Origin: Afipia sp.
GTDB lineage: Bacteria > Pseudomonadota > Alphaproteobacteria > Rhizobiales > Xanthobacteraceae
DNA: 64,000 bases
NCBI GenBank assembly: GCA_024508675.1
Contig: JANINQ010000001.1
Coordinates: 623,162 to 687,161, forward strand
Direction: 5' to 3'
The notes under the pieces are model-generated. The model was not told where the DNA came from and did not search any database. It saw only the letters and a list, made by a program, of their open reading frames with translations. Both the position numbers and the translations under genes were made by a program. Position 1 is the first letter of the stretch; every line of letters begins with the position of its first letter. Shown piece by piece: positions 1 through 64,000 of the stretch.

Positions 1-781
1 CGTCGAACACGAAGAAGACATTCATGCCGCCGAGCTCTTCGATGTAGCGGCGCTCGACCGCGTCGAGGAACACCACCTGATCGCAGCCGTGCTGGATGGC
101 TTCGGCCTGCGCGCGAAGGCTCGCGGCATAGTTGCCGCCGCACTTCACGGCGCCGGTGCCACCGATGGCCGCGCGTGTATAGTTCTCTGACACCCAGATC
201 GAGACCGGCGCGGGGCCGCCCTTGAAATAGGAGCCGACCGGCGAAGCGATCACCGCGAACACACAGTCATTGGACGGCTTCACGCCGAGGAAGACCTCTG
301 TCGCAATCATGAAGGGCCGCAGATAGAGGCTGCCTTCGCCGCCGGGAATCCACTCGCGGTCGATGCGCACGAGCTGTTCCACGGCTTCAATGAAGATGTG
401 CTCGGGCAGTGGCGGCATGGCCATGCGGTCGGCCGAATCCTGGAAGCGCCGCGCATTGGCGTCGGGGCGGAACAGGTTCACCCCGCCGTCGTCGCGCTTG
501 TAGGCTTTCAGGCCTTCGAAGATTTCCTGAGCGTAGTGCAGGACGGCAGTCGCCGGATCGAGCAGGAAGCTGGCGCGGGATTCCACCCGCGCTTCGTGCC
601 AGCCGCGCGCCTGATTGTAATGAACCACAGCCATGTGATCGGTGAAGACCCGGCCGAAGCCCAGGTCAGCGAGCTTGGCGATGCGCTCCTGGTCCGGCGT
701 CGGATTCGGCGTGGGCCGCGTTTCAAAATCGATCAGCACCGTGCCATCGATTTTCTCGAACGAAACTCCCGATATGCCCAT
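1..781 (-). CDS. ilvE: Branched-chain amino acid aminotransferase, 3' part outside window
   Basis: A fold-type IV PLP enzyme that transfers the amino group between glutamate and the 2-keto acids of leucine, isoleucine and valine. The visible 260 residues start at an ATG on the minus strand at 781 and run off the window edge. The motif GGTGAVKCGGNYAAS is present near residues 207-221; its lysine (K213) is the expected Schiff-base lysine of the large BCAT subfamily. FEGLKAYKR near residue 88 is also typical. The family is about 360 residues, so roughly 100 C-terminal residues are missing only because of the window boundary. It is divergent from the MarR-type gene at 1073. Identification is secure; the role is known from the family. 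Confidence 0.93.
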   Translation of the reverse strand, partial: MGISGVSFEKIDGTVLIDFETRPTPNPTPDQERIAKLADLGFGRVFTDHMAVVHYNQARGWHEARVESRASFLLDPATAVLHYAQEIFEGLKAYKRDDGGVNLFRPDANARRFQDSADRMAMPPLPEHIFIEAVEQLVRIDREWIPGGEGSLYLRPFMIATEVFLGVKPSNDCVFAVIASPVGSYFKGGPAPVSIWVSENYTRAAIGGTGAVKCGGNYAASLRAQAEAIQHGCDQVVFLDAVERRYIEELGGMNVFFVFD

Positions 782-1066
782 TGGGTCTTCTCCCGGATTT
801 TTTGCAGTCCACGCGGCGGCGGGCTGGTCGATTCAAGTGTCTGGTCCCTAGCCCGCCGGCCCGAGGGCCGGTTTCCGCTTTGGCGGAAGGCGCGAAGTCC
901 AGTATGTTTGCCGAAATGCCGCTCGACAATCGTACGATGACAGAAATTCCAGCCTGGACCGCGGTTACTGCACAGGCCTGTGCGAACTTAAGGACCAAGG
1001 ATGGCGATGAAAACGAACTAAAATTTCTTCGTCATCGCGGTTTTTGTAACATTGAGACTTATATAC

Positions 1067-1081
1067 GTCAATATGGCTGAC
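1067..1081 (+). promoter_or_regulatory. Possible MarR operator half-sites overlapping the petP start
   Basis: GTCA and TGAC form an inverted pair separated by seven bases, in a locally AT-rich stretch that overlaps the proposed ATG at 1073. MarR proteins commonly repress their own promoter through such short dyads. The dyad is short and could occur by chance, so this is only a candidate. If translation starts at the next ATG (1091), the dyad would lie just upstream of the gene. Confidence 0.25.
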
Positions 1082-1618
1082 ATAAAATTTATGAAGGCAG
1101 GCGAACCCACTGTTGGCGGCCCCGCGGCGTCTCCGGCCGAAGGCCCTTTGCGCTGGGACATTATCGAACTGCTGTTCTTCGCATATCGGGACTTCGTGGG
1201 CGATGCCGATCATGTGCTTGAGGAATTCGGCTTCGGCCGCGCCCATCACCGCGTGGTCCATTTCGTGACGCGCTATCCGGGCCTCAAGGTCGCGGATCTG
1301 CTTGACGTGCTGCGGATCACCAAGCAGTCGCTCGGCCGCGTCCTGAAGCAACTGCTCGACGAGGGCTACATCATCCAGAAGGCGGGCGACAACGACCGGC
1401 GGCAGCGTCTTCTTTTCGCCACGCCGAAGGGCGAGGCCCTTGTGGTGAAACTGGCCGGCTTGCAGACCGCACGCATCAATCGCGCGCTTGAAACCATGAA
1501 CTCCGAAGGCGCGGAGATTGTGCGCCAGTTCCTGCTCGGCATGATCGACAACACCGATCCCGACAAGGTGCTGGAAGAGATCCTGCGCGGCCGCAAGACG
1601 GCGAAGGATGCAAGGTGA
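1073..1618 (+). CDS. petP: MarR-family transcriptional regulator, PetP-like
   Basis: A winged-helix regulator of about 181 residues. The core GRAHHRVVHFVTRYPGLKV, then LLDVLRITKQSLGRVL (recognition helix region) and DNDRRQRLLFATPKGEAL (the wing) match the MarR fold closely. It overlaps the following response regulator by 4 bp (GTGA), so the two are co-translated. The pairing of a MarR protein with an OmpR-type regulator is the arrangement of petPR in Rhodobacter capsulatus, where it is needed for cytochrome bc1 expression; the same role here is inference. A TTG 21 bp upstream and an ATG at 1091 are alternative starts; ATG 1073 is chosen because it gives a normal MarR N-terminus. Confidence 0.82.
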   Translation: MADIKFMKAGEPTVGGPAASPAEGPLRWDIIELLFFAYRDFVGDADHVLEEFGFGRAHHRVVHFVTRYPGLKVADLLDVLRITKQSLGRVLKQLLDEGYIIQKAGDNDRRQRLLFATPKGEALVVKLAGLQTARINRALETMNSEGAEIVRQFLLGMIDNTDPDKVLEEILRGRKTAKDAR

Positions 1619-2340
1619 TCGACATCGCGACATCGGAGCGCACCCGCCAGCAACTGGCCGACGATGCGCCGCACCTGCTGCTGGTCGATGACGACCGCCG
1701 CATTCGCGACCTGCTGTCGCGCTTTCTCGGCAATGAAGGCTATCGCGTCACCACCGCCAAGAGCGCGGCGGATGCGCGCGCCAAGCTGAGCGGGTTGCAT
1801 TTCGATCTTCTGATTCTTGATGTGATGATGCCCGGCGAAACCGGTTTCGATCTCGCGCGCTCGATCCGCACGACATCGGCGGTGCCGATCATCATGCTTA
1901 CGGCGCGGCACGAAGCTGAAAGCCGGATCGAGGGATTGCAGATCGGCGCCGATGATTATGTCGCCAAGCCGTTCGAGCCGCGCGAACTGGTGCTGCGCAT
2001 CGCCAACATCCTCAAGCGCGCTGCGCCGGTGATCGCGCCGCCGGTGGAGTCGGTGGCGTTCGGGCCTTATGTCTATCACATCGAGCGCGGCGAACTGCGC
2101 GACGGCGACAAGGTGATCCATCTCACCGACCGCGAACGCGACATGCTGCGCATTCTTGCGGCGACACCGGGCGAAACGGTGCCGCGCGCGGCGCTGACCG
2201 GCGGCGACGGCAGCGTCAACGAGCGCGCCGTGGACGTGCAGATCAACCGGCTGCGCCGCAAGATCGAGCGCGATCCCGCCAATCCGCTGTTCCTGCAGGC
2301 GGTGCGCGGCATCGGCTATCGCCTCGTGGCCTCGCCGTGA
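1615..2340 (+). CDS. petR: OmpR-type response regulator, PetR-like
   Basis: A two-component response regulator of 241 residues. The receiver domain (about 20-135) carries the acidic triad VDDD (24-27), the phosphorylatable D69 in LILDVMMPG, T96 and K118 in AKPF. The C-terminal winged helix (about 145-238) has the usual end VRGIGYRLV. The start is GTG at 1615, sharing 4 bp with the stop of the MarR gene, and the sensor kinase follows after 19 bp, so all three probably form one operon. The MarR partner makes PetR of R. capsulatus the closest named model; its targets here cannot be read from the window. Confidence 0.88.
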   Translation: MIDIATSERTRQQLADDAPHLLLVDDDRRIRDLLSRFLGNEGYRVTTAKSAADARAKLSGLHFDLLILDVMMPGETGFDLARSIRTTSAVPIIMLTARHEAESRIEGLQIGADDYVAKPFEPRELVLRIANILKRAAPVIAPPVESVAFGPYVYHIERGELRDGDKVIHLTDRERDMLRILAATPGETVPRAALTGGDGSVNERAVDVQINRLRRKIERDPANPLFLQAVRGIGYRLVASP

Positions 2341-2359
2341 TTTTTCCGGACGCGCCGTC

Positions 2360-3748
2360 ATGAGCACGCTCGACACCGGCCTGACCTTCATCCGCACGGC
2401 CTCAAAGCGCGTTTCCAGCGCCAGCGAATGGATGGGACGCTGGTTCAAGGAGCTGATGCCGAAGGGTCTCTATGCCCGCGCACTGCTGATCATCATCGTG
2501 CCGATGGTGATCCTGCAGTCGGTGGTCGCCTTCGTGTTCATGGAGCGGCACTGGAACACGGTGACGCGGCGTCTCTCTGCTGCCGTGGTGCAGGACATTT
2601 CCGCGCTGATCGACATTTACAGGACCTATCCGCAGGACAAGGACCGCACCCAGATCAAGCGGATCGCGCAGCAGCGGCTTGGCCTCGTGGTGGATTTTCT
2701 GCCCGTCAACGATATGCCTGCGCCGGGGCCGAAGCCGTTCTTCTCGCTGCTCGACCAGACCCTGTCGGTGCAGCTTGGCCGCCAGATCGGACGGCCATTC
2801 TGGATCGATACTGTCGGGCGCTCGTCGCTGGTGGAAATCCGCATCAGGCTCGATGACACGGTGATGCGCATCTTCGCGCAGCGCAGCGCAGCCTATGCAT
2901 CGAATTCAGAGATTTTCATTTTCTGGATGCTGGGCACGTCATCGATTTTGCTGATCGTGGCGGTGCTGTTCCTGCGCAACCAGATCAAGCCGATCCTGCG
3001 GCTGGCGGATGCGGCGGAAAGTTTCGGCAAGGGCCGCGAGGTGCCGGACTTCCGTCCGCGCGGCGCGCGGGAGGTGCGGCGCGCTGCATACGCGTTCCTT
3101 GAGATGAAGGCACGCGTCGAACGCAGCATCGAGCAGCGCACCGCGATGCTGGCTGGCGTCAGCCATGACCTGCGCACCATCCTGACCCGCTTCAAGCTGG
3201 AACTGGCACTGATCGGCGACAGTCCGGAAGTCGAAGGCATGCGCAGGGATGTCGACGAGATGAGCGGCATGCTCGAGGCGTATCTGTCTTTCGCGCGCGG
3301 CGACAGCGGCGAACAGGCGCAGCCGACCGACATGGAGCAGGCGCTGGAGGAACTGCGCAGCGATGCCGAGCGTCACGGTCATGCGGCGACGGTCACGTTC
3401 CACGGTTTGCCGGTGGTGATCGTGAAACCTGCTTCGTTCAAGCGCTGCATTGCGAATCTGGTGTCGAATGCGGGGCGACATGCCAATGCGATTGCGATTA
3501 CCGGTCATCGCGACCATCGCTATCTCACGGTGACGGTGGATGATGACGGTCCCGGCATTCCGCCGGACATGCGCGAGGAAGTGTTCAAACCGTTCCTGCG
3601 GCTTGACGATGCGCGCAATCAGGATGAAGGCGGCACGGGACTCGGCCTTGCGATTGCGCGCGACATCGCGCGTTCCCATGGCGGCGACATCACGCTCGGT
3701 GACAGCCCGATGGGCGGATTGCGCGCGACGGTGCGCGTGCCGGTCTGA
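2360..3748 (+). CDS. EnvZ-like membrane sensor histidine kinase
   Basis: A 462-residue kinase, probably the partner of the response regulator just upstream. It has a membrane segment near 38-62, a periplasmic domain of about 120 residues, a second membrane segment near 185-205 and a HAMP linker (QIKPILRLADAAESFGKG). The H box is GVSHDLRTILTR with H269; the N box is NLVSNAGRHA, and DDDGPGIP and GGTGLGLAIA form the ATP-binding loops. This order matches the EnvZ/RisS class. The stop codon at 3746-3748 directly abuts the stop of the convergent proC gene, leaving no intergenic sequence. The signal sensed is unknown. Confidence 0.9.
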   Translation: MSTLDTGLTFIRTASKRVSSASEWMGRWFKELMPKGLYARALLIIIVPMVILQSVVAFVFMERHWNTVTRRLSAAVVQDISALIDIYRTYPQDKDRTQIKRIAQQRLGLVVDFLPVNDMPAPGPKPFFSLLDQTLSVQLGRQIGRPFWIDTVGRSSLVEIRIRLDDTVMRIFAQRSAAYASNSEIFIFWMLGTSSILLIVAVLFLRNQIKPILRLADAAESFGKGREVPDFRPRGAREVRRAAYAFLEMKARVERSIEQRTAMLAGVSHDLRTILTRFKLELALIGDSPEVEGMRRDVDEMSGMLEAYLSFARGDSGEQAQPTDMEQALEELRSDAERHGHAATVTFHGLPVVIVKPASFKRCIANLVSNAGRHANAIAITGHRDHRYLTVTVDDDGPGIPPDMREEVFKPFLRLDDARNQDEGGTGLGLAIARDIARSHGGDITLGDSPMGGLRATVRVPV

Positions 3749-4579
3749 CTACTTCGCCAGTTCCTTCGAACGCCTGGTCGCCGCTGCGATCGCTTTTGTC
3801 AGCAGCGGCTGGAATCCGTTCGCGCCCATCAGCACGTCAAGCGCCGCGGCGGTCGTGCCGCCGGGCGAAGTGACGTTCTGGCGGAGCGTAGCGCTGGTCT
3901 GATCGGACCGATGCAGCAACTCACCCGAGCCAGCGACGGTTTCGCGCGCGAGTTTTGTTGCAAGCGCTTCCGGCAATCCGGCCGCGACGCCGGCGCGCGC
4001 CATCTCCTCCGCAAGCAGGAACACATAGGCCGGGCCTGACCCCGATACAGCGGTGACGGCATCCATCAGCGCTTCGTCATCGACCCACTCGACGCTGCCG
4101 GTGCCACGCAGCAGCGCATCGGCCACGGCGCGCTGATCTGCCGTCACATCGCCCGCAGGCACGGCAACCGTGATGCCGCGCCCGATCGCGGCGGGCGTGT
4201 TGGGCATGGCGCGGATCACCCGGCCGCCGCACACCTCGGTGAGGGCCGCGATGGTGGTGCCGGCCATGATGGACACCACGAGTGTCGATGCACCGACAAT
4301 GGATCGCAGTTGCGGTCCGGCATCGCGAAACATCTGCGGCTTGACTGCCATCACCAGCACGTCGGCTGTGCCGATGCTCTTGAGGTCAGGATTGAGTTGC
4401 ACGCCGCGTGCCACGAAGCCGCGCGTGTCATCCGACGGATAGGGCTCGATGATCGTGACGCATTTGGGATCGAGGCCGCCGTCGAGCCAGCCGGACAGCA
4501 TCGCGCCGCCCATCTTGCCCGCGCCTGCGAGCACGAGGGAGCCGGTGAAATTCTTCAGCGCGTCGGAGGAAGTGGGCAT
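3749..4579 (-). CDS. proC: Pyrroline-5-carboxylate reductase
   Basis: This enzyme reduces 1-pyrroline-5-carboxylate to proline with NAD(P)H, the last step of proline synthesis in the cytoplasm. The protein of 276 residues begins MPTSSDALKNF, followed by the Rossmann motif GAGKMGGAM. The family signature lies in AVSGSGPAYVFLLAEEMARAG and the later LRQNVTSPGGTT. An in-frame ATG 42 bp upstream exists, but its extra residues come from translating a palindromic repeat, so the start at 4579 is preferred. The gene is convergent with the sensor kinase and reads away from the YbjN-like gene in the same direction. Confidence 0.95.
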   Translation of the reverse strand: MPTSSDALKNFTGSLVLAGAGKMGGAMLSGWLDGGLDPKCVTIIEPYPSDDTRGFVARGVQLNPDLKSIGTADVLVMAVKPQMFRDAGPQLRSIVGASTLVVSIMAGTTIAALTEVCGGRVIRAMPNTPAAIGRGITVAVPAGDVTADQRAVADALLRGTGSVEWVDDEALMDAVTAVSGSGPAYVFLLAEEMARAGVAAGLPEALATKLARETVAGSGELLHRSDQTSATLRQNVTSPGGTTAAALDVLMGANGFQPLLTKAIAAATRRSKELAK

Positions 4580-4594
4580 GAGGTTAGCACTCGC

Positions 4595-4714
4595 GTCGTC
4601 CCGGCGAAGGCCGGGACCCATAACCGCCGACTTTCCATTGAATCAGGAAATTTGCAACACGCCGTATTCAATTGCACGACAGGGAGTATGGGTCCCGGCC
4701 TTCGCCGGGACGAC
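4595..4714. repeat. Palindromic intergenic repeat, 28-bp perfect inverted arms
   Basis: Two 28-bp arms (4595-4622 and 4687-4714) are exact reverse complements around a 64-bp spacer. Each arm is itself nearly palindromic around CCCGGCGAAGGCCGGG. The unit belongs to the REP-like family that translates as VVPAKAGTH or MGPGLRRDD in spurious ORFs. It lies between the starts and ends of two same-strand genes, proC and the YbjN-like gene. A related but less perfect unit is at 43661-43723. Confidence 0.85.
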
Positions 4715-4739
4715 ATCTCAAGTGTTGCGTAGCTGTGCC

Positions 4740-5240
4740 TTACGCCTCGCCGACGGTATCGAACATCGCGGCGTCCATGGCCTCGGACGCGGTCTTGCCG
4801 GCCCAGATCACGAACTGCAGCGCCGGATAATAGCGCTCGCAGGCATGCAGCGCGCCTTCCAGCATCAGTTCGCACTGCGCCGGGGACGCGATCAGTCCGC
4901 CGGGCAGGATCAGCGCCTGCCGGTACATGACCGAGCCGGTGGCAAGCCAGACATCGAAATGGCCGATCCACAATTGCTCGTTGATGGTGGCGACCAGGCG
5001 CTGCACTTCGGCGCGCCGCGCCTCTGGAATCTTCATGTCGAAGGTGCAGGCTAGATGCAGCGCGTCGATGTCGCCCATCCAGGTGAAGGCGAGCTGATAG
5101 TCCGTCCACTGTCCCTGCGTGAGGATGGTGATCTCGTCCTGGCCCGAACGCTCGAACGACCACTGATTGGTGGAGGCGATTTCCTCGACCACCGACAGCG
5201 GGCTGCTCTGCGAATCCGATGTGATGTCCAGATGGGACAT
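4740..5240 (-). CDS. YbjN domain-containing protein
   Basis: A soluble protein of about 166 residues resembling the YbjN/type III secretion chaperone-like fold. Recognisable stretches are NQWSFERSGQDEITILTQG, YQLAFTWMGDIDALHLAC and a closing helix around ACERYYPALQFVIWAG. YbjN proteins influence stress and motility phenotypes in enterobacteria, but the molecular role is not established. The ATG at 5240 (MSHLDITSD) is chosen; an ATG four codons upstream (5252) has a purine-rich stretch directly against it, too close to serve as a ribosome site. The gene stands alone, followed by proC on the same strand after a palindromic repeat. Confidence 0.75.
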   Translation of the reverse strand: MSHLDITSDSQSSPLSVVEEIASTNQWSFERSGQDEITILTQGQWTDYQLAFTWMGDIDALHLACTFDMKIPEARRAEVQRLVATINEQLWIGHFDVWLATGSVMYRQALILPGGLIASPAQCELMLEGALHACERYYPALQFVIWAGKTASEAMDAAMFDTVGEA

Positions 5241-5252
5241 GCTTGCCTGCAT

Positions 5253-5644
5253 CCTCTGTTGGGGTGGGATGTGAACGCTGAACGAAACGCAAAGAACGAG
5301 CGAGAACTGTCGCTGCAAGTTCTCCGTTCACGATCATGACGACCCGGCTTTCAGGACGTGCGCCGCAACGGCAACCTTGTGTCAGAATTGATCGGTGATT
5401 TGCGGAATCGGCGCAACGCCGCGCCGAATCCCGTCCACAGGCAATGGGTTAATTTCCTCAGTCTTCAACAGGAAGCGGGAAGGAATGAAAACGCTCCGTG
5501 CGATCTTGCGCGATGTACGTCAATTCATGAGTCGGCACAGACTCTTAACCCGCTTCGCGCCGCGCCTTGCGTGTTGCACGGATGAGAACAAAACGGAATC
5601 GGATTCGCGAATTGCGAGTCGCGCGGATGCGTTGCTCGTACACA
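5253..5644. other. Intergenic region, no supported gene
   Basis: About 400 bp between the YbjN-like gene and the 3' end of prs. Short open frames here have no recognisable domain and unconvincing codon use. It presumably carries the promoter of the YbjN-like gene; I see no distinctive site. Confidence 0.5.
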
Positions 5645-5690
5645 ATAAAAAATATTTTTGGAGTTGAGGCCTGGCCCGCGACCAGCCTCA
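5645..5690 (-). terminator. Probable terminator of prs
   Basis: On the minus strand the prs stop codon leads straight into a hairpin whose outer stem is TGAGGC/GCCTCA (5665-5690), with further pairing of TGG and CCA inside. An A/T tract with a run of six T follows after about ten bases. The gap between stem and T-run makes it a weak or atypical intrinsic terminator. Confidence 0.5.
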
Positions 5691-6683
5691 GTCGAACAGG
5701 CTCGACACCGACTCCTCGGACGCAGTGCGGCCGATGGCTTCGCCGATCAGCGACGAGATCGGGAGCAGGCGGATGTTCGGCGCCTTGCGCACAGCTTCGG
5801 TCGGCTGGATGGAATCGGTAATGACCAGTTCCTTCAGCTTCGAGCCGGTAACGCGCGCGACCGCGCCGCCGGAAAGAACGCCGTGGGTGATGTAAGCGTA
5901 GACGTCCTTGGCGCCGTTGGCGAGCAGGGCGTCGGCTGCGTTCACCAGCGTGCCGCCGGAATCGACGATGTCGTCGATCAGGACGCAGGTGTAACCGGCG
6001 ACATCGCCGATCACGTTCATCACTTCGGATTCGCCAGCACGCTCGCGGCGCTTGTCGATGATGGCCAGCGGCGCGTTGATGCGCTTGGCGAGGCCGCGCG
6101 CGCGGATCACGCCGCCGACGTCGGGCGAGACCACCATCACCTCGGAGAGATTGAACTTCTCCTTGATGTCGCGCGCCATCACCGGCGCGGCAAACAGGTT
6201 GTCGGTCGGAATATCGAAGAAGCCCTGGATCTGCGCAGCGTGCAGGTCGAGCGTCATCACGCGGTCGGCGCCGGCATGGGTGATCAGGTTTGCAACCAGC
6301 TTTGCGGAAATCGGCGCGCGGGAGCCGACCTTGCGGTCCTGCCGGGCGTAGCCGAAATAGGGGATCACCGCTGTGATGCGGCGCGCCGAGGCGCGGCGCA
6401 GCGCGTCGGTGATGATCAGCAATTCCATCAGGTGGTCGTTGGCCGGAAACGACGTCGACTGGATAACGTAGACGTCCGAGCCGCGGACATTTTCGAGGAT
6501 TTCGACGAAAACCTCGTTGTCGGCGAAGCGCCGGACGCTGGCCTTGGTCAGCGGCAGGTTCAGCCACGCGGCGATCTGGGCGGCCAGTTCGGGATTCGAA
6601 TTACCAGCCACCAGCTTGATGGAGCCGTTTTTCGCTGAAATCGCAGCTTCACCTTTTGACGTGGGGGAAACGCTTTTCAACAT
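5688..6683 (-). CDS. prs: Ribose-phosphate pyrophosphokinase
   Basis: PRPP synthase transfers pyrophosphate from ATP to ribose 5-phosphate; PRPP feeds purine, pyrimidine, histidine, tryptophan and NAD synthesis. The 331-residue protein has the metal-binding signature around [11 protein letters not shown] and the PRPP loop DDIVDSGGT, with [11 protein letters not shown] in the N-terminal half. The N-terminus reads [12 protein letters not shown], about 15 residues longer than in E. coli. The frame is open another 72 codons upstream, but that part lacks family similarity. The gene is followed by a hairpin overlapping its stop codon. Confidence 0.95.
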
Positions 6684-6825
6684 GTCGCTGCCTATGAAAC
6701 GGAACCGGGGCCTGACGCCTTCACAGGCGCGCGTGATAACAAGGACATGACAAGGCTGGCAATACGGAGCCGGGGATTCAGATGCGTTTTCCTGCAAAAA
6801 CCGGCGCGGGACCGCGGCTGCATCC

Positions 6826-7449
6826 CTAATGGGCGCTGAACGCCAGCGTTTGCATTTGCCGGGGCGCCGATTCCGGCTGATTCTCATCAGCCTGCGCAAC
6901 GGCCGGGCCTGATCGCGGCGTGGCCGGGGCAGGAGAATCCGGAACGCCGGACCCGCTGATCAGACCGTTGAGGCCGTTCAGCCCCGCGAGTGCGATCCGG
7001 CGCATCATCTGGTCGTCGGCCATGGCCCAGGCGTCGCGGCCCTTGCCGGCGGGTTCCTCGCCACTGAGGCGGAGCGCCCGTTCCTGGTCCCGGTCGTAGA
7101 CATCCCAGACCCAGGCGATCGTGGTTTTGCCGCCGCGGCGGACCTGCGCCGACAGATAGCTACGGACCCGGTAGGAGGCCTGCGCCTCGCGGGAGACGAT
7201 GGTGAAGCTGCGGGCGGTGGACTCAGCTTCCAGCGCGCGCACCAGCTTGTCGAACACCTGTGGCGGCGGTCCGTCCACGGATTCGAAGGCGACCGTCGGT
7301 CCGAAAGAGGATGTGGAGGCCACCGGGCCCGAACCATTGGTGGTGCAGGCGGCGGTCAGGCTCAGCAGGGCCAGCAGCAGCGAAGCCCGGACCAGCCGCG
7401 GGGCTGCCCGAGAGGCTGTCCAAGTGACTGTTCGCCCTGTGAAATCCAT
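6826..7449 (-). CDS. Putative lipoprotein of unknown function
   Basis: A 207-residue protein with an N-terminal basic stretch, a hydrophobic segment LLLALLSL and the lipobox LTAAC (C35), so it should be lipid-anchored by Lgt, encoded 2 kb upstream on the same strand. The mature part contains a segment around [24 protein letters not shown] and [19 protein letters not shown] that looks folded, and a Pro/Ala/Gln-rich C-terminal tail likely to be disordered. I do not recognise a named family. It sits between prs and pgeF on the same strand, separated by about 150 bp from each. Confidence 0.72.
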
Positions 7450-7603
7450 GCCCGCCCCGATGTCTCGCCGGCAGGGTTGTGCCCTGCGCAGCGGGGTTCG
7501 GTCCAGCGATATCGTTAATGAGCGTTAACGTCTAGGGCGGGCTGTGGGCAGGGTTTGCGATCGGCAACCGGAATTATCGGCTTTTGAGCCAAATGCGGAA
7601 ATT

Positions 7604-8371
7604 CTAGCCATCCAGCACGATGGCGTGGATGTTACGGCCGTAGTCCGGTTCCTTGCGGTGGGTGGTGCGGCGATAACTGAAAAAGCGCTCGTCCGCATAG
7701 GTGTCGATGCCGACATCGTCGATCATCAGGATGCCCGCGTTTTCCAGCCGCATCCGGATATAGCCTGCGAGGTCGAACATCGCGTGGTCCGCGCGGGTCG
7801 ACGGCACGAAGAAGCGGGCATTGTCCGGTGCGCCTTCCGAAAAGCGGGCGACGAATTCCGCGCCGACCTCGTAGCTCTGCTGCCGGATCAGCGGGCCGAT
7901 GGCGGCGATGATCGCGCCGCGCGTCGCGCCGAGCTTTTCCATCGCTGCAATCGTGTTCTCCAGCACGCCGCCGATCGCGCCTTTCCAGCCTGAATGTGCT
8001 GCGCCGATCACCCGCGCTTGCGGATCAACGAACAGGATCGGCCCGCAATCGGCAGCGGTGACACCAAGCGCGAGGCCCGGCACGTTCGTCACCATGGCGT
8101 CAGCGCGCGGGCGCGTCTCGGTTTCCCACGGCGCGGTGGCAACCGCGACATCAGGGGAATGAATTTGGAACACGGTGAGAAACTGCGCGGGCGCAACGCC
8201 GAGATGCCCGGCCATGCGGCGGCGGTTCTCGGTCACGTCCGACGGATTGTCATTGGAGCCAATGCCGCCGTTGAGACTCTCGTAAATCCCCTTCGACACG
8301 CCGCCCTCGCGCGAGAAGAACGCGTGGCGCAGGCCGGGCACGGCCGAGAGCAGGGACGACGAGACTGTCAT
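7604..8371 (-). CDS. pgeF: Purine nucleoside phosphorylase / polyphenol oxidase family (YfiH/PgeF)
   Basis: A member of the YfiH/LACC1 family (COG1496), 255 residues. The N-terminus (MTVSSSLLSAVPGLRHAFFSREGGVSKGIYESLN) and the metal-site stretches TAADCGPILFVDP and GAAHSGWKGAIGGVLENT are diagnostic; the Cys and His in them are the expected zinc ligands. Family members have been described as multicopper-like oxidases, as a peptidoglycan-editing enzyme in E. coli, and as purine nucleoside phosphorylases, so the substrate here is open. Its ATG overlaps the stop of the MidA-like gene by 4 bp (ATGA), indicating translational coupling in an lgt-midA-pgeF operon. Confidence 0.88.
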   Translation of the reverse strand: MTVSSSLLSAVPGLRHAFFSREGGVSKGIYESLNGGIGSNDNPSDVTENRRRMAGHLGVAPAQFLTVFQIHSPDVAVATAPWETETRPRADAMVTNVPGLALGVTAADCGPILFVDPQARVIGAAHSGWKGAIGGVLENTIAAMEKLGATRGAIIAAIGPLIRQQSYEVGAEFVARFSEGAPDNARFFVPSTRADHAMFDLAGYIRMRLENAGILMIDDVGIDTYADERFFSYRRTTHRKEPDYGRNIHAIVLDG

Positions 8372-9480
8372 GATTTGGCTTCCTGATCGGACAGCGCCGC
8401 CAGCGTCTGGATGGCGGGATGCGAAATGCCGAGCACCTTGAACAGCGAGCCCATGCCTTCGGGGCTTGGGCCGGTGAGGCGCGCGAGACCTGCGGTGGTG
8501 AGTTTCTGGCTGTCCTCGTCTGCGTTCTTCATCAACGCCTGCGCGCGCGTTTCGATCCCGAGGCTTTTCAGGAATGCGCCTTGCTCCACCGGGCCATGGG
8601 CGCGGGCGCCGACATCCTCGGCGGCACGCGCAAGCGCTTGAAAATCCACATGCGCGGTCAGGTCGGCGAGACCGGCATTGCGCAGCGGATTGGTGTAGTT
8701 GTGCCGCGCCACCGCCTGGAAGGTTTCGCCCGCATCGCTGCGGAGATGGCCATAGTCGATGATCAGCGCCGCGCCGCCCTGATCGCGCACGCGCCGCGCC
8801 AGCGTGATGATCTCGTTGTCCGGACGCCACTCGAAAATCGCGCCGACGGGGGCTGCGCGCACCACCGGCGGCAGCAGCACATCGAACCGCGGCATCGGAT
8901 TCGGCGCGGTGGTGAAAGCGAGCGCATCGTCGCCATCGATCTCGATAGCGCGCTCATGCCATCCGGTTTCCTTGCGCACCGCCTGATGAATCGGCAGCGC
9001 ATCGAAGAATTCGTTGGCGAGAATGATGGCCGGACCCTCGGGAATGTCCTCGATCTGCTCGTACCATTCCACATGCGCGGCATCGGCGAGCTTCTCGCGC
9101 TGCTTGTCGCGTAGGGTGGGACTTTTCTCGACGAGATGAACGCTGATCGCCTCACGAAACGCGGGAAGGATTTTCACAGCGCGCAGTGCGTCCGCCATCA
9201 TGGTGCCGCGGCCAGGGCCAAGCTCGATGAACTTGACCTCCGCGGGCATGCCCATGGCGTGCCACACCGAGGCGGCCCACAGCCCCACCAGTTCGCCGAA
9301 CATCTGGCTGATCTCTGGCGCGGTGACGAAATCGCCGTCGCGGCCGAGCGGATCGCGCTTGAGGTAATAACCGTATTGCGGGTGTGTCAGGCAAATTTGC
9401 ATGTACCGCGACACCGGCATCGGTCCGTTGGCTTTGATCTGCTTCCGGATCAGGGTTTCGAGCGGCGAATAATCGGACAC
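8368..9480 (-). CDS. MidA/NDUFAF7-type SAM-dependent methyltransferase
   Basis: A 370-residue class I methyltransferase (COG1565). The N-terminal stretch MPVSRYMQICLTHPQYGYYLKRDPLGRDGDFVTAPEISQMFGEL and the SAM loop ELGPGRGTMMAD match the family, whose mitochondrial member NDUFAF7 methylates an arginine of a complex I subunit during assembly. FANEFFDALP-like sequence (ILANEFFDALPIHQ) follows at the expected place. Whether the bacterial protein acts on NADH dehydrogenase is not established. It lies 52 bp downstream of lgt and overlaps pgeF by 4 bp, a conserved arrangement in related bacteria as I recall it. Confidence 0.88.
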   Translation of the reverse strand: MSDYSPLETLIRKQIKANGPMPVSRYMQICLTHPQYGYYLKRDPLGRDGDFVTAPEISQMFGELVGLWAASVWHAMGMPAEVKFIELGPGRGTMMADALRAVKILPAFREAISVHLVEKSPTLRDKQREKLADAAHVEWYEQIEDIPEGPAIILANEFFDALPIHQAVRKETGWHERAIEIDGDDALAFTTAPNPMPRFDVLLPPVVRAAPVGAIFEWRPDNEIITLARRVRDQGGAALIIDYGHLRSDAGETFQAVARHNYTNPLRNAGLADLTAHVDFQALARAAEDVGARAHGPVEQGAFLKSLGIETRAQALMKNADEDSQKLTTAGLARLTGPSPEGMGSLFKVLGISHPAIQTLAALSDQEAKS

Positions 9481-9532
9481 GGCAAACTCTCGGATAAATC
9501 GGGAATGGCAAATTCAAATATGATTTTAAGTA

Positions 9533-10381
9533 TTAGGCCGCTTTGGCGGCGGCGTCACCCGCCGCGCGCGGTCCGCGCCGCCATGCCGCGGCGATGAAGG
9601 CGAGGCCGGCAATGATCATCGGCACCGAGAGGATCATGCCCATGGTCAATCCGCCCCAGAGGAATCCGAGCTGCGGATCGGGCTCGCGGAAAAATTCACT
9701 GGTGATGCGCGCGACGCCGTAGAGCGCGGCGAACGCGCCGATGATCAGGCCGGGGCGCTTGAGCGCGCCGCCCCGGATCAGCAGCGCGAGGACGATGAAC
9801 AGCACGATGCCTTCGAGCCCGGCTTCGTAAAGCTGGCTCGGATGGCGCGGCAGCGGTCCGCCGTTGGGGAACACCATTCGCCATGGCACGCTCGCGTCGG
9901 CGTGGCGACCCCACAACTCGCTGTTGATGAAGTTTGCCAGCCGCCCGAGCAGAAGGCCGATCGGTCCGACCGCGCAAGTGACGTCGCCGAGCGACAGCAC
10001 CGAGATGTTGCGCTTCCAGCCGAACAGCAGCACGGCGATCACACAGCCCATGAAGCCGCCGTGGAACGACATGCCGCCGGTCCACAGCTTGAAGATTTCG
10101 GCGGGATGCTGCGCGAAGAAGCTGAGGTTGTAGAACAGCACATAGCCGGTGCGGCCGCCGAGAATGATGCCGAGCGTGACCCACAGGATGAAGTCATCGA
10201 AATCTGTCACCGTGAACGGCGGCGTGCCTCCCCACAGTTTCTCGCTGTGGATGATCCTGCGGGCGTAGAGCCAGCCCAGCACGATGCCGCCGATATAGGC
10301 CAGCGCATACCAGCGGATCGCGATCGGCCCGATGGCGATGGCAACGGGGTCGAATACGGGGAATGCGATGGTCAGAAACAT
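9533..10381 (-). CDS. lgt: Prolipoprotein diacylglyceryl transferase
   Basis: An inner-membrane enzyme that attaches diacylglycerol from phosphatidylglycerol to the lipobox cysteine of prolipoproteins. The 282-residue protein has about seven membrane segments, the catalytic HGGFMG motif, the signature [14 protein letters not shown] and the [12 protein letters not shown] motif near the C-terminus, all at family positions. The first gene of a minus-strand operon with the MidA-like gene and pgeF. A paired-hairpin repeat begins only 22 bp upstream of its start codon, so any promoter must lie within or beyond that element. Confidence 0.96.
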
Positions 10382-10403
10382 GAGCTGGCGGTGTCCGGCG
10401 GAT

Positions 10404-10569
10404 TAGTGGAGTGGATTTGACATTCGCGACCCGCAGGCAGCGAGTCCGCAACGCGAATGTCAAATCCGAAACTCCACTAGAAAGCTATATTTACCAGTGG
10501 TCCTTTAATTCTAACATTCGCAGAAAGGTCTGCTGCAGCGGGGTGCGAATGTTAGAATTGGACCACTAG
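10404..10569. repeat. Composite paired-hairpin element, copy A
   Basis: Two adjacent hairpins separated by an AT-rich spacer of about 16 nt. Hairpin 1 (10404-10479): outer stem TAGTGGAGT/ACTCCACTA, a GAA bulge on the 3' arm, inner stem GGATTTGACATTCGCG with an exact complement, 23-nt loop. Hairpin 2 (10496-10567): outer stem AGTGGTCC/GGACCACT, a TTT bulge on the 5' arm, inner 16-bp stem AATTCTAACATTCGCA with an exact complement, 21-nt loop. It lies between the divergent lgt and ubiK-like genes. A second copy with the same architecture is at 16455-16619. Confidence 0.9.
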
Positions 10570-10720
10570 CGAATCCCTGCGTCGCAAGAATTAACCCCGG
10601 TTTGCGACAAGAATGCGCGTTTCACAACTCACGAGTGTCTTACATCTTGCATCCGGGCAGGGCCATCACCATTGTTTCGTTGTCCTAACTGCGGTATTCG
10701 GCCTCTTCCGGAGTGTGATG

Positions 10721-10984
10721 ATGACCCAGACCAGCAACCGTTTCTTCGACGAGATCGCGCGCCTGATGAACGACGCCGCGGGCGCCGCCTCCGGCGTCAA
10801 GCGCGAGGTGGAAACCGTCGTGCGCAGCCAGGCCGAGCGCATCCTGCGCGACCTCGATCTCGTCAAGCGCGAGGAGTTCGAGGCGGTGAAGGACATGGCT
10901 CGTCTCGCCCGCGAGGAGAACGAGGCGCTGAAGGCGCGCCTCGATGCGCTGGAGAAAAAGGCCGGTCCGGTCGCCGAGACCTGA
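10721..10984 (+). CDS. Accessory factor UbiK family protein
   Basis: An 87-residue protein (MTQTSNRFFDEIARLMNDAAGAASGVKREV...) of the UbiK/YqiC family (formerly DUF526). It has an N-terminal amphipathic part followed by a coiled coil (about 45-80: LVKREEFEAVKDMARLAREENEALKARLDALE). In enterobacteria UbiK trimerises, binds lipids and supports ubiquinone synthesis with UbiJ. GGAG at 10710-10713 is 7 nt from the ATG at 10721; ATG 10718 and GTG 10715 are alternatives one or two codons upstream. The gene is monocistronic as far as can be seen and is divergent from lgt. Confidence 0.85.
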   Translation: MTQTSNRFFDEIARLMNDAAGAASGVKREVETVVRSQAERILRDLDLVKREEFEAVKDMARLAREENEALKARLDALEKKAGPVAET

Positions 10985-11221
10985 GGCCGCCGGTCATCAC
11001 GCCTATGGTGTGAGGCCGATGCGGAGGATCGGTTTCCTTCTGTCATTTCCATCAGAGTGATAAAGACGCCCTCGCGGCGAGTATTTGGCTGCGCGCGAAG
11101 CAGACCATTTGAATTGAAACGTCGGCTTCCCGTTGGCGTCTGCGACATTCACCGATCCGTTTTTGGAACCATTTCGATGGCGACGGAGTAACTTATTGCG
11201 ACCTGACGTTGTGAGGTGGCC

Positions 11222-11791
11222 ATGACTCCGTTCGACCGCACAAGTTTTCCGGAGGTTGAGCACGTCATCAAGGCGCCGGCTTCGCGCTGGGACAAGAAGA
11301 TCGCCGCCGATCTGATTTCCGAAATGGAGGCCTTTTTCGGGAAGGTGGATACGATCCCGCAGATGAAGCAGGCGCTTGCCATCGCGGGCTATCAGGGATT
11401 GCGGCGGCAGATTGAAAAGGCGGTGGAGGGGAAAACCGGCCCTGATGCCGTGCGCGCCATGGCGCATGCCATGCGCGGCTTTGCGCTCGGCAGTCCGGGG
11501 CTGGCCGTTGCGTCGTTTCGCGATCCGGACGTCGATAACCCCGAATATCAGAAGGCGGCGGGGCAGTTGGGTCAGACCGTTCTTCGTGTTTTCGCGGGAG
11601 CCGGCCTCTCGAATGAGGAGACAAAGCACGCGATCCGCATCCTCAAGAGTCTCGTTCGCGGATTTGTGCTGGGTGAAATGTCCGCGCCGGTGGCGCGGCC
11701 GATCGAATATCAAAGAAGCTATGTGTTCGCTGTCGAGATGTTCGTGAGCGGTCTCGGCACGCTTCAGGAGATGTCAGCGGAAAAGGACTGA
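11222..11791 (+). CDS. TetR-type C-terminal (WHG) domain protein lacking the HTH domain
   Basis: The 189-residue protein contains, from about residue 55, a stretch that reads like the ligand-binding WHG domain of TetR regulators: AMAHAMRGFALGSPGLA, DPDVDNPEYQKAAGQ, GLSNEETKHAIRILKSLVRGFV. The expected 50-60 residue helix-turn-helix at the N-terminus is absent; instead the first 55 residues (FPEVEHVIKAPASRW...) show no HTH. I could not find an HTH in another frame upstream, so a simple frameshift is unlikely. GAGG 5 nt before the ATG supports this start. It may be a decayed regulator or a stand-alone ligand-binding protein. No clear partner gene lies nearby. Confidence 0.68.
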   Translation: MTPFDRTSFPEVEHVIKAPASRWDKKIAADLISEMEAFFGKVDTIPQMKQALAIAGYQGLRRQIEKAVEGKTGPDAVRAMAHAMRGFALGSPGLAVASFRDPDVDNPEYQKAAGQLGQTVLRVFAGAGLSNEETKHAIRILKSLVRGFVLGEMSAPVARPIEYQRSYVFAVEMFVSGLGTLQEMSAEKD

Positions 11792-11823
11792 TATGTTCGG
11801 ATCGCAGCGGCAATGTAAGCCGC

Positions 11824-12816
11824 TCAGTCCAGCTTGATGCCTGCGGTCTTGATGACCTTCTCCCACTTCGCCGTTTCCGATGCGACATAGGCCGCCATTT
11901 CCTGCGGCGTGCTTTGCAGCGGATCGATACCCGCTGCGATCAGCTTCTGCTTGATGTCCGGATCGTTGACAGCTTTCAGATAGGCATCGCGAAGCTTCGC
12001 GACGATTTCCGGCGAAACCTTTGCCGGCGCGGAAAATCCCTGCCATGCCCAGGCCTCGAAGCCCGGCACCGTGGCGGCGACCGCGGGCACGCGGGGCAGG
12101 CCGTAGAACTCACCGGGCGAGCACACACCGATCGCCTTGATCGATTTCAGGCTGAGCTGCGAGCGCGCGGTGGCGAAGTCGACAAACATCATGCCGATCT
12201 GTCCGCCCGCGAGATCCTGCAGCGCCGGGCCTGCGCCCTTGTAGGGCACATGATTGAGCTTGATGCCCGCCGATTGCGCGAACAACTCCGCCGCAAGATG
12301 AAACGGCGAGCCGACGCCCGCGCTGGCATAGTCGATGGTGCCAGGCGCTTTCTTCGCCGCATCGATCAGGGCCTGCGGTGATGTGACGTTGAGCTTGTCG
12401 GTGTTCACCAGCAGCACGATGGCGAAGCGCCCGGTCAGCGAGATCGGCGCGAAGTCGTTCTGCGGATCGTAGGGCAGCTTCTGATACAGGCTTTTGTTGG
12501 AGGCGTAGGTCGAGGTGTCGCCGAGCAGGAAGGTGTAGCCGTCGGGCTGCGCTTTGGCGGCGGCTTCCGCACCGATCTGCGTTCCTGCGCCGGGGCGGTT
12601 CTCCACAACGATCTGCTGGCCCAGCGTGGTGCTCATGGAGGCTGCAACCAGCCGCGCGAAGAAATCGGTGCCCCCGCCGGCGGCGTAGGGGACGATCAGA
12701 TGAACCGGACGTGCGGGATAGGCCTGCTGCGCGAAGGAGGGTGCTGCCAGTCCCGCACCGAGCGCAGCGGTTGCAGTCATGAATGCGCGGCGGGTGAGCG
12801 GGCTCTCGATCGGCAT
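11824..12816 (-). CDS. Tripartite tricarboxylate transporter substrate-binding protein (Bug family)
   Basis: A secreted solute-binding protein of 330 residues. It starts MPIESPLTRRAFMTATAALGAG, with twin arginines and an alanine-rich hydrophobic segment, then the usual mature start YPARPVHLIVPYAAGGGTDFFAR. ENRPGAGTQIGAEAAAKAQPDGYTFLLG is typical for Bug proteins, which bind carboxylates or related metabolites in the periplasm. No TctA/TctB membrane genes are next to it, as is common for this expanded family, so the ligand cannot be inferred. The twin-arginine motif suggests Tat or Sec export. The frame extends 19 codons further upstream without similarity. Confidence 0.88.
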   Translation of the reverse strand: MPIESPLTRRAFMTATAALGAGLAAPSFAQQAYPARPVHLIVPYAAGGGTDFFARLVAASMSTTLGQQIVVENRPGAGTQIGAEAAAKAQPDGYTFLLGDTSTYASNKSLYQKLPYDPQNDFAPISLTGRFAIVLLVNTDKLNVTSPQALIDAAKKAPGTIDYASAGVGSPFHLAAELFAQSAGIKLNHVPYKGAGPALQDLAGGQIGMMFVDFATARSQLSLKSIKAIGVCSPGEFYGLPRVPAVAATVPGFEAWAWQGFSAPAKVSPEIVAKLRDAYLKAVNDPDIKQKLIAAGIDPLQSTPQEMAAYVASETAKWEKVIKTAGIKLD

Positions 12817-12940
12817 GGACGTTCTCCCTGCGCGGCCGATGCATGCCGGCCCGCGCTTTAGTTGCAGATGCATCTAATCGCGCAGGAGGACGAAAAGCAA
12901 TGTCGTCAAGAGTGGCGACGGGAGGACGCGGAAGACTGTC

Positions 12941-14053
12941 TTACGTCCCGAGCGCAACCGGCCGGAACGCCTGGCGCAATGCGCCGTCGAGCTTGTCGCC
13001 CATCAGTTCCAGAATGCCGAAAGCCTGTTCCGGTGTCATCGCGGATGTCGTGGCATCGGGTTCGAGAAGGCTGGCATAGGTGTCCACCAGCGTCATGATA
13101 CGGACGATGTCGCTGATCTGCTGTCCGCGAAGGCCCTCGGGATGGCCGGTTCCGTCGAGCATTTCGTGATGATGCAGCACGACGTCGAGCACCTCGCGGG
13201 GAAAGCCGCGCTGCTCCTTGAGCGCATTGTAGCCGAGCCGGGCGTGCTGGGCGAGAACCACGCTTTCCTCGTCGCTCAGGTCGCCTTGCTTGTCGAGGAT
13301 CGGCAGCGGCACGAAGGCCTTGCCGACATCGTGAAGCAATGCGGCGCGCGTCAGACGGCGCTGGTCGTCCTCGCGCATGCCGAGATGATGTGCGAAGGCC
13401 ACGGCGTAGCCGGTGACATGCAGGGTGTGGCGATAGGTTTTATTGTGGTGCTTGTTGACCGCGATCAGCCATTGCCGCAGCGAACAGCGCTTCAGCGCGC
13501 GCAGGACCTGCGTTTCCGCCTGCATCACATCGTCGAAGGAAAACGGAATGCCGGCCGGCAACCGGCGGAAGAGTTTCGAGATCACGACCAGAGCGGCGGT
13601 GACGCCGGTGCTCAGGATGCGTGCGTCGGTGGCCTGTTCGTCTTCCGGTGTTTCCGGAAACACCTGACGGATGCGATGCAGGATGCTTTCGGGATGAAAC
13701 GGCCGCTGGATCGTATCCGTCGCGCCGAGCGCCCAGGCCTGTGCCGATCCGTGATGCAGCGCATCGGCCAGCACGAAAAGCCGGGGCAGCGATTGATAGG
13801 GTTTTCCCGTTAGCTTGCTGCGCACACGCTGCACGGCTGCCGCGGATGTCAGATCGATGTCGATGATGACGCCGGCGAAGTCGCTTGCTGGCTGATCGGG
13901 CAGATCGAAAATCGAGATCGACTCGACGCTGCCGGCGTTGCGCAGGATGCGCGCAAGTTCCTCGCTCTGGTCTTCGCAATCCGATGCGAGCAGCAGGCGT
14001 CGCGCCGGTTGTGGTGCGTCGTTCAAGCCGGGAAGTCTTGCCAAAGCGGCCAT
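12941..14053 (-). CDS. HD-GYP domain protein, probable cyclic di-GMP phosphodiesterase
   Basis: A 370-residue protein. Residues about 18-130 resemble a degenerate receiver domain (LLLASDCEDQSEELARILRNAG, then IIDIDLTS and a PF motif), possibly lacking a functional phosphorylation site. The C-terminal HD-GYP domain has KTYRHTLHVTGYAVAFAHHLG, the HD pair in LLHDVGKAFVPLPIL and HHHEMLDGTGHPEGLRG; the GYP tyrosine position is His (GTGHPEG). HD-GYP enzymes hydrolyse cyclic di-GMP to pGpG or GMP. AGAGG lies just upstream of the ATG. The gene is followed by a Bug binding protein on the same strand with no obvious functional link. Confidence 0.85.
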   Translation of the reverse strand: MAALARLPGLNDAPQPARRLLLASDCEDQSEELARILRNAGSVESISIFDLPDQPASDFAGVIIDIDLTSAAAVQRVRSKLTGKPYQSLPRLFVLADALHHGSAQAWALGATDTIQRPFHPESILHRIRQVFPETPEDEQATDARILSTGVTAALVVISKLFRRLPAGIPFSFDDVMQAETQVLRALKRCSLRQWLIAVNKHHNKTYRHTLHVTGYAVAFAHHLGMREDDQRRLTRAALLHDVGKAFVPLPILDKQGDLSDEESVVLAQHARLGYNALKEQRGFPREVLDVVLHHHEMLDGTGHPEGLRGQQISDIVRIMTLVDTYASLLEPDATTSAMTPEQAFGILELMGDKLDGALRQAFRPVALGT

Positions 14054-14169
14054 GTCCGTCCTCTACGGGGCGTTCGGTGGATATGTACGCCCGTAGATGT
14101 AACGAAAAACCGGTTCCCGACCCTTAACGTGCGTCGTTAATGGAACCTTGAGACGATCGCGCATTTTGC

Positions 14170-15384
14170 CTACGTGGCGTTGCCTGCCTGCCGCCATATG
14201 GGAAAGGGATCGGACAGTTTCGCCCATGCTGCGGTGTCCATCGTCTCCTTGCCGTTGTCTGCGACAAGACATGCGTCGAGACGGCGTTTGATTTCCGCCG
14301 TGTCCATGCCGGTGCCGATAAAAACGATCTCCTGCCGCCGGTCGCCCCATACGTCCGACCAGCTTTTCGCAATGGCGGCGCGCCATTCGGAGTTATCAGG
14401 CCAGCGCTCCTTCGGGATCGCCGCCCACCAAAAGCCCATCGCCTCGTTCCGCACGATGGCACCCGCCTGACTTAACTCGCCCACCCATTGCGGCCGTGTT
14501 GCCAACCAGAAGTGACCCTTGGCGCGGATCACGCCGGGCCAGCTCGAGTGAATGAAGGCGTGGAATTTCTGCGGATCGAACGGTCGCCGTGCGCGGTAGA
14601 CGAAATTGCGGACGCCGTATTCTTCCGTCTCCGGCACGTGATCGGCAAAGCCATACAGCTCCTTGAACCAGATCGGATGCTGCTGGGCCTTCTCAAAATC
14701 GAAACGGCCGGTGTTGAGGATTCTCTCCGGCGGGACGTGGGAAAAATTCGCCTCGATAATGTCGGCGTCGGGATTGAGCGCGATCAGAATCTGCCGGGCG
14801 GTTTCGCGTTGCATGGGCGTGGCATCGTCCACCTTGTTGAGGACGATGACGTCGGCGAATTCGATCTGTTCGACTAGCAGATCCACCAGCGTGCGCCTGT
14901 CATCGTCGCCGAGCGACTCGCCGCGGTCGCGCAGGAAATCGTGCGAGGCGTAGTCCCGCAGCAGATTCACGGCGTCCACGACCGTCACCATGGTGTCGAG
15001 CTTGGCCACGTCACTGAAGCTTTCGCCGTCCTCATCGCGGAAGTCGAAAGTGGCGGCCACCGGCAGCGGCTCGGAAATCCCGGTGGATTCGATCAGCAGG
15101 TAGTCGAAACGGCTGTCGCGGGCCAGCGTGCGGACCTCTCGCAGCAGGTCGTCGCGCAGGGTGCAGCAGATGCAGCCATTGGTCATTTCCACCAGCGTCT
15201 CATTCGTCCGCGACAGGTTCGCACCGCCAGCGCGAATGAGGTCGGCGTCGATGTTCACCTCGCTCATGTCGTTCACGATCACAGCCACCCTCAGGCCCTG
15301 CCGGTTGTTCAGCACATGATTCATCAGGGTAGTTTTCCCGGCTCCCAGAAAGCCGGAGAGCACGGTGACGGGTAGTTTTTTCAT
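14170..15384 (-). CDS. CobW/COG0523 GTPase, zinc metallochaperone type (ZigA-like)
   Basis: A 404-residue G3E-family GTPase. The N-terminal G domain has the P-loop [15 protein letters not shown], the metal-binding CxCC motif in [20 protein letters not shown] and NKVD; the CobW_C domain begins near residue 255 ([15 protein letters not shown]). Members of this subgroup deliver zinc to client enzymes in zinc starvation. A perfect Zur-box palindrome 65 bp upstream of the start codon supports zinc control and argues against a cobalamin or nitrile hydratase role. The start [14 protein letters not shown] is unambiguous. The gene appears to be monocistronic; the HD-GYP gene follows after 116 bp. Confidence 0.88.
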
Positions 15385-15449
15385 GGGAATCGAACAGCCT
15401 TTTCAGTGCGATACGGGACAGTCGGCGAGGTGGCATAGGGTTCGCTTTT

Positions 15450-15475
15450 ATATGTTATGTTATAACATAACATAT
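15450..15475 (-). promoter_or_regulatory. Zur-box operator
   Basis: A perfect 26-bp palindrome centred between 15462 and 15463; the left half is ATATGTTATGTTA and the right half is its exact reverse complement. The core ATGTTATAACAT agrees with the Zur operator known in alphaproteobacteria (TGTTATAnnATAACA type). It lies 65 bp before the CobW-type GTPase and about 250 bp before rplY on the other side, so the former is the likely target. Confidence 0.82.
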
Positions 15476-15680
15476 CGATACAGGCCGGAACAAGGCGGGC
15501 GCTAATAGTGCTGTCCAAGGGCGGCAGACGGGGACGGAATCGGGGCGGAGGGGCGTCTTCAAGCGGTTTCAGGACGCCAACAAAATCGCCTGCTTTCCTT
15601 GTGTTTCGGGTGCTTTGGGGCTAAGAACCCGCCACGTCTGCGGCCCCCGCACCCCTGGAGGCTTGCTGCGGCGTGAAACC

Positions 15681-15697
15681 GGGCCGCTTTGCGGCCC
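15681..15697 (+). promoter_or_regulatory. Leader hairpin before rplY
   Basis: GGGCCGC and GCGGCCC pair around a TTT loop, followed by TTCACTTTT, 29 bp before the rplY start. It resembles a weak intrinsic terminator or attenuator. A role in L25 autoregulation is possible but unsupported beyond position. Confidence 0.35.
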
Positions 15698-15726
15698 TTC
15701 ACTTTTACATCTTAAGGAACTCAACA

Positions 15727-16440
15727 ATGGCGACCGTCAAGGAATTGAAGGCGACCGCTCGTCCGAAGGCCGGCAAGGGGGCCGCCCGGGCAGAACGTCG
15801 CGCCGGCCGTGTCCCGGCCGTGATCTATGGTGACAATCAGGCCCCGCTGACCATCTCGCTCGACGACAAGGCTGCGCGTCAGGCGATTTTCGCCGGCCAC
15901 TTCCTCACTACGATTTTCAGCATCGAACTGGATGGCAAGAAGCACCGCGTGATTCCGCGCGACTTCTCCCTCGATCCGGTCAAGGACTTCCCGCTGCATG
16001 TCGATTTCCTGCGTCTCGGCGTCGGCGCCAAGATCCGTGTCAGCGTTCCGCTGCATGTCACCGGTGCTGAAGTTTCGCCGGGCGTGAAGCGTGGCGGCAC
16101 GGTCAACATCGTCAACCATACCGTCGAACTGGAAGCGGATGTCGAGCACATTCCGCAGTTCATCGAGGTCGACGTCTCCAAGCTCGAAATCAACAACTCG
16201 GTTCACCTCAGCGACGTTCAGTTGCCGCAGGGCGTGAAGGCTCTTCGCGACGACCAGACGCTGGTGACCGTCGTGCCGCCATCGGGTTACGGCGAAGAAG
16301 CCAAGGCGGCCGGTGCCGAAGGCGCCGCGCCTGCGGCTGGTGCTGCTCCCGCAGCCGGTGCTGCCGCTCCTGCTGCTGGCGCCAAGGCTCCGGCTGCTGC
16401 CGCCGCCAAGGCCCCTGCCGGCGGCGACAAGAAGAAGTAA
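15727..16440 (+). CDS. rplY: 50S ribosomal protein L25/general stress protein Ctc
   Basis: L25 binds 5S rRNA in the large subunit. The 237-residue protein is the long Ctc form: the N-terminal 5S-binding domain (ELKATARPKAGKGAARAERRAGRVPAVIYG) is followed by a C-terminal beta domain (DFPLHVDFLRLG, VKRGGTVNIV) and a low-complexity Ala/Pro/Gly tail ending in lysines (about 200-237). An ATG preceded by AAGGA defines the start. pth and ychF follow, an order common in bacteria, but here a 165-bp paired-hairpin element separates rplY from pth and may uncouple their transcripts. Confidence 0.96.
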   Translation: MATVKELKATARPKAGKGAARAERRAGRVPAVIYGDNQAPLTISLDDKAARQAIFAGHFLTTIFSIELDGKKHRVIPRDFSLDPVKDFPLHVDFLRLGVGAKIRVSVPLHVTGAEVSPGVKRGGTVNIVNHTVELEADVEHIPQFIEVDVSKLEINNSVHLSDVQLPQGVKALRDDQTLVTVVPPSGYGEEAKAAGAEGAAPAAGAAPAAGAAAPAAGAKAPAAAAAKAPAGGDKKK

Positions 16441-16454
16441 GGAGCCGCGGGTAC

Positions 16455-16619
16455 CTGGTGGAGTAGATTTGACATTCGCACCCTCGCTTGCGTGGGTTCG
16501 TAACGCGAATGTCAAATCTGAAACTCCACCAGAATTATTATTCGCTGGTGTCCTTTCGAATCCGAAGTTCGTTCGGAAGATGCTGCGAGCTCAAACGAAC
16601 TTCGGATTCGGGACACTAG
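16455..16619. repeat. Composite paired-hairpin element, copy B
   Basis: Same architecture as the element at 10404. Hairpin 1 (16455-16532): outer stem CTGGTGGAGT/ACTCCACCAG, GAA bulge on the 3' arm, inner stem AGATTTGACATTCGC with exact complement. Hairpin 2 (16545-16619): outer stem CTGGTGTCC/GGACACTAG with one G-T pair, TTT bulge on the 5' arm, inner 17-bp stem starting CGAATCCGAAGTTCG with exact complement. Spacer 12 nt, AT-rich. It ends 4 nt before the pth start codon. Confidence 0.9.
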
Positions 16620-16623
16620 TGCC

Positions 16624-17235
16624 ATGCGCCTGTTCGTCGGACTGGGAAATCCCGGCGCGAAATATCAGGGCAACCGGCACAATATCGGGTTCATGGCTGT
16701 CGACGAGATCGCACGGCGTCATGGTTTCGCACCATGGCGCCGTCGTTTTCAGGGCGAGACCTCCGAAGGCAATCTCGGCAACGGGCGCGTCATTCTGCTG
16801 AAGCCCACGACGTATATGAACGAGTCGGGCAATGCGGTCGGCGAAGCCGCCAAATTCTTCAAGATGAGCGTCGGCGACATCACGGTGTTTCACGACGAGA
16901 TCGAACTGCCGCCTGCAAAACTGCGGGTCAAGATCGGCGGCGGCATCGCGGGACATAACGGACTTCGTTCGATCTCGGCGCATGTCGGCAACGATTATCG
17001 CCGTGTCCGGCTCGGCGTCGGGCATCCGGGTGTCAAGGATCTGGTCCACGCCCATGTGCTGAACGATTTCGCCAAGAGCGAAATGCCGTGGGTCAAGGCG
17101 CTGTGCGAAGCGGTGGCCGACAACGCGGCGTTCATCGTGACCGGTCAGGACGCTTCGTTCGCGAACAAGGTGCATCTGGCGATGGATGCAAAGGGATTTG
17201 GCGGCAAGGAAGAGAACGGCAACGCCAAGCCGTAG
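16624..17235 (+). CDS. pth: Peptidyl-tRNA hydrolase
   Basis: Releases tRNA from prematurely dropped peptidyl-tRNA. The 203-residue protein shows the family landmarks in order: [23 protein letters not shown] with the catalytic His in [14 protein letters not shown], and the stretch [27 protein letters not shown]. The C-terminal tail after about residue 185 is a short charged extension. The start codon follows the end of a long hairpin element by 4 nt, so the usual ribosome-binding sequence is missing and the region before the ATG can be locked in a stem. ychF follows 123 bp downstream, beyond another palindromic repeat. Confidence 0.96.
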
Positions 17236-17244
17236 TTAAAGTTC

Positions 17245-17339
17245 ATCGTCATGCCCGGCCTTGTGCCGGGCATCCACGTCTTCCCTTTCGCGAAGGAAAC
17301 AAGGCGTGGATGGCCGGGACAAGCCCGGCCATGACGAAA
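17245..17339. repeat. Palindromic intergenic repeat between pth and ychF
   Basis: Imperfect inverted repeat of about 95 bp: the left arm contains ATGCCCGGCC...GCCGGGCATCCACG and the right arm CGTGGATGGCCGGG...CCCGGCCATGACG. It belongs to a REP-like family with a truncated relative at 27202-27234. Confidence 0.75.
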
Positions 17340-17358
17340 TTGAGGTTTTGAGGATCAC

Positions 17359-18456
17359 ATGGGTTTCAAATGCGGCATCGTCGGACTGCCCAATGTCGGC
17401 AAGTCCACTCTGTTCAATGCGCTGACGGAAACAGCGGCGGCACAGGCGGCGAACTATCCGTTCTGCACCATCGAGCCGAATGTCGGTGCGGTGGCGGTGC
17501 CCGATCCGCGGCTTGAGAAGCTTTGCGCGATCGCGAAATCGCAGACGATCGTCCCGACGCAGCTCACGTTCGTGGACATCGCAGGACTCGTGCGCGGCGC
17601 ATCGAAGGGTGAAGGCCTCGGCAACCAGTTCCTCGCCAACATCCGCGAAACCGACGCGGTGGCGCATGTCGTGCGCTGCTTCGAGGACTCCGACATTACC
17701 CATGTTGAAGGCAAGATCGCGCCGCTGGCCGACATCGAGACCATCGAGACCGAACTGATGCTGGCAGACCTCGACAGTCTCGAGAAGCGTGTCGATAACC
17801 TGAGCAAGAAAGCCAAGGGCGGTGACAAGGATTCCAAGGAGCAGCTCGATCTGGTCGAACGCGCGCTGAAGCTGCTGCGCGACGGCAAGCCGACACGCGG
17901 CATGGAGCGCAAGCCAGAAGAAGAGCGCAACTTCCGCATGCTCGGTCTTCTGACGTCCAAGCCAGTTCTGTACGTCTGCAACGTCGAGGAAGGCTCGGCC
18001 GCCACCGGCAACAGCTTCTCGCAGGCGGTGTTCGATCACGCCAAGAAGGAAGGCGCGGTCGCGGTGGTGATTTCCGCCAAGATCGAATCCGAGATCGCGA
18101 CCCTCTCACGCGAGGAGCGTGTGGACTTCCTCGAGACGCTGGGTCTGGAAGAGGCGGGCCTCGACCGCCTGATCCGCGCCGGCTACGAACTCCTGCACCT
18201 CATCACCTATTTTACAGTGGGGCCGAAGGAGGCGCGCGCCTGGACCATCACCAAGGGCACCAAGGCGCCTGCGGCGGCGGGTGTGATCCACACCGATTTC
18301 GAGAAGGGTTTCATCCGCGCTGAAACGATCGCTTATGATGATTATGTTTCGCTCGGCGGCGAAGCGGGTGCACGCGATGCGGGCAAGCTGCGGCTGGAAG
18401 GCAAGGAATATGTCGTCGCCGACGGCGACGTGATGCACTTCCGGTTCAATAACTGA
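17359..18456 (+). CDS. ychF: Redox-regulated ATPase YchF (OLA1 family)
   Basis: An Obg-related P-loop protein of 365 residues that hydrolyses ATP rather than GTP and associates with ribosomes in stress responses. The G1 loop is [14 protein letters not shown], switch II region [22 protein letters not shown], a helical insertion with the KxxKGGDKD segment follows, and the TGS domain occupies the last 85 residues ([17 protein letters not shown]...DYVSLGG). The length is typical. It follows pth and ends at a convergent hairpin before the DUF4282 gene. Confidence 0.96.
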
Positions 18457-18468
18457 TTGTCGCTCTTT

Positions 18469-18494
18469 CTTCGCCCCGTATCTGCGGGGCGAAG
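18469..18494. terminator. Hairpin between convergent ychF and DUF4282 genes
   Basis: CTTCGCCCCG and CGGGGCGAAG form a perfect 10-bp stem with a 6-nt loop, 13 bp after the ychF stop. No T-run follows in either direction, so it may act as a 3' end stabiliser or a factor-dependent site rather than a classical intrinsic terminator. Confidence 0.4.
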
Positions 18495-18507
18495 TGCATG
18501 CAGGCGC

Positions 18508-18813
18508 TCACATCCCCCGGTCGCGATCGCGGCCCTGATCGCGGATCGCACCGAGATTTTCGTTGATCCGGAACACGATCAGGATCAGTTCGGCGCTGAT
18601 GCGCGACATGATGATGCCGACCACGATTCCGGCAAGCGCCGCCAGCAGCAGGATGAAGCCGCCGAACGGGCTGATCGCCATCGTCGTCAGCGCGGAGAAG
18701 ATGCCGGAGATGCCGAACAGGATCACCAGCGCGATGGCCAGCCAGTAGAATGCCTTGATGATTGCTGGCGTGATGAATCTGTCCCACTGGAAGAGATCCT
18801 GAAACTGAAACAT
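18508..18813 (-). CDS. DUF4282 small membrane protein
   Basis: A 101-residue protein beginning MFQFQDLFQWDRFITPAIIKAFYWL, with two strongly hydrophobic segments (about 20-42 and 50-75) and a charged tail RINENLGAIRDQGRDRD, which is the DUF4282 pattern. The function is unknown. The gene is divergent from the MaoC-like pair (160 bp between starts) and convergent with ychF. Confidence 0.85.
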   Translation of the reverse strand: MFQFQDLFQWDRFITPAIIKAFYWLAIALVILFGISGIFSALTTMAISPFGGFILLLAALAGIVVGIIMSRISAELILIVFRINENLGAIRDQGRDRDRGM

Positions 18814-18973
18814 GGTTTGTCTCCAGATGAGCCGTAAGGATGGATAACGGCAGGCGAACGGACGTCTGTTGTCGCATATCGCCGAAAAGGACGGAAGGCG
18901 GCGGGCGAAACCCTCGCTTGAGGTGTTCCCAAATAACGGCCAAACTGCGCCTATCCACAACGCGATTGAAAAG

Positions 18974-19432
18974 ATGAAACTGACATTCGAAGATTTCAAA
19001 CCGGGACACTTCGGTACATTCGGCCCGCACCATGTTTCCCGCGAGGACATTATTGCGTTCGCCTCAGAGTTCGATCCGCAGCCGATGCATCTGGACGACG
19101 AAGCCGCCAGCCGCTCGCTGCTCAAGGGCCTCTCCGGCTCTGGCTGGCACATGTGCTCGCTGCTGATGCGTATCTGCTGGGATGGCTTCATCCATAACAT
19201 TGCCTCGGCGGGGGCGCCGGGCGTCGAGGAAGTCCGATGGGTTTCGCCGTTGCGGCCCGGTGACGATCTGACCGTTTCGGTCGAGGTGCTGGATACCCGT
19301 CCTTCGAAAAGCCGCTCGGATGTCGGCTTCGTGCGGATCAAGAACGACATGCGCAACGCATCGGGGCAAACCCTGCTGCTTGGGACGTTGCCGCTGATGG
19401 TGCTGCGGCGCTCCGCGGCCGGCCAGAGTTGA
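18974..19432 (+). CDS. MaoC-like hot-dog dehydratase, first of a pair
   Basis: A 152-residue hot-dog fold protein. FDPQPMHLDDEAASRSLLKGLSGSGWHM is the MaoC hydratase motif, with the Asp and His that form the catalytic pair in (R)-specific enoyl-CoA hydratases; WVSPLRPGDDLTVSVEVLD is the second conserved strand. The open frame extends 35 codons upstream but the MaoC start MKLTFEDFKPGH at 18974 is chosen. The second MaoC gene starts 9 bp after the stop, so the two likely form a heterodimer or two-domain enzyme equivalent. Substrate unknown. Confidence 0.85.
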   Translation: MKLTFEDFKPGHFGTFGPHHVSREDIIAFASEFDPQPMHLDDEAASRSLLKGLSGSGWHMCSLLMRICWDGFIHNIASAGAPGVEEVRWVSPLRPGDDLTVSVEVLDTRPSKSRSDVGFVRIKNDMRNASGQTLLLGTLPLMVLRRSAAGQS

Positions 19433-19441
19433 GGAACTCCG

Positions 19442-19918
19442 ATGCCATATTTTGAAGACATCAAGATCGGCACGCGCCGCGAACTCGGTTCGTTTACGTT
19501 CCTTGCGGACGATATCAAGAAGTTCGCCGCGAAGTTCGATCCGCAGCCGTTTCATCTTGACGAAGAGGCGGGACGCAAATCGGTGTTCGGCGGTCTTGCC
19601 GCGTCGGGCTGGCACGTCTCGGCGATTTTCATGAAGCTCACGGTCGCGAACTTCAAGCGCGAAGCCGAAGCGGCTCTGGCGCGAGGTGAAAAGCCCGTCG
19701 CTCCGGGACCGTCGCCGGGATTTGACAATCTGAAATGGATCAGGCCCGTACTCGCGGGCGATACGCTGACCTATGTGTCCGAAATATCCTCGCTGCGGGT
19801 GCTGGACTCGCGCCCGCAATGGGGGCTTGTGGGATTTCTCAACACAGCCACCAATCAGCGCGGAGAACTGGCGTTTTCTTTTGAAGGGAAGGCATTTGTG
19901 CCGAGGAAGCCGGCGTAA
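19442..19918 (+). CDS. MaoC-like hot-dog dehydratase, second of a pair
   Basis: A 158-residue paralogue of the upstream protein. It has FDPQPFHLDEEAGRKSVFGGLAASGWHVSAIFMKL, so both proteins keep the Asp/His catalytic pair, and FDNLKWIRPVLAGDTLTYVSEI further on. Separation of 9 bp and GAGG-like sequence (GAGGAACTCCG) before the ATG indicate co-translation with its neighbour. Retention of active-site residues in both argues against one being only a structural subunit. The acyl-CoA substrate cannot be inferred. Confidence 0.87.
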   Translation: MPYFEDIKIGTRRELGSFTFLADDIKKFAAKFDPQPFHLDEEAGRKSVFGGLAASGWHVSAIFMKLTVANFKREAEAALARGEKPVAPGPSPGFDNLKWIRPVLAGDTLTYVSEISSLRVLDSRPQWGLVGFLNTATNQRGELAFSFEGKAFVPRKPA

Positions 19919-20040
19919 GCGCGTCGGGCTTGCCGTGAATAAAAAGTGCCGCCCACTCGTGTCACGGAGAGGGCGGCAGCAAGTCTCAGGGAGAGCCTGC
20001 CCGCATGGTCCTGCGGGATCATGCGGACAGGAAATTACAT

Positions 20041-20454
20041 TCAGTCCTGGCGCGGTTCGGGAGCGGTACGCTTCCACTGCGCGAGGTTGTCGGCAATCAT
20101 GCGCGTCGATTTCATCGCGGTCTGGCCGAGCTGAGCGTAGCCGGCGAGTTCGCGCTGAATGCGCTGGCCTTCGTTGTGCATCAGCGTGCGCAGCCCTTCG
20201 AGCTCCGTGATCAGATTTTCGATCTCGCTCAGCGAGGCACCGGCAACGCGGTGAATCAGCGTGTTGACGCTGCTGACCGCGGCTTCGGCTGACGTATCTG
20301 TCGGTGCATCGGCGGCGGAAGCGGCAGGCGTGCGGCGCAGATACGCGACATCCTTGCGGACGAAGTCGCGAATGCCGGCTTCCACTTCGGTTACGGCGGC
20401 GAGGTTCTTGTCCTCATCGGTGATTTCGGACTTTTCGGCCTGAAGAGCGTTCAT
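20041..20454 (-). CDS. Hypothetical protein with coiled-coil
   Basis: A 137-residue acidic, helical protein without a named domain known to me. The central segment (about 58-110: VSSVNTLIHRVAGASLSEIENLITELEGLRTLMHNEGQRIQREL) reads as a long amphipathic helix, likely coiled-coil. No signal peptide or membrane segment. The gene stands alone, with 120-170 bp on either side. Codon use matches its neighbours, so it looks like a real chromosomal gene rather than a spurious frame. Confidence 0.68.
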   Translation of the reverse strand: MNALQAEKSEITDEDKNLAAVTEVEAGIRDFVRKDVAYLRRTPAASAADAPTDTSAEAAVSSVNTLIHRVAGASLSEIENLITELEGLRTLMHNEGQRIQRELAGYAQLGQTAMKSTRMIADNLAQWKRTAPEPRQD

Positions 20455-20630
20455 CGGCTGTTCCTTGTTTCGCAGGTTGAGCGAGCGCGGATGTCCCCCG
20501 CACGACGATTGACCGGTATATCAGTCCAGCCGATCGTGACCGAAACGCGGCGGCGATGCGGCGATGGCAGATTCATACGGTGGACAAAGCGGGAAAATGC
20601 GAGATGGTAGCCGGGAGGTTAAGGGGAACT

Positions 20631-21521
20631 TTACCAACGCGCCTTGAAGCCGGCACTCAAGCTGCGGTTTGCGAAGCCGCTCGGTGTTTCGCTGACAGAA
20701 CCCGTGACAAGAAGACCGCCGAAAAATTTCTGTTCGGCGGCGATGCGGCGCAGCCACTTGTCGTCCGTGGTTGAATGCGTCTGACCTGCGATGAAGCTTG
20801 TGCCTGTCTCGACGATGCCGATCTTCGCGGTCTGATCCGTTTCGTAAATCCGTTGCGATGCGCCAAGCCCGAACACCGGCACCAGCGTTTGCTGCGTGAC
20901 ATTGTATCCATGCCGCAGCGTGAGCGCGTATCGGTCGCCGCCGAACGGCACGGACTTGGTCAGTGCGGTCGCGAGCTTGCTTTGCTCCTGCGAGGGATCG
21001 GTGCGTGCCTCGACGGCGGTCTGGTCCCATACCGAGCCGACACCCGGCGCGGTGATCGCGGCCCACGCGCTGCCCGACGATTGCGTGAGACTGTCGCCGT
21101 GTTCGATTTTTTGCATCAGGAGAGCGGACGCGGTTGTCGGTGCCTGCGGTGTTACGTTGAGGTCGGCACCGACGCGGGTGTTCAGAAATGGCGTGATCGG
21201 TTGTTTGATCGTGACCGCGGACGATCCATCTGGCCGGTCGTTACGGCTCCACGACCAGGGGTCATCGATCGCGGCGCGAACCTTGCGGTCGATGGCTGCG
21301 GGCGATTCCTCATAGAGTGAGGTCGGGTCGGAATTGAGAATGCTCCAGTCGATATCGGAGTCGGCGGGCACGATGACTTCGGCCTGCGTGCTTTCGGCGG
21401 CGGCCGGTTCATCGTCTTCCGCCTGCGCCATACCGGGAGCTGCGACAGCGAATCCGCACACGAGCGCCAGCATGATCGACATCCAGCGTTGGGGCGTGGG
21501 ATGCGGCATTCGCGGCGTCAT
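20631..21521 (-). CDS. Exported protein, possible outer-membrane beta-barrel
   Basis: A 296-residue protein with a signal peptide (about 1-34, ending GMAQA before EDDE), an acidic linker, then repeated alternating segments such as DRYALTLRHGYNVTQQTLV, QTAKIGIVETGTSFIAGQ and FFGGLLVTGSVSET. It ends in FKARW; a C-terminal aromatic residue and alternating hydrophobic strands fit an outer-membrane barrel or barrel-like domain. I do not recognise a named family. A nearer ATG (MSIMLALV, residue 14) is an alternative start within the same signal peptide. Confidence 0.7.
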   Translation of the reverse strand: MTPRMPHPTPQRWMSIMLALVCGFAVAAPGMAQAEDDEPAAAESTQAEVIVPADSDIDWSILNSDPTSLYEESPAAIDRKVRAAIDDPWSWSRNDRPDGSSAVTIKQPITPFLNTRVGADLNVTPQAPTTASALLMQKIEHGDSLTQSSGSAWAAITAPGVGSVWDQTAVEARTDPSQEQSKLATALTKSVPFGGDRYALTLRHGYNVTQQTLVPVFGLGASQRIYETDQTAKIGIVETGTSFIAGQTHSTTDDKWLRRIAAEQKFFGGLLVTGSVSETPSGFANRSLSAGFKARW

Positions 21522-21685
21522 GGCATTCCAGGTTATTCAGGGCCGGTCGGAGGTCACGGACTCAGCAACGTGTCGGGCAGGGCGTAGCGGTGATGATGCG
21601 GCCTGCCGCGGTCTTGTCTCAATTCTGTTTGTCGCAATTATGACTGTTGAGGTGCAGGCCTTTGCGCGGGTTTTTACGTCACATG

Positions 21686-21713
21686 AAAAAGCCCCGCACG
21701 AGCGGGGCTTTTT
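21686..21713 (-). terminator. Intrinsic terminator after the NTF2-like gene
   Basis: AAAAAGCCCCGC and GCGGGGCTTTTT pair around a short ACGA loop and give T-runs on both strands. On the minus strand it lies 25 bp past the stop of the NTF2-like gene, its likely client; it could also work in the other direction. Confidence 0.85.
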
Positions 21714-21737
21714 CGTCACTGCAATGTCATGCTGCGA

Positions 21738-22169
21738 TCAGGCGATCTTCGGCAGATGAATCTGCCGGCCCAGCGCCTGTTCGACCAGGTCGAACGTATC
21801 GATCACCGCGCGGAGGCTGGTCAGGCGGCCGGCATTGAAGGTGGCGAAAATGGCAATCCGGACGCTGATCGGCTGGCCCGAGGCCGTCGGTGTCAGGGAA
21901 TAGCGCATCAGGGAGGCGGCCGAGTTCTCGCTCAGCATCACCGATTCCCGCTCGAAGCGGTGGAGATTGACGATGTCGGAGATTTCGCGAACGACGTCGA
22001 TGACGGCGCGCTTGCCGTGACGCGGCCCAAGGAAAGCGAACATGTCGATGGGGCCGTAGATTGCCCAGTCGATCTCGTCATCCAGAATCGATTCGAGGTG
22101 ATCGGTCTGACGCTCGTTCAAGGCGCGATGAAACGCGCGTGAAAAACGCCAGAGGCTATGCTCTGTCAT
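21738..22169 (-). CDS. NTF2-fold/SnoaL-like protein
   Basis: A 143-residue cone-shaped NTF2-like fold protein. The pattern LWRFSRAFHRALNERQTDHLESILDDEIDWAIYGPIDMF followed by GKRAVIDVVREISD and a beta-rich half ending TSLRAVIDTFDLVEQALGRQI fits SnoaL-like ketosteroid isomerase relatives, which bind small hydrophobic ligands or act as enzymes. AGGA 7 nt before ATG 22169 supports this start over a GTG seven codons upstream without such a site. Its C-terminal motif resembles that of the NTF2-like gene at 24100, suggesting paralogy. Confidence 0.78.
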   Translation of the reverse strand: MTEHSLWRFSRAFHRALNERQTDHLESILDDEIDWAIYGPIDMFAFLGPRHGKRAVIDVVREISDIVNLHRFERESVMLSENSAASLMRYSLTPTASGQPISVRIAIFATFNAGRLTSLRAVIDTFDLVEQALGRQIHLPKIA

Positions 22170-22402
22170 TCTGAGGTCCTGAAATGTCACCTAACAGCAG
22201 CAGTGCGTGGCCCACGGGGCGTCATCGATGATGCCCGGGCCAAAATGCTGAATTTTCTAATGTTGGTATTCCAAATATCAGGCTTTTGCCGGATGACAAC
22301 TCACAATATTGCAACGCACAAATGTGAGAAACGCGGGTTTGACGCCCAATCTTCAATCAGGGCGTGCGTTCGCACAAGGCTGCGGCAAACTTCAAGCTAG
22401 AG

Positions 22403-22648
22403 TCAGGCGTCGCTTTCCATGCGAAGGCGCTTTCGGGACGCCAGATAGGCGGCCCAGATCGCCCCCGTGAGTCCACCCAGAACCGCGCCGATCGGCGCGA
22501 AGGTGAAGAAGACCAGCATCGCGCTGTATCCCTCGAAATCGGTGGTCTTGAAAATGCTGGTCCAGGCGACTCCCGCCAGGATACCGAGCGCGGCTCCGAG
22601 AATGAGACCCGCAATGGTCCCCAGAGCGGCGATAATAACTGTTTTCAT
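22403..22648 (-). CDS. Small two-helix membrane protein, glycine-rich
   Basis: An 81-residue protein beginning MKTVIIAALGTIAGLILGAALGILAG. It has two hydrophobic stretches (about 4-30 and 45-68) with frequent small residues (GxxxG spacing), typical of tightly packed or oligomeric membrane helices, and a basic C-terminal tail. I do not recognise a family. It lies between two unrelated genes with more than 150 bp on each side. Confidence 0.6.
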   Translation of the reverse strand: MKTVIIAALGTIAGLILGAALGILAGVAWTSIFKTTDFEGYSAMLVFFTFAPIGAVLGGLTGAIWAAYLASRKRLRMESDA

Positions 22649-22813
22649 TATGTCCCTCGTGATCCGGGACCAGGTCCCGGGGCAAAGTTTTGTCGAGCAG
22701 GGAGGCCAACCGGTTCATTCGGGAGGCGGCTTGAACGCCGTCTTGTCTCGCGTCATCCTCGGGATGAATTGGGCTGACCTGCTGCTTTCATAAAAAATGT
22801 TTGGGAAACGCCG

Positions 22814-24103
22814 ATGACTTTTCTCTCCGCCCTGTGCCGGCTGAGCGCGGCGGTGGCGGTCTGCGGTCTGATAACCGGCTCGGGTGCCAAAGCGGAGGTA
22901 TCCGGCGCGGCTCCGGCCAAACCCTGTGAACCGTCGTTCTCGAAATCGGGGCCGGATGCGGAGGCTTATGGCGCCGGCCGCAACTATCCGCTTGGCACCA
23001 TCGCGGACCGGACCAAACAGGACTACATGGTCGCGACCTTCAGCAATTTCGACCGGCTGCTTCCGGCGCATGTGGTCACCCCGCCAGATGCGCCGTCATC
23101 ATTGGCGCGCGCGTGCGACAGCGGCGGCTGGCGCTATGATTTCGAGGGCGAACGCCGCAACATCGATCAATATCTGGCGCGGCATCCAACGACCGGCCTT
23201 CTGATCGTGCGGGACTCGACCATCCTGTTCGAGCGCTATCAGTACGGGCGGCGCGATACCGATCGCCTGCTGTCCAATTCCATGGTGAAGACCATGGTGG
23301 CGATGCTGGTCGGTATCGCCATCAAGGAAGGCAAGATCCGCTCGATCAACGATCTGGCGCAGGACTATGTGCCCGAGATGAAGGGTAGCGCCTACGGCCA
23401 GACCTCGCTGCGCGCGCTGCTGACCATGAGCGCGGGAATTGAGTTTTCCGAACGCTACGACGGCACCGACGACGCCTTTGCCTTCAGCCGCGATCTGCGC
23501 CGCTCCGATCTGCCGAACGCTGCCAATCTGCTGCGGCGTTACAGCACCCGCGCCGCGTCGCCGGAAACGAAATTCGCCTATGCCGGCTCCCAGACCGAAA
23601 CCCTCGGCCTCGTGCTGATGGCGGCCACCGGCAAGCGTCTCGCCGATTATCTTTCGGAGAAAATCTGGAAGCCGATGGGAGCGGAGGACGAAGCAAGCTG
23701 GACCGTCGATGGCCACAATCAGGAGCAGGCTTTTTGCTGCCTCGCCGCGCGGCTGCGGGATTACGCGCGCTTCGGCCTTCTGCTCGCGCGCAACGGCGGC
23801 GGCGTCATTCCGGAATCATGGGTGATCGAGGCGACCACCGCACCGGAAGGATCGTTTCGCGCGCCGCGCGTGGCGACGCCATTCTACGGTTATGGCTACC
23901 AGACCTGGATCATGCCGGCAAAACGCCGCATGTTCGCGATGCTCGGCACCAACGGTCAGGCGATCTTCGTCGATCCGGCCTCGAAGCTGGTACTGGTGCA
24001 CACTGCGGTCCGCCTCAAGCCGAGGCAGGACCCCGCGGCGCGCGAACTGACGGCGCTGTGGTTCGGCCTTGTGCGCGAACTGGGCGTTTCCGCTGCGCGC
24101 TAA
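22814..24103 (+). CDS. Secreted serine hydrolase, beta-lactamase/EstB type
   Basis: A 429-residue serine hydrolase of the class C beta-lactamase superfamily with an N-terminal signal peptide (about 1-27). The catalytic tetrad SMVK (S156, K159) is in place, and FAYAGSQTETLG fills the position of the YxN motif, with Gly-Ser instead of Asn. LGTNGQ near residue 378 corresponds to the KTG/HxG triad region. Such proteins are usually esterases, D-aminopeptidases or related; beta-lactamase activity is unlikely. The 3' end overlaps the convergent NTF2-like gene by 4 bp. Confidence 0.85.
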   Translation: MTFLSALCRLSAAVAVCGLITGSGAKAEVSGAAPAKPCEPSFSKSGPDAEAYGAGRNYPLGTIADRTKQDYMVATFSNFDRLLPAHVVTPPDAPSSLARACDSGGWRYDFEGERRNIDQYLARHPTTGLLIVRDSTILFERYQYGRRDTDRLLSNSMVKTMVAMLVGIAIKEGKIRSINDLAQDYVPEMKGSAYGQTSLRALLTMSAGIEFSERYDGTDDAFAFSRDLRRSDLPNAANLLRRYSTRAASPETKFAYAGSQTETLGLVLMAATGKRLADYLSEKIWKPMGAEDEASWTVDGHNQEQAFCCLAARLRDYARFGLLLARNGGGVIPESWVIEATTAPEGSFRAPRVATPFYGYGYQTWIMPAKRRMFAMLGTNGQAIFVDPASKLVLVHTAVRLKPRQDPAARELTALWFGLVRELGVSAAR

Positions 24104-24561
24104 CCGTTGTTGCGCATGACGTTCTTCATGCGCGTGGTGAATTCGTCGGTGAGGTCGTGCCCGAGCAGCTGCTGCACCAGATCGAACGAGTCGAACATCG
24201 AACGATGCTCCGTCACGAGGCTGTCGCGCAGCGTGAAGAATTCCCCGACGTAAAGTGTGATGACGCGCTGGTCGCTGCGCTTGATAAGCGCCGCCTGCGT
24301 CAATGTCGCCGCCTGCGTTTCGTTCGCGATGATGAATTCGAGGGTGTAACGCCGTTCGGAGTAACGCTCCTGCTGAATCCGGATCGCCTGCGCGATCCAG
24401 TCCTTGCCCTGATGGAAGCCGAGATGGGGAAAGATTTCGACCGGCGCATGCGTCAGCGACACAAAGGCGTCGGCGCAGCATGCTTCCATGCGGGCAACGT
24501 CACCGGCATAGTAGGAATCGAGAAAGGCCCGGACGCATTTTTCGGATTGTTGATTGTTCAT
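24100..24561 (-). CDS. NTF2-fold/SnoaL-like protein, second copy
   Basis: A 153-residue protein of the SnoaL-like group: AFLDSYYAGDVARMEACCADAFVSLTHAPVE, GKDWIAQAIRIQQERY, then a beta-rich half closing with SMFDSFDLVQQLLGHDLTDE. The start MNNQQSEKC at 24561 is preferred over an ATG 19 codons upstream that adds unrelated residues. It shares the closing motif (FDLVxQxLG) with the NTF2-like protein at 21738 on the other side of the serine hydrolase. It is convergent with that hydrolase and overlaps its stop codon. Confidence 0.78.
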   Translation of the reverse strand: MNNQQSEKCVRAFLDSYYAGDVARMEACCADAFVSLTHAPVEIFPHLGFHQGKDWIAQAIRIQQERYSERRYTLEFIIANETQAATLTQAALIKRSDQRVITLYVGEFFTLRDSLVTEHRSMFDSFDLVQQLLGHDLTDEFTTRMKNVMRNNG

Positions 24562-24684
24562 TGCGTCGTCGTCTCCCCAAGCTTGCGGTTCCGTAAGTGG
24601 GAACCGGATCGGGATCAAGCAGCACGCGACGGGAAGTTTAACGGAATCTCTCCAAGGTTGCGATGATTGTCTGCGCCCGATCCG

Positions 24685-25365
24685 TCAGTGGTAATGGATG
24701 CTCCATTGCTCGACCTGCGGGCGCACGCGGCGCAAAACCAGATTGGTCGAGGCGATCAGCACATCGCCGGTCACGGAGGCGAAGCGCGAGGGAAGCGGAC
24801 TGGCGATGCCCGGCGCGAAACGAATCTTCAGCGTGCAATTGCCCGGCAGGTTTACGAACGGGCCGCCGAGCTTCGATGCCTCACCGCCGCCGATCCCGCC
24901 AAAGCCGGTGACGCTGAAATTTCCTCCGTTGAGCCTCTCGAGGTCTCTCAGTGTCAGGCCGTTGCGCACACCGCCGGGGCCGGTCCAGGTCGAGGGCGCG
25001 TCGATGGTGACCGCGATCGGCCTGGTCCGCGATTTCTCGTCCTTCCAGAACACCACCAGCCGCCGGGTCGGATCGGCATCGAACAGCACGGTGGCCTTGG
25101 TCAGCACATTGCTGGTGACGTCCACATCCTTGAAGGCAACATTCTTGGCGCCGAACGTGGCGACCAGCTTGTCATGCGTCGTGTCCTTCGCGAACGGCCC
25201 CTCGCAGGCCAGCGACGGAGCTTGCGGCGCATCCTTCACATTGTTCAGCGATGTATCCTGCGCCATCGGCTCGGCCGGTTTGGCGGACTTTCTGGCAGCC
25301 TCGGCGCCGGTGATCGCGAGGCTGCAGATCAGCAGCGCGCCGGACAAGGATTGGATGCAGGTCAT
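24685..25365 (-). CDS. Exported protein of unknown function
   Basis: A 226-residue protein with a signal peptide (LSGALLICSLAITGAEA, cleavage likely after residue 23). The mature part includes ACEGPFAKDTTHDKLVATFGAKNVAFKDVD, a segment that looks like a small folded domain, then RRLVVFWKDEKSRTRPIAV and a C-terminal beta-rich part. Two Cys (in LACEGP and GNCTLK) could form a disulfide. I recognise no named family. The gene is divergent from the phosphofructokinase gene with 169 bp between starts. Confidence 0.7.
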   Translation of the reverse strand: MTCIQSLSGALLICSLAITGAEAARKSAKPAEPMAQDTSLNNVKDAPQAPSLACEGPFAKDTTHDKLVATFGAKNVAFKDVDVTSNVLTKATVLFDADPTRRLVVFWKDEKSRTRPIAVTIDAPSTWTGPGGVRNGLTLRDLERLNGGNFSVTGFGGIGGGEASKLGGPFVNLPGNCTLKIRFAPGIASPLPSRFASVTGDVLIASTNLVLRRVRPQVEQWSIHYH

Positions 25366-25534
25366 TCGGTGGTCCTGTCATAAACCTGTGCAGGTATGCG
25401 CGGCGACTATACCGCAGGATTGTGAGGAACGGTTTCCGCCGGAGCGCATTATCCACCTCCGATCTGGCTTGGGGCTGTGCACGTCCACCCGGGCGCGCAT
25501 GGACGGCAGGCAAATCACACCCTAAAGTTCTTCA

Positions 25535-26506
25535 ATGAAAGCAATTGCGATTCTGACCAGCGGCGGCGACGCTCCCGGCATGAATGCAGCGATCCGCGCG
25601 GTCACGCGCAGTGCGCTCAATCGCGACATCGCGGTCTATGGCGTGCGCGAGGGCTGGCAGGGCCTGATCGACGACCGCATGACGCGCCTGAACGCGCGCG
25701 ATGTCGGCGGCATCATCCAGATCGGCGGTACGTTTCTGGGGAGTGCGCGCTCGAAGGAATTCCGCGAGGAAGGCGGGCGCTCCAGGGCGCTGCGCAATCT
25801 GGCGACGCGCGGCATCGACGCTTTGGTGGTGATCGGCGGCAACGGCTCGCAGACCGGTTCGGCCGCGTTGCACGGCCTCGGTTTTCCCGTTGTCGGCATC
25901 GCGTCGACCATCGACAACGATCTTTACGGCACCGACGTCACCATCGGCTGCGACACCGCCATCAACGTCACGCTGGAAGCCATCGACAATCTGCGCACCA
26001 CGGGCTCGTCACACACACGCGCGTTTCTGGTCGAGACCATGGGGCGCAACTGCGGCTATCTCGCCATGATGGCCGGACTCGCCGGCGGCGCGGAAGTCAT
26101 CTCGACGCCGGAGTTCGAGGTGTCGTCCTTCGAGATCGCGGAGCGGCTGCGCGCAGCCTATGAGCGCGGCAAGACCCACGCGATTGTCGTGATCGCGGAG
26201 GGCGTCAAGGAGAATGCCGCGCATATTCTTGCCCATTTCGAGAAGGACCGCAGCATGGTCGGCTTCGAACTGCGAGCCACTGTCCTCGGTCATGTGGTGC
26301 GCGGCGCGCCGCCGACAGCGTTCGACCGGTTGCTTGCGACAAAGCTCGGCGTTGCCGCGCTGACATCGCTGGCGGAAGGTGTGTCGGGCGTGCTGGTCGG
26401 CGAGCAGCGCGGCGAGATCACGCGCACGCCGCTGGCCGAGATCGCCGGGCGAACCAAACCGATCTCCACCAATCTCATCGACCTTGCGCGCGTGCTCGCG
26501 CAATAG
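25535..26506 (+). CDS. 6-phosphofructokinase family
   Basis: A 323-residue PFK-A family kinase. GGDAPGMNAAIRA near the N-terminus, the catalytic loop STIDNDLYGTDVTIG and VETMGRNCGYLA are all at family positions. The phosphate-donor motif is GGNGSQTGS: glycine follows the variable position, which marks ATP rather than pyrophosphate use, but the residue normally Asp (D103 in E. coli PfkA) is Asn. The usual GTIDND is here STIDND. These two changes mean the donor and rate need testing. Related bacteria often lack PFK and use the Entner-Doudoroff route, which makes the gene notable. It precedes csaA, read convergently. Confidence 0.85.
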   Translation: MKAIAILTSGGDAPGMNAAIRAVTRSALNRDIAVYGVREGWQGLIDDRMTRLNARDVGGIIQIGGTFLGSARSKEFREEGGRSRALRNLATRGIDALVVIGGNGSQTGSAALHGLGFPVVGIASTIDNDLYGTDVTIGCDTAINVTLEAIDNLRTTGSSHTRAFLVETMGRNCGYLAMMAGLAGGAEVISTPEFEVSSFEIAERLRAAYERGKTHAIVVIAEGVKENAAHILAHFEKDRSMVGFELRATVLGHVVRGAPPTAFDRLLATKLGVAALTSLAEGVSGVLVGEQRGEITRTPLAEIAGRTKPISTNLIDLARVLAQ

Positions 26507-26518
26507 ACCGCGGGCGCG

Positions 26519-26881
26519 TCAGTAGACTTTTGCGCCGGGGGCAACGATGTCGCGGCCTGCATCGTCCTTGCGCGGCGACAGCAGGATCACCTTGCTGTCC
26601 TGATCCGGCGCGCCGAGGATCAGCACCTCCGACATGAAGCCTGCGATATTACGCCGCGGGAAATTGCAGACACAAACCACCAGCGAGCCGGTGAGCTGCT
26701 CTGCGGTGTAATTCGTGATCTGCGCGCTCGACCATTTCTCACCAAGGGCGCCGAGATCGACACGTACCTTCCACGATGGATTGCGCGCCTTGGGAAACGG
26801 CTGCACTTCGAGAATGCGTCCGACACGGAGGTCGACCTTGGCGAAGTCGTCATAAGCTATGGGAGAAGTCGTTACAGTCAT
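26519..26881 (-). CDS. csaA: tRNA-binding protein CsaA
   Basis: A 120-residue single-domain protein of the tRNA-binding OB fold. FAKVDLRVGRILEVQPFPKARNPSWKVRVDLG and the closing FPRRNIAGFMSEVLILGA match CsaA, a dimer described as a chaperone with export-related activity that binds tRNA. An ATG at 26881 (MTVTTSPIAYDDF) gives the usual length; in-frame ATGs upstream would add unrelated residues. It is convergent with the phosphofructokinase gene, separated by 12 bp. Confidence 0.9.
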   Translation of the reverse strand: MTVTTSPIAYDDFAKVDLRVGRILEVQPFPKARNPSWKVRVDLGALGEKWSSAQITNYTAEQLTGSLVVCVCNFPRRNIAGFMSEVLILGAPDQDSKVILLSPRKDDAGRDIVAPGAKVY

Positions 26882-27273
26882 CGATTGCATTCGCGTTCTG
26901 GAAACAAGGTGTCGGCAAGCCGGATGGAACACCGGTGTTCCCGATAGACAGGATGAAGTCCGGTGCTAGTATGTCGTTGCTCCCGACGGGACGATGGGAC
27001 CGCTGTCCTTAACCAGAGACAGCATGATCGCTGCAAGACGTCCAGTCCGGCGCACCGAGTTTTCTCGGAGCAAGCCCGCGATGACGCGGCGCGAACTGAG
27101 AACCCAGGCGAAAAACGTGGCGACGAAAAACGTCGGCGGCGGAATTTGTGATGAGTTCCGACGCCCTGCCGGTGTCGGCGATTGCCATTGAGACACCAGC
27201 TTGTCATTGCCGGGCTTGTCCCGGCAATCCATCTTCAAAGACTTGCTGCGTGGCGGCCCAATTTAATTCAGGC
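26882..27273. other. Intergenic region with a truncated repeat, no supported gene
   Basis: About 390 bp between csaA and the lysine-rich protein. Short frames (for example 26994-27191) have no domain I can recognise. The only structured element is the half repeat at 27202-27234. Confidence 0.5.
27202..27234. repeat. Truncated palindromic repeat arm
   Basis: A single arm containing CATTGCCGGGC and GTCCCGGCAATCC around TT. It matches one half of the repeat between pth and ychF (17245-17339); the partner arm is absent. Confidence 0.6.
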
Positions 27274-27633
27274 TCAGGATTTCGCCGGCGTTTTCTTCGC
27301 GGCGGCTTTCTTCGGTGTCTTCGGCTTGCCGGCTTTCGCTTCCGCTGCAGCTTTCTTCGCGGCCTCCCTGGCCGCTTCAGTCGCTTGCCGCATTGATCGG
27401 GCGTGGCTGTAGGCGGCGTTGTCGGCGGACATCTGCAGGCGCTTCACCGTGGCAGAGCCGATCTCCAGTGCGTCCTTTGCGAGCTGCTTGTAGAGCTGTT
27501 TGCCCTGCGCGTCCTTGGCCTTGGCGGCCAGCGCGGCATAGCGGTCCCGCTGCTTCTTGACGGCGGTGGTCAAGGTCTTGTGCTGCTGCTTCGCAAGCTG
27601 CCGGATGATCGCATCCAGATCGGCGTCGGCCAT
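27274..27633 (-). CDS. Lysine/alanine-rich small protein
   Basis: A 119-residue basic protein. The N-terminal 85 residues are helical and charged (IIRQLAKQQHKTLTTAVKKQRDRYAALAAKAKD...), and the tail is made of PKTPKKAAAKKTPAK-type units resembling histone H1 or Ku-like tails that bind nucleic acid. No annotated domain is known to me. It starts 92 bp after the DUF2066 stop on the same strand. A DNA- or RNA-binding role is inference from composition only. Confidence 0.66.
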   Translation of the reverse strand: MADADLDAIIRQLAKQQHKTLTTAVKKQRDRYAALAAKAKDAQGKQLYKQLAKDALEIGSATVKRLQMSADNAAYSHARSMRQATEAAREAAKKAAAEAKAGKPKTPKKAAAKKTPAKS

Positions 27634-27724
27634 TGGTCAGTCCCCCAGAGTCAAACTCAGAAATCCGATGATGACCTAGCAGGGGGTGCGGGGTCTTTGC
27701 AATCGATGCGAGATCGTCGCCTTT

Positions 27725-28603
27725 TTATTCCGGCCTTGTGCCTCTCGCCAGTTTCGGCGGCTGTCCGTGGCCGGAGAGGATTTGTGCTGTGCCGATCAGG
27801 CCGTTGCGGAATGCATCGTCATAACTGACGCGCTCGATCCGCCACCGGGTGGTCTTGCCATTGGCCTCGAGCTGCCAATCGGTCCGCCAACCCAGCGCGT
27901 TGTCATCCCAGACAGCTTCGCCGGTCAGGACCACATGATCGCCATCGGTGGCCGGCGCGATGATCGCGGCGAGAGCTTCGCGCTTTCCGGGCGCCTCCCT
28001 GAGCGGCTTCGCTCCATCCAGACTTGCGCGGAGCTGTTCGGCCGACGGCAGGACGACATCGAGACCGGCGCGTTCGCTCGCGCTGTGGAGAGCTTCGCGT
28101 GGACCGAGGCTGCGGATGTCATCCCGGGACACCATGTAGGGCGTGCCCTGATCGAGGCTGAAGAAGACCGCCACCCTTGGCCGCGCGGCGTTCCACGGCT
28201 TGCGGCCGAGCGTTTTCAGGATGTCATTGATCCTCGCCGGATCGAACCGCAGCGTCAGGTCGTAGGGACGGTCGCGCGTGCCTTGTTCGTCGCGGACCGG
28301 AATGCCGGCCATCTGGTCACGATAGGTAAAGCCTGCGACCAGATCGATCGCCCGGTTCGCATACGGCTTCAGCCGCCGGTCCAGAGCGACGGAAGGATCG
28401 CCGGAGATTTTCACCAGCACACGGGGGAGAGCGATCCTGGCCGCGGTTGAGCGGTTCGGCAATTCCTGGCCGGTGACGATGGCAGCACTTTGATAGAGGT
28501 GTGGCGACGGCTCCGCCGCGCGGGACGGCTGCGTAGGCGAGAGAGCCACAGCGACAATCGCAAGGATTGCTACACGAGACATCGAAAGCGGTTTCGTCAC
28601 CAT
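27725..28603 (-). CDS. DUF2066 exported protein
   Basis: A 292-residue protein with a signal peptide (MSRVAILAIVAVALSPTQPSRA) and the DUF2066 core: LPRVLVKISGDPSVALDRRLKPYANRAIDLVAGFTYRD and YDLTLRFDPARINDILKTLGRKPW. DUF2066 proteins are periplasmic or envelope proteins of unknown function. The start at 28603 is chosen; ATG one codon upstream and ATG 28582 (MSRVAIL) are alternatives, the last giving the most compact signal peptide. It lies on the same strand as uvrB, 79 bp past its stop. Confidence 0.8.
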   Translation of the reverse strand: MVTKPLSMSRVAILAIVAVALSPTQPSRAAEPSPHLYQSAAIVTGQELPNRSTAARIALPRVLVKISGDPSVALDRRLKPYANRAIDLVAGFTYRDQMAGIPVRDEQGTRDRPYDLTLRFDPARINDILKTLGRKPWNAARPRVAVFFSLDQGTPYMVSRDDIRSLGPREALHSASERAGLDVVLPSAEQLRASLDGAKPLREAPGKREALAAIIAPATDGDHVVLTGEAVWDDNALGWRTDWQLEANGKTTRWRIERVSYDDAFRNGLIGTAQILSGHGQPPKLARGTRPE

Positions 28604-28682
28604 CATTGGCTTTGTAACGGGCGGACAGTCCGGAATGCAGACCGGCAAGGAATGATCAGAATCTGAAATTGAAGAGATGCCT

Positions 28683-31529
28683 TTATCGCTTCTTCCATCC
28701 GCCCCTGCGTCCCGGTGCGCCGCCGCTGGAGCGCCCGGACGGGCCGAACTCCGGACCTGACTGACGCGAATTGGTCGGCTGGAAAATCCTGCTTTCGGTG
28801 CCGGGACCCATCTCGTCCAGTGTCGGCTTGCGTGCGCGGGACTTGTTGCGGGCCGCGGCGCGGTCGAGTTGCGCGGGAAGGTTGGCGGCATCGCCGTATT
28901 TCTTTTTGCCTGCGTAAGCTCCGGCCTTCGCCTCGACGCCGCGCTGCTTGATGGTCGGATCGTCCACCACGGCCAGTTCAGTCGCGCGCAGGCGTTTCAC
29001 CTCGTCGCGCAGGCGTGCGGCTTCCTCGAAGTTGAGATCGGCGGCAGCCTCGCGCATCCGCGTTTCGAGATCGGCCAGCACGGCTTCGAAGTTGTGGCCG
29101 ATGGCGACCGCATCGTCGGCCATGCCGCCGTCGCCGATTTCCACCAGCACATGGTCACGTTCATAGACGCTGCCGAGAATGTCGCCGATGTCGCGCTTGA
29201 TGCTCTCCGGCGTGATGCCGTTGGCGGTGTTGTATTCGACCTGCTTTTCGCGGCGGCGATCGGTTTCGGCGATGGCGCGCTCCATCGAGCCGGTGACATG
29301 GTCGGCGTAGAGAATAACCTTGCCGTCGACATTGCGCGCCGCACGGCCGATGGTCTGGATCAGTGAGGTTTCCGAGCGCAGGAAGCCTTCCTTGTCGGCA
29401 TCGAGGATCGCGACCAGCGCACATTCCGGAATATCGAGGCCTTCGCGCAGCAGGTTAATGCCCACGAGCGCATCGAACGCGCCGAGGCGAAGATCGCGGA
29501 TGATCTCGATGCGCTCGATGGTGTCGATGTCGCTGTGCATGTAGCGCACGCGGATGCCCTGCTCGTGCAGGTATTCGGTGAGGTCTTCGGCCATGCGCTT
29601 GGTCAGCACGGTGATCAGTGAACGGTAGCCGTTGCGCGCGGTCTCGCGCACCTCGCCGACAAGATCGTCCACTTGCGTGCGCGCGGGGCGGATGTTCACC
29701 GGCGGGTCGATCAGGCCGGTCGGGCGGATGACCTGCTCGACGAACACACCGCCAGCCTCGTTCAGTTCCCAGCCGCCCGGCGTCGCGGACACCGCGACCG
29801 ATTGCGGGCGCATCATGTCCCACTCCTCGAAACGGAGCGGGCGATTGTCCATGCAGGAAGGCAGGCGGAAGCCGTATTCGGCCAGCGTCGCCTTGCGGCG
29901 GAAGTCGCCTTTGAACATCGCGCCGATCTGTGGCACGGAGACATGGCTTTCGTCCGCGAACACCAGCGCGTTGTCCGGCACATATTCGAACAGGGTCGGC
30001 GGCGGCTCGCCCGGCTTGCGGCCGGTGAGATAACGTGAATAGTTCTCGATGCCCGCGCAGCTTCCGGTCGCTTCCATCATTTCCAGATCGAAGGTGGTGC
30101 GCTGTTCGAGGCGCTGCGCTTCCAGCAGGCGGCCCTGCGCATGCAACTGGTCGAGCCGCCACTTCAACTCGCTCTTGATGCCCTTGATCGCCTGGATCAG
30201 CGTCGGCCGCGGCGTCACATAGTGTGAGTTCGCGTAGATCTTGATGAACTCAAGCTCGTCCTGCTTGTGTCCGGTGAGCGGATCGAACTCCTCGATGCTC
30301 TCGATGGTGTCGCCGAACATGTTCACGCGCCACGCCCGGTCTTCATAGTGCGCCGGGAAGATGTCGAGGGTGTCGCCGCGCACGCGGAAGGTGCCGCGGG
30401 TGAAGTCCGCCGACGTGCGCTTGTATTGCAGGGCGACGAGATCGGCGATGAGCTGGCGCTGATCGACGCGCTCGCCCTTCTTCATCGCGAACGTCATCGC
30501 GGTGTAGGTCTCGACCGAGCCGATACCGTAGATGCACGACACGGACGCCACGATGATGACATCGTCGCGCTCCAGCAGCGCCCGCGTCGCGGAATGGCGC
30601 ATCCGGTCGATCTGCTCGTTGATCGAGGAATCCTTCTCGATATAGGTGTCGGTGCGCGGCACGTAGGCTTCGGGCTGGTAATAATCGTAATACGAGACGA
30701 AATACTCCACCGCGTTGTCGGGGAAGAAGTTCTTGAACTCGCCGTAAAGCTGCGCCGCTAAGGTCTTATTCGGCGCGAGGATCAGCGCCGGGCGCTGCGT
30801 CGCCTCGATCACCTTGGCCATGGTGTAGGTCTTGCCGGAGCCGGTGACGCCGAGCAGCACCTGGGTGCGGTCGTTGCGCTGGATGCCTTCCACCAGCTCC
30901 TTGATCGCCTGCGGCTGATCGCCCTTCGGCTCATAGGCGGACTTGAGTTCGAAGCGCACGCCGCCCTCGGATTTCTCCGGGCGTGGGGGGCGATGCGGTG
31001 TCCAGACCTTCAGCGAGCCGTCGTCCTTGCGGAATTCCGGACGGCCTTCGCGCAGCAGGTTTTCCAGCGACTCCGCGGTGGCCTTGACGCCAAGCGATTC
31101 CATCTTGTTGCGCGCGGGACGAAACTGGTCGTCGTCATCGACATCGTAGCCGAGCTGTTTCGCCAGCTCGGGATCGAGGGTCGGGATCGGCGCGCTGGTG
31201 CCGTAGTTGGCTTGCGGGGCTTCCTCGAAGCCGCCTTGCTTCCCCTCCGCGCGGGGGGAGGATGAAATGCCGAGATCCTTTGGTGTCGATTTCCGCGCGC
31301 GATGGATCGCGGCTTCGCCGCCGGAACGCCGGTCCTTCGAATTATCCGGCGGCGGCTGAAGGCCGGTGCCAGAGCCCATGCCGGCGTCGCCGCGGTTGAT
31401 GGCCGGATTCAACAGCTCCGCCAGCGCAGGGCCGATCGGCTGCACATCGGGCCTGGAAGCCCTGGAATTTGGGGCTTTCGACTTCGGGGTTTTGGGAGGC
31501 TTCTTCGCGGAATCGGGGTTCTTCGCCAT
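28683..31529 (-). CDS. uvrB: UvrABC system subunit B with N-terminal extension
   Basis: The damage-recognition helicase of nucleotide excision repair, 948 residues. Walker A is GVTGSGKT (227-234); other landmarks are [34 protein letters not shown] with the beta-hairpin, DESHVS, and the helicase motif QTIGRAARN. The C-terminal UVR domain ends in a coiled coil ([24 protein letters not shown]). About 190 residues precede the usual start ([19 protein letters not shown], residue 193) and are rich in Pro, Lys and Ser, hence disordered. A 45-residue tail is Arg-rich. The next gene upstream is the divergent sulfatase. Confidence 0.96.
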
Positions 31530-31682
31530 GGGCGGAATATGGGGCGCGGAGTGCGGAGAGAAAAGGGCATTTTCTTCGCCGCGCGCAACGAAGTTTGCGA
31601 TGAAATTTACGCGTTTGTCCTGATAGGCTGGAACCAACGCGTGGCACATGTCGAGGACCACGCGGCAGTCGGGGAGTGTTTC

Positions 31683-33665
31683 ATGCCGTCGTTGCGTATT
31701 GCCAGCCTGTTGGCCGCCGCTTTGCTGTCCGCCGCGCCTTTTTCATCATCATTCGCACAGTCGAAGGACGCCGAACCGGCCAGCCGGGCCGTCAACGATG
31801 CTTTCCTCAAAACGCTGCCGTTCAGTGACCGCGCCGATTTCGAGGATGCGAAGCGCGGCTTCATCGCGACGCTGCCGGATGGAATCGTGCCCGGTCCCGG
31901 CGGCAAGCCGGCATTCGACACCAAACAATATGATTTCCTGAAAAGCGACCAGGTGCCGGCCACGGTCAATCCGAGCCTGTGGCGGCAGGCGCAGCTCAAT
32001 GCCATCAACGGCCTCTTCAAGGTCACCGAGCGCGTTTATCAGGTGCGCGGGCTGGACATCGCCAATCTGACCATCATCGAGGGTGATACGGGACTGATCC
32101 TGATCGATCCGCTGCTGTCCAACGAGACCGCGAAGGCCGCGCTCGATCTTTATCTGCAGAACCGGCCCGCGAAACCCGTTGCGGCGGTGATCTACACTCA
32201 CAGCCATGCCGATCACTTCGGCGGCGCCAAGGGCGTTATCACCGAAGACGACGCTAAGACCGGCAAGGTGAAGGTGATCGCGCCCGACGGCTTCATGGAG
32301 CATGCGGTGGCGGAGAATGTGATTGCGGGCAACGCGATGTCCCGCCGCGCGCAATACCAGTTCGGCAGCGCGCTGCCGGTCGGCGACCGCGCGCAGATCG
32401 ATACGGGGTTGGGCAAGGCGCTTGCGCGCGGCTCGATCTCGCTCATTCCGCCGAACGATGTGATCAAGCAGGTCTCCGAGAAGCGCACCGTCGATGGCGT
32501 CGAGATCGAGTTTCATCTGGTGCCGGGCTCGGAAGCCCCAAGCGAGATGGTCATGTATTTTCCGCAGTTCAAACTGTTGAACATGGCGGAAGACGCCACT
32601 CACAACATGCACAATCTCTACACCATCCGCGGCGCGGAAATCCGCGATGGCCGGTTGTGGTCGCGTTACATCAGCGATGCGATCGAACGCTATGGCGACA
32701 AGACCGATGTGGTCATCGCACAGCATCACTGGCCGGTGTGGGGCAACGAGCGCATCGTCGCGTTCCTGAGCAAGCAGCGCGATCTTTACAAGTTCATCCA
32801 CGACCAGACCGTGCGGCTGCTCAATCACGGCCTGACGCCGACCGAGATTGCCGAGCAGTTGAAGCTGCCGCCGTCGCTGGCGAACGATTGGGCCTCGCGC
32901 GGCTATTACGGCACGCTCAGCCACAACGCCAAGGCGGTCTATCAGTTCTATCTCGGCTGGTACGACGCCAATCCCGCCGATCTCAATCCGCTGCCGCGCG
33001 CCGAAGAGGCGAAGAAGACGGTGGAATATATGGGCGGCGCGGACGCCGCGATCAAACGCGCGCGCGACGACTACAAGGCCGGACAGTATCGCTGGGTTGC
33101 CAGCGTGATGAGCAAGGTGGTGTTCGCCGATCCTGCCAACAAGGATGCGCGCGAACTCGGCGCCGATGCGCTCGAACAGCTCGGCTACCAGAGCGAGGCT
33201 GCGACCTGGCGGAACGCCTATTTGCTCGGCGCGCTGGAATTGCGAAGCGGCGTCGGGCCGCAGCCGCCCGCATTGGTGAATGCCGAACTGCTGAAAGGCA
33301 TCTCCATCGATCTGGCGTTTGATTTCCTCGGTGTACGGCTGAATGCGGCGAAGGCCGAAGGCAAGAAGATCGTCATCAACTGGACCTTCACCGATCTCAA
33401 CCAGACCTATGTGATGAATCTGGAGAATTCGGCGCTCACCCACATCGCGGGCAAGCTCTCCGACAAGGCCGACGCCAGCGTGACCCTGACCCGCGCCGCG
33501 CTCGACGCCATCACGCTCAAGCAGCGCACGTTCCTCGGCAGCGTCTTGACCGGCGATGTGTCGGTCGGCGGCAATCCGCTCAAGCTGCGCGAACTGTTCG
33601 GTCTGCTCGATGAGTTCTCCACCGGCTTCGAGGTCGTGGAGCCGAGAAAGGCCGCGGTGGAGTAG
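31683..33665 (+). CDS. Secreted type III alkyl/aryl sulfatase (SdsA-like)
   Basis: A 660-residue metallo-beta-lactamase-fold sulfatase. The signal peptide covers about residues 1-25 (ends in SFAQ). The zinc motif is [10 protein letters not shown] (172-181), [37 protein letters not shown] carries further metal ligands, and the SCP2-like C-terminal domain (after about 540) binds alkyl chains. SdsA enzymes hydrolyse primary alkyl sulfates such as SDS so they can be used as carbon or sulfur sources. ATG 31683 gives a clean signal peptide. The gene is divergent from uvrB. Confidence 0.92.
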
Positions 33666-33697
33666 TGCCTCCCGTCACAGGATGCGCGAAAGCGTCC

Positions 33698-34756
33698 TTA
33701 TGCATTTGCCGGACGCAGGCGCTTCAACGGCTCCGGCAGATGCAGGTCGACCCAGTTGCGGATCGCGTCCTGATGGCGGTGATAGTAAAGCCCGAGCGCG
33801 ATAATGCCGACACCGATCAGTGACAGGGCAAACGGGAACAGGAGCGAGTCCTTGAAGACCTTCTCCGCGAGGTCGCCGAGATAGATCGCGATGCCGATGG
33901 TTCCGAATATCGCGAACACGCGACGGCCGAGAAACACCGCAAGGAACAGGAAGCCGACATTCATGGCGCAATACAGCGCCTTGTCCAGCGCGGTGCCGTT
34001 GGATGTGGCGGTGATTGCGCCCCAGAACGTCATGACGCCGAACAGATAGAGCCAGAATGCGAAATCGCCGGAGCGCTGTCGCACGTTGACGAGCATGGCA
34101 ACAGCCACAATGCCGAGGCCAAACCAGATCGAGACCTTGCGCGAGACTTCCCAGTTTCCGAATTGCGAACCGGTGATCCAGGGCACGATGTCCATCGACA
34201 GGAACCACAACGCAAAAGCCGCGATGAAGACGATGAAGGGAAACCGGTAAAAGCGCAGCGCGATGGCCGCAGCTGCAATCGCGGCGATTTCCATGAACAT
34301 CCAGCTGCCCTTGACCCAGATATAGAAATCGCGGGCTTCGCCGGGTTTGCCGAACTTGCTCCAGAGCCCGAGCGCATCCTGCACGCCATAGACCGCGAGC
34401 GGCGCCATTGAGACCGCAACCGCGATCAGCAATCCGCCCGGCGTTTGAAGTTTTCGCACCGACCACAGGTGGTCGCCCGCCCAGGCGAACAGGGCGGCGT
34501 AGACAAGGGCGGTGAGGGCGAGGGCGCGGCCGCCCATTTGCGAAAACGCCAGCGTGCTGAACAGGCCCATGGCGCTGATGACAATCAGCGCGCCCGCGTA
34601 CCACAGCACATGCACGAGATCGAATTTCGGGCCGGTCGCCTGCGTTGCGGCGGGGCGGGTACCGAGGAAGGCGAGCAGGCTGTCGAGCTGCGCGGGCGTC
34701 AGAATGCCAGCGCTTGAGGCTGCGCGTAAATCGTCCACCGAGTATTGCATAGCCAT
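33698..34756 (-). CDS. DUF2157-like multispanning membrane protein
   Basis: A 352-residue protein with a soluble N-terminal helix-rich segment (MAMQYSVDDLRAASSAGILTPAQLDSLLAFLG) followed by about ten hydrophobic segments, among them LVHVLWYAGALIVISAMGLFS and LFPFALSLIGVGIIALGLYY. This matches the DUF2157 layout of a short interaction region plus membrane domain. The function is unknown. It lies alone between the convergent sulfatase and the SCO gene on the same strand. Confidence 0.8.
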   Translation of the reverse strand: MAMQYSVDDLRAASSAGILTPAQLDSLLAFLGTRPAATQATGPKFDLVHVLWYAGALIVISAMGLFSTLAFSQMGGRALALTALVYAALFAWAGDHLWSVRKLQTPGGLLIAVAVSMAPLAVYGVQDALGLWSKFGKPGEARDFYIWVKGSWMFMEIAAIAAAAIALRFYRFPFIVFIAAFALWFLSMDIVPWITGSQFGNWEVSRKVSIWFGLGIVAVAMLVNVRQRSGDFAFWLYLFGVMTFWGAITATSNGTALDKALYCAMNVGFLFLAVFLGRRVFAIFGTIGIAIYLGDLAEKVFKDSLLFPFALSLIGVGIIALGLYYHRHQDAIRNWVDLHLPEPLKRLRPANA

Positions 34757-34855
34757 GCTCCGCCACGCCGACAGCGGCGCTTCCGGGATTAGTCACACCA
34801 ATCGGTGAAAGGTTCAATGCAAGGGCAGTCCTGTGTCTGCCGGATGCACAGGCAT

Positions 34856-35497
34856 CTATCGCTCCGGGCCGCCCTTGAGATGAGGCCGGATCATTTCGAC
34901 CAGCCGCGGCGCATCCGTGCCCGGTGGGAAGAAGCCGAGATATTTTCCGTCGCGGTCGACGAGATAGATGAAAGCGGTGTGGTCCAGCGTGTAGTCGTCC
35001 GGCTTGTCGCCGGTTTTGACCCGCTTGTAGAACACCCGATAGGCATCCGCCGCCCTGGCAACGTCCGACAGGCTCCCGGTCAGGCCGATCAGGCGCGGAT
35101 GAAACAGCGGCACATATTGCGCGAGATGTTCGGCGGTGTCGCGTTCGGGATCGAGGGTGATGAACAGCGGCTGCACTTTCGGTGCATCCAGCCCGAGCTG
35201 ATCCATGGCGATGCTGATGGCCTGCAGGTCGGTCGGGCAGATGTCCGGGCAATAGGTGAAGCCGAAATAGACCAGCAAAAGCTGACCGCGGAAATCCGCA
35301 TCGGTTCGCGTCTGGCCGGTCTGGTCCTTGAGCGAGAAGGGGCCGCCGATCGGTTCGCGATTCCACATCACCGCGTCCATCAGCTCGGCGGCGGAACGCG
35401 TTGAGCCTTGCGCCGATGCAGGCGGCGTGAGCCAAAGGCTGCACAGCAGCGCGGCCAAGACGGCCGCGCCGCGTATCGGGGGATTGCGCGCGCTCAC
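34856..35497 (-). CDS. SCO1/SenC-type copper chaperone for cytochrome oxidase
   Basis: A 213-residue thioredoxin-like protein. A hydrophobic N-terminal segment (GAAVLAALLCSLWLTPPASA) anchors or exports it. FGFTYCPDICPTDLQAIS contains the CxxxC copper motif, and the later TLDHTAFIYLVD includes the third ligand His. SCO proteins help build the CuA centre of cytochrome oxidases and respond to redox. The start is GTG 35497, which overlaps the stop of the upstream metallo-beta-lactamase gene by 4 bp; earlier in-frame codons lie inside that gene. Confidence 0.9.
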   Translation of the reverse strand: MSARNPPIRGAAVLAALLCSLWLTPPASAQGSTRSAAELMDAVMWNREPIGGPFSLKDQTGQTRTDADFRGQLLLVYFGFTYCPDICPTDLQAISIAMDQLGLDAPKVQPLFITLDPERDTAEHLAQYVPLFHPRLIGLTGSLSDVARAADAYRVFYKRVKTGDKPDDYTLDHTAFIYLVDRDGKYLGFFPPGTDAPRLVEMIRPHLKGGPER

Positions 35498-36606
35498 GCG
35501 CTGAATGTCAGGCGGCTGCCGGTCGAGACATTGATCACGTTGTCCGGCATCTGCGCCCGCGCTTCGAGCAGGAAGTTCAGCCCGCTGCAATGCATCGGGA
35601 TCACCACGTCCGGCTGCAGCGCCTTGACCTCGCCGACGATCTGCTTGAGGTAATCGGCGGGCGCGGGGCCGAGATGGAAGCCGCCGACAATGGCATGCAC
35701 CTTCTGCACGCCGGAGACTTCCTGCGCCTGCCGCACCGAATTGACGATGCCGACATGGCCGCAGGAGCTGATCACCACAAGGCCCTTGCCGCGGATGTTG
35801 AAGCAGGTCGCATGTTCATGGACGTGTTCGTCCGGAGTGAACTTGCCCTGCAGTTCGGCGGGTGTGTAGTGGCCATAGTCGCAGCCCGCGCTGGCCGGGG
35901 TGTAATCGACGAAGCTGTTCGGCAGGATTTTCTCGACGCTGCTGCGCTTGATCTTGCCGGTGGTGAAGGCATGGCCTTCGATCACGGTCGGCGTCTCGCA
36001 CAGCACGGTCTGCACCTTGTTTGCGGTGATCTGCTTGCGGTCGAGGATGCCGAACTCGCCGTATTGCCCGGTCGAGGTGCGGCTGACGCGGTGGCAGAAG
36101 TTGTCCTCGCCGCCGGCATAGAGCTTCACGTCGGCGGGAAGCACGCTGCGATACTTTTCGAGGAAGCCGATCAGGCCGCCGTAATGGTCGATATGGCCGT
36201 GGCTGACGATCATCGCGTTGATCTTCGCCGGATCGACCTTCAGCAGGCCGATATTGTTGATGATCGCGGGCGAGGTGTAGCCGAAATCGAGCAGGATGTT
36301 GCGCAGTTCCTGCTCGCGCTGCGATTCCAGGAACAGCGACAAACCCCATTCGTTATGCAGGACGTTGCGCGCGTCGGCGCTACGGCCGCCGCCCGGCGCA
36401 TCGTGCACCACGCCGTTCACCGTGCTGCCCTTCAGAAACTGATCGTGCTGCTGATCGACCAGCACGCGGATCGACAACTTGTCGATGGTCGGCACCTGGA
36501 TCGGCGCGGCGCTGGCGATGCTGACGCAGGAGAAGCCACTGGTCGCGGCCAGCCCCATGGCGGTGGAGAGTTTGAGGAAATCACGCCGTGCGAGTTCTTT
36601 TGTCAT
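35494..36606 (-). CDS. Tat-exported metallo-beta-lactamase fold hydrolase
   Basis: A 370-residue protein with a twin-arginine signal (MTKELARRDFLKLSTAMGLAA), followed by a metallo-beta-lactamase fold: VSHGHIDHYGGLIGFL gives the HxHxDH zinc site, SSCGHVGIVNSV and VIPMHCSG provide further ligands. Tat export implies folding with metal in the cytoplasm. Related proteins are annotated as methylene-tetrahydromethanopterin-linked or quorum-quenching hydrolases, so the substrate is open. It is translationally coupled to the SCO protein. The upstream frame (59 codons) lacks similarity. Confidence 0.86.
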   Translation of the reverse strand: MTKELARRDFLKLSTAMGLAATSGFSCVSIASAAPIQVPTIDKLSIRVLVDQQHDQFLKGSTVNGVVHDAPGGGRSADARNVLHNEWGLSLFLESQREQELRNILLDFGYTSPAIINNIGLLKVDPAKINAMIVSHGHIDHYGGLIGFLEKYRSVLPADVKLYAGGEDNFCHRVSRTSTGQYGEFGILDRKQITANKVQTVLCETPTVIEGHAFTTGKIKRSSVEKILPNSFVDYTPASAGCDYGHYTPAELQGKFTPDEHVHEHATCFNIRGKGLVVISSCGHVGIVNSVRQAQEVSGVQKVHAIVGGFHLGPAPADYLKQIVGEVKALQPDVVIPMHCSGLNFLLEARAQMPDNVINVSTGSRLTFSA

Positions 36607-36846
36607 TGTCGGCCTTTCTTGATCCGGAATCTGGCTTGCGGGAACTCTATCGTCAGGACGTGAGAGGGACAGTCTCTTGTTGGAAGTGAAGCGGTGAAAA
36701 TCTTTCACGGGTCTCCGCCTGGAGCGAATGAAATATGCTTGATATGCGCGGTGCGGCATTGACTTCGCAGACGCGAAGCGCAAGTTTCATGCAATCGCAT
36801 TGACTTTACGCCCCTGCCTGACATGCCCAGCAACAAGGATAGCAAG

Positions 36847-37551
36847 ATGATCGACCTTTACTACTGGCCGACGCCGAACGGCCACAAGATCACGATGTTC
36901 CTGGAAGAGACCGGCCTTCCCTATACGATTCACCCGGTCAACATCGGCACGGGCGACCAGTTCAAGCCCGAGTTTCTGGCGTTCTCTCCGAATAACCGGA
37001 TGCCGGCGATGATCGATCGCGCGCCCGCGGACGGCGGCGAACCGGTGAAGATCTTCGAGTCCGGCGCGATCCTGATCTATCTCGCGGAGAAGACCGGCAA
37101 GTTTCTGCCATCCGATCTGCGCAAGCGGTTCGATGTGATCCAGTGGCTGATGTGGCAGATGGGCGGCCTCGGTCCGATGCTCGGCCAGAACCACCATTTC
37201 AGCAACTATGCGCCGGAGAAGATTCCCTACGCCATCGACCGCTACGTCAACGAGACCAATCGGCTCTACGGCGTGCTCAACCGCCGTCTTGCGGATCGCG
37301 ACTATGTCGCTGGCGAGTATTCCATCGCGGACATGGCGGCGTATCCGTGGATCGTGCCGTATGAGCGGCAGGGCCAGAAGCTCGAAGACTTTCCGCATCT
37401 CAAGCGCTGGTTCGAAGCCATCAAGGCCAGGCCCGCCACCGTGCGCGCCTACGAACTCGGGCCGAAGATCAATTCGAACCTCGGCAAGACCTTTACCGAC
37501 GAGCAGAAGAAGGTTCTGTTCGGGCAGACCGCCGCAGTCGTGAAGGGCTAA
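36847..37551 (+). CDS. Glutathione transferase, Nu class (YfcG/YghU-like)
   Basis: A 234-residue GST. MIDLYYWPTPNGHKITMFLEETGLPY is the Nu-class N-terminus with a Thr in the TPNGHK loop that contacts glutathione; MPAMIDR and ESGAILIYLAEKTGKFLP complete the thioredoxin-like half and YSIADMAAYPWIVPY lies in the helical half. Nu-class enzymes act as disulfide-bond oxidoreductases using two bound glutathione molecules. AAGGA 7 nt before ATG 36847 supports this start rather than one eight codons upstream. A LigE-type GST follows 4 bp after the stop, so they form an operon. Confidence 0.9.
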   Translation: MIDLYYWPTPNGHKITMFLEETGLPYTIHPVNIGTGDQFKPEFLAFSPNNRMPAMIDRAPADGGEPVKIFESGAILIYLAEKTGKFLPSDLRKRFDVIQWLMWQMGGLGPMLGQNHHFSNYAPEKIPYAIDRYVNETNRLYGVLNRRLADRDYVAGEYSIADMAAYPWIVPYERQGQKLEDFPHLKRWFEAIKARPATVRAYELGPKINSNLGKTFTDEQKKVLFGQTAAVVKG

Positions 37552-37555
37552 GCCG

Positions 37556-38257
37556 ATGGCCGTCGCGCGAAAACTGTTCGAACTCTGCGGCACCGAAACC
37601 GAGCGTGTGTTCAGCCCTTACTGCTGGCGTACGCGCATGGCTCTGGCGCACAAGGACCTGCAGGCCGAAACCATTCCGTGGCGCTTCACCGAGAAGGACG
37701 CCATCGCGCCGCATCAGTCGGACAAGGTACCGGTGTTCATCGACGGTGAAACCTCTGTCGCGGATTCATGGGCCATCGCGAATTATCTTGAGGACACTTA
37801 CCCGGACCGGCCGTCGCTGTTCGGCGGCGAGGGTGGCCGCGCCATGGGCCGGATGCTGAACTGGTGGGGCGACACAGTGGTTCTCATGGGCGTTTTCCCG
37901 ATGATCGCCAGCGACATTCACGGCCATCTGCGGCCGGTGGATCAGGCTTATTTCCGCAAGACCCGCGAAGCACGTCTCGGCAAGACTCTGGAAGAAGCCG
38001 CAGCCAGTCGCGACACGGCGGTCGAAGGGTTTCGCAACGCATTGACCCCGATGCGGCTGACACTCAAGACGCAGCCTTACCTTGGCGGCGCGTCGCCGAA
38101 CTATGCCGACTACATTATGTTCGGCACCTTTCAGTGGGCGCGCGCCACCAGCCCGTTCAGGCTGCTGAAAGAAGACGATCCGGTTTACGCCTGGCGCGAA
38201 AAGCTGCTGGATGCGTTCGGTGGCATGGCGCGGAAGTCGCCGGGATATGCAGTGTAG
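37556..38257 (+). CDS. Glutathione transferase, beta-etherase (LigE)-like
   Basis: A 233-residue GST. The active-site region SPYCWRTRMALAHKDLQAETIPWRFTEKD and VPVFIDGETSVADSWAIANYLEDTYPDRPSLFGGEGG follow the pattern of LigE, a glutathione-dependent beta-etherase of lignin dimers, and of relatives with unknown substrates. It is 4 bp after the Nu-class GST and likely co-transcribed. Assignment to aryl ether cleavage would need biochemical data; here it rests on family resemblance recalled from sequence. A palindromic repeat follows the stop codon. Confidence 0.82.
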   Translation: MAVARKLFELCGTETERVFSPYCWRTRMALAHKDLQAETIPWRFTEKDAIAPHQSDKVPVFIDGETSVADSWAIANYLEDTYPDRPSLFGGEGGRAMGRMLNWWGDTVVLMGVFPMIASDIHGHLRPVDQAYFRKTREARLGKTLEEAAASRDTAVEGFRNALTPMRLTLKTQPYLGGASPNYADYIMFGTFQWARATSPFRLLKEDDPVYAWREKLLDAFGGMARKSPGYAV

Positions 38258-38269
38258 ATAATACACCAT

Positions 38270-38370
38270 GTCATTCCGGACAGCCCACAACGTGGGCTGA
38301 TCCGGAATCTCGAAGAGTTCTGCCGAGAAAGATTCCGGGTTCGCTCGTTTTACTCGCGCCCCGGAATGAC
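38270..38370. repeat. Palindromic repeat (TCATTCCGG family)
   Basis: Begins TCATTCCGGACAGCCCAC, contains the inner inverted pair CAGCCCAC/GTGGGCTG and GATTCCGGGTTCGCTCG, and ends CCCCGGAATGAC, the complement of its start. Related units are at 59911-60027 and 61412-61522. The 3' end of the CWC gene runs into its right edge. Confidence 0.78.
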
Positions 38371-38577
38371 TCGCGGGGATAGCCGCTCCGCCTCCGCACG
38401 CAGACAATCCCGGCACAGGCAATCTTCGCCCTTGGCGGGCATAGGCAGCTTCGCGGCTTCGTCCATGCACCAGCAATGGCCGGAGAGGTCGCAGCTGAAC
38501 GGTGTCCCACAGCGCGCGCAGTTCAGTGTCCGCTGTCCCACGGGTTTTTCTGACGGCTTTGTCACGATCCTGTTCAC
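38350..38577 (-). CDS. Cysteine-rich CWC family protein
   Basis: A 75-residue protein with cysteines spaced as in the CWC family: LNCARCGTPFSCDLSGHCWCMDE and GEDCLCRDCLRAE. The spacing suggests one or two zinc sites. It starts with GTG at 38577. The C-terminal residues (SPRVIPGRE) are encoded by the edge of a palindromic repeat, so the original stop may have been displaced by repeat insertion. The role is unknown. Confidence 0.78.
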   Translation of the reverse strand: MNRIVTKPSEKPVGQRTLNCARCGTPFSCDLSGHCWCMDEAAKLPMPAKGEDCLCRDCLRAEAERLSPRVIPGRE

Positions 38578-38684
38578 GATTCTGCCGAAACCTTCATGTG
38601 ACGTTCACGCGCGGCAAGCGCATAGTCCGGTGATCGAGTCATATTCGGCCAAGCCGCCTTTGAGATCAATCGTGAGTTCCAGCC

Positions 38685-40196
38685 ATGGCGCGTGACCCGC
38701 AAGGCGCTCTTGTTGCACTGAACCGCTTCGGCTTTGGCGCGCGCGGCGGCGCGGCCAGCGATTTTTCCAGCGCAGCGTCCGATCCGCGCGGTTTTGTGAA
38801 AGCGGAACTCGGCCGGCCGAATGCCGCGCTGCTCGACGCGCCGGGTTTGCAGCCGTCCCCTGCGCTGGCGCAGGCCGTGTTCGACTATCAGAAAGATGTG
38901 AAGCAGCAGCGCGAGGCCGCGAAGGTTGCACAGGCGGCCTTGCCGGCGGACAAGCCTGACGTGAAGGCGGCGAGCGCCGACGGGATGCAGGACGGTGCAA
39001 AGACGGACATGATGTCCGGCGGCGCCGCGCCCGACGCGATGCAGCCGGCGGTGACGCCACGCAAGGAGCCGCCAAAACCGCTCAACGTCATCCAGAAAAC
39101 CTTTCGCGCCGAGGCGCTGGCACGGCTGCAGCGCGCCACCATGGCAGAATGCGGATTTGTCGAGCGGCTGGTGACGTTCTGGTCCAACCATTTCTGCACC
39201 TCCGCCAGCAAGGGCGAACTGGCGCGGATGTGGTCCGGCGCGTTCGAACGCGAGGCGATCCGGCCTCACGTGCTCGGAAACTTCGGCGAGATGTTGCGCG
39301 CCGTTGAACAGCATCCGGCGATGCTGTTCTTTCTCGACAACCAGCGCTCGTTCGGCCCGCAGTCGAAGGCTGGGCAAAATCGCAAGCGCGGCCTCAACGA
39401 GAATCTCGCACGCGAGATCATGGAGCTGCATACGCTCGGTGTGAACGGCGGTTATACGCAGGCCGATGTGACGTCGCTGGCGCGCATCATCACCGGCTGG
39501 ACCTTCGCCGGGCGCGACGGCAAGCTCGCGCCGCCGGGCACCTTCGTCTTCTTTCCCAATGCACACGAGCCGGGTCCGCAAAAGCTGCTTGGCAAGGTCT
39601 ATGAGGATACCGGTGTGGCGCAGGGCGAGACGGCACTGGCCGACATCGCGCGCCATTCAGCGACCGCAAAGTTCATCGCCACCAAGTTCGTGCGTCATTT
39701 CATCGCTGACGATCCGCCGCCTGCGCTGGTGATGAAACTGGAAACCACATTCAAAAAGACCAATGGCGATCTGCGCGCAATGACACTGGCGCTGGTCGAT
39801 GCGGATGAGGCATGGCGCACGCCGATGACCAAGATCCGCATGCCTTATGAATATCTGGTGGCGAGCGGGCGCATGATGGGCCGCATTCCCGAAGACCCGC
39901 AGCGTTATCTCGGCGGATTGAACGTGCTCGGCCAGCCATTGTGGGCGCCCGCCGGTCCGAACGGTTTCGCTGACACCAACGCAGCCTGGGCCGCGCCGGA
40001 GAATATCAAGCTGCGGCTCGACATCGCTTCGCAGATTTCGTCGCGCATCGCAGACACGATCGATCCGCGTGCGCTGCTCGATGTGGTGGCAGGCGAGGCG
40101 GCATCCACCGAGACACGGCAGACCATCGAGCGCGCGGAATCGAAGCAGCAGGCCTTTGCGCTACTGCTGATGTCGCCCGAATTTCAGAGGAGATGA
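38685..40196 (+). CDS. DUF1800 protein
   Basis: A 503-residue protein of the DUF1800 family. Landmarks are LNRFGFGARGG at the N-terminus, LVTFWSNHFCTSASKG, GLNENLAREIMELHTLGVNGGYTQADVTSLARIITGW and FVRHFIADDPP. A region near 75-130 is rich in Ala and Asp and varies in this family. DUF1800 genes are nearly always followed by a DUF1501 gene, as here with a 4-bp overlap (ATGA). The pair is thought to act together in the envelope, but the function is unknown. Confidence 0.9.
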   Translation: MARDPQGALVALNRFGFGARGGAASDFSSAASDPRGFVKAELGRPNAALLDAPGLQPSPALAQAVFDYQKDVKQQREAAKVAQAALPADKPDVKAASADGMQDGAKTDMMSGGAAPDAMQPAVTPRKEPPKPLNVIQKTFRAEALARLQRATMAECGFVERLVTFWSNHFCTSASKGELARMWSGAFEREAIRPHVLGNFGEMLRAVEQHPAMLFFLDNQRSFGPQSKAGQNRKRGLNENLAREIMELHTLGVNGGYTQADVTSLARIITGWTFAGRDGKLAPPGTFVFFPNAHEPGPQKLLGKVYEDTGVAQGETALADIARHSATAKFIATKFVRHFIADDPPPALVMKLETTFKKTNGDLRAMTLALVDADEAWRTPMTKIRMPYEYLVASGRMMGRIPEDPQRYLGGLNVLGQPLWAPAGPNGFADTNAAWAAPENIKLRLDIASQISSRIADTIDPRALLDVVAGEAASTETRQTIERAESKQQAFALLLMSPEFQRR

Positions 40197-41440
40197 GCAT
40201 GTCCGGCTTTTCATCCGACTGCTGCGAAAGCCATACCGCGCAAGGACTCACGCGCCGCTCGCTCCTGATGGGTTCGGCGACCTTCGCGGCCTGGGCTTAT
40301 CTGCCGAAATTCGCGCGCGCGAAAGATGGCCGCGATCCGCGCTTTGTCACCATCATCCTGCGGGGCGCGCTGGACGGTCTCGCGACCGTCGCGCCGGTGG
40401 GCGATCCGGATTACGCCGGACTTCATGGATCGATTGCGCTGTCGCTGGACGGTCCGCATGCCGCGACGGCGCTGGATTCATTTTTCGCGCTGCATCCCTC
40501 GATGCCGGAATTCGCGCGGATGTATAAGGAGAAAAAAGCCGCTGTAGTTCATGCGGTGGCGACGTCGTATCGCGAGCGTTCGCATTTCGACGGGCAGGAT
40601 GTGCTGGAGAGCGGCTTCGCCGGGCCGGGGCGGGTGCAAAGCGGCTGGCTTAACCGCGCGCTGGAGGCGTTGCCGCGCGGCGAGCGCGTGATGAGCGGTC
40701 TTGCGGTCGGGCCGACCACGCCGCTGGTGCTGCGAGGTGCTGCGCCGACGGTCGGCTGGGTGCCGCCCTACATTCCGCAGGCGGCGGACGACACCGCGAT
40801 GCGCCTGATGAATCTTTACACCCACCGCGATCCCGCGCTGGCGGCGGCGTTGTCGCAGGGCTTGCAGATCGACAAGATCGCAGCGCGCGACGACAGCATG
40901 AAGCCGAAGCCGGGAATGAACGGCGCAGCCGGAATGAAACTCGCAGCCAGGGGCGCGGCGCGGTTGATGGCGGCGGATGACGGCCCTCGCATCGCGGCGC
41001 TGGCTTTCGACGGCTGGGATACTCACGCCAACGAAGGCGGCCCTGTCGGGCGTCTCGCGCAATTGCTGGGTGGTCTGGATGGCGCGCTGGTGGAATTCGA
41101 AAGCGGCCTTGGTGAACGCTGGCGCGACACGGTGATCGTGGTTGCCACCGAGTTCGGCCGCACCGCGCGCATCAACGGCACCGACGGCACCGACCACGGC
41201 ACCGGCACGGTTGCGTTGTTGGCTGGCGGCGCGGTCAATGGCGGGCGCGTGATCTCGGACTGGCCCGGGCTGAAAGCCGCAAACCTTTATGAAGGCCGCG
41301 ACCTCAAACCGACCACTGATCTGCGCGGCGTCATCAAGGGCGTGCTGCGCGATCATCTCGGCCTTGGCGAGCGCGTGCTGGCGGACACGGTGTTTCCGGA
41401 CAGCGCGAATGCGAAGGCGGTGGGTGGATTGGTGGTTTAG
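40193..41440 (+). CDS. DUF1501 protein, Tat-exported
   Basis: A 415-residue protein with a twin-arginine signal (LTRRSLLMGSATFAAWAYLPKFARA). DGLATVAPVGDPDYAGLHGSIAL, SHFDGQDVLESG and VVATEFGRTARINGTDGTDHGTGTVALLAGGAV are DUF1501 landmarks and resemble the metal site of alkaline-phosphatase-like sulfatases. The upstream DUF1800 gene overlaps by 4 bp, indicating coupled translation. The reaction is not known. A palindromic repeat lies shortly after the stop. Confidence 0.9.
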   Translation: MSMSGFSSDCCESHTAQGLTRRSLLMGSATFAAWAYLPKFARAKDGRDPRFVTIILRGALDGLATVAPVGDPDYAGLHGSIALSLDGPHAATALDSFFALHPSMPEFARMYKEKKAAVVHAVATSYRERSHFDGQDVLESGFAGPGRVQSGWLNRALEALPRGERVMSGLAVGPTTPLVLRGAAPTVGWVPPYIPQAADDTAMRLMNLYTHRDPALAAALSQGLQIDKIAARDDSMKPKPGMNGAAGMKLAARGAARLMAADDGPRIAALAFDGWDTHANEGGPVGRLAQLLGGLDGALVEFESGLGERWRDTVIVVATEFGRTARINGTDGTDHGTGTVALLAGGAVNGGRVISDWPGLKAANLYEGRDLKPTTDLRGVIKGVLRDHLGLGERVLADTVFPDSANAKAVGGLVV

Positions 41441-41453
41441 CGTTGCGGAAGGG

Positions 41454-41540
41454 CGTCATTGCGAGGAGCGTAAGCGACGAAGCAATCCAGTTTTGTATGT
41501 TTGCTAAAAGGTGGATTGCTTCGCTTCGCTCGCAATGACG
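41454..41540. repeat. Palindromic repeat (CGTCATTGCGAG family)
   Basis: An 87-bp unit with complementary ends CGTCATTGCGAG... and ...CTCGCAATGACG and inner segments AAGCAATCCA/TGGATTGCTT. A second member is at 56060-56138. Confidence 0.8.
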
Positions 41541-41556
41541 GAAGTCAGCAGAACTT

Positions 41557-42498
41557 CTAGCCCTTCGTGATCCGATCAATCTGCGCCATCTCGTCCGCCG
41601 TCAGCTTCCAGCCGATGGCTTTAACGTTCTGCTCGATCTGTTCGGGACGCGTTGCGCCGGCGATCACGCTGGAGACCTGCGGCCGCGCGGCGAGCCACGA
41701 GAATGCTAGCTCCAGCATGGTCCTCGCGTGGGCATTCGCGAAGTCCTGCAGCTTCTGCACCAGATCGAAGTTTGCCCCGGTCATGTAACGGTCGCTGAGA
41801 GACTGCATCTTGGCGAAGCGCGTATCCGCTGGCGCCGCTTCGCCGCGCTTGTATTTTCCGGTCAGTAGGCCGCTCGCCAGCGGGAAGAACGGCAGGATGC
41901 CGAGATTGTAGGCTTCCGCTGCCGGAAACAGGTCTTTCTCGTTGTCACGCACGATCAGGCTGTATTCGTCCTGGCACGACACGAAAGCGTGGGTGTTGAT
42001 GCCGCGTGCGGTGAACTGCGCCTCGGCGACGCGCCAGGCCGGGAAATTCGAGCAGCCGATATAGCGCACCTTGCCCTGACGGATCAGGTCTTCCAGCGCG
42101 CGCAGCGTTTCCTCAATCGGTGTCAGCGGATCGAAATCGTGCTGCTGATAAAGATCGATGTAGTCGGTCTTGAGGCGGCGCAGGCTGTCTTCCACCGCGT
42201 TCATGATGTAGCGCCGCGATGCGCCTTGCTTCGTGCCGTCATCGCTCATCGGCTTGCAATACTTTGTGGCGAGCACGATGTCCTTGCGGCGGTTGCCGAG
42301 CACCTCGCCCAGCACGGTTTCCGAGCCGCCGCGTCCGGCATAGATGTCGGCGGTGTCGAACAGCGTGATGCCGAGGTCGATCGCCTTGTGGATCACCTTG
42401 CGCGAGGTTTCCAGATCGGTGCGCTGGCCGAAATTGTTGCAGCCGAGGCCGACAGCGGACACGCGCAGGCCGGAGCCGCCCAGATTCCTGATTTCCAT
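41557..42498 (-). CDS. Aldo/keto reductase
   Basis: A 313-residue TIM-barrel oxidoreductase. FDTADIYAGRGGSETVLGEVL contains the catalytic Asp and Tyr, LATKYCK the Lys, and YIDLYQQHDFDPLTP the His; RPEQIEQNVKAI near the end binds NADPH. The substrate range of such enzymes is wide (carbonyls, methylglyoxal). It starts MEIRNLGGSGLRVSAVGLGCNNFG and lies 11 bp after plsC on the same strand, suggesting one transcript. Confidence 0.92.
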   Translation of the reverse strand: MEIRNLGGSGLRVSAVGLGCNNFGQRTDLETSRKVIHKAIDLGITLFDTADIYAGRGGSETVLGEVLGNRRKDIVLATKYCKPMSDDGTKQGASRRYIMNAVEDSLRRLKTDYIDLYQQHDFDPLTPIEETLRALEDLIRQGKVRYIGCSNFPAWRVAEAQFTARGINTHAFVSCQDEYSLIVRDNEKDLFPAAEAYNLGILPFFPLASGLLTGKYKRGEAAPADTRFAKMQSLSDRYMTGANFDLVQKLQDFANAHARTMLELAFSWLAARPQVSSVIAGATRPEQIEQNVKAIGWKLTADEMAQIDRITKG

Positions 42499-42509
42499 GA
42501 TCTTTCTCG

Positions 42510-43355
42510 TCAGGTTTGTTCGAAGGCCGGGACGGCGGATGCCGCCGCTTCCTCACTACCTGACGGCTGCGCCGCAGGCGAGCGCAAAGCGCGCGCCGTC
42601 ATGCGCCGCACCGCGTTTTCGGCGTCCCGCGCGATCTCCTTGCGGTTCGCGTCCATGCCGTAGCTGACCGCGGCGCCCCAGCTCACCGTGACGTCGACCG
42701 CGCCCGAGGCGAACACGCCGAGCAGATGCGGCACCAGATCGACATCGCCATACCATGCCACTTTCTCACGCAGCGCGCGGCCCACCGGCACGCCGCCGAA
42801 GCGGACATAGGCCAGCGATACCGGCTGCACCACGACGCTGTCGTGATGGGTGGAATCGCCGATGGCGTGATGCACCGAGCCGATCAGCGCGGAACGGAAC
42901 GGCAGGATGCGGATGCCGTCGCTGGATGTGCCTTCGGGAAACAGCACCACGGCATCGCCGCCGAGCAGGCGTTCGCTCATGGCGCGCGCCGCGTCTCCAG
43001 TTTTATGGCGGCGTTCACGCTCGACGAACACCGTGCGCTGCAGTTTCGCGAGCTGGCCGAACAGCGGCCAGCTCGCCACTTCGGATTTGGCGACAAACAC
43101 CACCGGCGCGATGGCGCCGAGCACGATGATGTCCAGCCACGAGGCATGGTTGGAGAGGATCAGCGCCGGGCTTTCGCGCGTGCGCTCGCCGACCTGCGTG
43201 ATGCGGATGCCGATCACCGCGCAGGCCGTGCGATGGAACAGGTTCGGCACGATGCGCTGCAGCCGGTTGTTGAGCAGGATGCCGGCGAGCTGGAACGGCA
43301 GCAGGACAAGGGCAACCAGGGCCATGACGATGGCCACATAGACAGAGCGGATCAT
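42510..43355 (-). CDS. plsC: 1-acylglycerol-3-phosphate O-acyltransferase (PlsC type)
   Basis: A 281-residue membrane acyltransferase making phosphatidic acid from lysophosphatidate, or acting on a related lipid. The NHxxxxD motif is NHASWLD, and LFPEGTSSDG is the third motif. The N-terminal hydrophobic segment (VYVAIVMALVALVLLPFQLAGILL) anchors it in the inner membrane. Alphaproteobacteria often carry several PlsC paralogues, so which lipid it serves is uncertain. The aldo/keto reductase gene lies 11 bp downstream. Confidence 0.9.
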   Translation of the reverse strand: MIRSVYVAIVMALVALVLLPFQLAGILLNNRLQRIVPNLFHRTACAVIGIRITQVGERTRESPALILSNHASWLDIIVLGAIAPVVFVAKSEVASWPLFGQLAKLQRTVFVERERRHKTGDAARAMSERLLGGDAVVLFPEGTSSDGIRILPFRSALIGSVHHAIGDSTHHDSVVVQPVSLAYVRFGGVPVGRALREKVAWYGDVDLVPHLLGVFASGAVDVTVSWGAAVSYGMDANRKEIARDAENAVRRMTARALRSPAAQPSGSEEAAASAVPAFEQT

Positions 43356-43805
43356 GAAACCTGTGCCGGGATCGAAGAAACAGCCAACGCGTGAGGCCCG
43401 TTATAGCGGATGCAGGACGATGATCGAAAGCGATAACGCGAATGGAACAACGGCGGCATCGTGAAGGAAAAAGTGCGGCCCCGGCCGGATACAGCGCAGA
43501 GGGGATTTACGCGGCCGGGGACCGCCCGAAGCGCGCGACCTGTGACGGGGGCAGGTCGTGCGCCCGAACGCTAGGTGACAACGGCAACAGTGATGTGACA
43601 GGGCGGGTTGTCCACAGGGGTGGGGATTCGCGATCAGATACCGAATGATCAAAGCTTCTGGCGTCGTCCCGGCCCTTGCCGGGACGGCATTGCGTGTGGA
43701 GTTGCGCCTTCGCCGGAACGACATCGCAGTGTGTGGCCACGGTCTTTGTCGCGCAGGATGACGCGTTTAGTATCGGATCATCCGCCTTGCCCCGAAAGGA
43801 CCTCC
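43356..43805. other. Intergenic region with a repeat, no supported gene
   Basis: About 450 bp between the divergent plsC and DUF486 genes. It holds the repeat at 43661-43723 and presumably the promoters of both genes. Frames found here do not resemble any family. Confidence 0.5.
43661..43723. repeat. Palindromic repeat related to the proC unit
   Basis: Begins GTCGTCCCGGCCCTTGCCGGGAC and ends GCCTTCGCCGGAACGAC; shorter and less perfect than the unit at 4595-4714 but built from the same arms. Confidence 0.65.
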
Positions 43806-44162
43806 ATGCCCACGACGGTGTCACCGTTTCTCCTGCCGATCCTGATGTTGCTGCTCTCCAACATCTTCATGACCTTCGCCTGGTACGGGCATCTGAAGTT
43901 CAAGGAACATTCGCTGCCGCTGGTCATCATGGTGAGCTGGGGCATCGCCTTCTTCGAATACTGGCTTGCGGTGCCTGCCAATCGCTGGGGCAGCGCAGTC
44001 TATTCGGCGGCGCAACTCAAGACGATGCAGGAAGTCATCACGCTGGTTGTGTTTGCCGGATTCTCGGTACTGTATCTGAAAGAGCCGCTGGGCTGGAATC
44101 ATGCCATCGGCTTCGCCTTCATCGCCGCCGGCGCGTTCTTCATTTTCCACAAGTGGTCGTGA
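43806..44162 (+). CDS. DUF486 membrane protein
   Basis: A 118-residue four-helix membrane protein of the DUF486 family, distant relative of small multidrug transporters. MTFAWYGHLKFKEHSLPLVIMVSWGIAFFEYWLAVPANRWG and QLKTMQEVITLVVFAGFSVLYLKEPLGWNHAIGFAFI are the usual signatures. The start at 43806 is preceded by AGGA. It overlaps the convergent small ORF at 44140-44307 at its 3' end. The function is unknown. Confidence 0.88.
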   Translation: MPTTVSPFLLPILMLLLSNIFMTFAWYGHLKFKEHSLPLVIMVSWGIAFFEYWLAVPANRWGSAVYSAAQLKTMQEVITLVVFAGFSVLYLKEPLGWNHAIGFAFIAAGAFFIFHKWS

Positions 44163-44307
44163 GCGCGGTCGCGACACAGCGCACGCGTAGCGGCTCCGTG
44201 GTCTGGCCGCGCGCCTGCGTTGCGATCAGAAATCCTGCAACGAGGACGATCGCAAGCGTCAGGGTCGCTGAAACCACGACAAGCGGTGTTTTCATCCGTG
44301 TCTCCAT
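44140..44307 (-). CDS. Very small membrane protein (55 aa)
   Basis: A 55-codon frame starting at an ATG (44307) that reads METRMKTPLVVVSATLTLAI..., with one strong hydrophobic helix (about 8-29) and a short C-terminal part containing two cysteines (RVRCVA, TTTCGK). Its last 23 bp overlap the end of the DUF486 gene on the other strand. No family is known to me. It lies 54 bp downstream of another tiny membrane ORF, which supports a common transcript. A start at 44295 (second Met) is possible. Confidence 0.4.
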   Translation of the reverse strand: METRMKTPLVVVSATLTLAIVLVAGFLIATQARGQTTEPLRVRCVATALTTTCGK

Positions 44308-44361
44308 CGCGCGCGCCTCTGTGCGGTCGAAGGATTTGTTCTGTTGAAAAGGGAGGGTGCC

Positions 44362-44541
44362 TCAGCCGGCAATCGGCATGGCGGCGACCACTTTGATCGA
44401 CAGCACTGTGACGGTCACGAGCAGGCACACCGACAGCGACGCCACCGCGAGCGAGGCGGCAAGCGCGTTCGACAATCGGGCTGACGCAAGGCGCGCAGAC
44501 CGCAATCCGAAACCAGGTCCTGAAACGGGCGACCGAAGCAT
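44362..44541 (-). CDS. Very small membrane protein (59 aa)
   Basis: A 59-codon frame (MLRSPVSGPGFGLRSARLAS...) with a basic N-terminal region and one hydrophobic helix (ALAASLAVASLSVCLLVTVTVLS, in two overlapping parts), ending in MPIAG. It resembles a single-pass protein or an exported peptide. No known family. It sits about 50 bp before the next tiny membrane ORF and between the DUF486 and GST genes, in a gap with no other gene. Confidence 0.45.
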   Translation of the reverse strand: MLRSPVSGPGFGLRSARLASARLSNALAASLAVASLSVCLLVTVTVLSIKVVAAMPIAG

Positions 44542-44699
44542 GGTCGTGAATCCTCAAACGGGCGGCGAATCACCCCCATCGCAAAATCTCAGGAATCGCT
44601 GTCAACATTGCGGCGCGGCCGCGCCAAACGTGGCGGAAGCGGGGCAAGCACAGAAAAATCAGCAGGTTATGCTCGCTATCCCGGCAATGAACAGGGGGG

Positions 44700-45371
44700 T
44701 CAGGCTTCGGCGGTCAGCCCGGTTTCGTTGCCGGGAGCGGTTTCGGGGGCCACCACCTCCGCCGGCTTCCACGCCATCGAGACGAATTTCGGCTCGCTTT
44801 CGACCCGCTTCAGCCAGGCCTTGATCGCCGGATAGCCGGAGAGGTCGAAGTCGCACTGGTTGGCGACATGGGTGTAGCCGTAGAGCGCGATGTCCGCGAC
44901 GGTGAGGTGTCCCGCCGCGAAGTAGTCGTGGGTCTTGAGGTGATTTTCCATCACCCGCAGCGCCGCGTAGCCGCGTTCCATCCAGTCTTCCAGCGAATGG
45001 GTCTGCAGGTCGCGTCCGCCGCGCACCAGCACCAGCCAGAAATAGGCCGCGCCGACGCTCGGCTCCAGCGCATGCTGTTCGAAGAACATCCACTGCAGGG
45101 CCTGCGCGCGATCGATGCGGTCTTCCGGCGCCAATGACGTGCCGATGGCGACGTACCACAGGATCGCATTCGACTCCGCAAGGTAGCGTCCGTCGGCGAC
45201 TTCCAGCAGCGGCACCTGGCCCGACGGATTGCGCGCGAGAAATTCCGGCGTGCGGCTTTCGCCGCGCAGAATGTCCACCTCGATCGCCTTGTAAGGCGCG
45301 TTCAACAGCGCCAGCGCAAGGCGGACCTTGTAGCTGTTGCCGGAGCGCTGCATCGAGTAGAGCTTGTACAT
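44700..45371 (-). CDS. Glutathione S-transferase
   Basis: A 223-residue GST. MYKLYSMQRSGNSYKVRLALALLNAPYKAIEVDILRGESRTPEFLARNPSGQVPLLE is the glutathione-binding half, with SGNSYK in place of the usual catalytic Ser region; LTVADIALYGYTHVANQ lies in the helical half. The closest named group would be theta/beta-like bacterial GSTs. It resembles the partial GST at 63722 (both have the GESRTPEFL segment), suggesting paralogy. The substrate is unknown. Confidence 0.9.
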   Translation of the reverse strand: MYKLYSMQRSGNSYKVRLALALLNAPYKAIEVDILRGESRTPEFLARNPSGQVPLLEVADGRYLAESNAILWYVAIGTSLAPEDRIDRAQALQWMFFEQHALEPSVGAAYFWLVLVRGGRDLQTHSLEDWMERGYAALRVMENHLKTHDYFAAGHLTVADIALYGYTHVANQCDFDLSGYPAIKAWLKRVESEPKFVSMAWKPAEVVAPETAPGNETGLTAEA

Positions 45372-45576
45372 GCGGGCTTTCGCGTGATGCCTCAGTGAAC
45401 CGCCGAGTGCGGCCTAACAATGAGGTTCCGGGGCCTGTGCCGCAAGGCCTTGGCGTTAGAAAAAGTCAAATCGATCACAGCTATGCGCGTGCCCGCGATT
45501 TTATTCTGCGGAACGCGGGCAGGCGCGTCAATTTCGCGCAATTCGGCGTGAGGAAAATACCGCCGATCCGTGATCG

Positions 45577-46587
45577 TCAGGATTTGTTCGCAACTGCGTC
45601 AAGATCGAGATAGCGCATGCGCTTCGCCTCGCGGCGGCCCTGCGCGATGGCTTCCAGCACGAGGCCGATGGCGAGCGAGAGAAAGCCGAGCTGCGCGATG
45701 GCGGCAGCGAGAATCGCGGTCGGAAAACGCGGCACCAGACCCGTTTCGAGATAGGTGACGATCAGCGGTGCGCCGAGGCCGACGCAGATCATCAGCAGCA
45801 TCGCGCCAATGGCGCTGAAGAAGCGCAGCGGGCGGGTTTCCTTGTAGAGTTTGATCAGCGTCAGCAGGATGCGCGTGCCGTCGCGATAGGTGCGCAGCTT
45901 GCTTTGCGATCCTTCCGGACGCGTCGCGTAGGGCAGCGGCATTTCGCCGGTCGCGATCTTGAGGTCGAGGGCATGCACCGACAGTTCCGCCTCGATCTCG
46001 AATCCGCTGGATGTGACCGGAAACGATTTGGCGAAGCGCCGCGACAGCACGCGATAGCCCGACAGGATGTCGGTGAAGCCGTCACCGAACATGTGCGCCA
46101 TGATGCGGTTGAAGAGATGATTGCCGAAACGGTGCCCGCGCGGAAACGCGCCGTCGCCGCCGTTGCGGGTGCCGACCATCATGTCGAGATTGCGCGTCAC
46201 CAGCGCCTCGATCAGCGCACCGGCCGCGGTCGGATCGTAGGTCGCGTCGCCGTCGGCGAGGATGTAGATATCGGCATCGATGTCGGCCAGCATGCGGCGG
46301 ACGACATTGCCCTTGCCCTGAAGCATCTCGCGCCGGACGATGGCGCCTGCCGCGACGGCGGCGTCATAGGTGCCGTCGGTGGAATTGTTATCGTAGACAT
46401 AGATACGTGCGCCCGGCAGCGCGCGCTGAAACCCTTCGATCACCGAGGCGATCGCGGCTTCCTCGTTGTAGCAGGGGAGCAGCACCGCGATGGAGCGGTT
46501 GCGCACCATCGCGCTCTGCGGAAACAGGTCGCCGATTTCGTCGCGAACGCGATCAAGCTTTGACAAGACGGTGGCTCCCGATTGCAT
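45577..46587 (-). CDS. Family 2 glycosyltransferase, DPM/GtrB type
   Basis: A 336-residue GT-A fold enzyme. VLLPCYNEEAAIASVIEGF and YVYDNNSTDGTYDAA form the nucleotide-sugar site, ILADGDATYDP the DxD metal motif. Two C-terminal hydrophobic segments (about 265-285 and 295-320) anchor it in the membrane, as in enzymes that load sugars onto polyprenyl phosphate. Its start overlaps the GT87 gene by 35 bp, so the two are likely co-translated; GT87 enzymes use such lipid-linked sugars. Confidence 0.88.
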   Translation of the reverse strand: MQSGATVLSKLDRVRDEIGDLFPQSAMVRNRSIAVLLPCYNEEAAIASVIEGFQRALPGARIYVYDNNSTDGTYDAAVAAGAIVRREMLQGKGNVVRRMLADIDADIYILADGDATYDPTAAGALIEALVTRNLDMMVGTRNGGDGAFPRGHRFGNHLFNRIMAHMFGDGFTDILSGYRVLSRRFAKSFPVTSSGFEIEAELSVHALDLKIATGEMPLPYATRPEGSQSKLRTYRDGTRILLTLIKLYKETRPLRFFSAIGAMLLMICVGLGAPLIVTYLETGLVPRFPTAILAAAIAQLGFLSLAIGLVLEAIAQGRREAKRMRYLDLDAVANKS

Positions 46588-47782
46588 GAATGCCGAGATC
46601 GCTCGCCGCGCGCCGCAGCGTCATGGCGTAGAGCGCAAGCATGACGATGAGGCCGAGCGGAATGCCGCTCAGGCCCGCGATGCTGCGGGTGAGGAAGGGG
46701 GCGGCCCAAGCCAGCGCCAGCAGTGAAATCTCGTAAGGTTGAAAGCCGCGCGCCAGTCCGTGACGGACGAGGAATGCAATGGCGATGCCGAGCACCACCA
46801 TGTCGTAGTCCAGCACATAGGGCGTCGCGAGCAGGCACGCGATGGCCAGCGCCGCGGCCTTGAGTTCGAATGCGGCCTGCGAGCGCCACAGCCAGACAAT
46901 GCTGGCGGCGAGGCTCAGCGCGAGCGCGCCCTGCGCGGCATAGGCTGCATCGATGCTGCCGCCCCACATCCGCACGGCGGAGAACAGCGACTGGATTTTC
47001 TCCCAGCCGGTGCCGCCGGCTTCCAGCACGATGGTTCGGGTGAATGTCGCGGACTCGGCGAAGGCGTGCCAGACGCTCATGCCGAATAGTAGCGTCGATG
47101 CGCCGATCAGCGCGGCGACGGTCGCCGTCGCGCTCAGGATTGTGGACCAGCGGCCGGTGACCAAGAGCACGAGCGGGATCAGCACGCCGAATTGCGGCTT
47201 GTAGGACAGAAGGCCGAGCAGCACGCCCGCCAGCACGGGGCGAGGGTTCAGCAAGGTGAGAAATCCGCCGAGCAATGCAGCGGTGAAGAACGCGTTCTGG
47301 CCGTGCCCGACATTGACGAACACGGCGGGGAATGCCGCCGTCGCCAGCCAGGTTTCGCGCCGTGGCACGATGGCATGAACGGCGGCCATGAAGGCGGGGA
47401 GCGAGACCGCGAGCCAGCACAGCAGCGCGAGCGCATAGGGCATCAGCGCGAGCAGGGCGGCGATCATCAGGAAGAACGGCGGATAGTGCCAGCCGAAGAA
47501 GGGCACATCGCGGCCTTCGAACACGGCGATCTCAGCGGCGTGCTGGAGCGCGGGATCGTAGGCGTCCGGCGCCTTGCCGGACAGGGTCAGGACCCCGGCG
47601 GCATAGACGTTGGAGAAGTCGGTTCCGATCGGCTTGCCGTTACGGTCGATCAGGTGCTGCGAAGTCGCGAGCAGTCCGATCAGTCCGGCGAGCGAAATGG
47701 CGAGGACCAGCAGGGCATAGCCACGGATACGCCCTGGCGTGAGCCAGTCTCCGGTCCGCAGGGCTTGCCAAATGTGGCTCAT
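46553..47782 (-). CDS. GT87-family polyprenyl-sugar glycosyltransferase
   Basis: A 409-residue multispanning protein (DUF2029/GT87). NVYAAGVLTLSGKAPDAYDP after the first membrane segment contains the acidic residues of the catalytic loop, FFGWHYPPFFLMIAALLALMPY and VGHGQNAFFTAALLGGFLTL follow the family pattern. GT87 enzymes are mannosyl- or related transferases using polyprenyl-phosphate sugars on the outer face of the membrane. It overlaps the GT2 gene by 35 bp; together they probably make and use a lipid-linked sugar. The acceptor is unknown. Confidence 0.85.
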   Translation of the reverse strand: MSHIWQALRTGDWLTPGRIRGYALLVLAISLAGLIGLLATSQHLIDRNGKPIGTDFSNVYAAGVLTLSGKAPDAYDPALQHAAEIAVFEGRDVPFFGWHYPPFFLMIAALLALMPYALALLCWLAVSLPAFMAAVHAIVPRRETWLATAAFPAVFVNVGHGQNAFFTAALLGGFLTLLNPRPVLAGVLLGLLSYKPQFGVLIPLVLLVTGRWSTILSATATVAALIGASTLLFGMSVWHAFAESATFTRTIVLEAGGTGWEKIQSLFSAVRMWGGSIDAAYAAQGALALSLAASIVWLWRSQAAFELKAAALAIACLLATPYVLDYDMVVLGIAIAFLVRHGLARGFQPYEISLLALAWAAPFLTRSIAGLSGIPLGLIVMLALYAMTLRRAASDLGIHAIGSHRLVKA

Positions 47783-47983
47783 TTTCTCGCCAGAATTTAC
47801 GAATGTTGCAGAGGGCTGATATGCGCGTTGACCCTAGGCGGCGCGCTTTAAGGTTTTCTTAGTCCGCTGCGCAATTTCCTGTGTTTTTGGCGAAGTTTCT
47901 TGCGATGCAGCGTCGCCCGCTTTAGGGTGCCCCGCCCGCCAAAATCCGCGAATCCGGGCCTTCGCGACCCTCAGCATCCTTAG

Positions 47984-49195
<1,212 letters not shown>

Positions 49196-49330
49196 CGCAG
49201 CACTTCAAAGGCACACTGCCCGAATAATGACGGCAGTTTGATTGGAAATAAAGGAAGCGCCATGTTTTTGACACGGCGCTTCCCTTTTGTCCGCTCGCAA
49301 ATCAAAACCTGCAATCCGGAGTTCAATTCC

Positions 49331-49852
49331 ATGCGTCTTTCATCCCTCCTCGGAGCCGCTGCCGTGGCTCTCGTCGCCTCTTTCGCATCCGCGAATGCGC
49401 AGCAGCCGCAGGCCGTGCGCATCGGCGTGCTCGAATGCCATGGCGGCCAGAACGTCGGCATGGTGGTCGCATCCGCGACCACGCTTGAATGCGTCTTCCG
49501 CAGCGAAGGCCGCCGGCCCGAGCCGTATCTGGCGCATGTCACCCGCTTCGGCGTCGATCTCGGCGTTACCGAGAACACCAGCCTGGCCTGGGCAGTTCAT
49601 GCGCCGACCCGCCGTGTCGGCCGCGGCGACCTCGCCGGCAATTATGGCGGCGTCGGCGGCAACGTCTCGTTCGGTCTCGGCGGCGGCGGCAACCTGCTGT
49701 GGGGCGGTTCGCAGAATTCCTTCGCGCTTCAGCCGCTCAGCCTGCAGGGTCAGACCGGCGTGAACGTGACCGGCGGCGTTGTCGGTCTCGACCTCGAGCC
49801 GGTGACCTTCCAGCGCGCCAAGAAGCGTCATCATCGCCGTCACCGCCACTAA
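49331..49852 (+). CDS. DUF992 secreted protein, first copy
   Basis: A 173-residue exported protein. MRLSSLLGAAAVALVASFASANAQ is a signal peptide; the core has GVLECHGGQNVGMVVAS, LECVFRSEGRRPEPYLAHVTRFGVDLGV, and a glycine-rich tail with QNSFALQPLSLQGQTG. It ends in a His/Arg-rich stretch absent from the second copy. DUF992 has no known function. It is followed by a strong intrinsic terminator, then the second DUF992 gene. Confidence 0.88.
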   Translation: MRLSSLLGAAAVALVASFASANAQQPQAVRIGVLECHGGQNVGMVVASATTLECVFRSEGRRPEPYLAHVTRFGVDLGVTENTSLAWAVHAPTRRVGRGDLAGNYGGVGGNVSFGLGGGGNLLWGGSQNSFALQPLSLQGQTGVNVTGGVVGLDLEPVTFQRAKKRHHRRHRH

Positions 49853-49880
49853 GCGGTTGGGTTAACAAACCTGAACGGAA

Positions 49881-49907
49881 AAGGCCCGCAGATGCGGGCC
49901 TTTTTTG
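49881..49907 (+). terminator. Intrinsic terminator of the first DUF992 gene
   Basis: AAGGCCCGC and GCGGGCCTT pair around AGAT and are followed by six T. It lies 29 bp past the stop and separates the two DUF992 transcripts. Confidence 0.9.
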
Positions 49908-50037
49908 TTGCTCTTTAAGGGCTATTGGAAGAGCGGCAATTGAACATTCATGGCCGGTATGACTAGATGCGCGGACCTCTTTCGGGGTTCTTTTCAGACC
50001 GTCAGTTCTGTTCGCGCCATCCAGCCGGAGACATTCC

Positions 50038-50520
50038 ATGCGCCGCCTTACGACCATCCTGTCCGTTGCCTCGGCCGCCCTCGTGGCCGCCGCTGCTCTC
50101 GCTCATGCACAGTCGGGGCGCACCCAGGTCGGCGTGCTTGAATGCCGCGGCGGTCCGAATGTCGGCATGATCGTCGGCTCGGTTTCCAATCTCGGCTGTG
50201 TCTTCCGCTCCGATGGACGCCCGGACGATCTCTACACCGCGCGCATCACCAAGGTCGGCATCGATCTCGGCATCACCACCGAGACGGCGCTGTCCTGGGC
50301 GGTGTTCGCACCCACCGCGCGTCTCGGCATGGGCGATCTCTCCGGCAACTATGCGGGCGTCGACGCCAGCGCCGCGGTCGTCGTCGGTCTTGGCGGCAAT
50401 GCCATGATCGGCGGTTCGGCCAATTCCTTCGCGCTTCAGCCGCTCAGCGTGCAGGGCCAGACCGGCCTCAGCGTTGCCGGCGGTGTGCAGAGCATGGAAC
50501 TGCGCCCCGGCCGGTTCTGA
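50038..50520 (+). CDS. DUF992 secreted protein, second copy
   Basis: A 160-residue paralogue with signal peptide MRRLTTILSVASAALVAAAALAHA, then VGVLECRGGPNVGMIVGS, LGCVFRSDGRPDDLYTARITKVGIDLGI and ANSFALQPLSVQGQTGLSV. It lacks the basic C-terminal tail of its neighbour and ends RPGRF. The tandem arrangement indicates duplication; the intervening terminator means each copy has its own promoter. Function unknown. Confidence 0.88.
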   Translation: MRRLTTILSVASAALVAAAALAHAQSGRTQVGVLECRGGPNVGMIVGSVSNLGCVFRSDGRPDDLYTARITKVGIDLGITTETALSWAVFAPTARLGMGDLSGNYAGVDASAAVVVGLGGNAMIGGSANSFALQPLSVQGQTGLSVAGGVQSMELRPGRF

Positions 50521-50542
50521 TCCTCGTACAAAATTTTTTAGC

Positions 50543-50577
50543 GAAAGCCCGCCGTCATGGCGGGCTTTCTGTTTTCG
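50543..50577 (+). terminator. Intrinsic terminator of the second DUF992 gene
   Basis: An 11-bp perfect stem (GAAAGCCCGCC/GGCGGGCTTTC) with loop GTCAT, followed by TGTTTTC, 22 bp after the stop. Confidence 0.88.
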
Positions 50578-50825
50578 ATAATCTCTTCAATGCACAGCAA
50601 ATTTAGGTGATCGGCTGATGCTGCGCAGCGGCATGTTTCCCGCTTGCCAACCGCATCGGCGCTTGAGACGATCAATAGTGCCGACCCGCATGAGCGCATT
50701 CCGCAGAAGTGGGCTTGGCGCGAGCGGAATGCGCGCAACATTGAAGTAAGGGCGTTCCGGCGGCGACCGGATGCACTTCGCCGGGACTGCTCGATGCGGG
50801 CCGTGCTCCAGACAGGAGACGGCAA

Positions 50826-52892
50826 ATGGGACAAGACGCTCTACGGCAAGACAACCTGAGAAGTCCCCGAGGTCCCCGGTGCATCGCACTGGTGGGCCCA
50901 TTCCAGAGTGGCAAGACCTCGTTACTTGAAGCAATCCTGGCCCGGACCGGGGCCATTCCCAAAGCAGGCAGCGTCGAAGCAGGCACAACCATCGGGGATT
51001 CGTCTCCGGAGGCGCGCAGCCATCGCATGAGCGTCGGCATGACCGCCGCGACCACCACCTTCATGGGCGACAGCTACACCTTCATTGACTGTCCCGGCTC
51101 CGTCGAATTCGCGCACGACATGCGTGCCGCGCTTCCGGCGGTGGATGCCGCCGTCGTGGTCTGCGAGGCCGACGAGCGCAAGCTGCCGCAATTGCAGATC
51201 ATCATGCGCGAACTCGAGGATCTTGGCATTCCGCGCTTCCTGTTCCTGAACAAGATCGACAAGGCCAACAAGCGCATCCGCGAAACGCTGGCGACCCTGC
51301 AGCCGGCCTCGCGCACGCCGCTGGTGCTGCGGCAGATTCCGATCTGGAAAGGCGACCTGATCGCCGGTTTCGTCGATCTCGCGCTGGAGCGCGCGTTTGT
51401 CTATCGCGAGCACATGCCCTCGGAGGTGATCGATCTCGACGCGGGCGATCTCGACCGCGAGAAGGAAGCCCGGCTCACCATGCTGGAAAAGCTCGCCGAT
51501 CACGACGATCGGCTGCTTGAACAATTGCTTGAGGACATTCCGCCGCCGCGTGATGCGGTGTTCGACGATCTCGCCAGCGAACTGCGCGAAGGGCAGATTT
51601 GCCCGGTGCTGCTCGGCTGCGCCACGCGCGAGAACGGCGTGCTGCGGCTGATGAAGGCGCTGCGCCACGAGGCGCCCGGTATTGCCGCCACGGCTGCGCG
51701 GCTCGGTGTCTCCGATGAAAAGACTGCGCTCGCCTACATCATGAAGACCACGCATCTTCAGCACGGCGGCAAACTCTCGCTGGCGCGCATTCTGCGCGGC
51801 CACATCGCCGACGGTGACACCGTGCAGTCATCGGGCGGCGGCAATGGACGCGTCTCCGGCATCCTGACGCCGAACACCGGCGCGGACGCCAAGCGCCCAT
51901 CTGCCGCGACAGGCGACACGGTATCGCTCGGCAAGCTCGATGCGGTTCACACCGGCGATACCTTGACCACGGGCAAGACGGCGCCTGCGTCGCTGGTGGA
52001 TGTTGCCGCGACCCCCCCGGTGCTGGCGACCGCGCTCGCGGCCACGGACCGCAAGGACGACGTCAAGCTCGGTCAGGCGCTGGCGCGTCTTGTCGAGGAA
52101 GACCCGTCGCTCAGTGTCGTCCACAATCCGCTGACCCATGAAATGGTGTTGTGGGGGCAGGGCGAAATGCATCTGCGCGTCGCGGTGGAGCGGTTGCAGG
52201 ATCGCTTCGGCGTCAGTGTGAAGCAGCACGCGCCGCCGGTCGGCTATCAGGAGACCATTCGCAAGACCATCACCCAGCGGGGGCGTCACAAGAAACAGTC
52301 CGGCGGTCACGGCCAGTTCGGCGATGTGGTGCTGGATGTGAAGCCGTTGCCGCGCGGCTCGGGCTTCGCTTTTCGCGAAAAGATCGTGGGCGGCGCGGTG
52401 CCGAAGAACTACATCGGCGCGGTGGAGGAGGGCGTCGGCGACGGACTGGCGCACGGGCCGCTCGGCTTTCCGGTGATCGACATCGAGGTGACGCTGACGG
52501 ATGGCTCCTATCACAGCGTCGACTCCTCCGATCAGGCGTTCCGGACCGCGGCGCGGATCGGCGTCACCGAAGCCCTGCCGCAATGCGCGCCGGTGCTGCT
52601 GGAGCCGATCCATGTGGTCGAGATCGTCTGTCCCACCGATGCGACGGCGAAGATCAACTCGATCCTCTCCGGACGGCGCGGCCAGATTCTCGGCTTCGAC
52701 ACCCGTGAGGGCTGGAACGGCTGGGATCTGGTGCGGGCGATGATGCCGGAAGCGGAGATTGGCGATCTCATTGTCGAGGTGCGTTCCGCCACTGCCGGTT
52801 CGGGCGGCTTCACCCGGCAGTTCGACCATATGGCCGAAGTGACCGGCCGGGCCGCTGACCAGATCATCGCCGCCCACCGCGCGGCGGCGTAG
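50826..52892 (+). CDS. Divergent elongation factor G paralogue
   Basis: A 688-residue protein with EF-G domain order but altered GTPase motifs. The P-loop is GPFQSGKTS (24-32) instead of GHIDAGKTT. The switch II motif is DCPGS (88-92): the histidine that activates water in EF-G and EF-Tu (DTPGH) is serine. NKID (142-145) is intact. Domains II to V continue normally (for example GQFGDVVLDVKPLPRG and GHGPLGFPV-like ending). The predicted loss of the catalytic histidine suggests slow or absent hydrolysis, as in a factor that binds rather than cycles. AGGAG 8 nt before the ATG defines the start. The role is unknown; a canonical EF-G should exist elsewhere. Confidence 0.85.
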   Translation: MGQDALRQDNLRSPRGPRCIALVGPFQSGKTSLLEAILARTGAIPKAGSVEAGTTIGDSSPEARSHRMSVGMTAATTTFMGDSYTFIDCPGSVEFAHDMRAALPAVDAAVVVCEADERKLPQLQIIMRELEDLGIPRFLFLNKIDKANKRIRETLATLQPASRTPLVLRQIPIWKGDLIAGFVDLALERAFVYREHMPSEVIDLDAGDLDREKEARLTMLEKLADHDDRLLEQLLEDIPPPRDAVFDDLASELREGQICPVLLGCATRENGVLRLMKALRHEAPGIAATAARLGVSDEKTALAYIMKTTHLQHGGKLSLARILRGHIADGDTVQSSGGGNGRVSGILTPNTGADAKRPSAATGDTVSLGKLDAVHTGDTLTTGKTAPASLVDVAATPPVLATALAATDRKDDVKLGQALARLVEEDPSLSVVHNPLTHEMVLWGQGEMHLRVAVERLQDRFGVSVKQHAPPVGYQETIRKTITQRGRHKKQSGGHGQFGDVVLDVKPLPRGSGFAFREKIVGGAVPKNYIGAVEEGVGDGLAHGPLGFPVIDIEVTLTDGSYHSVDSSDQAFRTAARIGVTEALPQCAPVLLEPIHVVEIVCPTDATAKINSILSGRRGQILGFDTREGWNGWDLVRAMMPEAEIGDLIVEVRSATAGSGGFTRQFDHMAEVTGRAADQIIAAHRAAA

Positions 52893-53023
52893 CGGGCACG
52901 GTGGCTGAGATTCTCCCTCTCCCTGCCTGGGGAGAGGGAACGCCTCGCGCGTGAGGGACATCCTTCGGGGGTGTGCGAAAACCCGCTCCTCCGGAAGGTG
53001 AGTTCACACAAATATCAGCGTGC

Positions 53024-53068
53024 AAACGGCCTTAAATGATGTATAATACATCATTAAGGCCGTTTTTT
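53024..53068. promoter_or_regulatory. Long hairpin overlapping a TATAAT sequence, upstream of XRE gene
   Basis: Left arm AAACGGCCTTAA plus TGATGTAT and right arm ATACATCA plus TTAAGGCCGTTT pair over 20 bp with a single A bulge and one centre base. The centre is the perfect 17-bp palindrome TGATGTATAATACATCA, which contains TATAAT. T63-T68 follow the arm. As DNA it resembles an operator over a -10 box; as RNA it resembles a terminator. No good -35 is seen. Confidence 0.6.
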
Positions 53069-53104
53069 AGTTGCATACTGGCTTATAAAAATGGAATTCT
53101 GACC

Positions 53105-53362
53105 TTGATCACGTCATCGCAGATGCGCGCAGCGCGGGCCCTTTTGGGCATCGACCAGAAGACCCTCGCGGAATTGTCCGGCGTGTCGCTTCCGACCATT
53201 CAGCGGATGGAAGCCAGCGGCGGCAATGTGCGCGGCATCGTGGATTCGCTGACCAAGGTCGTCGAAGCGCTGAACCGCGCGGGTGTCGAACTGATTGGCG
53301 ATAGCGCCAGAAGCGAAGGCGGCGGTCGCGGCGTCCGGTTCAGGGAGCCGCCCCAGAAGTGA
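53105..53362 (+). CDS. XRE-family helix-turn-helix regulator
   Basis: A small protein of about 85 residues with an HTH: SSQMRAARALLGIDQKTLAELSGVSLPTIQRMEASGGNVRG. A TTG at 53105 and an ATG at 53123 are possible starts; an ATG at 53036 lies inside the hairpin and is less likely. The SulP transporter follows after 40 bp, so both probably share one transcript, and the palindrome ahead would fit autorepression. Many small XRE proteins regulate one adjacent transporter; the ligand is unknown. Confidence 0.78.
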   Translation: MITSSQMRAARALLGIDQKTLAELSGVSLPTIQRMEASGGNVRGIVDSLTKVVEALNRAGVELIGDSARSEGGGRGVRFREPPQK

Positions 53363-53402
53363 AAGCCGGCGGTGCGCCGGCACGAAACGCAGGCGCAGAT
53401 TC

Positions 53403-55142
53403 ATGGACGCAACGAGCGCGCAGCCGAGCCAGTCGCAGCCGACATTCGCCGAACTGTTCACACCGAAATCCATCACGGTGCTGCGCGAGGGTTACGGCCG
53501 TGAAGCCTTTCGCGCCGACGTCATCTCGGGCCTGACCGTCGCCATTGTCGCGCTGCCGCTGTCGATGGCGATTGCGATCGCCTCCGGCACCACACCCGAC
53601 CGCGGACTTTATGCCGCGATCTTCGGCGGCTTTCTTGTTTCGCTGCTTGGCGGCAGTCGTTTTCAGATCGGCGGTCCCGCGGGCGCGTTCATTGTGCTTG
53701 TCGCAGCATCGGTGGCGCGTCACGGCATCGAGGGCGTGCTGCTCGCGACCATGATTGCCGGGCTGATCCTGATCGTGGCGGGTTTCCTCAAGCTCGGCAC
53801 CTACATCAAGTTCATTCCCTATCCGGTGACGGTGGGATTCACCGCAGGCATCGCCGTCATCATCTTCGCGAGCCAGATCCGCGACCTGCTCGGCATCACG
53901 CTGACGGGCAAGGAGCCGGGCGAACTCGTTCCGAAACTCGAAGCTCTCGGCCGCGCCATCGGCACCACCAATGCAGCGGCGGTGGCGATCTCTGTCGCTA
54001 CCATCGTCATCATTTCCGTTTTGCGAAAATGGCGGCCGGCGTGGCCGGGCATGCTGATCGCTGTCGGTGTCACGGCCGTGGCTGCGGCGCTGCTGTCGCT
54101 GCCGGTGGAAACCATCGGCACGCGGTTCGGCGGTATTCCGCAGTCATTTCCAATGCCGGCATTTCCCGCGATTACGCTGACGAAAATTCAGGCCGTGCTG
54201 CCCGACGCGGCGGCGTTCGCGCTGCTCGGCGCCATCGAGTCGCTGTTGTCCGCGGTGGTCGCCGATGGCATGACCGGCCGCCGCCATCGTTCCAACAGCG
54301 AACTCGTCGCGCAGGGCTTCGCCAATATCGGCTCCGCGCTGTTCGGCGGCATCTGTGTCACCGGCACCATCGCGCGCACCGCCACCAACGTCCGCGCCGG
54401 TGCGCGCAGCCCGATCTCGGGAATGCTGCATTCGGTGTTCCTGCTCGCCTTCATGCTGCTGGCAGCGCCGCTCGCCAGCTACATTCCGCTGGCGACGCTG
54501 GCGGGCGTGCTCGCCGTGGTGGCGTGGAACATGGCGGAGAAGCATGAATTCGCGACCCTGATCCGCTCGTCGTGGGGCGATGCGGTGGTGCTGCTGGCGA
54601 CATTCCTGCTCACCGTGTTCCGCGATCTCACCGAAGGCATCGTGGTCGGCTTTGCGCTCGGCGCGCTGCTGTTCATTCACCGCATGTCGCAGATCACCGG
54701 CGTCGACACCTATGCGCCGCTTGTCGTTGACGACAAGGCGGACACCTCGAATGGCGAGCGCGAACGCTACGATCCGGCGCTCGCCACGGACCGCGACATC
54801 ATGGTCTATCGCATCTCCGGCGCGTTCTTCTTCGGTGCGGTCGCTGCCGTGGCGTCGGTGCTGGACCGGTTGTCCGGCTACAAGGCGCTGGTGATCGACT
54901 TCAAGGCAGTGCCGCTGCTCGACTCCACCGCCGCCAATGCCATCGCACAGATCGCGATGAAGGCGCGGCGGCAGGGCGTGCGCGTGTTCGTCACCGGCGC
55001 GTCGCCGTCGGTCCGTCGCACGCTGCTGTCCTATGGAGCGCGGCCGCCGCAGGCAAAATACCGTTCCGATATTGCAAGTGCCGTTTCGGAAATCAAACGG
55101 CTGGATCAGGCGATTGACAGCGCCGGGCATCGCGTGATTTGA
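53403..55142 (+). CDS. SulP-family anion transporter with STAS domain
   Basis: A 579-residue transporter with about eleven membrane segments. ADVISGLTVAIVALPLSMAIAIASG is the family N-terminus, LLGAIESLLSAVVADGMTGRRHRSNSELVAQGFANIGSALFGGICVTGTIARTATNVRAG the central signature, and the C-terminal STAS domain (about 470-560: DIMVYRISGAFFFGAVAAVASVLD, LLDSTAANAI) is present. SulP proteins move sulfate, bicarbonate or carboxylates; the sulfate name is family convention only. ATG 53403 is used; the XRE gene precedes it by 40 bp. Two palindromic sites follow its stop codon. Confidence 0.9.
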   Translation: MDATSAQPSQSQPTFAELFTPKSITVLREGYGREAFRADVISGLTVAIVALPLSMAIAIASGTTPDRGLYAAIFGGFLVSLLGGSRFQIGGPAGAFIVLVAASVARHGIEGVLLATMIAGLILIVAGFLKLGTYIKFIPYPVTVGFTAGIAVIIFASQIRDLLGITLTGKEPGELVPKLEALGRAIGTTNAAAVAISVATIVIISVLRKWRPAWPGMLIAVGVTAVAAALLSLPVETIGTRFGGIPQSFPMPAFPAITLTKIQAVLPDAAAFALLGAIESLLSAVVADGMTGRRHRSNSELVAQGFANIGSALFGGICVTGTIARTATNVRAGARSPISGMLHSVFLLAFMLLAAPLASYIPLATLAGVLAVVAWNMAEKHEFATLIRSSWGDAVVLLATFLLTVFRDLTEGIVVGFALGALLFIHRMSQITGVDTYAPLVVDDKADTSNGERERYDPALATDRDIMVYRISGAFFFGAVAAVASVLDRLSGYKALVIDFKAVPLLDSTAANAIAQIAMKARRQGVRVFVTGASPSVRRTLLSYGARPPQAKYRSDIASAVSEIKRLDQAIDSAGHRVI

Positions 55143-55144
55143 CC

Positions 55145-55176
55145 AATCCACATGTGGATTTAATCCATACGTGGAT
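55145..55176. promoter_or_regulatory. Tandem palindromic sites before aroE
   Basis: Site 1 (55145-55160) is the perfect 16-bp palindrome AATCCACATGTGGATT. Site 2 (55162-55176) reads AATCCATACGTGGAT and matches site 1 at 12 of 15 positions. Their 17-bp spacing would place two dimers on nearly opposite faces of the helix (about 1.6 turns). They lie between the SulP stop and the aroE start and could control aroE. Confidence 0.5.
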
Positions 55177-55200
55177 CGATTGAACCGGAGCCGGAATTTC

Positions 55201-56034
55201 GTGAGTGTGACACCCGCCGCATGTCTGATCGGCTGGCCCGCGGCGCATTCGCGTTCGCCGCTGATTCACAAATACTGGCTGAAGTCGTTCGGCATCGACG
55301 GCGACTACCGCATCGAGGCGGTGGAGCCGAATGCCTTCGCGAAGTTTATCGCGAGCCTTGAAGCGCGCGGCTATCGGGGCGCCAATGTCACCATTCCGCA
55401 CAAGGAGCAGGCGCGCGCGCTGACGCTTGCGGACGCGCGTGCAACGGCAGTCGGCGCAGCCAACACGCTTTACTTCGACAATGACGGCGAGCTGCGTTCG
55501 ACCAACACCGATGTCGAAGGCTTCATCGGTAATCTCGATGCCAGCGCCCCGGGCTGGGATGGCGCGGACGATGTGCTGGTGCTCGGCGCGGGCGGCTCGG
55601 CGCGCGCGGTGATCTTTGGCCTGATTGAGCGCGGCATCGCGCGCGTGCATCTGGCCAACCGCACCGCGTCGCGCTCGCAGGCGCTGGCGGAGCAGTTCGG
55701 CGCGCAGGTGAAGCCGCTGGCGTGGGACGCGATCGGCGATGTGCTGCCGCGCGCGGGCCTGCTGGTGAACACCACATCGCTCGGCATGAAAGGTCAGCCG
55801 CCGCTTGAGATCGACATCGGCGCCCTTCCATCCGGAGCGACAGTCGCAGACCTTGTGTATGTGCCGCTTGAAACGGAGCTTTTGAAAGCTGCAAAGGCAC
55901 GCGGCCTCAAAACCGCCGACGGCCTTGGCATGTTGCTGCATCAGGCGGTGCGCGGATTCGAATTGTGGTTCGGGAAGCGTCCCTCTGTCACACCGGAATT
56001 GCGCGCGCTGGTCGAAGCGGATCTGGTGAAGTAG
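55201..56034 (+). CDS. aroE: Shikimate dehydrogenase
   Basis: Reduces 3-dehydroshikimate to shikimate with NADPH in aromatic amino acid synthesis. The 277-residue protein begins GTG AGT GTG (VSVTPAACLIGWPAAHSRSPLIHKYWLK), and NVTIPHKEQA and NTDVEGFIGNL carry the catalytic Lys and Asp. GAGGSARAV is the NADPH loop. An earlier GTG 30 bp upstream (MDRLNRSRN) is less likely because it overlaps the tandem palindromes. The REP-like repeat and a small membrane protein gene follow. Confidence 0.95.
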   Translation: MSVTPAACLIGWPAAHSRSPLIHKYWLKSFGIDGDYRIEAVEPNAFAKFIASLEARGYRGANVTIPHKEQARALTLADARATAVGAANTLYFDNDGELRSTNTDVEGFIGNLDASAPGWDGADDVLVLGAGGSARAVIFGLIERGIARVHLANRTASRSQALAEQFGAQVKPLAWDAIGDVLPRAGLLVNTTSLGMKGQPPLEIDIGALPSGATVADLVYVPLETELLKAAKARGLKTADGLGMLLHQAVRGFELWFGKRPSVTPELRALVEADLVK

Positions 56035-56059
56035 TTTGCCTGTCTGGCAGGATATTCGC

Positions 56060-56138
56060 CGTCATTGCGAGCGAAGCGAAGCAATCCACTCTTTTCGGTA
56101 TTATGGATTTCTTCGTCGCTGCGCTCCTCGCAATGACG
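56060..56138. repeat. Palindromic repeat (CGTCATTGCGAG family), second copy
   Basis: Ends CGTCATTGCGAGCGAAGCGAAG and CTCGCAATGACG pair as in the unit at 41454-41540, and AAGCAATCCA is shared. It lies between aroE and the next gene, whose upstream open frame reads through it. Confidence 0.75.
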
Positions 56139-56173
56139 AGAAGATCTCAACACGTTTCAGCAAGGGATTGGCC

Positions 56174-56476
56174 TTGAACAGAACCGGAAAAATCATCGTT
56201 GTTGTCGCGCTCGTCCTGGTGGCGTTCAGCGCCTATACGAGCTATCGCGGCACACAGGGTTTCAATCCTGCCGAAATCGATGACATCAAGAAAAAGATCA
56301 CCGACGATTTCACCGCCAAGGGCATGACGGTGGCGGAGGTCAGCATGCTTCGCCGCGCGCCGCGCGAGCTTGCCGGCTATGTGAAGTTCAAGCCACCGGG
56401 ATCGGATCAGGTCCAGCAGAAAAACTGCACCGCCGCGATGACGAGCGACAAGGCGACGACGTGGAGTTGTCAGTGA
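56174..56476 (+). CDS. Small single-pass membrane protein
   Basis: A 100-residue protein starting at TTG 56174 (LNRTGKIIVVVALVLVAFSAYTSYRG), with one N-terminal membrane helix (about 6-22) and a soluble remainder: NPAEIDDIKKKITDDFTAKGMTVAEVSMLRRAPRELAGYVKFK and two cysteines (KNCTAAM, WSCQ at the end). AAGGGA 6 nt before the TTG supports this start; the open frame further upstream runs through a repeat. The fold resembles small envelope proteins, but I recognise no family. Confidence 0.68.
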   Translation: MNRTGKIIVVVALVLVAFSAYTSYRGTQGFNPAEIDDIKKKITDDFTAKGMTVAEVSMLRRAPRELAGYVKFKPPGSDQVQQKNCTAAMTSDKATTWSCQ

Positions 56477-56507
56477 CGAAGATGTGCGCCGGGTTCGCCT
56501 CTGTTCT

Positions 56508-56646
56508 CCCCTCTCCCCTTGTGGGAGAGGGTGCCTGAGCGAAGCGAAGGCGGGTGAGGGGTTCTCTCAGTGTCCGCTTCAACCCCTCTCCCGGCTCAAT
56601 CTCGTTTCACTCGATTTCGCCGCCCTCTCCCACAAGGGGAGAGGGG
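56508..56646. repeat. Inverted repeat with CCCTCTCCC arms
   Basis: Arms CCCCTCTCCCCTTGTGGGAG and CTCCCACAAGGGGAGAGGGG (56508-56527 and 56627-56646 within the longer arms) are reverse complements around a 95-bp spacer that holds further partial copies. It is a common intergenic repeat type and sits between the small membrane protein and the lldD-type gene. Confidence 0.75.
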
Positions 56647-56655
56647 AAGAACTGC

Positions 56656-57813
56656 TCACGCATTCGTCTGCATGTGATCCGTCAACACGTGACGGTCGAT
56701 CTCGCTGATGTGGTTGATGCCGGTGAGGCCCATGGTGGTGCTGAGTTCCTTGCCGATCAGGTCCAGCGCCAGCTCCACGCCCGCCTGTCCGCCCGCGCCG
56801 AGGCCGTAGATATAGGCGCGGCCGATCATGCAGGACTTCGCGCCGAGCGCCAGCGCGCGCATCACGTCCTGCCCGGTGCGGATGCCGCCGTCGAACATGA
56901 TTTCGGTCTGCGATCCGACATCCTGCACGATCTCCGGCAATACCGAGATAGACGACGGCGCGCCGTCGAGCTGACGCCCGCCATGGTTCGACACCACGAT
57001 GGCTTCCGCGCCCGCCTTCACCGCTTCGCGCGCGTCGACGATGTCGAGAATGCCCTTGATGATGAGCTTGCCGGGCCAGATCGAGCGAATCCACTCGACG
57101 TCTTTCCAGTTCAGCGACTGGTCGAACTGCGCCGCGACCCACTCCGAGGTGGAGCCGAGATCGCCCGCGCCCTTCACATGGCCGGTGATGTTGCCGAAAT
57201 TCCGGCTCTTGCCTTTCAGCATGCCCATGACCCAGCTCGGCTTGGTCGCGAAGTCGATCAGGTTTCTGAGCGTCGCGAGTTTCGGCGGCACGGTCAGGCC
57301 GTTCTTGACGTCGGCGTGGCGCTGGCCGAGCACCTGCAGGTCGACCGTGAGCACCAGCGCGCTGCACTTTGCGGCGATGGCGCGCTCGATCAGCGCTTTC
57401 GCGAAACCGCGGTCCTTCATCATGTAGAGTTGGAACCAGAACGGCTTCTCGACATTGGCGGCGACGTCTTCGATCGAGCAGATCGACATGGTGGAGAGTG
57501 TGTAGGGAATGCCGACCTTCTGCGCGGCGCGGCAGGCGTAGATCTCGCCGTCCATATACTGCAGTCCGCCAGAGCCGATCGGCGCGAGGATCAGCGGAAG
57601 CGCGGCCGGTTCGCCAAGAATGGTGGTATTGAGCTGCCGCTTCGAGATGTCCACCAGGATGCGCTGGCGGAACTTGTATTTCTGCATGTCGCTGATGTTG
57701 GCACGCAGGGTTTCTTCCGAATAGGAGCCGCCGTCCACGTAATCGAAGAAGGGCTTTGGCACGCGGCGCTTGTGAATCTGCCGCAGGTCCTCGATGCAGG
57801 TAATGTTCTTCAT
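56656..57813 (-). CDS. lldD: FMN-dependent alpha-hydroxy acid dehydrogenase (L-lactate dehydrogenase type)
   Basis: A 385-residue TIM-barrel flavoenzyme that oxidises L-lactate or a related 2-hydroxy acid and passes electrons to the quinone pool. FFDYVDGGSYSEETLRAN, VVSNHGGRQLDGAPSS with the active-site His, and FDGGIRTGQDVMRAL with the FMN phosphate site match the family. The start MKNITCIEDLRQIHK at 57813 is chosen over an ATG 13 codons earlier. The lldD name is by family; glycolate and mandelate dehydrogenases are close relatives, so the substrate is provisional. Confidence 0.88.
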   Translation of the reverse strand: MKNITCIEDLRQIHKRRVPKPFFDYVDGGSYSEETLRANISDMQKYKFRQRILVDISKRQLNTTILGEPAALPLILAPIGSGGLQYMDGEIYACRAAQKVGIPYTLSTMSICSIEDVAANVEKPFWFQLYMMKDRGFAKALIERAIAAKCSALVLTVDLQVLGQRHADVKNGLTVPPKLATLRNLIDFATKPSWVMGMLKGKSRNFGNITGHVKGAGDLGSTSEWVAAQFDQSLNWKDVEWIRSIWPGKLIIKGILDIVDAREAVKAGAEAIVVSNHGGRQLDGAPSSISVLPEIVQDVGSQTEIMFDGGIRTGQDVMRALALGAKSCMIGRAYIYGLGAGGQAGVELALDLIGKELSTTMGLTGINHISEIDRHVLTDHMQTNA

Positions 57814-57895
57814 GGACGCGTCCTCATTGAAACTTCTTGTTCCCGCAATCATCTATCATGGTTGAAGAGTGTGCAAACACTGCCGGAAGCGTGTG

Positions 57896-58301
<406 letters not shown>

Positions 58302-58359
58302 CGCCCCCGTTCAGGCGAGCTTTCCTTGAAAATATCATTATAAATCAAAAGGATAACTG

Positions 58360-58385
58360 TTACTGCCGCCCTTGGGCGGCAGTAA
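58360..58385. promoter_or_regulatory. Perfect 12-bp hairpin upstream of glmM
   Basis: TTACTGCCGCCC and GGGCGGCAGTAA pair with a TT loop, 133 bp before glmM. No T-run follows. It may be the terminator of the mini-protein genes or a leader structure of glmM. Confidence 0.5.
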
Positions 58386-58517
58386 TGATTCATCATATTA
58401 TTTGAAGAAATCCGGGCCGCAGAGGCTTTATAACAGCCATTCCGCTAGAATGGGGCGTTCGCCAGAGCCAAGCAGGTTTCAGAGCCTGGCCAGAGACTCG
58501 GCGGAACAGGGGAATTC

Positions 58518-59867
58518 ATGGTGCGCAAATATTTCGGGACCGACGGCATTCGCGGCCGCGCCAATGGTCTGATCACGCCGGAGCTGGCGCTCAAGGTCGG
58601 GCAGGCCGCCGGGCTGGTGTTTCAGCGCGGCGATCATCGTCATCGCGTGGTGATCGGCAAGGACACCCGCCTGTCCGGTTACATGATCGAGACCGCCATG
58701 ATCGCGGGCTTCACCTCGGTGGGCATGGACGTGCTGCAGCTCGGCCCGATGCCGACGCCTGCCGTCGCGATGCTGACCAAGTCGATGCGCGCCGATCTCG
58801 GCGTGATGATTTCCGCCTCGCATAACCTGTTCGACGACAACGGCATCAAGCTGTTCGGCCCTGCCGGGTTCAAGCTGTCCGACGATGTCGAGAAGCATAT
58901 CGAACAGCTGATGGACGAGAACCTCGACAAGCGGCTCGCCCAGAGCGCCAGCCTCGGCCGCGCCCGCCGCATCGACGGCGTGCATGACCGCTACATCGAA
59001 TTCGCCAAGCGCACCCTGCCGCGCGATCTTAGCCTCGACGGCCTTCGCGTGGTTGTCGATTGCGCCAATGGCGCCGCCTACAAGGTTGTGCCGGAAGCGC
59101 TGTGGGAGCTTGGCGCGGACGTGATTTCCATTGGCGTCGAGCCGGACGGTTTCAACATCAACAAGGACTGCGGATCGACCTCGCCGGAAGCGCTGTCGCG
59201 CAAGGTGCGCGAGATGCGCGCCGACATCGGCATCGCGCTCGATGGCGACGCCGACCGCGTCATCATCGTGGATGAGCGCGGCCATGTGGTCGATGGCGAC
59301 CAGCTGCTTGCGGTGATCGCGCAGAGCTGGAAGGACGACGGACGGCTGGCCAAGCCCGGTATCGTCGCCACCGTGATGTCCAATCTCGGCCTCGAGCGTT
59401 TTCTGAAAGAGCAGGGCATCGAGATGCTGCGCACGCCGGTCGGCGACCGCTATGTGCTCGAACAAATGTTGAAGGGCGGCTACAATCTCGGCGGTGAGCC
59501 GTCCGGCCACATCATCATGTCCGATTTCGCTACCACCGGCGACGGCTTCGTGGCCGCGCTGCAGGTGCTGGCCGTGGTGCAGCGCCTCGGCCGCCCGGTC
59601 TCGGAAGTCTGCCACCGCTTCGAGGCGATGCCGCAGATCCTCAAGAACGTGCGCTACCGCGCCGGCAAGCCGCTCGACAATCCGGGCGTCAAATCGGCCA
59701 TCGTCGATGCCGAGAAGCGTCTCAACGGCAGTGGTCGTTTGCTGATCCGCCCAAGCGGCACCGAGCCGGTGATCCGGGTGATGGGCGAGGGTGACAACCG
59801 CGATCTCGTCGAGGAGGCCGTGGATATGATCGTCTCGGCGCTCGGGACGGCTTCGGCGGCGGCCTGA
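58518..59867 (+). CDS. glmM: Phosphoglucosamine mutase
   Basis: Converts glucosamine 6-phosphate to glucosamine 1-phosphate for peptidoglycan and lipopolysaccharide precursors. The 449-residue protein has the phosphoserine loop ISASHN (S101), the metal loop [12 protein letters not shown] and [12 protein letters not shown], and the phosphate-binding end [12 protein letters not shown]. The ATG follows AGGGGA. It matches E. coli GlmM in length. A terminator and a palindromic repeat follow. Confidence 0.96.
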
Positions 59868-59880
59868 TCGTCTTTCACCT

Positions 59881-59906
59881 CTCCCCGTTTACGGGGAGCC
59901 GTTTTT
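59881..59906 (+). terminator. Intrinsic terminator of glmM
   Basis: CTCCCCGT and ACGGGGAG pair with a short loop and are followed by GCCGTTTTT, 13 bp after the glmM stop. Confidence 0.75.
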
Positions 59907-59910
59907 CCAT

Positions 59911-60027
59911 CGTCATTCCGGGACGCGAGCGCAGCGAGCGGACCCGGAATCCAGGCGAAGCGAGATGTGGTGGGAAAGACCGCGATGGATTCCGGGTTCG
60001 CGCGAAGACGCGCGCCCCGGAATGACG
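59911..60027. repeat. Palindromic repeat (TCATTCCGGG family)
   Basis: Begins CGTCATTCCGGGACGCGAGC and ends GCGCCCCGGAATGACG; the inner GGATTCCGGGTTCGCGCG links it to the units at 38270-38370 and 61412-61522. Confidence 0.78.
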
Positions 60028-60154
60028 GTGGGGCTGTCGAATAGGCACAGTCTGGCCAATCCGGCACACCAGCCATGGGTAATCGTGTCTGGCGACCTCG
60101 CCGCCGAATTTGTATGTCACGTCCATTCACTGTGACATTTGCCGGAAAGCTGCC

Positions 60155-61399
60155 GTGAACAAGCCCGTTATCCTGTCGGAAGATACTCTCGTTGCGCCGA
60201 TCGTGGTGGACGCGCCGGTCGCGCCGTCCCCGGTCAAGCCGGCTTTCGCTGTCATCGGCGCGATCAGCTTCTCGCATTTGCTGAACGACCTGATGCAGTC
60301 GCTGATCCCCTCGGTCTATCCGATCCTGAAGGAGAATTACGCGCTCGACTTCGGCCAGATCGGCATGATCACGCTCGCCTTCATGTTCACGTCGTCGCTG
60401 CTGCAGCCGCTGGTCGGCGCCTACACCGACAAATATCCGAAGCCGTTCTCGCTTGCGCTCGGCATGGGCTTCACGTTCGCCGGGCTGATCCTGCTCAGCG
60501 TCGCCCATCATTACTGGGTCATCCTCACCGCAGCCGCGCTGGTCGGCACCGGTTCCGCCGTGTTCCATCCGGAATCCTCGCGCATCGCGCGCATGGCCTC
60601 CGGTGGCCGCGTCGGCATGGCGCAGTCGGTGTTTCAGGTCGGCGGCAATCTCGGGACCGCGGTGGGTCCCGTGCTCGCGGCGCTGATCATCGTGCCGTAC
60701 GGGCAGGGCAGCATCGCATGGTTCTCGCTGGTTGCGGCGCTCGCCATTGTCGTGTTGTGGCAGATCGGCCGCTGGTACAAGCCGCGTGTCGCGCAGCGCA
60801 AGAGCGCGCATACTTCGCTGCCGGATGACGGTCCGTCCTCGGCGCGCATCATGGTCGCGCTCGGCGTCCTGATGGTGCTGCTGTTCTCCAAGACCTTCTA
60901 CACCGCGAGCATCAGCAGCTATTACACCTTCTTCCTGATGCAGAAGTTCGGCATCACCACGCAGGCCTCGCAGATCTATCTGTTCCTGTTTCTCGGCGCG
61001 AGCGCGGTCGGCGTGTTCTTCGGCGGCCCGCTCGGCGACCGGTTCGGCCGCAAGTATGTGATCTGGTTTTCGATCATCGGCGCGCTGCCGTTCACCCTCG
61101 CGCTGCCTTATGTCGATCTGTATTGGAACGCCGTACTCAGCATCCTGATCGGCTTCATCATCTCGTCGGCGACGCCCGCGATCATCGTCTACGCGCAGGA
61201 ACTGATGCCGCATCGCCTCGGCATGATCTCCGGCCTCTTCTACGGCATGACCTTCGGCTTCGGCGGTATCGGCGCTGCGGTGCTCGGCCAGCTCGCGGAC
61301 TGGAAGGACATCTTCTTCGTCTATCAGGTCTGCGCGCTGTTGCCCGCCATCGGTCTGCTTGCGGTGTTCCTGCCGCAGATCAAGCGTCACAAGCTCTGA
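60155..61399 (+). CDS. fsr: MFS efflux transporter, Fsr (fosmidomycin resistance) type
   Basis: A 414-residue twelve-helix major facilitator. ISFSHLLNDLMQSLIPSVYPILKENYALDFGQIGMITLAFMFTSSLLQPLVGAYTDKYPKPFSLALGMG is the Fsr N-terminal half, and FFGGPLGDRFGRKYVIWFS the inter-half loop. Fsr relatives export fosmidomycin and other compounds. GTG 60155 (MNKPVILSED) follows GGAAAG; an ATG 15 codons upstream (MYVTSIHC) is possible. The next palindromic repeat lies just after its stop. Confidence 0.88.
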   Translation: MNKPVILSEDTLVAPIVVDAPVAPSPVKPAFAVIGAISFSHLLNDLMQSLIPSVYPILKENYALDFGQIGMITLAFMFTSSLLQPLVGAYTDKYPKPFSLALGMGFTFAGLILLSVAHHYWVILTAAALVGTGSAVFHPESSRIARMASGGRVGMAQSVFQVGGNLGTAVGPVLAALIIVPYGQGSIAWFSLVAALAIVVLWQIGRWYKPRVAQRKSAHTSLPDDGPSSARIMVALGVLMVLLFSKTFYTASISSYYTFFLMQKFGITTQASQIYLFLFLGASAVGVFFGGPLGDRFGRKYVIWFSIIGALPFTLALPYVDLYWNAVLSILIGFIISSATPAIIVYAQELMPHRLGMISGLFYGMTFGFGGIGAAVLGQLADWKDIFFVYQVCALLPAIGLLAVFLPQIKRHKL

Positions 61400-61411
61400 T
61401 ACAAACACGAG

Positions 61412-61522
61412 TCATCCCGGACGGCCCGCATCTTGCGGGCCGATCCGGAATCTCGCAGCGATTGTCCCCGATGAGTGCAAGAGATTCCGGGTTCGCTTGT
61501 TTCACTCGCGCCCCGGAATGAC
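61412..61522. repeat. Palindromic repeat (TCATTCCGGG family), third member
   Basis: Begins TCATCCCGGACGGCCCGC, contains GATTCCGGGTTCGC and ends CCCCGGAATGAC; complementary ends as in 38270-38370. Confidence 0.75.
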
Positions 61523-61663
61523 ACCGGTTTATAGCCGCCACTATCCCGTCAGCATCCCTGACACATCCATCAACACATCGTTAGGATTTGCGGCGTGCTG
61601 CGGCGCGCGTTGTGTAAATATTTACCGTCCCGCTTAAGCCAGATTAAAAATCGCGGTTAAAAA

Positions 61664-61685
61664 TTAGGGTTAAGTGGCGCTTAAA
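61664..61685 (+). promoter_or_regulatory. Upstream element of first omp gene, CtrA-like
   Basis: ATTAGGGTTAAG (61664-61675) is followed by the CtrA-type array TTAA-N7-TTAA (61670-61684). A near-identical ATTAGGGTTAAC lies upstream of the second omp gene. The site is about 90 bp before the ATG. Direct CtrA control is inference. Confidence 0.4.
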
Positions 61686-61762
61686 CATTTGGTGCCATGG
61701 TCCGCCCATGAGTTTTGAGCGTGAGGCCCGTATCCCGCCTCACCGGTGAAAGGACCGGACCA

Positions 61763-62614
61763 ATGCGTACTCTGAAGAATCTTATTGCCGCAGGCGCGGC
61801 GTCGTTCATTTCCTCGGCCGCGCTCGCTGCCGATCTTCCGCCGCCCCCTCCGATGTATGTTCCTCCTCCGGTCGAAGATTTCGGCGGCTGGTATCTGCGC
61901 GGCGATATTGGTTTCAGCAATCAGAAGGTCCAGCACCTGAGCAATGCGCTCGAGGCGGGTCTCATTAGCCAAAGCCAGAAAGCAGACTTCAACAGCGCCG
62001 GCATCTTCGGCCTCGGTGCGGGCTATCGCTTCAACAACTGGTTTCGTGCGGACGTGACCGGCGAATATCGCGCCAGCTCGACGCTGAACGGCTATGAAGT
62101 AAACACGTTCACCGGCGCAGGCGTCACGCAGAACGGCTTCAACAAGTACACCGGCAACAAGTCCGAATGGCTGATCATGGCCAACGCCTATGCTGATCTC
62201 GGCACCTGGTGGTGCGTGACGCCGTTCATCGGCGCCGGTGTCGGTGCGGCCCGTGTGCAGATCGGGAACTATACCGATGTCGGACAGACCACAAGCCTCA
62301 ACGGCTTTCCGGGCGGTCCTAGCTCTGCCTACGCAGCGGACGCATCGAAGTGGAACTTCGCCTGGGCAGTTCACGCCGGTCTTGCCTACAAGATCAATCC
62401 GAGCCTGACGCTGGAACTGGCCTATCGCTATCTTGATATGGGCGACGGCATCACCGGCGATGTCATCACCTACACGGGCACCAACAACATCAACAATCCG
62501 ACCACGTTCAAGCACCTCACCTCGCACGACCTGAAGCTCGGCGTGCGCTGGGCGATCGATCCGGTGCCGGCTTACGTTCCGCCGATGCTGCCTCCGCTCA
62601 TCCGCAAGGGCTGA
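61763..62614 (+). CDS. Outer-membrane beta-barrel protein (Omp25/31 type)
   Basis: A 283-residue porin-like protein. MRTLKNLIAAGAASFISSAALAADLPPPPPMYVPPP has a signal peptide and proline-rich start; GWYLRGDIGFSNQKV and AGIFGLGAGYRFNNWFRADVTGEYRASSTLN are typical of the alphaproteobacterial Omp25/31 family. The barrel consists of about eight alternating strands. A terminator follows, then a second barrel gene. Likely major surface protein; exact role (porin, adhesin) unknown. Confidence 0.88.
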   Translation: MRTLKNLIAAGAASFISSAALAADLPPPPPMYVPPPVEDFGGWYLRGDIGFSNQKVQHLSNALEAGLISQSQKADFNSAGIFGLGAGYRFNNWFRADVTGEYRASSTLNGYEVNTFTGAGVTQNGFNKYTGNKSEWLIMANAYADLGTWWCVTPFIGAGVGAARVQIGNYTDVGQTTSLNGFPGGPSSAYAADASKWNFAWAVHAGLAYKINPSLTLELAYRYLDMGDGITGDVITYTGTNNINNPTTFKHLTSHDLKLGVRWAIDPVPAYVPPMLPPLIRKG

Positions 62615-62651
62615 TCGGAATTCTTCTCTCTATCTCCCTCCTTCAAACTTC

Positions 62652-62684
62652 AACGGCGCGGAATTTTCCGCGCCGTTTTCTTTT
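62652..62684 (+). terminator. Intrinsic terminator between the two omp genes
   Basis: AACGGCGCGGAA and TTCCGCGCCGTT pair around TT and run into TTCTTTT, 38 bp after the first omp stop. Confidence 0.9.
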
Positions 62685-62711
62685 GCGCAAAAAGCACGGC
62701 GATAACGAATG

Positions 62712-62722
62712 ATTAGGGTTAA
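62712..62722 (+). promoter_or_regulatory. Copy of the ATTAGGGTTAA element before the second omp gene
   Basis: ATTAGGGTTAAC is shared with 61664-61675 upstream of the first omp gene, with 48 bp to the ATG. Common regulation is possible; the TTAA-N7-TTAA part is not seen here. Confidence 0.4.
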
Positions 62723-62769
62723 CGCGGCATGATCGAACGTAGTTAAGAGTTGGTGACGGGAGTTTCGTG

Positions 62770-63594
62770 ATGCGTCGGATTATGTTGGCGATGATGCTGG
62801 CGGGCGTTGTGCAAGGTGCACAGGCCGCGGATTTTCCGGATGATCTGCCGATCCTGCGCGGAATGCTCCGCGAAAGCCCGCGCTATGTCAGATGGCAGGG
62901 CGTCTACGTCGGCGGGCAGGCGGCTTACGGTTCATCCGATCACAACTTCAACGGCGCGACAAAGGACATTGCCCAGCAGCAGCTGGCGCTGACCACTGTT
63001 GAACAGGTTCTTGGTGTATCGACCTGGCCGGTGATCGGCGGCAAGGTCTCGCACCAGAACAGTGCGTTCGGCGGCTTCGCTGGCTACAACGGACAGTGGG
63101 GCGATGTGGTGATGGGCGTCGACGCCAGCTACATGCATGGAAATTACGGCGGCAAGGCCAGCGGCACCATGTCCCGGCAGATTACCGTCGATAGCATCAA
63201 TTATGCCGCGACAGCCAACTCTGCTGCCTCGATCAACTATACCGACGTGCTGACTCTCCGTGGCCGCGCGGGATATGTGATCGGCAGTTTCCTGCCTTAT
63301 GCCTTCGGCGGCGTCGCCTTGGGTCTTGCGGACAGTGTCCGGTCGAGCACCATTAGAAGCCAGGGTACTTACGTCGGCGCTCCGCCTGCGACGATTACGG
63401 ACTATGATGTGACTTACAGTACGACCGAGAGCAAGAACAAGCGCCTGATGGTTGGATACACCTTCGGCCTCGGCACCGAAGTGATGCTGTTCGGAAATGT
63501 CTTCGGCCGCGCCGAATGGGAATATGTCCGCTTCACCGGTCCCATCGACACCAACATCAACACGGTGCGCGGCGGCCTCGGTTACCGGTTCTAA
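62770..63594 (+). CDS. Outer-membrane beta-barrel protein, second
   Basis: A 274-residue barrel protein. MRRIMLAMMLAGVVQGAQA is a signal peptide, GVYVGGQAAYGSSDHNFNG and MGVDASYMHGNYGGKASGTMS are barrel strands, and the protein ends in GLGYRF, the C-terminal aromatic sorting signal of outer-membrane proteins. ATG 62770 directly follows GTG 62767. It is not closely similar to the first barrel protein. Confidence 0.86.
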   Translation: MRRIMLAMMLAGVVQGAQAADFPDDLPILRGMLRESPRYVRWQGVYVGGQAAYGSSDHNFNGATKDIAQQQLALTTVEQVLGVSTWPVIGGKVSHQNSAFGGFAGYNGQWGDVVMGVDASYMHGNYGGKASGTMSRQITVDSINYAATANSAASINYTDVLTLRGRAGYVIGSFLPYAFGGVALGLADSVRSSTIRSQGTYVGAPPATITDYDVTYSTTESKNKRLMVGYTFGLGTEVMLFGNVFGRAEWEYVRFTGPIDTNINTVRGGLGYRF

Positions 63595-63721
63595 TCCATT
63601 CACCCACCGTCCTAACTTATTCATCCGATACGGTTTGCTTCTTGCGGCTCCTGTCGTTGACAGGGGCCGCTTTGCTTGTTGGACTACGGTTCAACGCAGT
63701 GCAGAGGAAGCGAACATCGAG

Positions 63722-64000
63722 ATGAAGATCTACGGCGACCTGAATTCCGGCAATTGCCTGAAGGTGAAGTGGGTGTGCGACAGGCTTTCGCGCCGCTACA
63801 CCTGGATCGACATCGACACCATGAAAGGCGAAAGCCGCACGCCGGAATTCCTCAAGCTCAACGGCGCAGGGCAGGTGCCGGTACTCGAACTCGACGACGG
63901 GCGCACGCTGGCGCAGTCCAACGCGATCATCCGTTACCTCGCGCGCGGCACCGATCTCATTCCGGCCGAAGCCTTCCTCAGCGCGAAGATGGACGAGTGG
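63722..64000 (+). CDS. Glutathione S-transferase, 3' part outside window
   Basis: The first 93 codons: MKIYGDLNSGNCLKVKWVCD, TPEFLKLNGAGQVPVLELDDGRTLAQSNAIIRYLARGTDLIP. This is the glutathione-binding half of a GST similar to the one at 44700 (both share GESRTPEFL and NAI). ATG 63722 is close to the upstream GAAGCGAACATCGAG. The gene continues beyond the window. Confidence 0.88.
   Translation, partial: MKIYGDLNSGNCLKVKWVCDRLSRRYTWIDIDTMKGESRTPEFLKLNGAGQVPVLELDDGRTLAQSNAIIRYLARGTDLIPAEAFLSAKMDEW

Follow-up and report, generated by a model that had tools for sequence, protein, structure and literature searches.

A mobile twin-hairpin repeat with CTAG feet in Afipia and other Alphaproteobacteria

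Two composite palindromic elements lie in the 64,000-nucleotide stretch of Afipia sp. DNA analysed here (hereafter the window), and the family to which they belong is a real, widespread and mobile twin-hairpin element. Mobility is shown by the presence or absence of copies at corresponding sites of related genomes, by a polarised insertion into CCAG and by the exact nesting of one composite in the CTAG of another. It is probably best described as a REPIN- or MITE-like mobile element, non-autonomous and about 161-168 bp long, which would be moved in trans by a candidate transposase and placed at CTAG-like targets.

Anatomy of the composites and their subfamilies

Both window composites consist of two hairpin units, convergent around an AT-rich spacer of about 13 nt, with a GAA bulge in the first hairpin and a TTT bulge in the second. 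The sequence-only reading had described the hairpins, their bulges and the spacer, and the start of the first copy is corrected here to 10403. The neighbours of composite 1 are the divergent lgt and BMFP genes, and those of composite 2 are the L25 gene and pth. Unit types (A, B, B', C, C' and D) are labels assigned in the present analysis, and unit scores are those of the covariance model.

9533..10381, minus strand: lgt, prolipoprotein diacylglyceryl transferase, left of composite 1 (PF01790, 1.4e-72)
10403..10480, plus strand: composite 1, unit 1, type A (76.2 bits); arms TTAGTGGAGT and GGATTTGACATTCGC, loop of 25 nt, GAA bulge at 10468-10470 on the right arm
10481..10493: composite 1, AT-rich spacer, AAAGCTATATTTA
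10494..10569, minus strand: composite 1, unit 2, type B, inverted (82 bits); TTT bulge at 10504-10506 on the left arm, outer end CTAG at 10566-10569
10613..10984, plus strand: BMFP reading frame, right of composite 1 (PF04380, 3.8e-27)
15673..16440, plus strand: ribosomal protein L25/TL5 gene, left of composite 2 (PF14693, 1.2e-26; PF01386, 6.8e-24)
16455..16532, plus strand: composite 2, unit 1, type A (70.5 bits); CTGGTGGAGT and AGATTTGACATTCGC, GAA bulge at 16520-16522
16533..16544: composite 2, AT-rich spacer, AATTATTATTCG
16545..16619, minus strand: composite 2, unit 2, type C, inverted (74.3 bits); TTT bulge at 16554-16556, outer end CTAG at 16616-16619, 4 nt ahead of the pth start codon
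16624..17235, plus strand: pth, peptidyl-tRNA hydrolase, right of composite 2 (PF01195, 5.1e-62)

In composite 1, the stem of hairpin 1 comprises 10+15 bp and the inner stem of hairpin 2 comprises 16 bp; pairing is imperfect at the outermost positions, with T.G as the terminal pair and CCAG/CTAG at the feet of hairpin 2. Folded as single-stranded DNA, the two composites gave z values of -11.1 and -12.4, and none of 200 dinucleotide shuffles was equally stable. A custom sequence-blind detector (stem, 2-4-nt bulge, stem) found the four composite units in the 64-kb window and no other match. Applied to a 291-kb stretch of a related genome, it recovered 17 of the 20 known units together with one other palindrome, whereas a single letter-by-letter shuffle of the stretch yielded none. 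In the window, CTAG occurs about 12 times less often than base composition predicts (18 vs. 220 occurrences), three of the 18 being within the two composites, and 400 kb of G065 hold 192 against 1424 expected. A different palindrome, with GCGAAGCAATCCA / TGGATTGCTTCGC letters, was seen at window positions 41471-41533 and 56076, and resembles the CGTC-type REP of alphaproteobacteria.

Further units were collected with a covariance model (R1), built from 22 units (alignment A1) that were partly picked by shape, and with BLAST. At least 44 units scored above 50 bits in the 4.4-Mb genome of the window (G000), where 150 of 1942 candidates were scored and one further match of 28.9 bits was left out; they form 21 composites, all of them convergent, and two single units. 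The latter (C1:416298-416373 and C5:227103-227178) have no listed partner above 50 bits. These 21 composites, together with the wide distribution described below, exclude that the family is limited to the two window copies, and the sequence-only view of a repeated composite resembling a BIME or a MITE is supported.

The unit follows a common plan: its left arm is 25 nt long, its loop spans about 20-25 nt and often has GCAGC-like letters, and its 28-nt right arm bears, 9-10 nt from the outer end, a 3-nt bulge (AAA, GAA and others) facing the spacer. Units are 74-79 nt long in A1, with CTAG-like letters at both feet, and composites measure 161-168 bp (41 composites). CTAG itself occupies both feet in 285 of 396 distinct units, a set in which TG/CA beside the feet and at least seven of nine outer pairs were required. 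Among the 22 units of A1, 98.9% of the 526 cells are paired, and changes on both sides of a pair greatly outnumber those on one side (113 vs. 5).

Units no more than 60 nt apart were taken as neighbours and, as loci overlap, distinct sequences were counted: 152 of the 160 pairs are convergent with a spacer, three are --, one is ++, and four are -+ pairs sharing a CTAG. In the 41 composites measured, the partners are unlike, A being found with B, C with B', and D with C'. The combination at pth is A with C in all seven genomes that have a copy there; types B and C each occur in several copies. Compared as terminal inverted repeats, the two ends have CTAGTG and TTCG-like inner letters in common, yet are of different subtypes. 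The inner 10 nt of the two arms are identical in none of the 152 convergent composites, and the inner-arm letters common to partner units (6.27 of 10) are only slightly above those of random partners (shuffled mean 5.87, maximum 6.26 of 500).

These subfamilies bear on what had been noticed between the two window copies. The paired changes in hairpin 1 were confirmed (TAGTGG/CCACTA to TGGTGG/CCACCA, and GGATTTG/CAAATCC to AGATTTG/CAAATCT), and TGCTGC was found in both hairpin-2 loops as described. The contrasting inner stems of hairpin 2 are also real, but do not represent a change in place: copy 1 carries type B and copy 2 type C, and hairpin 2 differs because these are two subfamilies, unlike before insertion.

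Distribution and mobility

Matches to R1 were found in at least 120 of 248 genomes of the same family (32 of 47 genera), in at least 45 of 297 genomes of the order (27 of 123 genera, and 16 families besides its own) and in at least 14 of 240 genomes of the class, the genome of the window being counted each time and the other 13 class carriers belonging to 10 families; at most 19, 16 and 20 candidates per genome, respectively, were scored. In one genome of another family (G600), the matches shown measured just 57 nt and may represent a shorter type of unit. Carriers among the pattern-scan matches listed include Afipia, Bradyrhizobium, Nitrobacter, Rhodopseudomonas, Pseudolabrys, Rhodoplanes and Aestuariivirga, and the same listed matches contain a type C arm on a contig filed as a Chloroflexi metagenome bin (L335). 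With a composite as query, plasmids of Aminobacter, Bradyrhizobium, Martelella, Rhizobium and Ochrobactrum were matched at 70-76% identity (six records). The arm pattern of the unit was also seen in eleven contigs filed in IMG/VR (L388-L398).

The exact ends of the element are given by near-identical copies in unrelated flanks in three genomes (G003, G049 and G033). Gain and loss could be followed along about 290 kb of synteny between G205, with 10 composites, and G065, with 11, whose aligned blocks are mostly 90-98% identical: five sites are common, five are filled in G205 only and six in G065 only. At four of the 11 unshared sites, the partner holds exactly 4 nt (CCAG, CCCT, CAAG and CCAG); at the remaining seven, where flanks have diverged or remnants persist, the values are 1, 1, 1, 3, 6, 21 and -6 nt.

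The best polarised insertion is at position 212185 of G065, where the element is flanked by CCAG and CTAG, and G205, G025, G188 and G000 all have CCAG; the copy inserted there has CTGG as its inner tetranucleotide. Other clean sites are position 197803 of G188, where G025 has CTAG and remnants of 34-35 nt are found in G205 and G065, and the lgt/BMFP site filled in G065, with TTAT in G025 and CTAA in G000; the G205 copy has an extra CCAG, and with its edges as the reference the gap at this site is 0. Further site comparisons gave gaps of 0-36 nt. Altogether, a clean 4-nt empty site was found at six of the 17 sites with a readable partner. One of the six (G205 176084, filled in G188 and CCCT in G065) is better read as a loss, so some of the presence/absence polymorphism reflects deletion; the remnants kept by G205 and G065 at the G188 197803 site likewise belong with the losses.

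Exact nesting was seen in L097 and L066: the inner CTAG of a B/A composite is occupied by a D/C' composite, which has CTAG at either edge. The two cases may be separate insertions or copies of a single nested element that was itself moved. The 4-nt CTAG-like letters expected on both sides from target duplication are exact in this nested case and unequal or not readable elsewhere. The flanking tetranucleotides are often unlike each other and unlike the empty site (CCAG..CTAG vs. CCAG; CTAG..CTAG vs. CCAG), a pattern that simple duplication of the target would explain only if mutations followed. Judged from the site comparisons and the neighbour pairs, the mobile entity is the doublet of inverted units, as in REPINs.

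Insertions are mostly intergenic. Genes were predicted with a home-made, codon-based finder for 26 composites, which represent about 20 distinct sites, those shared being counted more than once. The overlap with predicted genes was less than 30 nt for 23 of the composites, and the other three overlapped a predicted frame by more. The genes around the 23 intergenic composites are in tandem in 15 cases, divergent in eight and convergent in none.

These observations suggest a model in which the two unlike hairpin units are the left and right ends of the element, facing each other across the short AT-rich spacer. A transposase supplied in trans would recognise both ends, possibly as DNA hairpins through the stem, the AAA-type bulge and the conserved loop, and would insert the element, mostly in intergenic DNA, at 4-nt targets of the CTAG type (CTAG, CCAG, YTAR), leaving a CTAG-like tetranucleotide on each side. 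The arms would stay complementary through mutual repair, or because only complementary copies move. Effects on neighbours, such as pth at a distance of 4 nt, would be secondary.

Candidate mobilisers and similar known repeats

Candidate movers were sought among Y1/RAYT and IS481 proteins. A match to Y1/RAYT proteins (PF01797) was not found in 13 of 20 chosen carriers, 14 of the 20 belonging to the genus of the window; the 13 include G000 and the insertion-polymorphic G205 and G065. The same search gave a match in 5 of 14 named genomes used as control, E. coli included. The seven carriers with a Y1 match comprise five of the six non-Afipia genomes, among them those with the freshest copies (G003, G049 and G033). 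Units were present within the locus of one of 17 Y1 loci, that of an IS200-like gene with hairpins of its own. As to orientation, 16 family-III copies of G065 lie one way and 15 the other, and no replication-strand bias was detected in these 31 copies (of 40 matches, nine partial ones being left out), which were set by hand against sampled GC skew. The lack of a Y1 match in most of the carriers sampled, the single Y1 locus with units beside it and the absence of strand bias favour a different trans-acting transposase. This mover is more likely to be a DDE-type enzyme than one acting on single strands, and a DDE-type enzyme with a 4-nt stagger is our guess, for which we would claim slightly less than an even chance.

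The alternative that survives best, although we consider it clearly less probable than the trans-mobilised element proposed above, is an ordinary MITE, that is, a deletion derivative of an unseen DDE insertion sequence of the IS481, IS5 or IS630 kind, with a CTAG/YTAR target and TG..CA ends. Members of these three groups have CTAG/YTAR targets. The present elements are short, lack coding capacity and occur in many copies, as MITEs do; moreover, TG..CA ends are found inside the CTAG feet, some sites show a 4-nt CTAG-like target, and the balanced orientation in G065 fits. However, no IS481 match was found in G000, and only one of 10 other carriers passed the family cut-off, the matches being mostly to general integrase cores; IS481 was rejected as the mover on these grounds. 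A strict TA target, as for IS630, fails at the CCAG site, and long bulged hairpins are not something that MITE ends need to be. Furthermore, the loci scanned showed no recognisable gene with ends of this kind on either side. CTAGTG../..CACTAG ends 600-3500 nt apart gave seven pairs from four sources, and no autonomous copy was recognised among those inspected (in L192, L073 and A205, the L098 pair being left out): the pairs of L192 and L073 enclose ordinary genes or IS insertions between separate elements, and those of A205 join two known composites. Similarly, 427 loci contained 11 pairs of units 60-4000 nt apart, none of which was recognised as autonomous. In L192 (G043), an IS3-like gene (matched by the IS481 model) and a transposase-like frame lie between two units, one of them interrupted at its CTAG foot.

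The feet of a unit covary. Outer and inner tetranucleotides are exactly complementary in 339 of the 396 units, and 54 units have complementary feet other than CTAG, against a mean of 3.1 and a maximum of 9 in 1000 shuffles. A plain DDE transposon would not need such covariation, which counts against it and leaves room for a guide-pairing mechanism. Transposition of IS200/IS605 elements relies on pairing between guide and cleavage-site sequences; their ends are hairpins too, and the tetranucleotide at the foot pairs with an internal one, much as the outer and inner tetranucleotides do here. The present family differs from them in that 13 of 20 carriers lack a Y1 match and that copies in G065 are without replication-strand bias. 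The covarying feet, and the copy in CCAG that carries an inner CTGG, would support a new class of mobile DNA across Alphaproteobacteria, with bulged-hairpin ends, an enzyme of an undescribed kind and a target chosen by base pairing; the inner tetranucleotide of a unit would recognise the outer one, and insertion would occur next to a tetranucleotide able to pair with the copy inside the element. We nevertheless regard this class as unlikely. One site shared by G205 and G065 has CTAG/CTAG in the former and CTGG/CCAG in the latter, and concerted foot changes of this type at already shared sites (sets s3 and s4) speak for arm-to-arm repair over target pairing.

REPINs or BIMEs proper, in which a REP doublet is moved by a RAYT (Y1) transposase, are close in plan, and yet we hold them to be quite improbable here. 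The family has inverted, unlike, bulged palindromes with a foot tetranucleotide, mostly intergenic, in nested and a few direct arrays, which approaches the organisation set out in PMC3116915, where a pair of inverted palindromes separated by a short spacer makes up one non-autonomous, intergenic mobile unit, and arrays occur; the Y1 matches in seven genomes, including those with the freshest copies, also agree with it. Against it stand the 13 carriers lacking PF01797 and the rarity of units at Y1 loci, whereas REPs flank RAYT genes in PMC3116915. Size and tag differ as well, as REPs have 20-40 bp and a GTAG or CGTC tag at one end in PMC3733652, and the present units have about 75 bp, each being a long hairpin with palindromic CTAG at both feet. 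A RAYT as mover, which the sequence-only reading had suggested looking for, was thus judged unlikely, though less firmly so for the genomes that do bear Y1, among them the three with fresh copies. One IS200-like gene, in L252 of G033, has GC-rich hairpins on both sides and lies about 100 nt from a composite (1187-1351, 1456-1887). BIME ends of unlike types exist in E. coli, and the literature treats REPINs as parasitic on RAYT transposases.

Other repeats of related bacteria show partial likeness. The GTAG/CGTC REP superfamilies are present in Bradyrhizobium and Rhodopseudomonas and include CGTC repeats without a linked transposase gene, but they differ in size and tag, and the available part of their description contains no CTAG-initial word (PMC3733652). 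Br-REP1 and Br-REP2 of Bradyrhizobium are palindromic intergenic repeats of the same bacterial family, and Br-REP2 is described as belonging to a larger repeat that also occurs in Afipia, with data not shown there (PMC5082802). When the printed consensus sequences were compared with 41 composites, Br-REP1 matched at 12 of 20 letters, against 12 in one shuffle of each, and Br-REP2 at 23 of 40, against 21; judged on these letters, the match appears no better than shuffled sequence for Br-REP1 and hardly better for Br-REP2. RIME1/RIME2, Bru-RS1/2 and CIR, which are intergenic alphaproteobacterial repeats, palindromic or long, with many copies, are possible relatives; Bru-RS, at 103-105 bp, is of unlike length. 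A CTAG-footed twin-hairpin repeat was not found in the available, mostly open-access literature, including the accessible parts of PMC3733652, PMC2573895, PMC5082802, PMC2873474, PMC1273637, PMC10969869, PMC2267715 and PMC3116915.

Change after insertion and meaning of the fold

Copies at corresponding sites allowed the fate of the hairpins after insertion to be followed. The pth copy is present in seven of 28 genus members and absent from 21. In the comparison of six pth copies with G000, 45 of 291 readable pairs had changed; among unpaired columns, which include a few letters of the flanks and in which a gap was scored as a difference, the figure was 155 of 426. Of the changed pairs, 13 had changed on both sides and were still Watson-Crick, 17 were G-U and 15 were mismatches. 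Seven comparisons between closer copies, at six sites, gave 16 changed pairs of 328 and 45 changed unpaired columns of 499; three of these pairs had changed on both sides, seven were G-U and six were mismatches. In these alignments, arms are conserved relative to loops, with some concerted changes that extend to the feet, but old copies do decay. The G-U pairs were discarded as a mark of selection on RNA, as composites lie in both orientations and the pairs are not decisive.

Loss of complementarity in the arms would have spoken against selection for the fold, which had been proposed from the sequence alone. Complementarity is kept by paired changes among subfamilies, but old orthologous copies include the 15 mismatches mentioned. 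The proposed selection therefore stands in part: it agrees with the paired changes, whereas the largest difference cited for it is a subfamily swap and complementarity is partly lost at old sites. Paired changes could equally be explained by arms repairing each other as DNA.

Selection for the fold of a structured RNA or of a cis-regulatory element is another explanation that we hold to be quite improbable, since the slower change of stems than of loops and spacers at orthologous sites, partly by paired changes, and the pth copy common to seven genus members are set against copies that are gained and lost, the lack of that pth copy in the other 21, broken pairs in several old copies, an Rfam scan of the window with no family at gathering score, and no constant gene context. 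Regarding the latter, the 25 commonest Pfam families among 102 proteins encoded beside 71 composites (loci L269-L427, 38 sides skipped) had at most three members each, with no recurrent neighbour family and no transposase among them.

A twin-palindrome family that is polymorphic in genomes without a Y1 match suggests that another mobiliser of hairpin-ended DNA operates in Alphaproteobacteria. The family also offers a test of whether selection, arm-to-arm repair or fresh copying keeps the two arms of long palindromes identical over evolution, and it supplies insertions beside genes such as pth and lgt.
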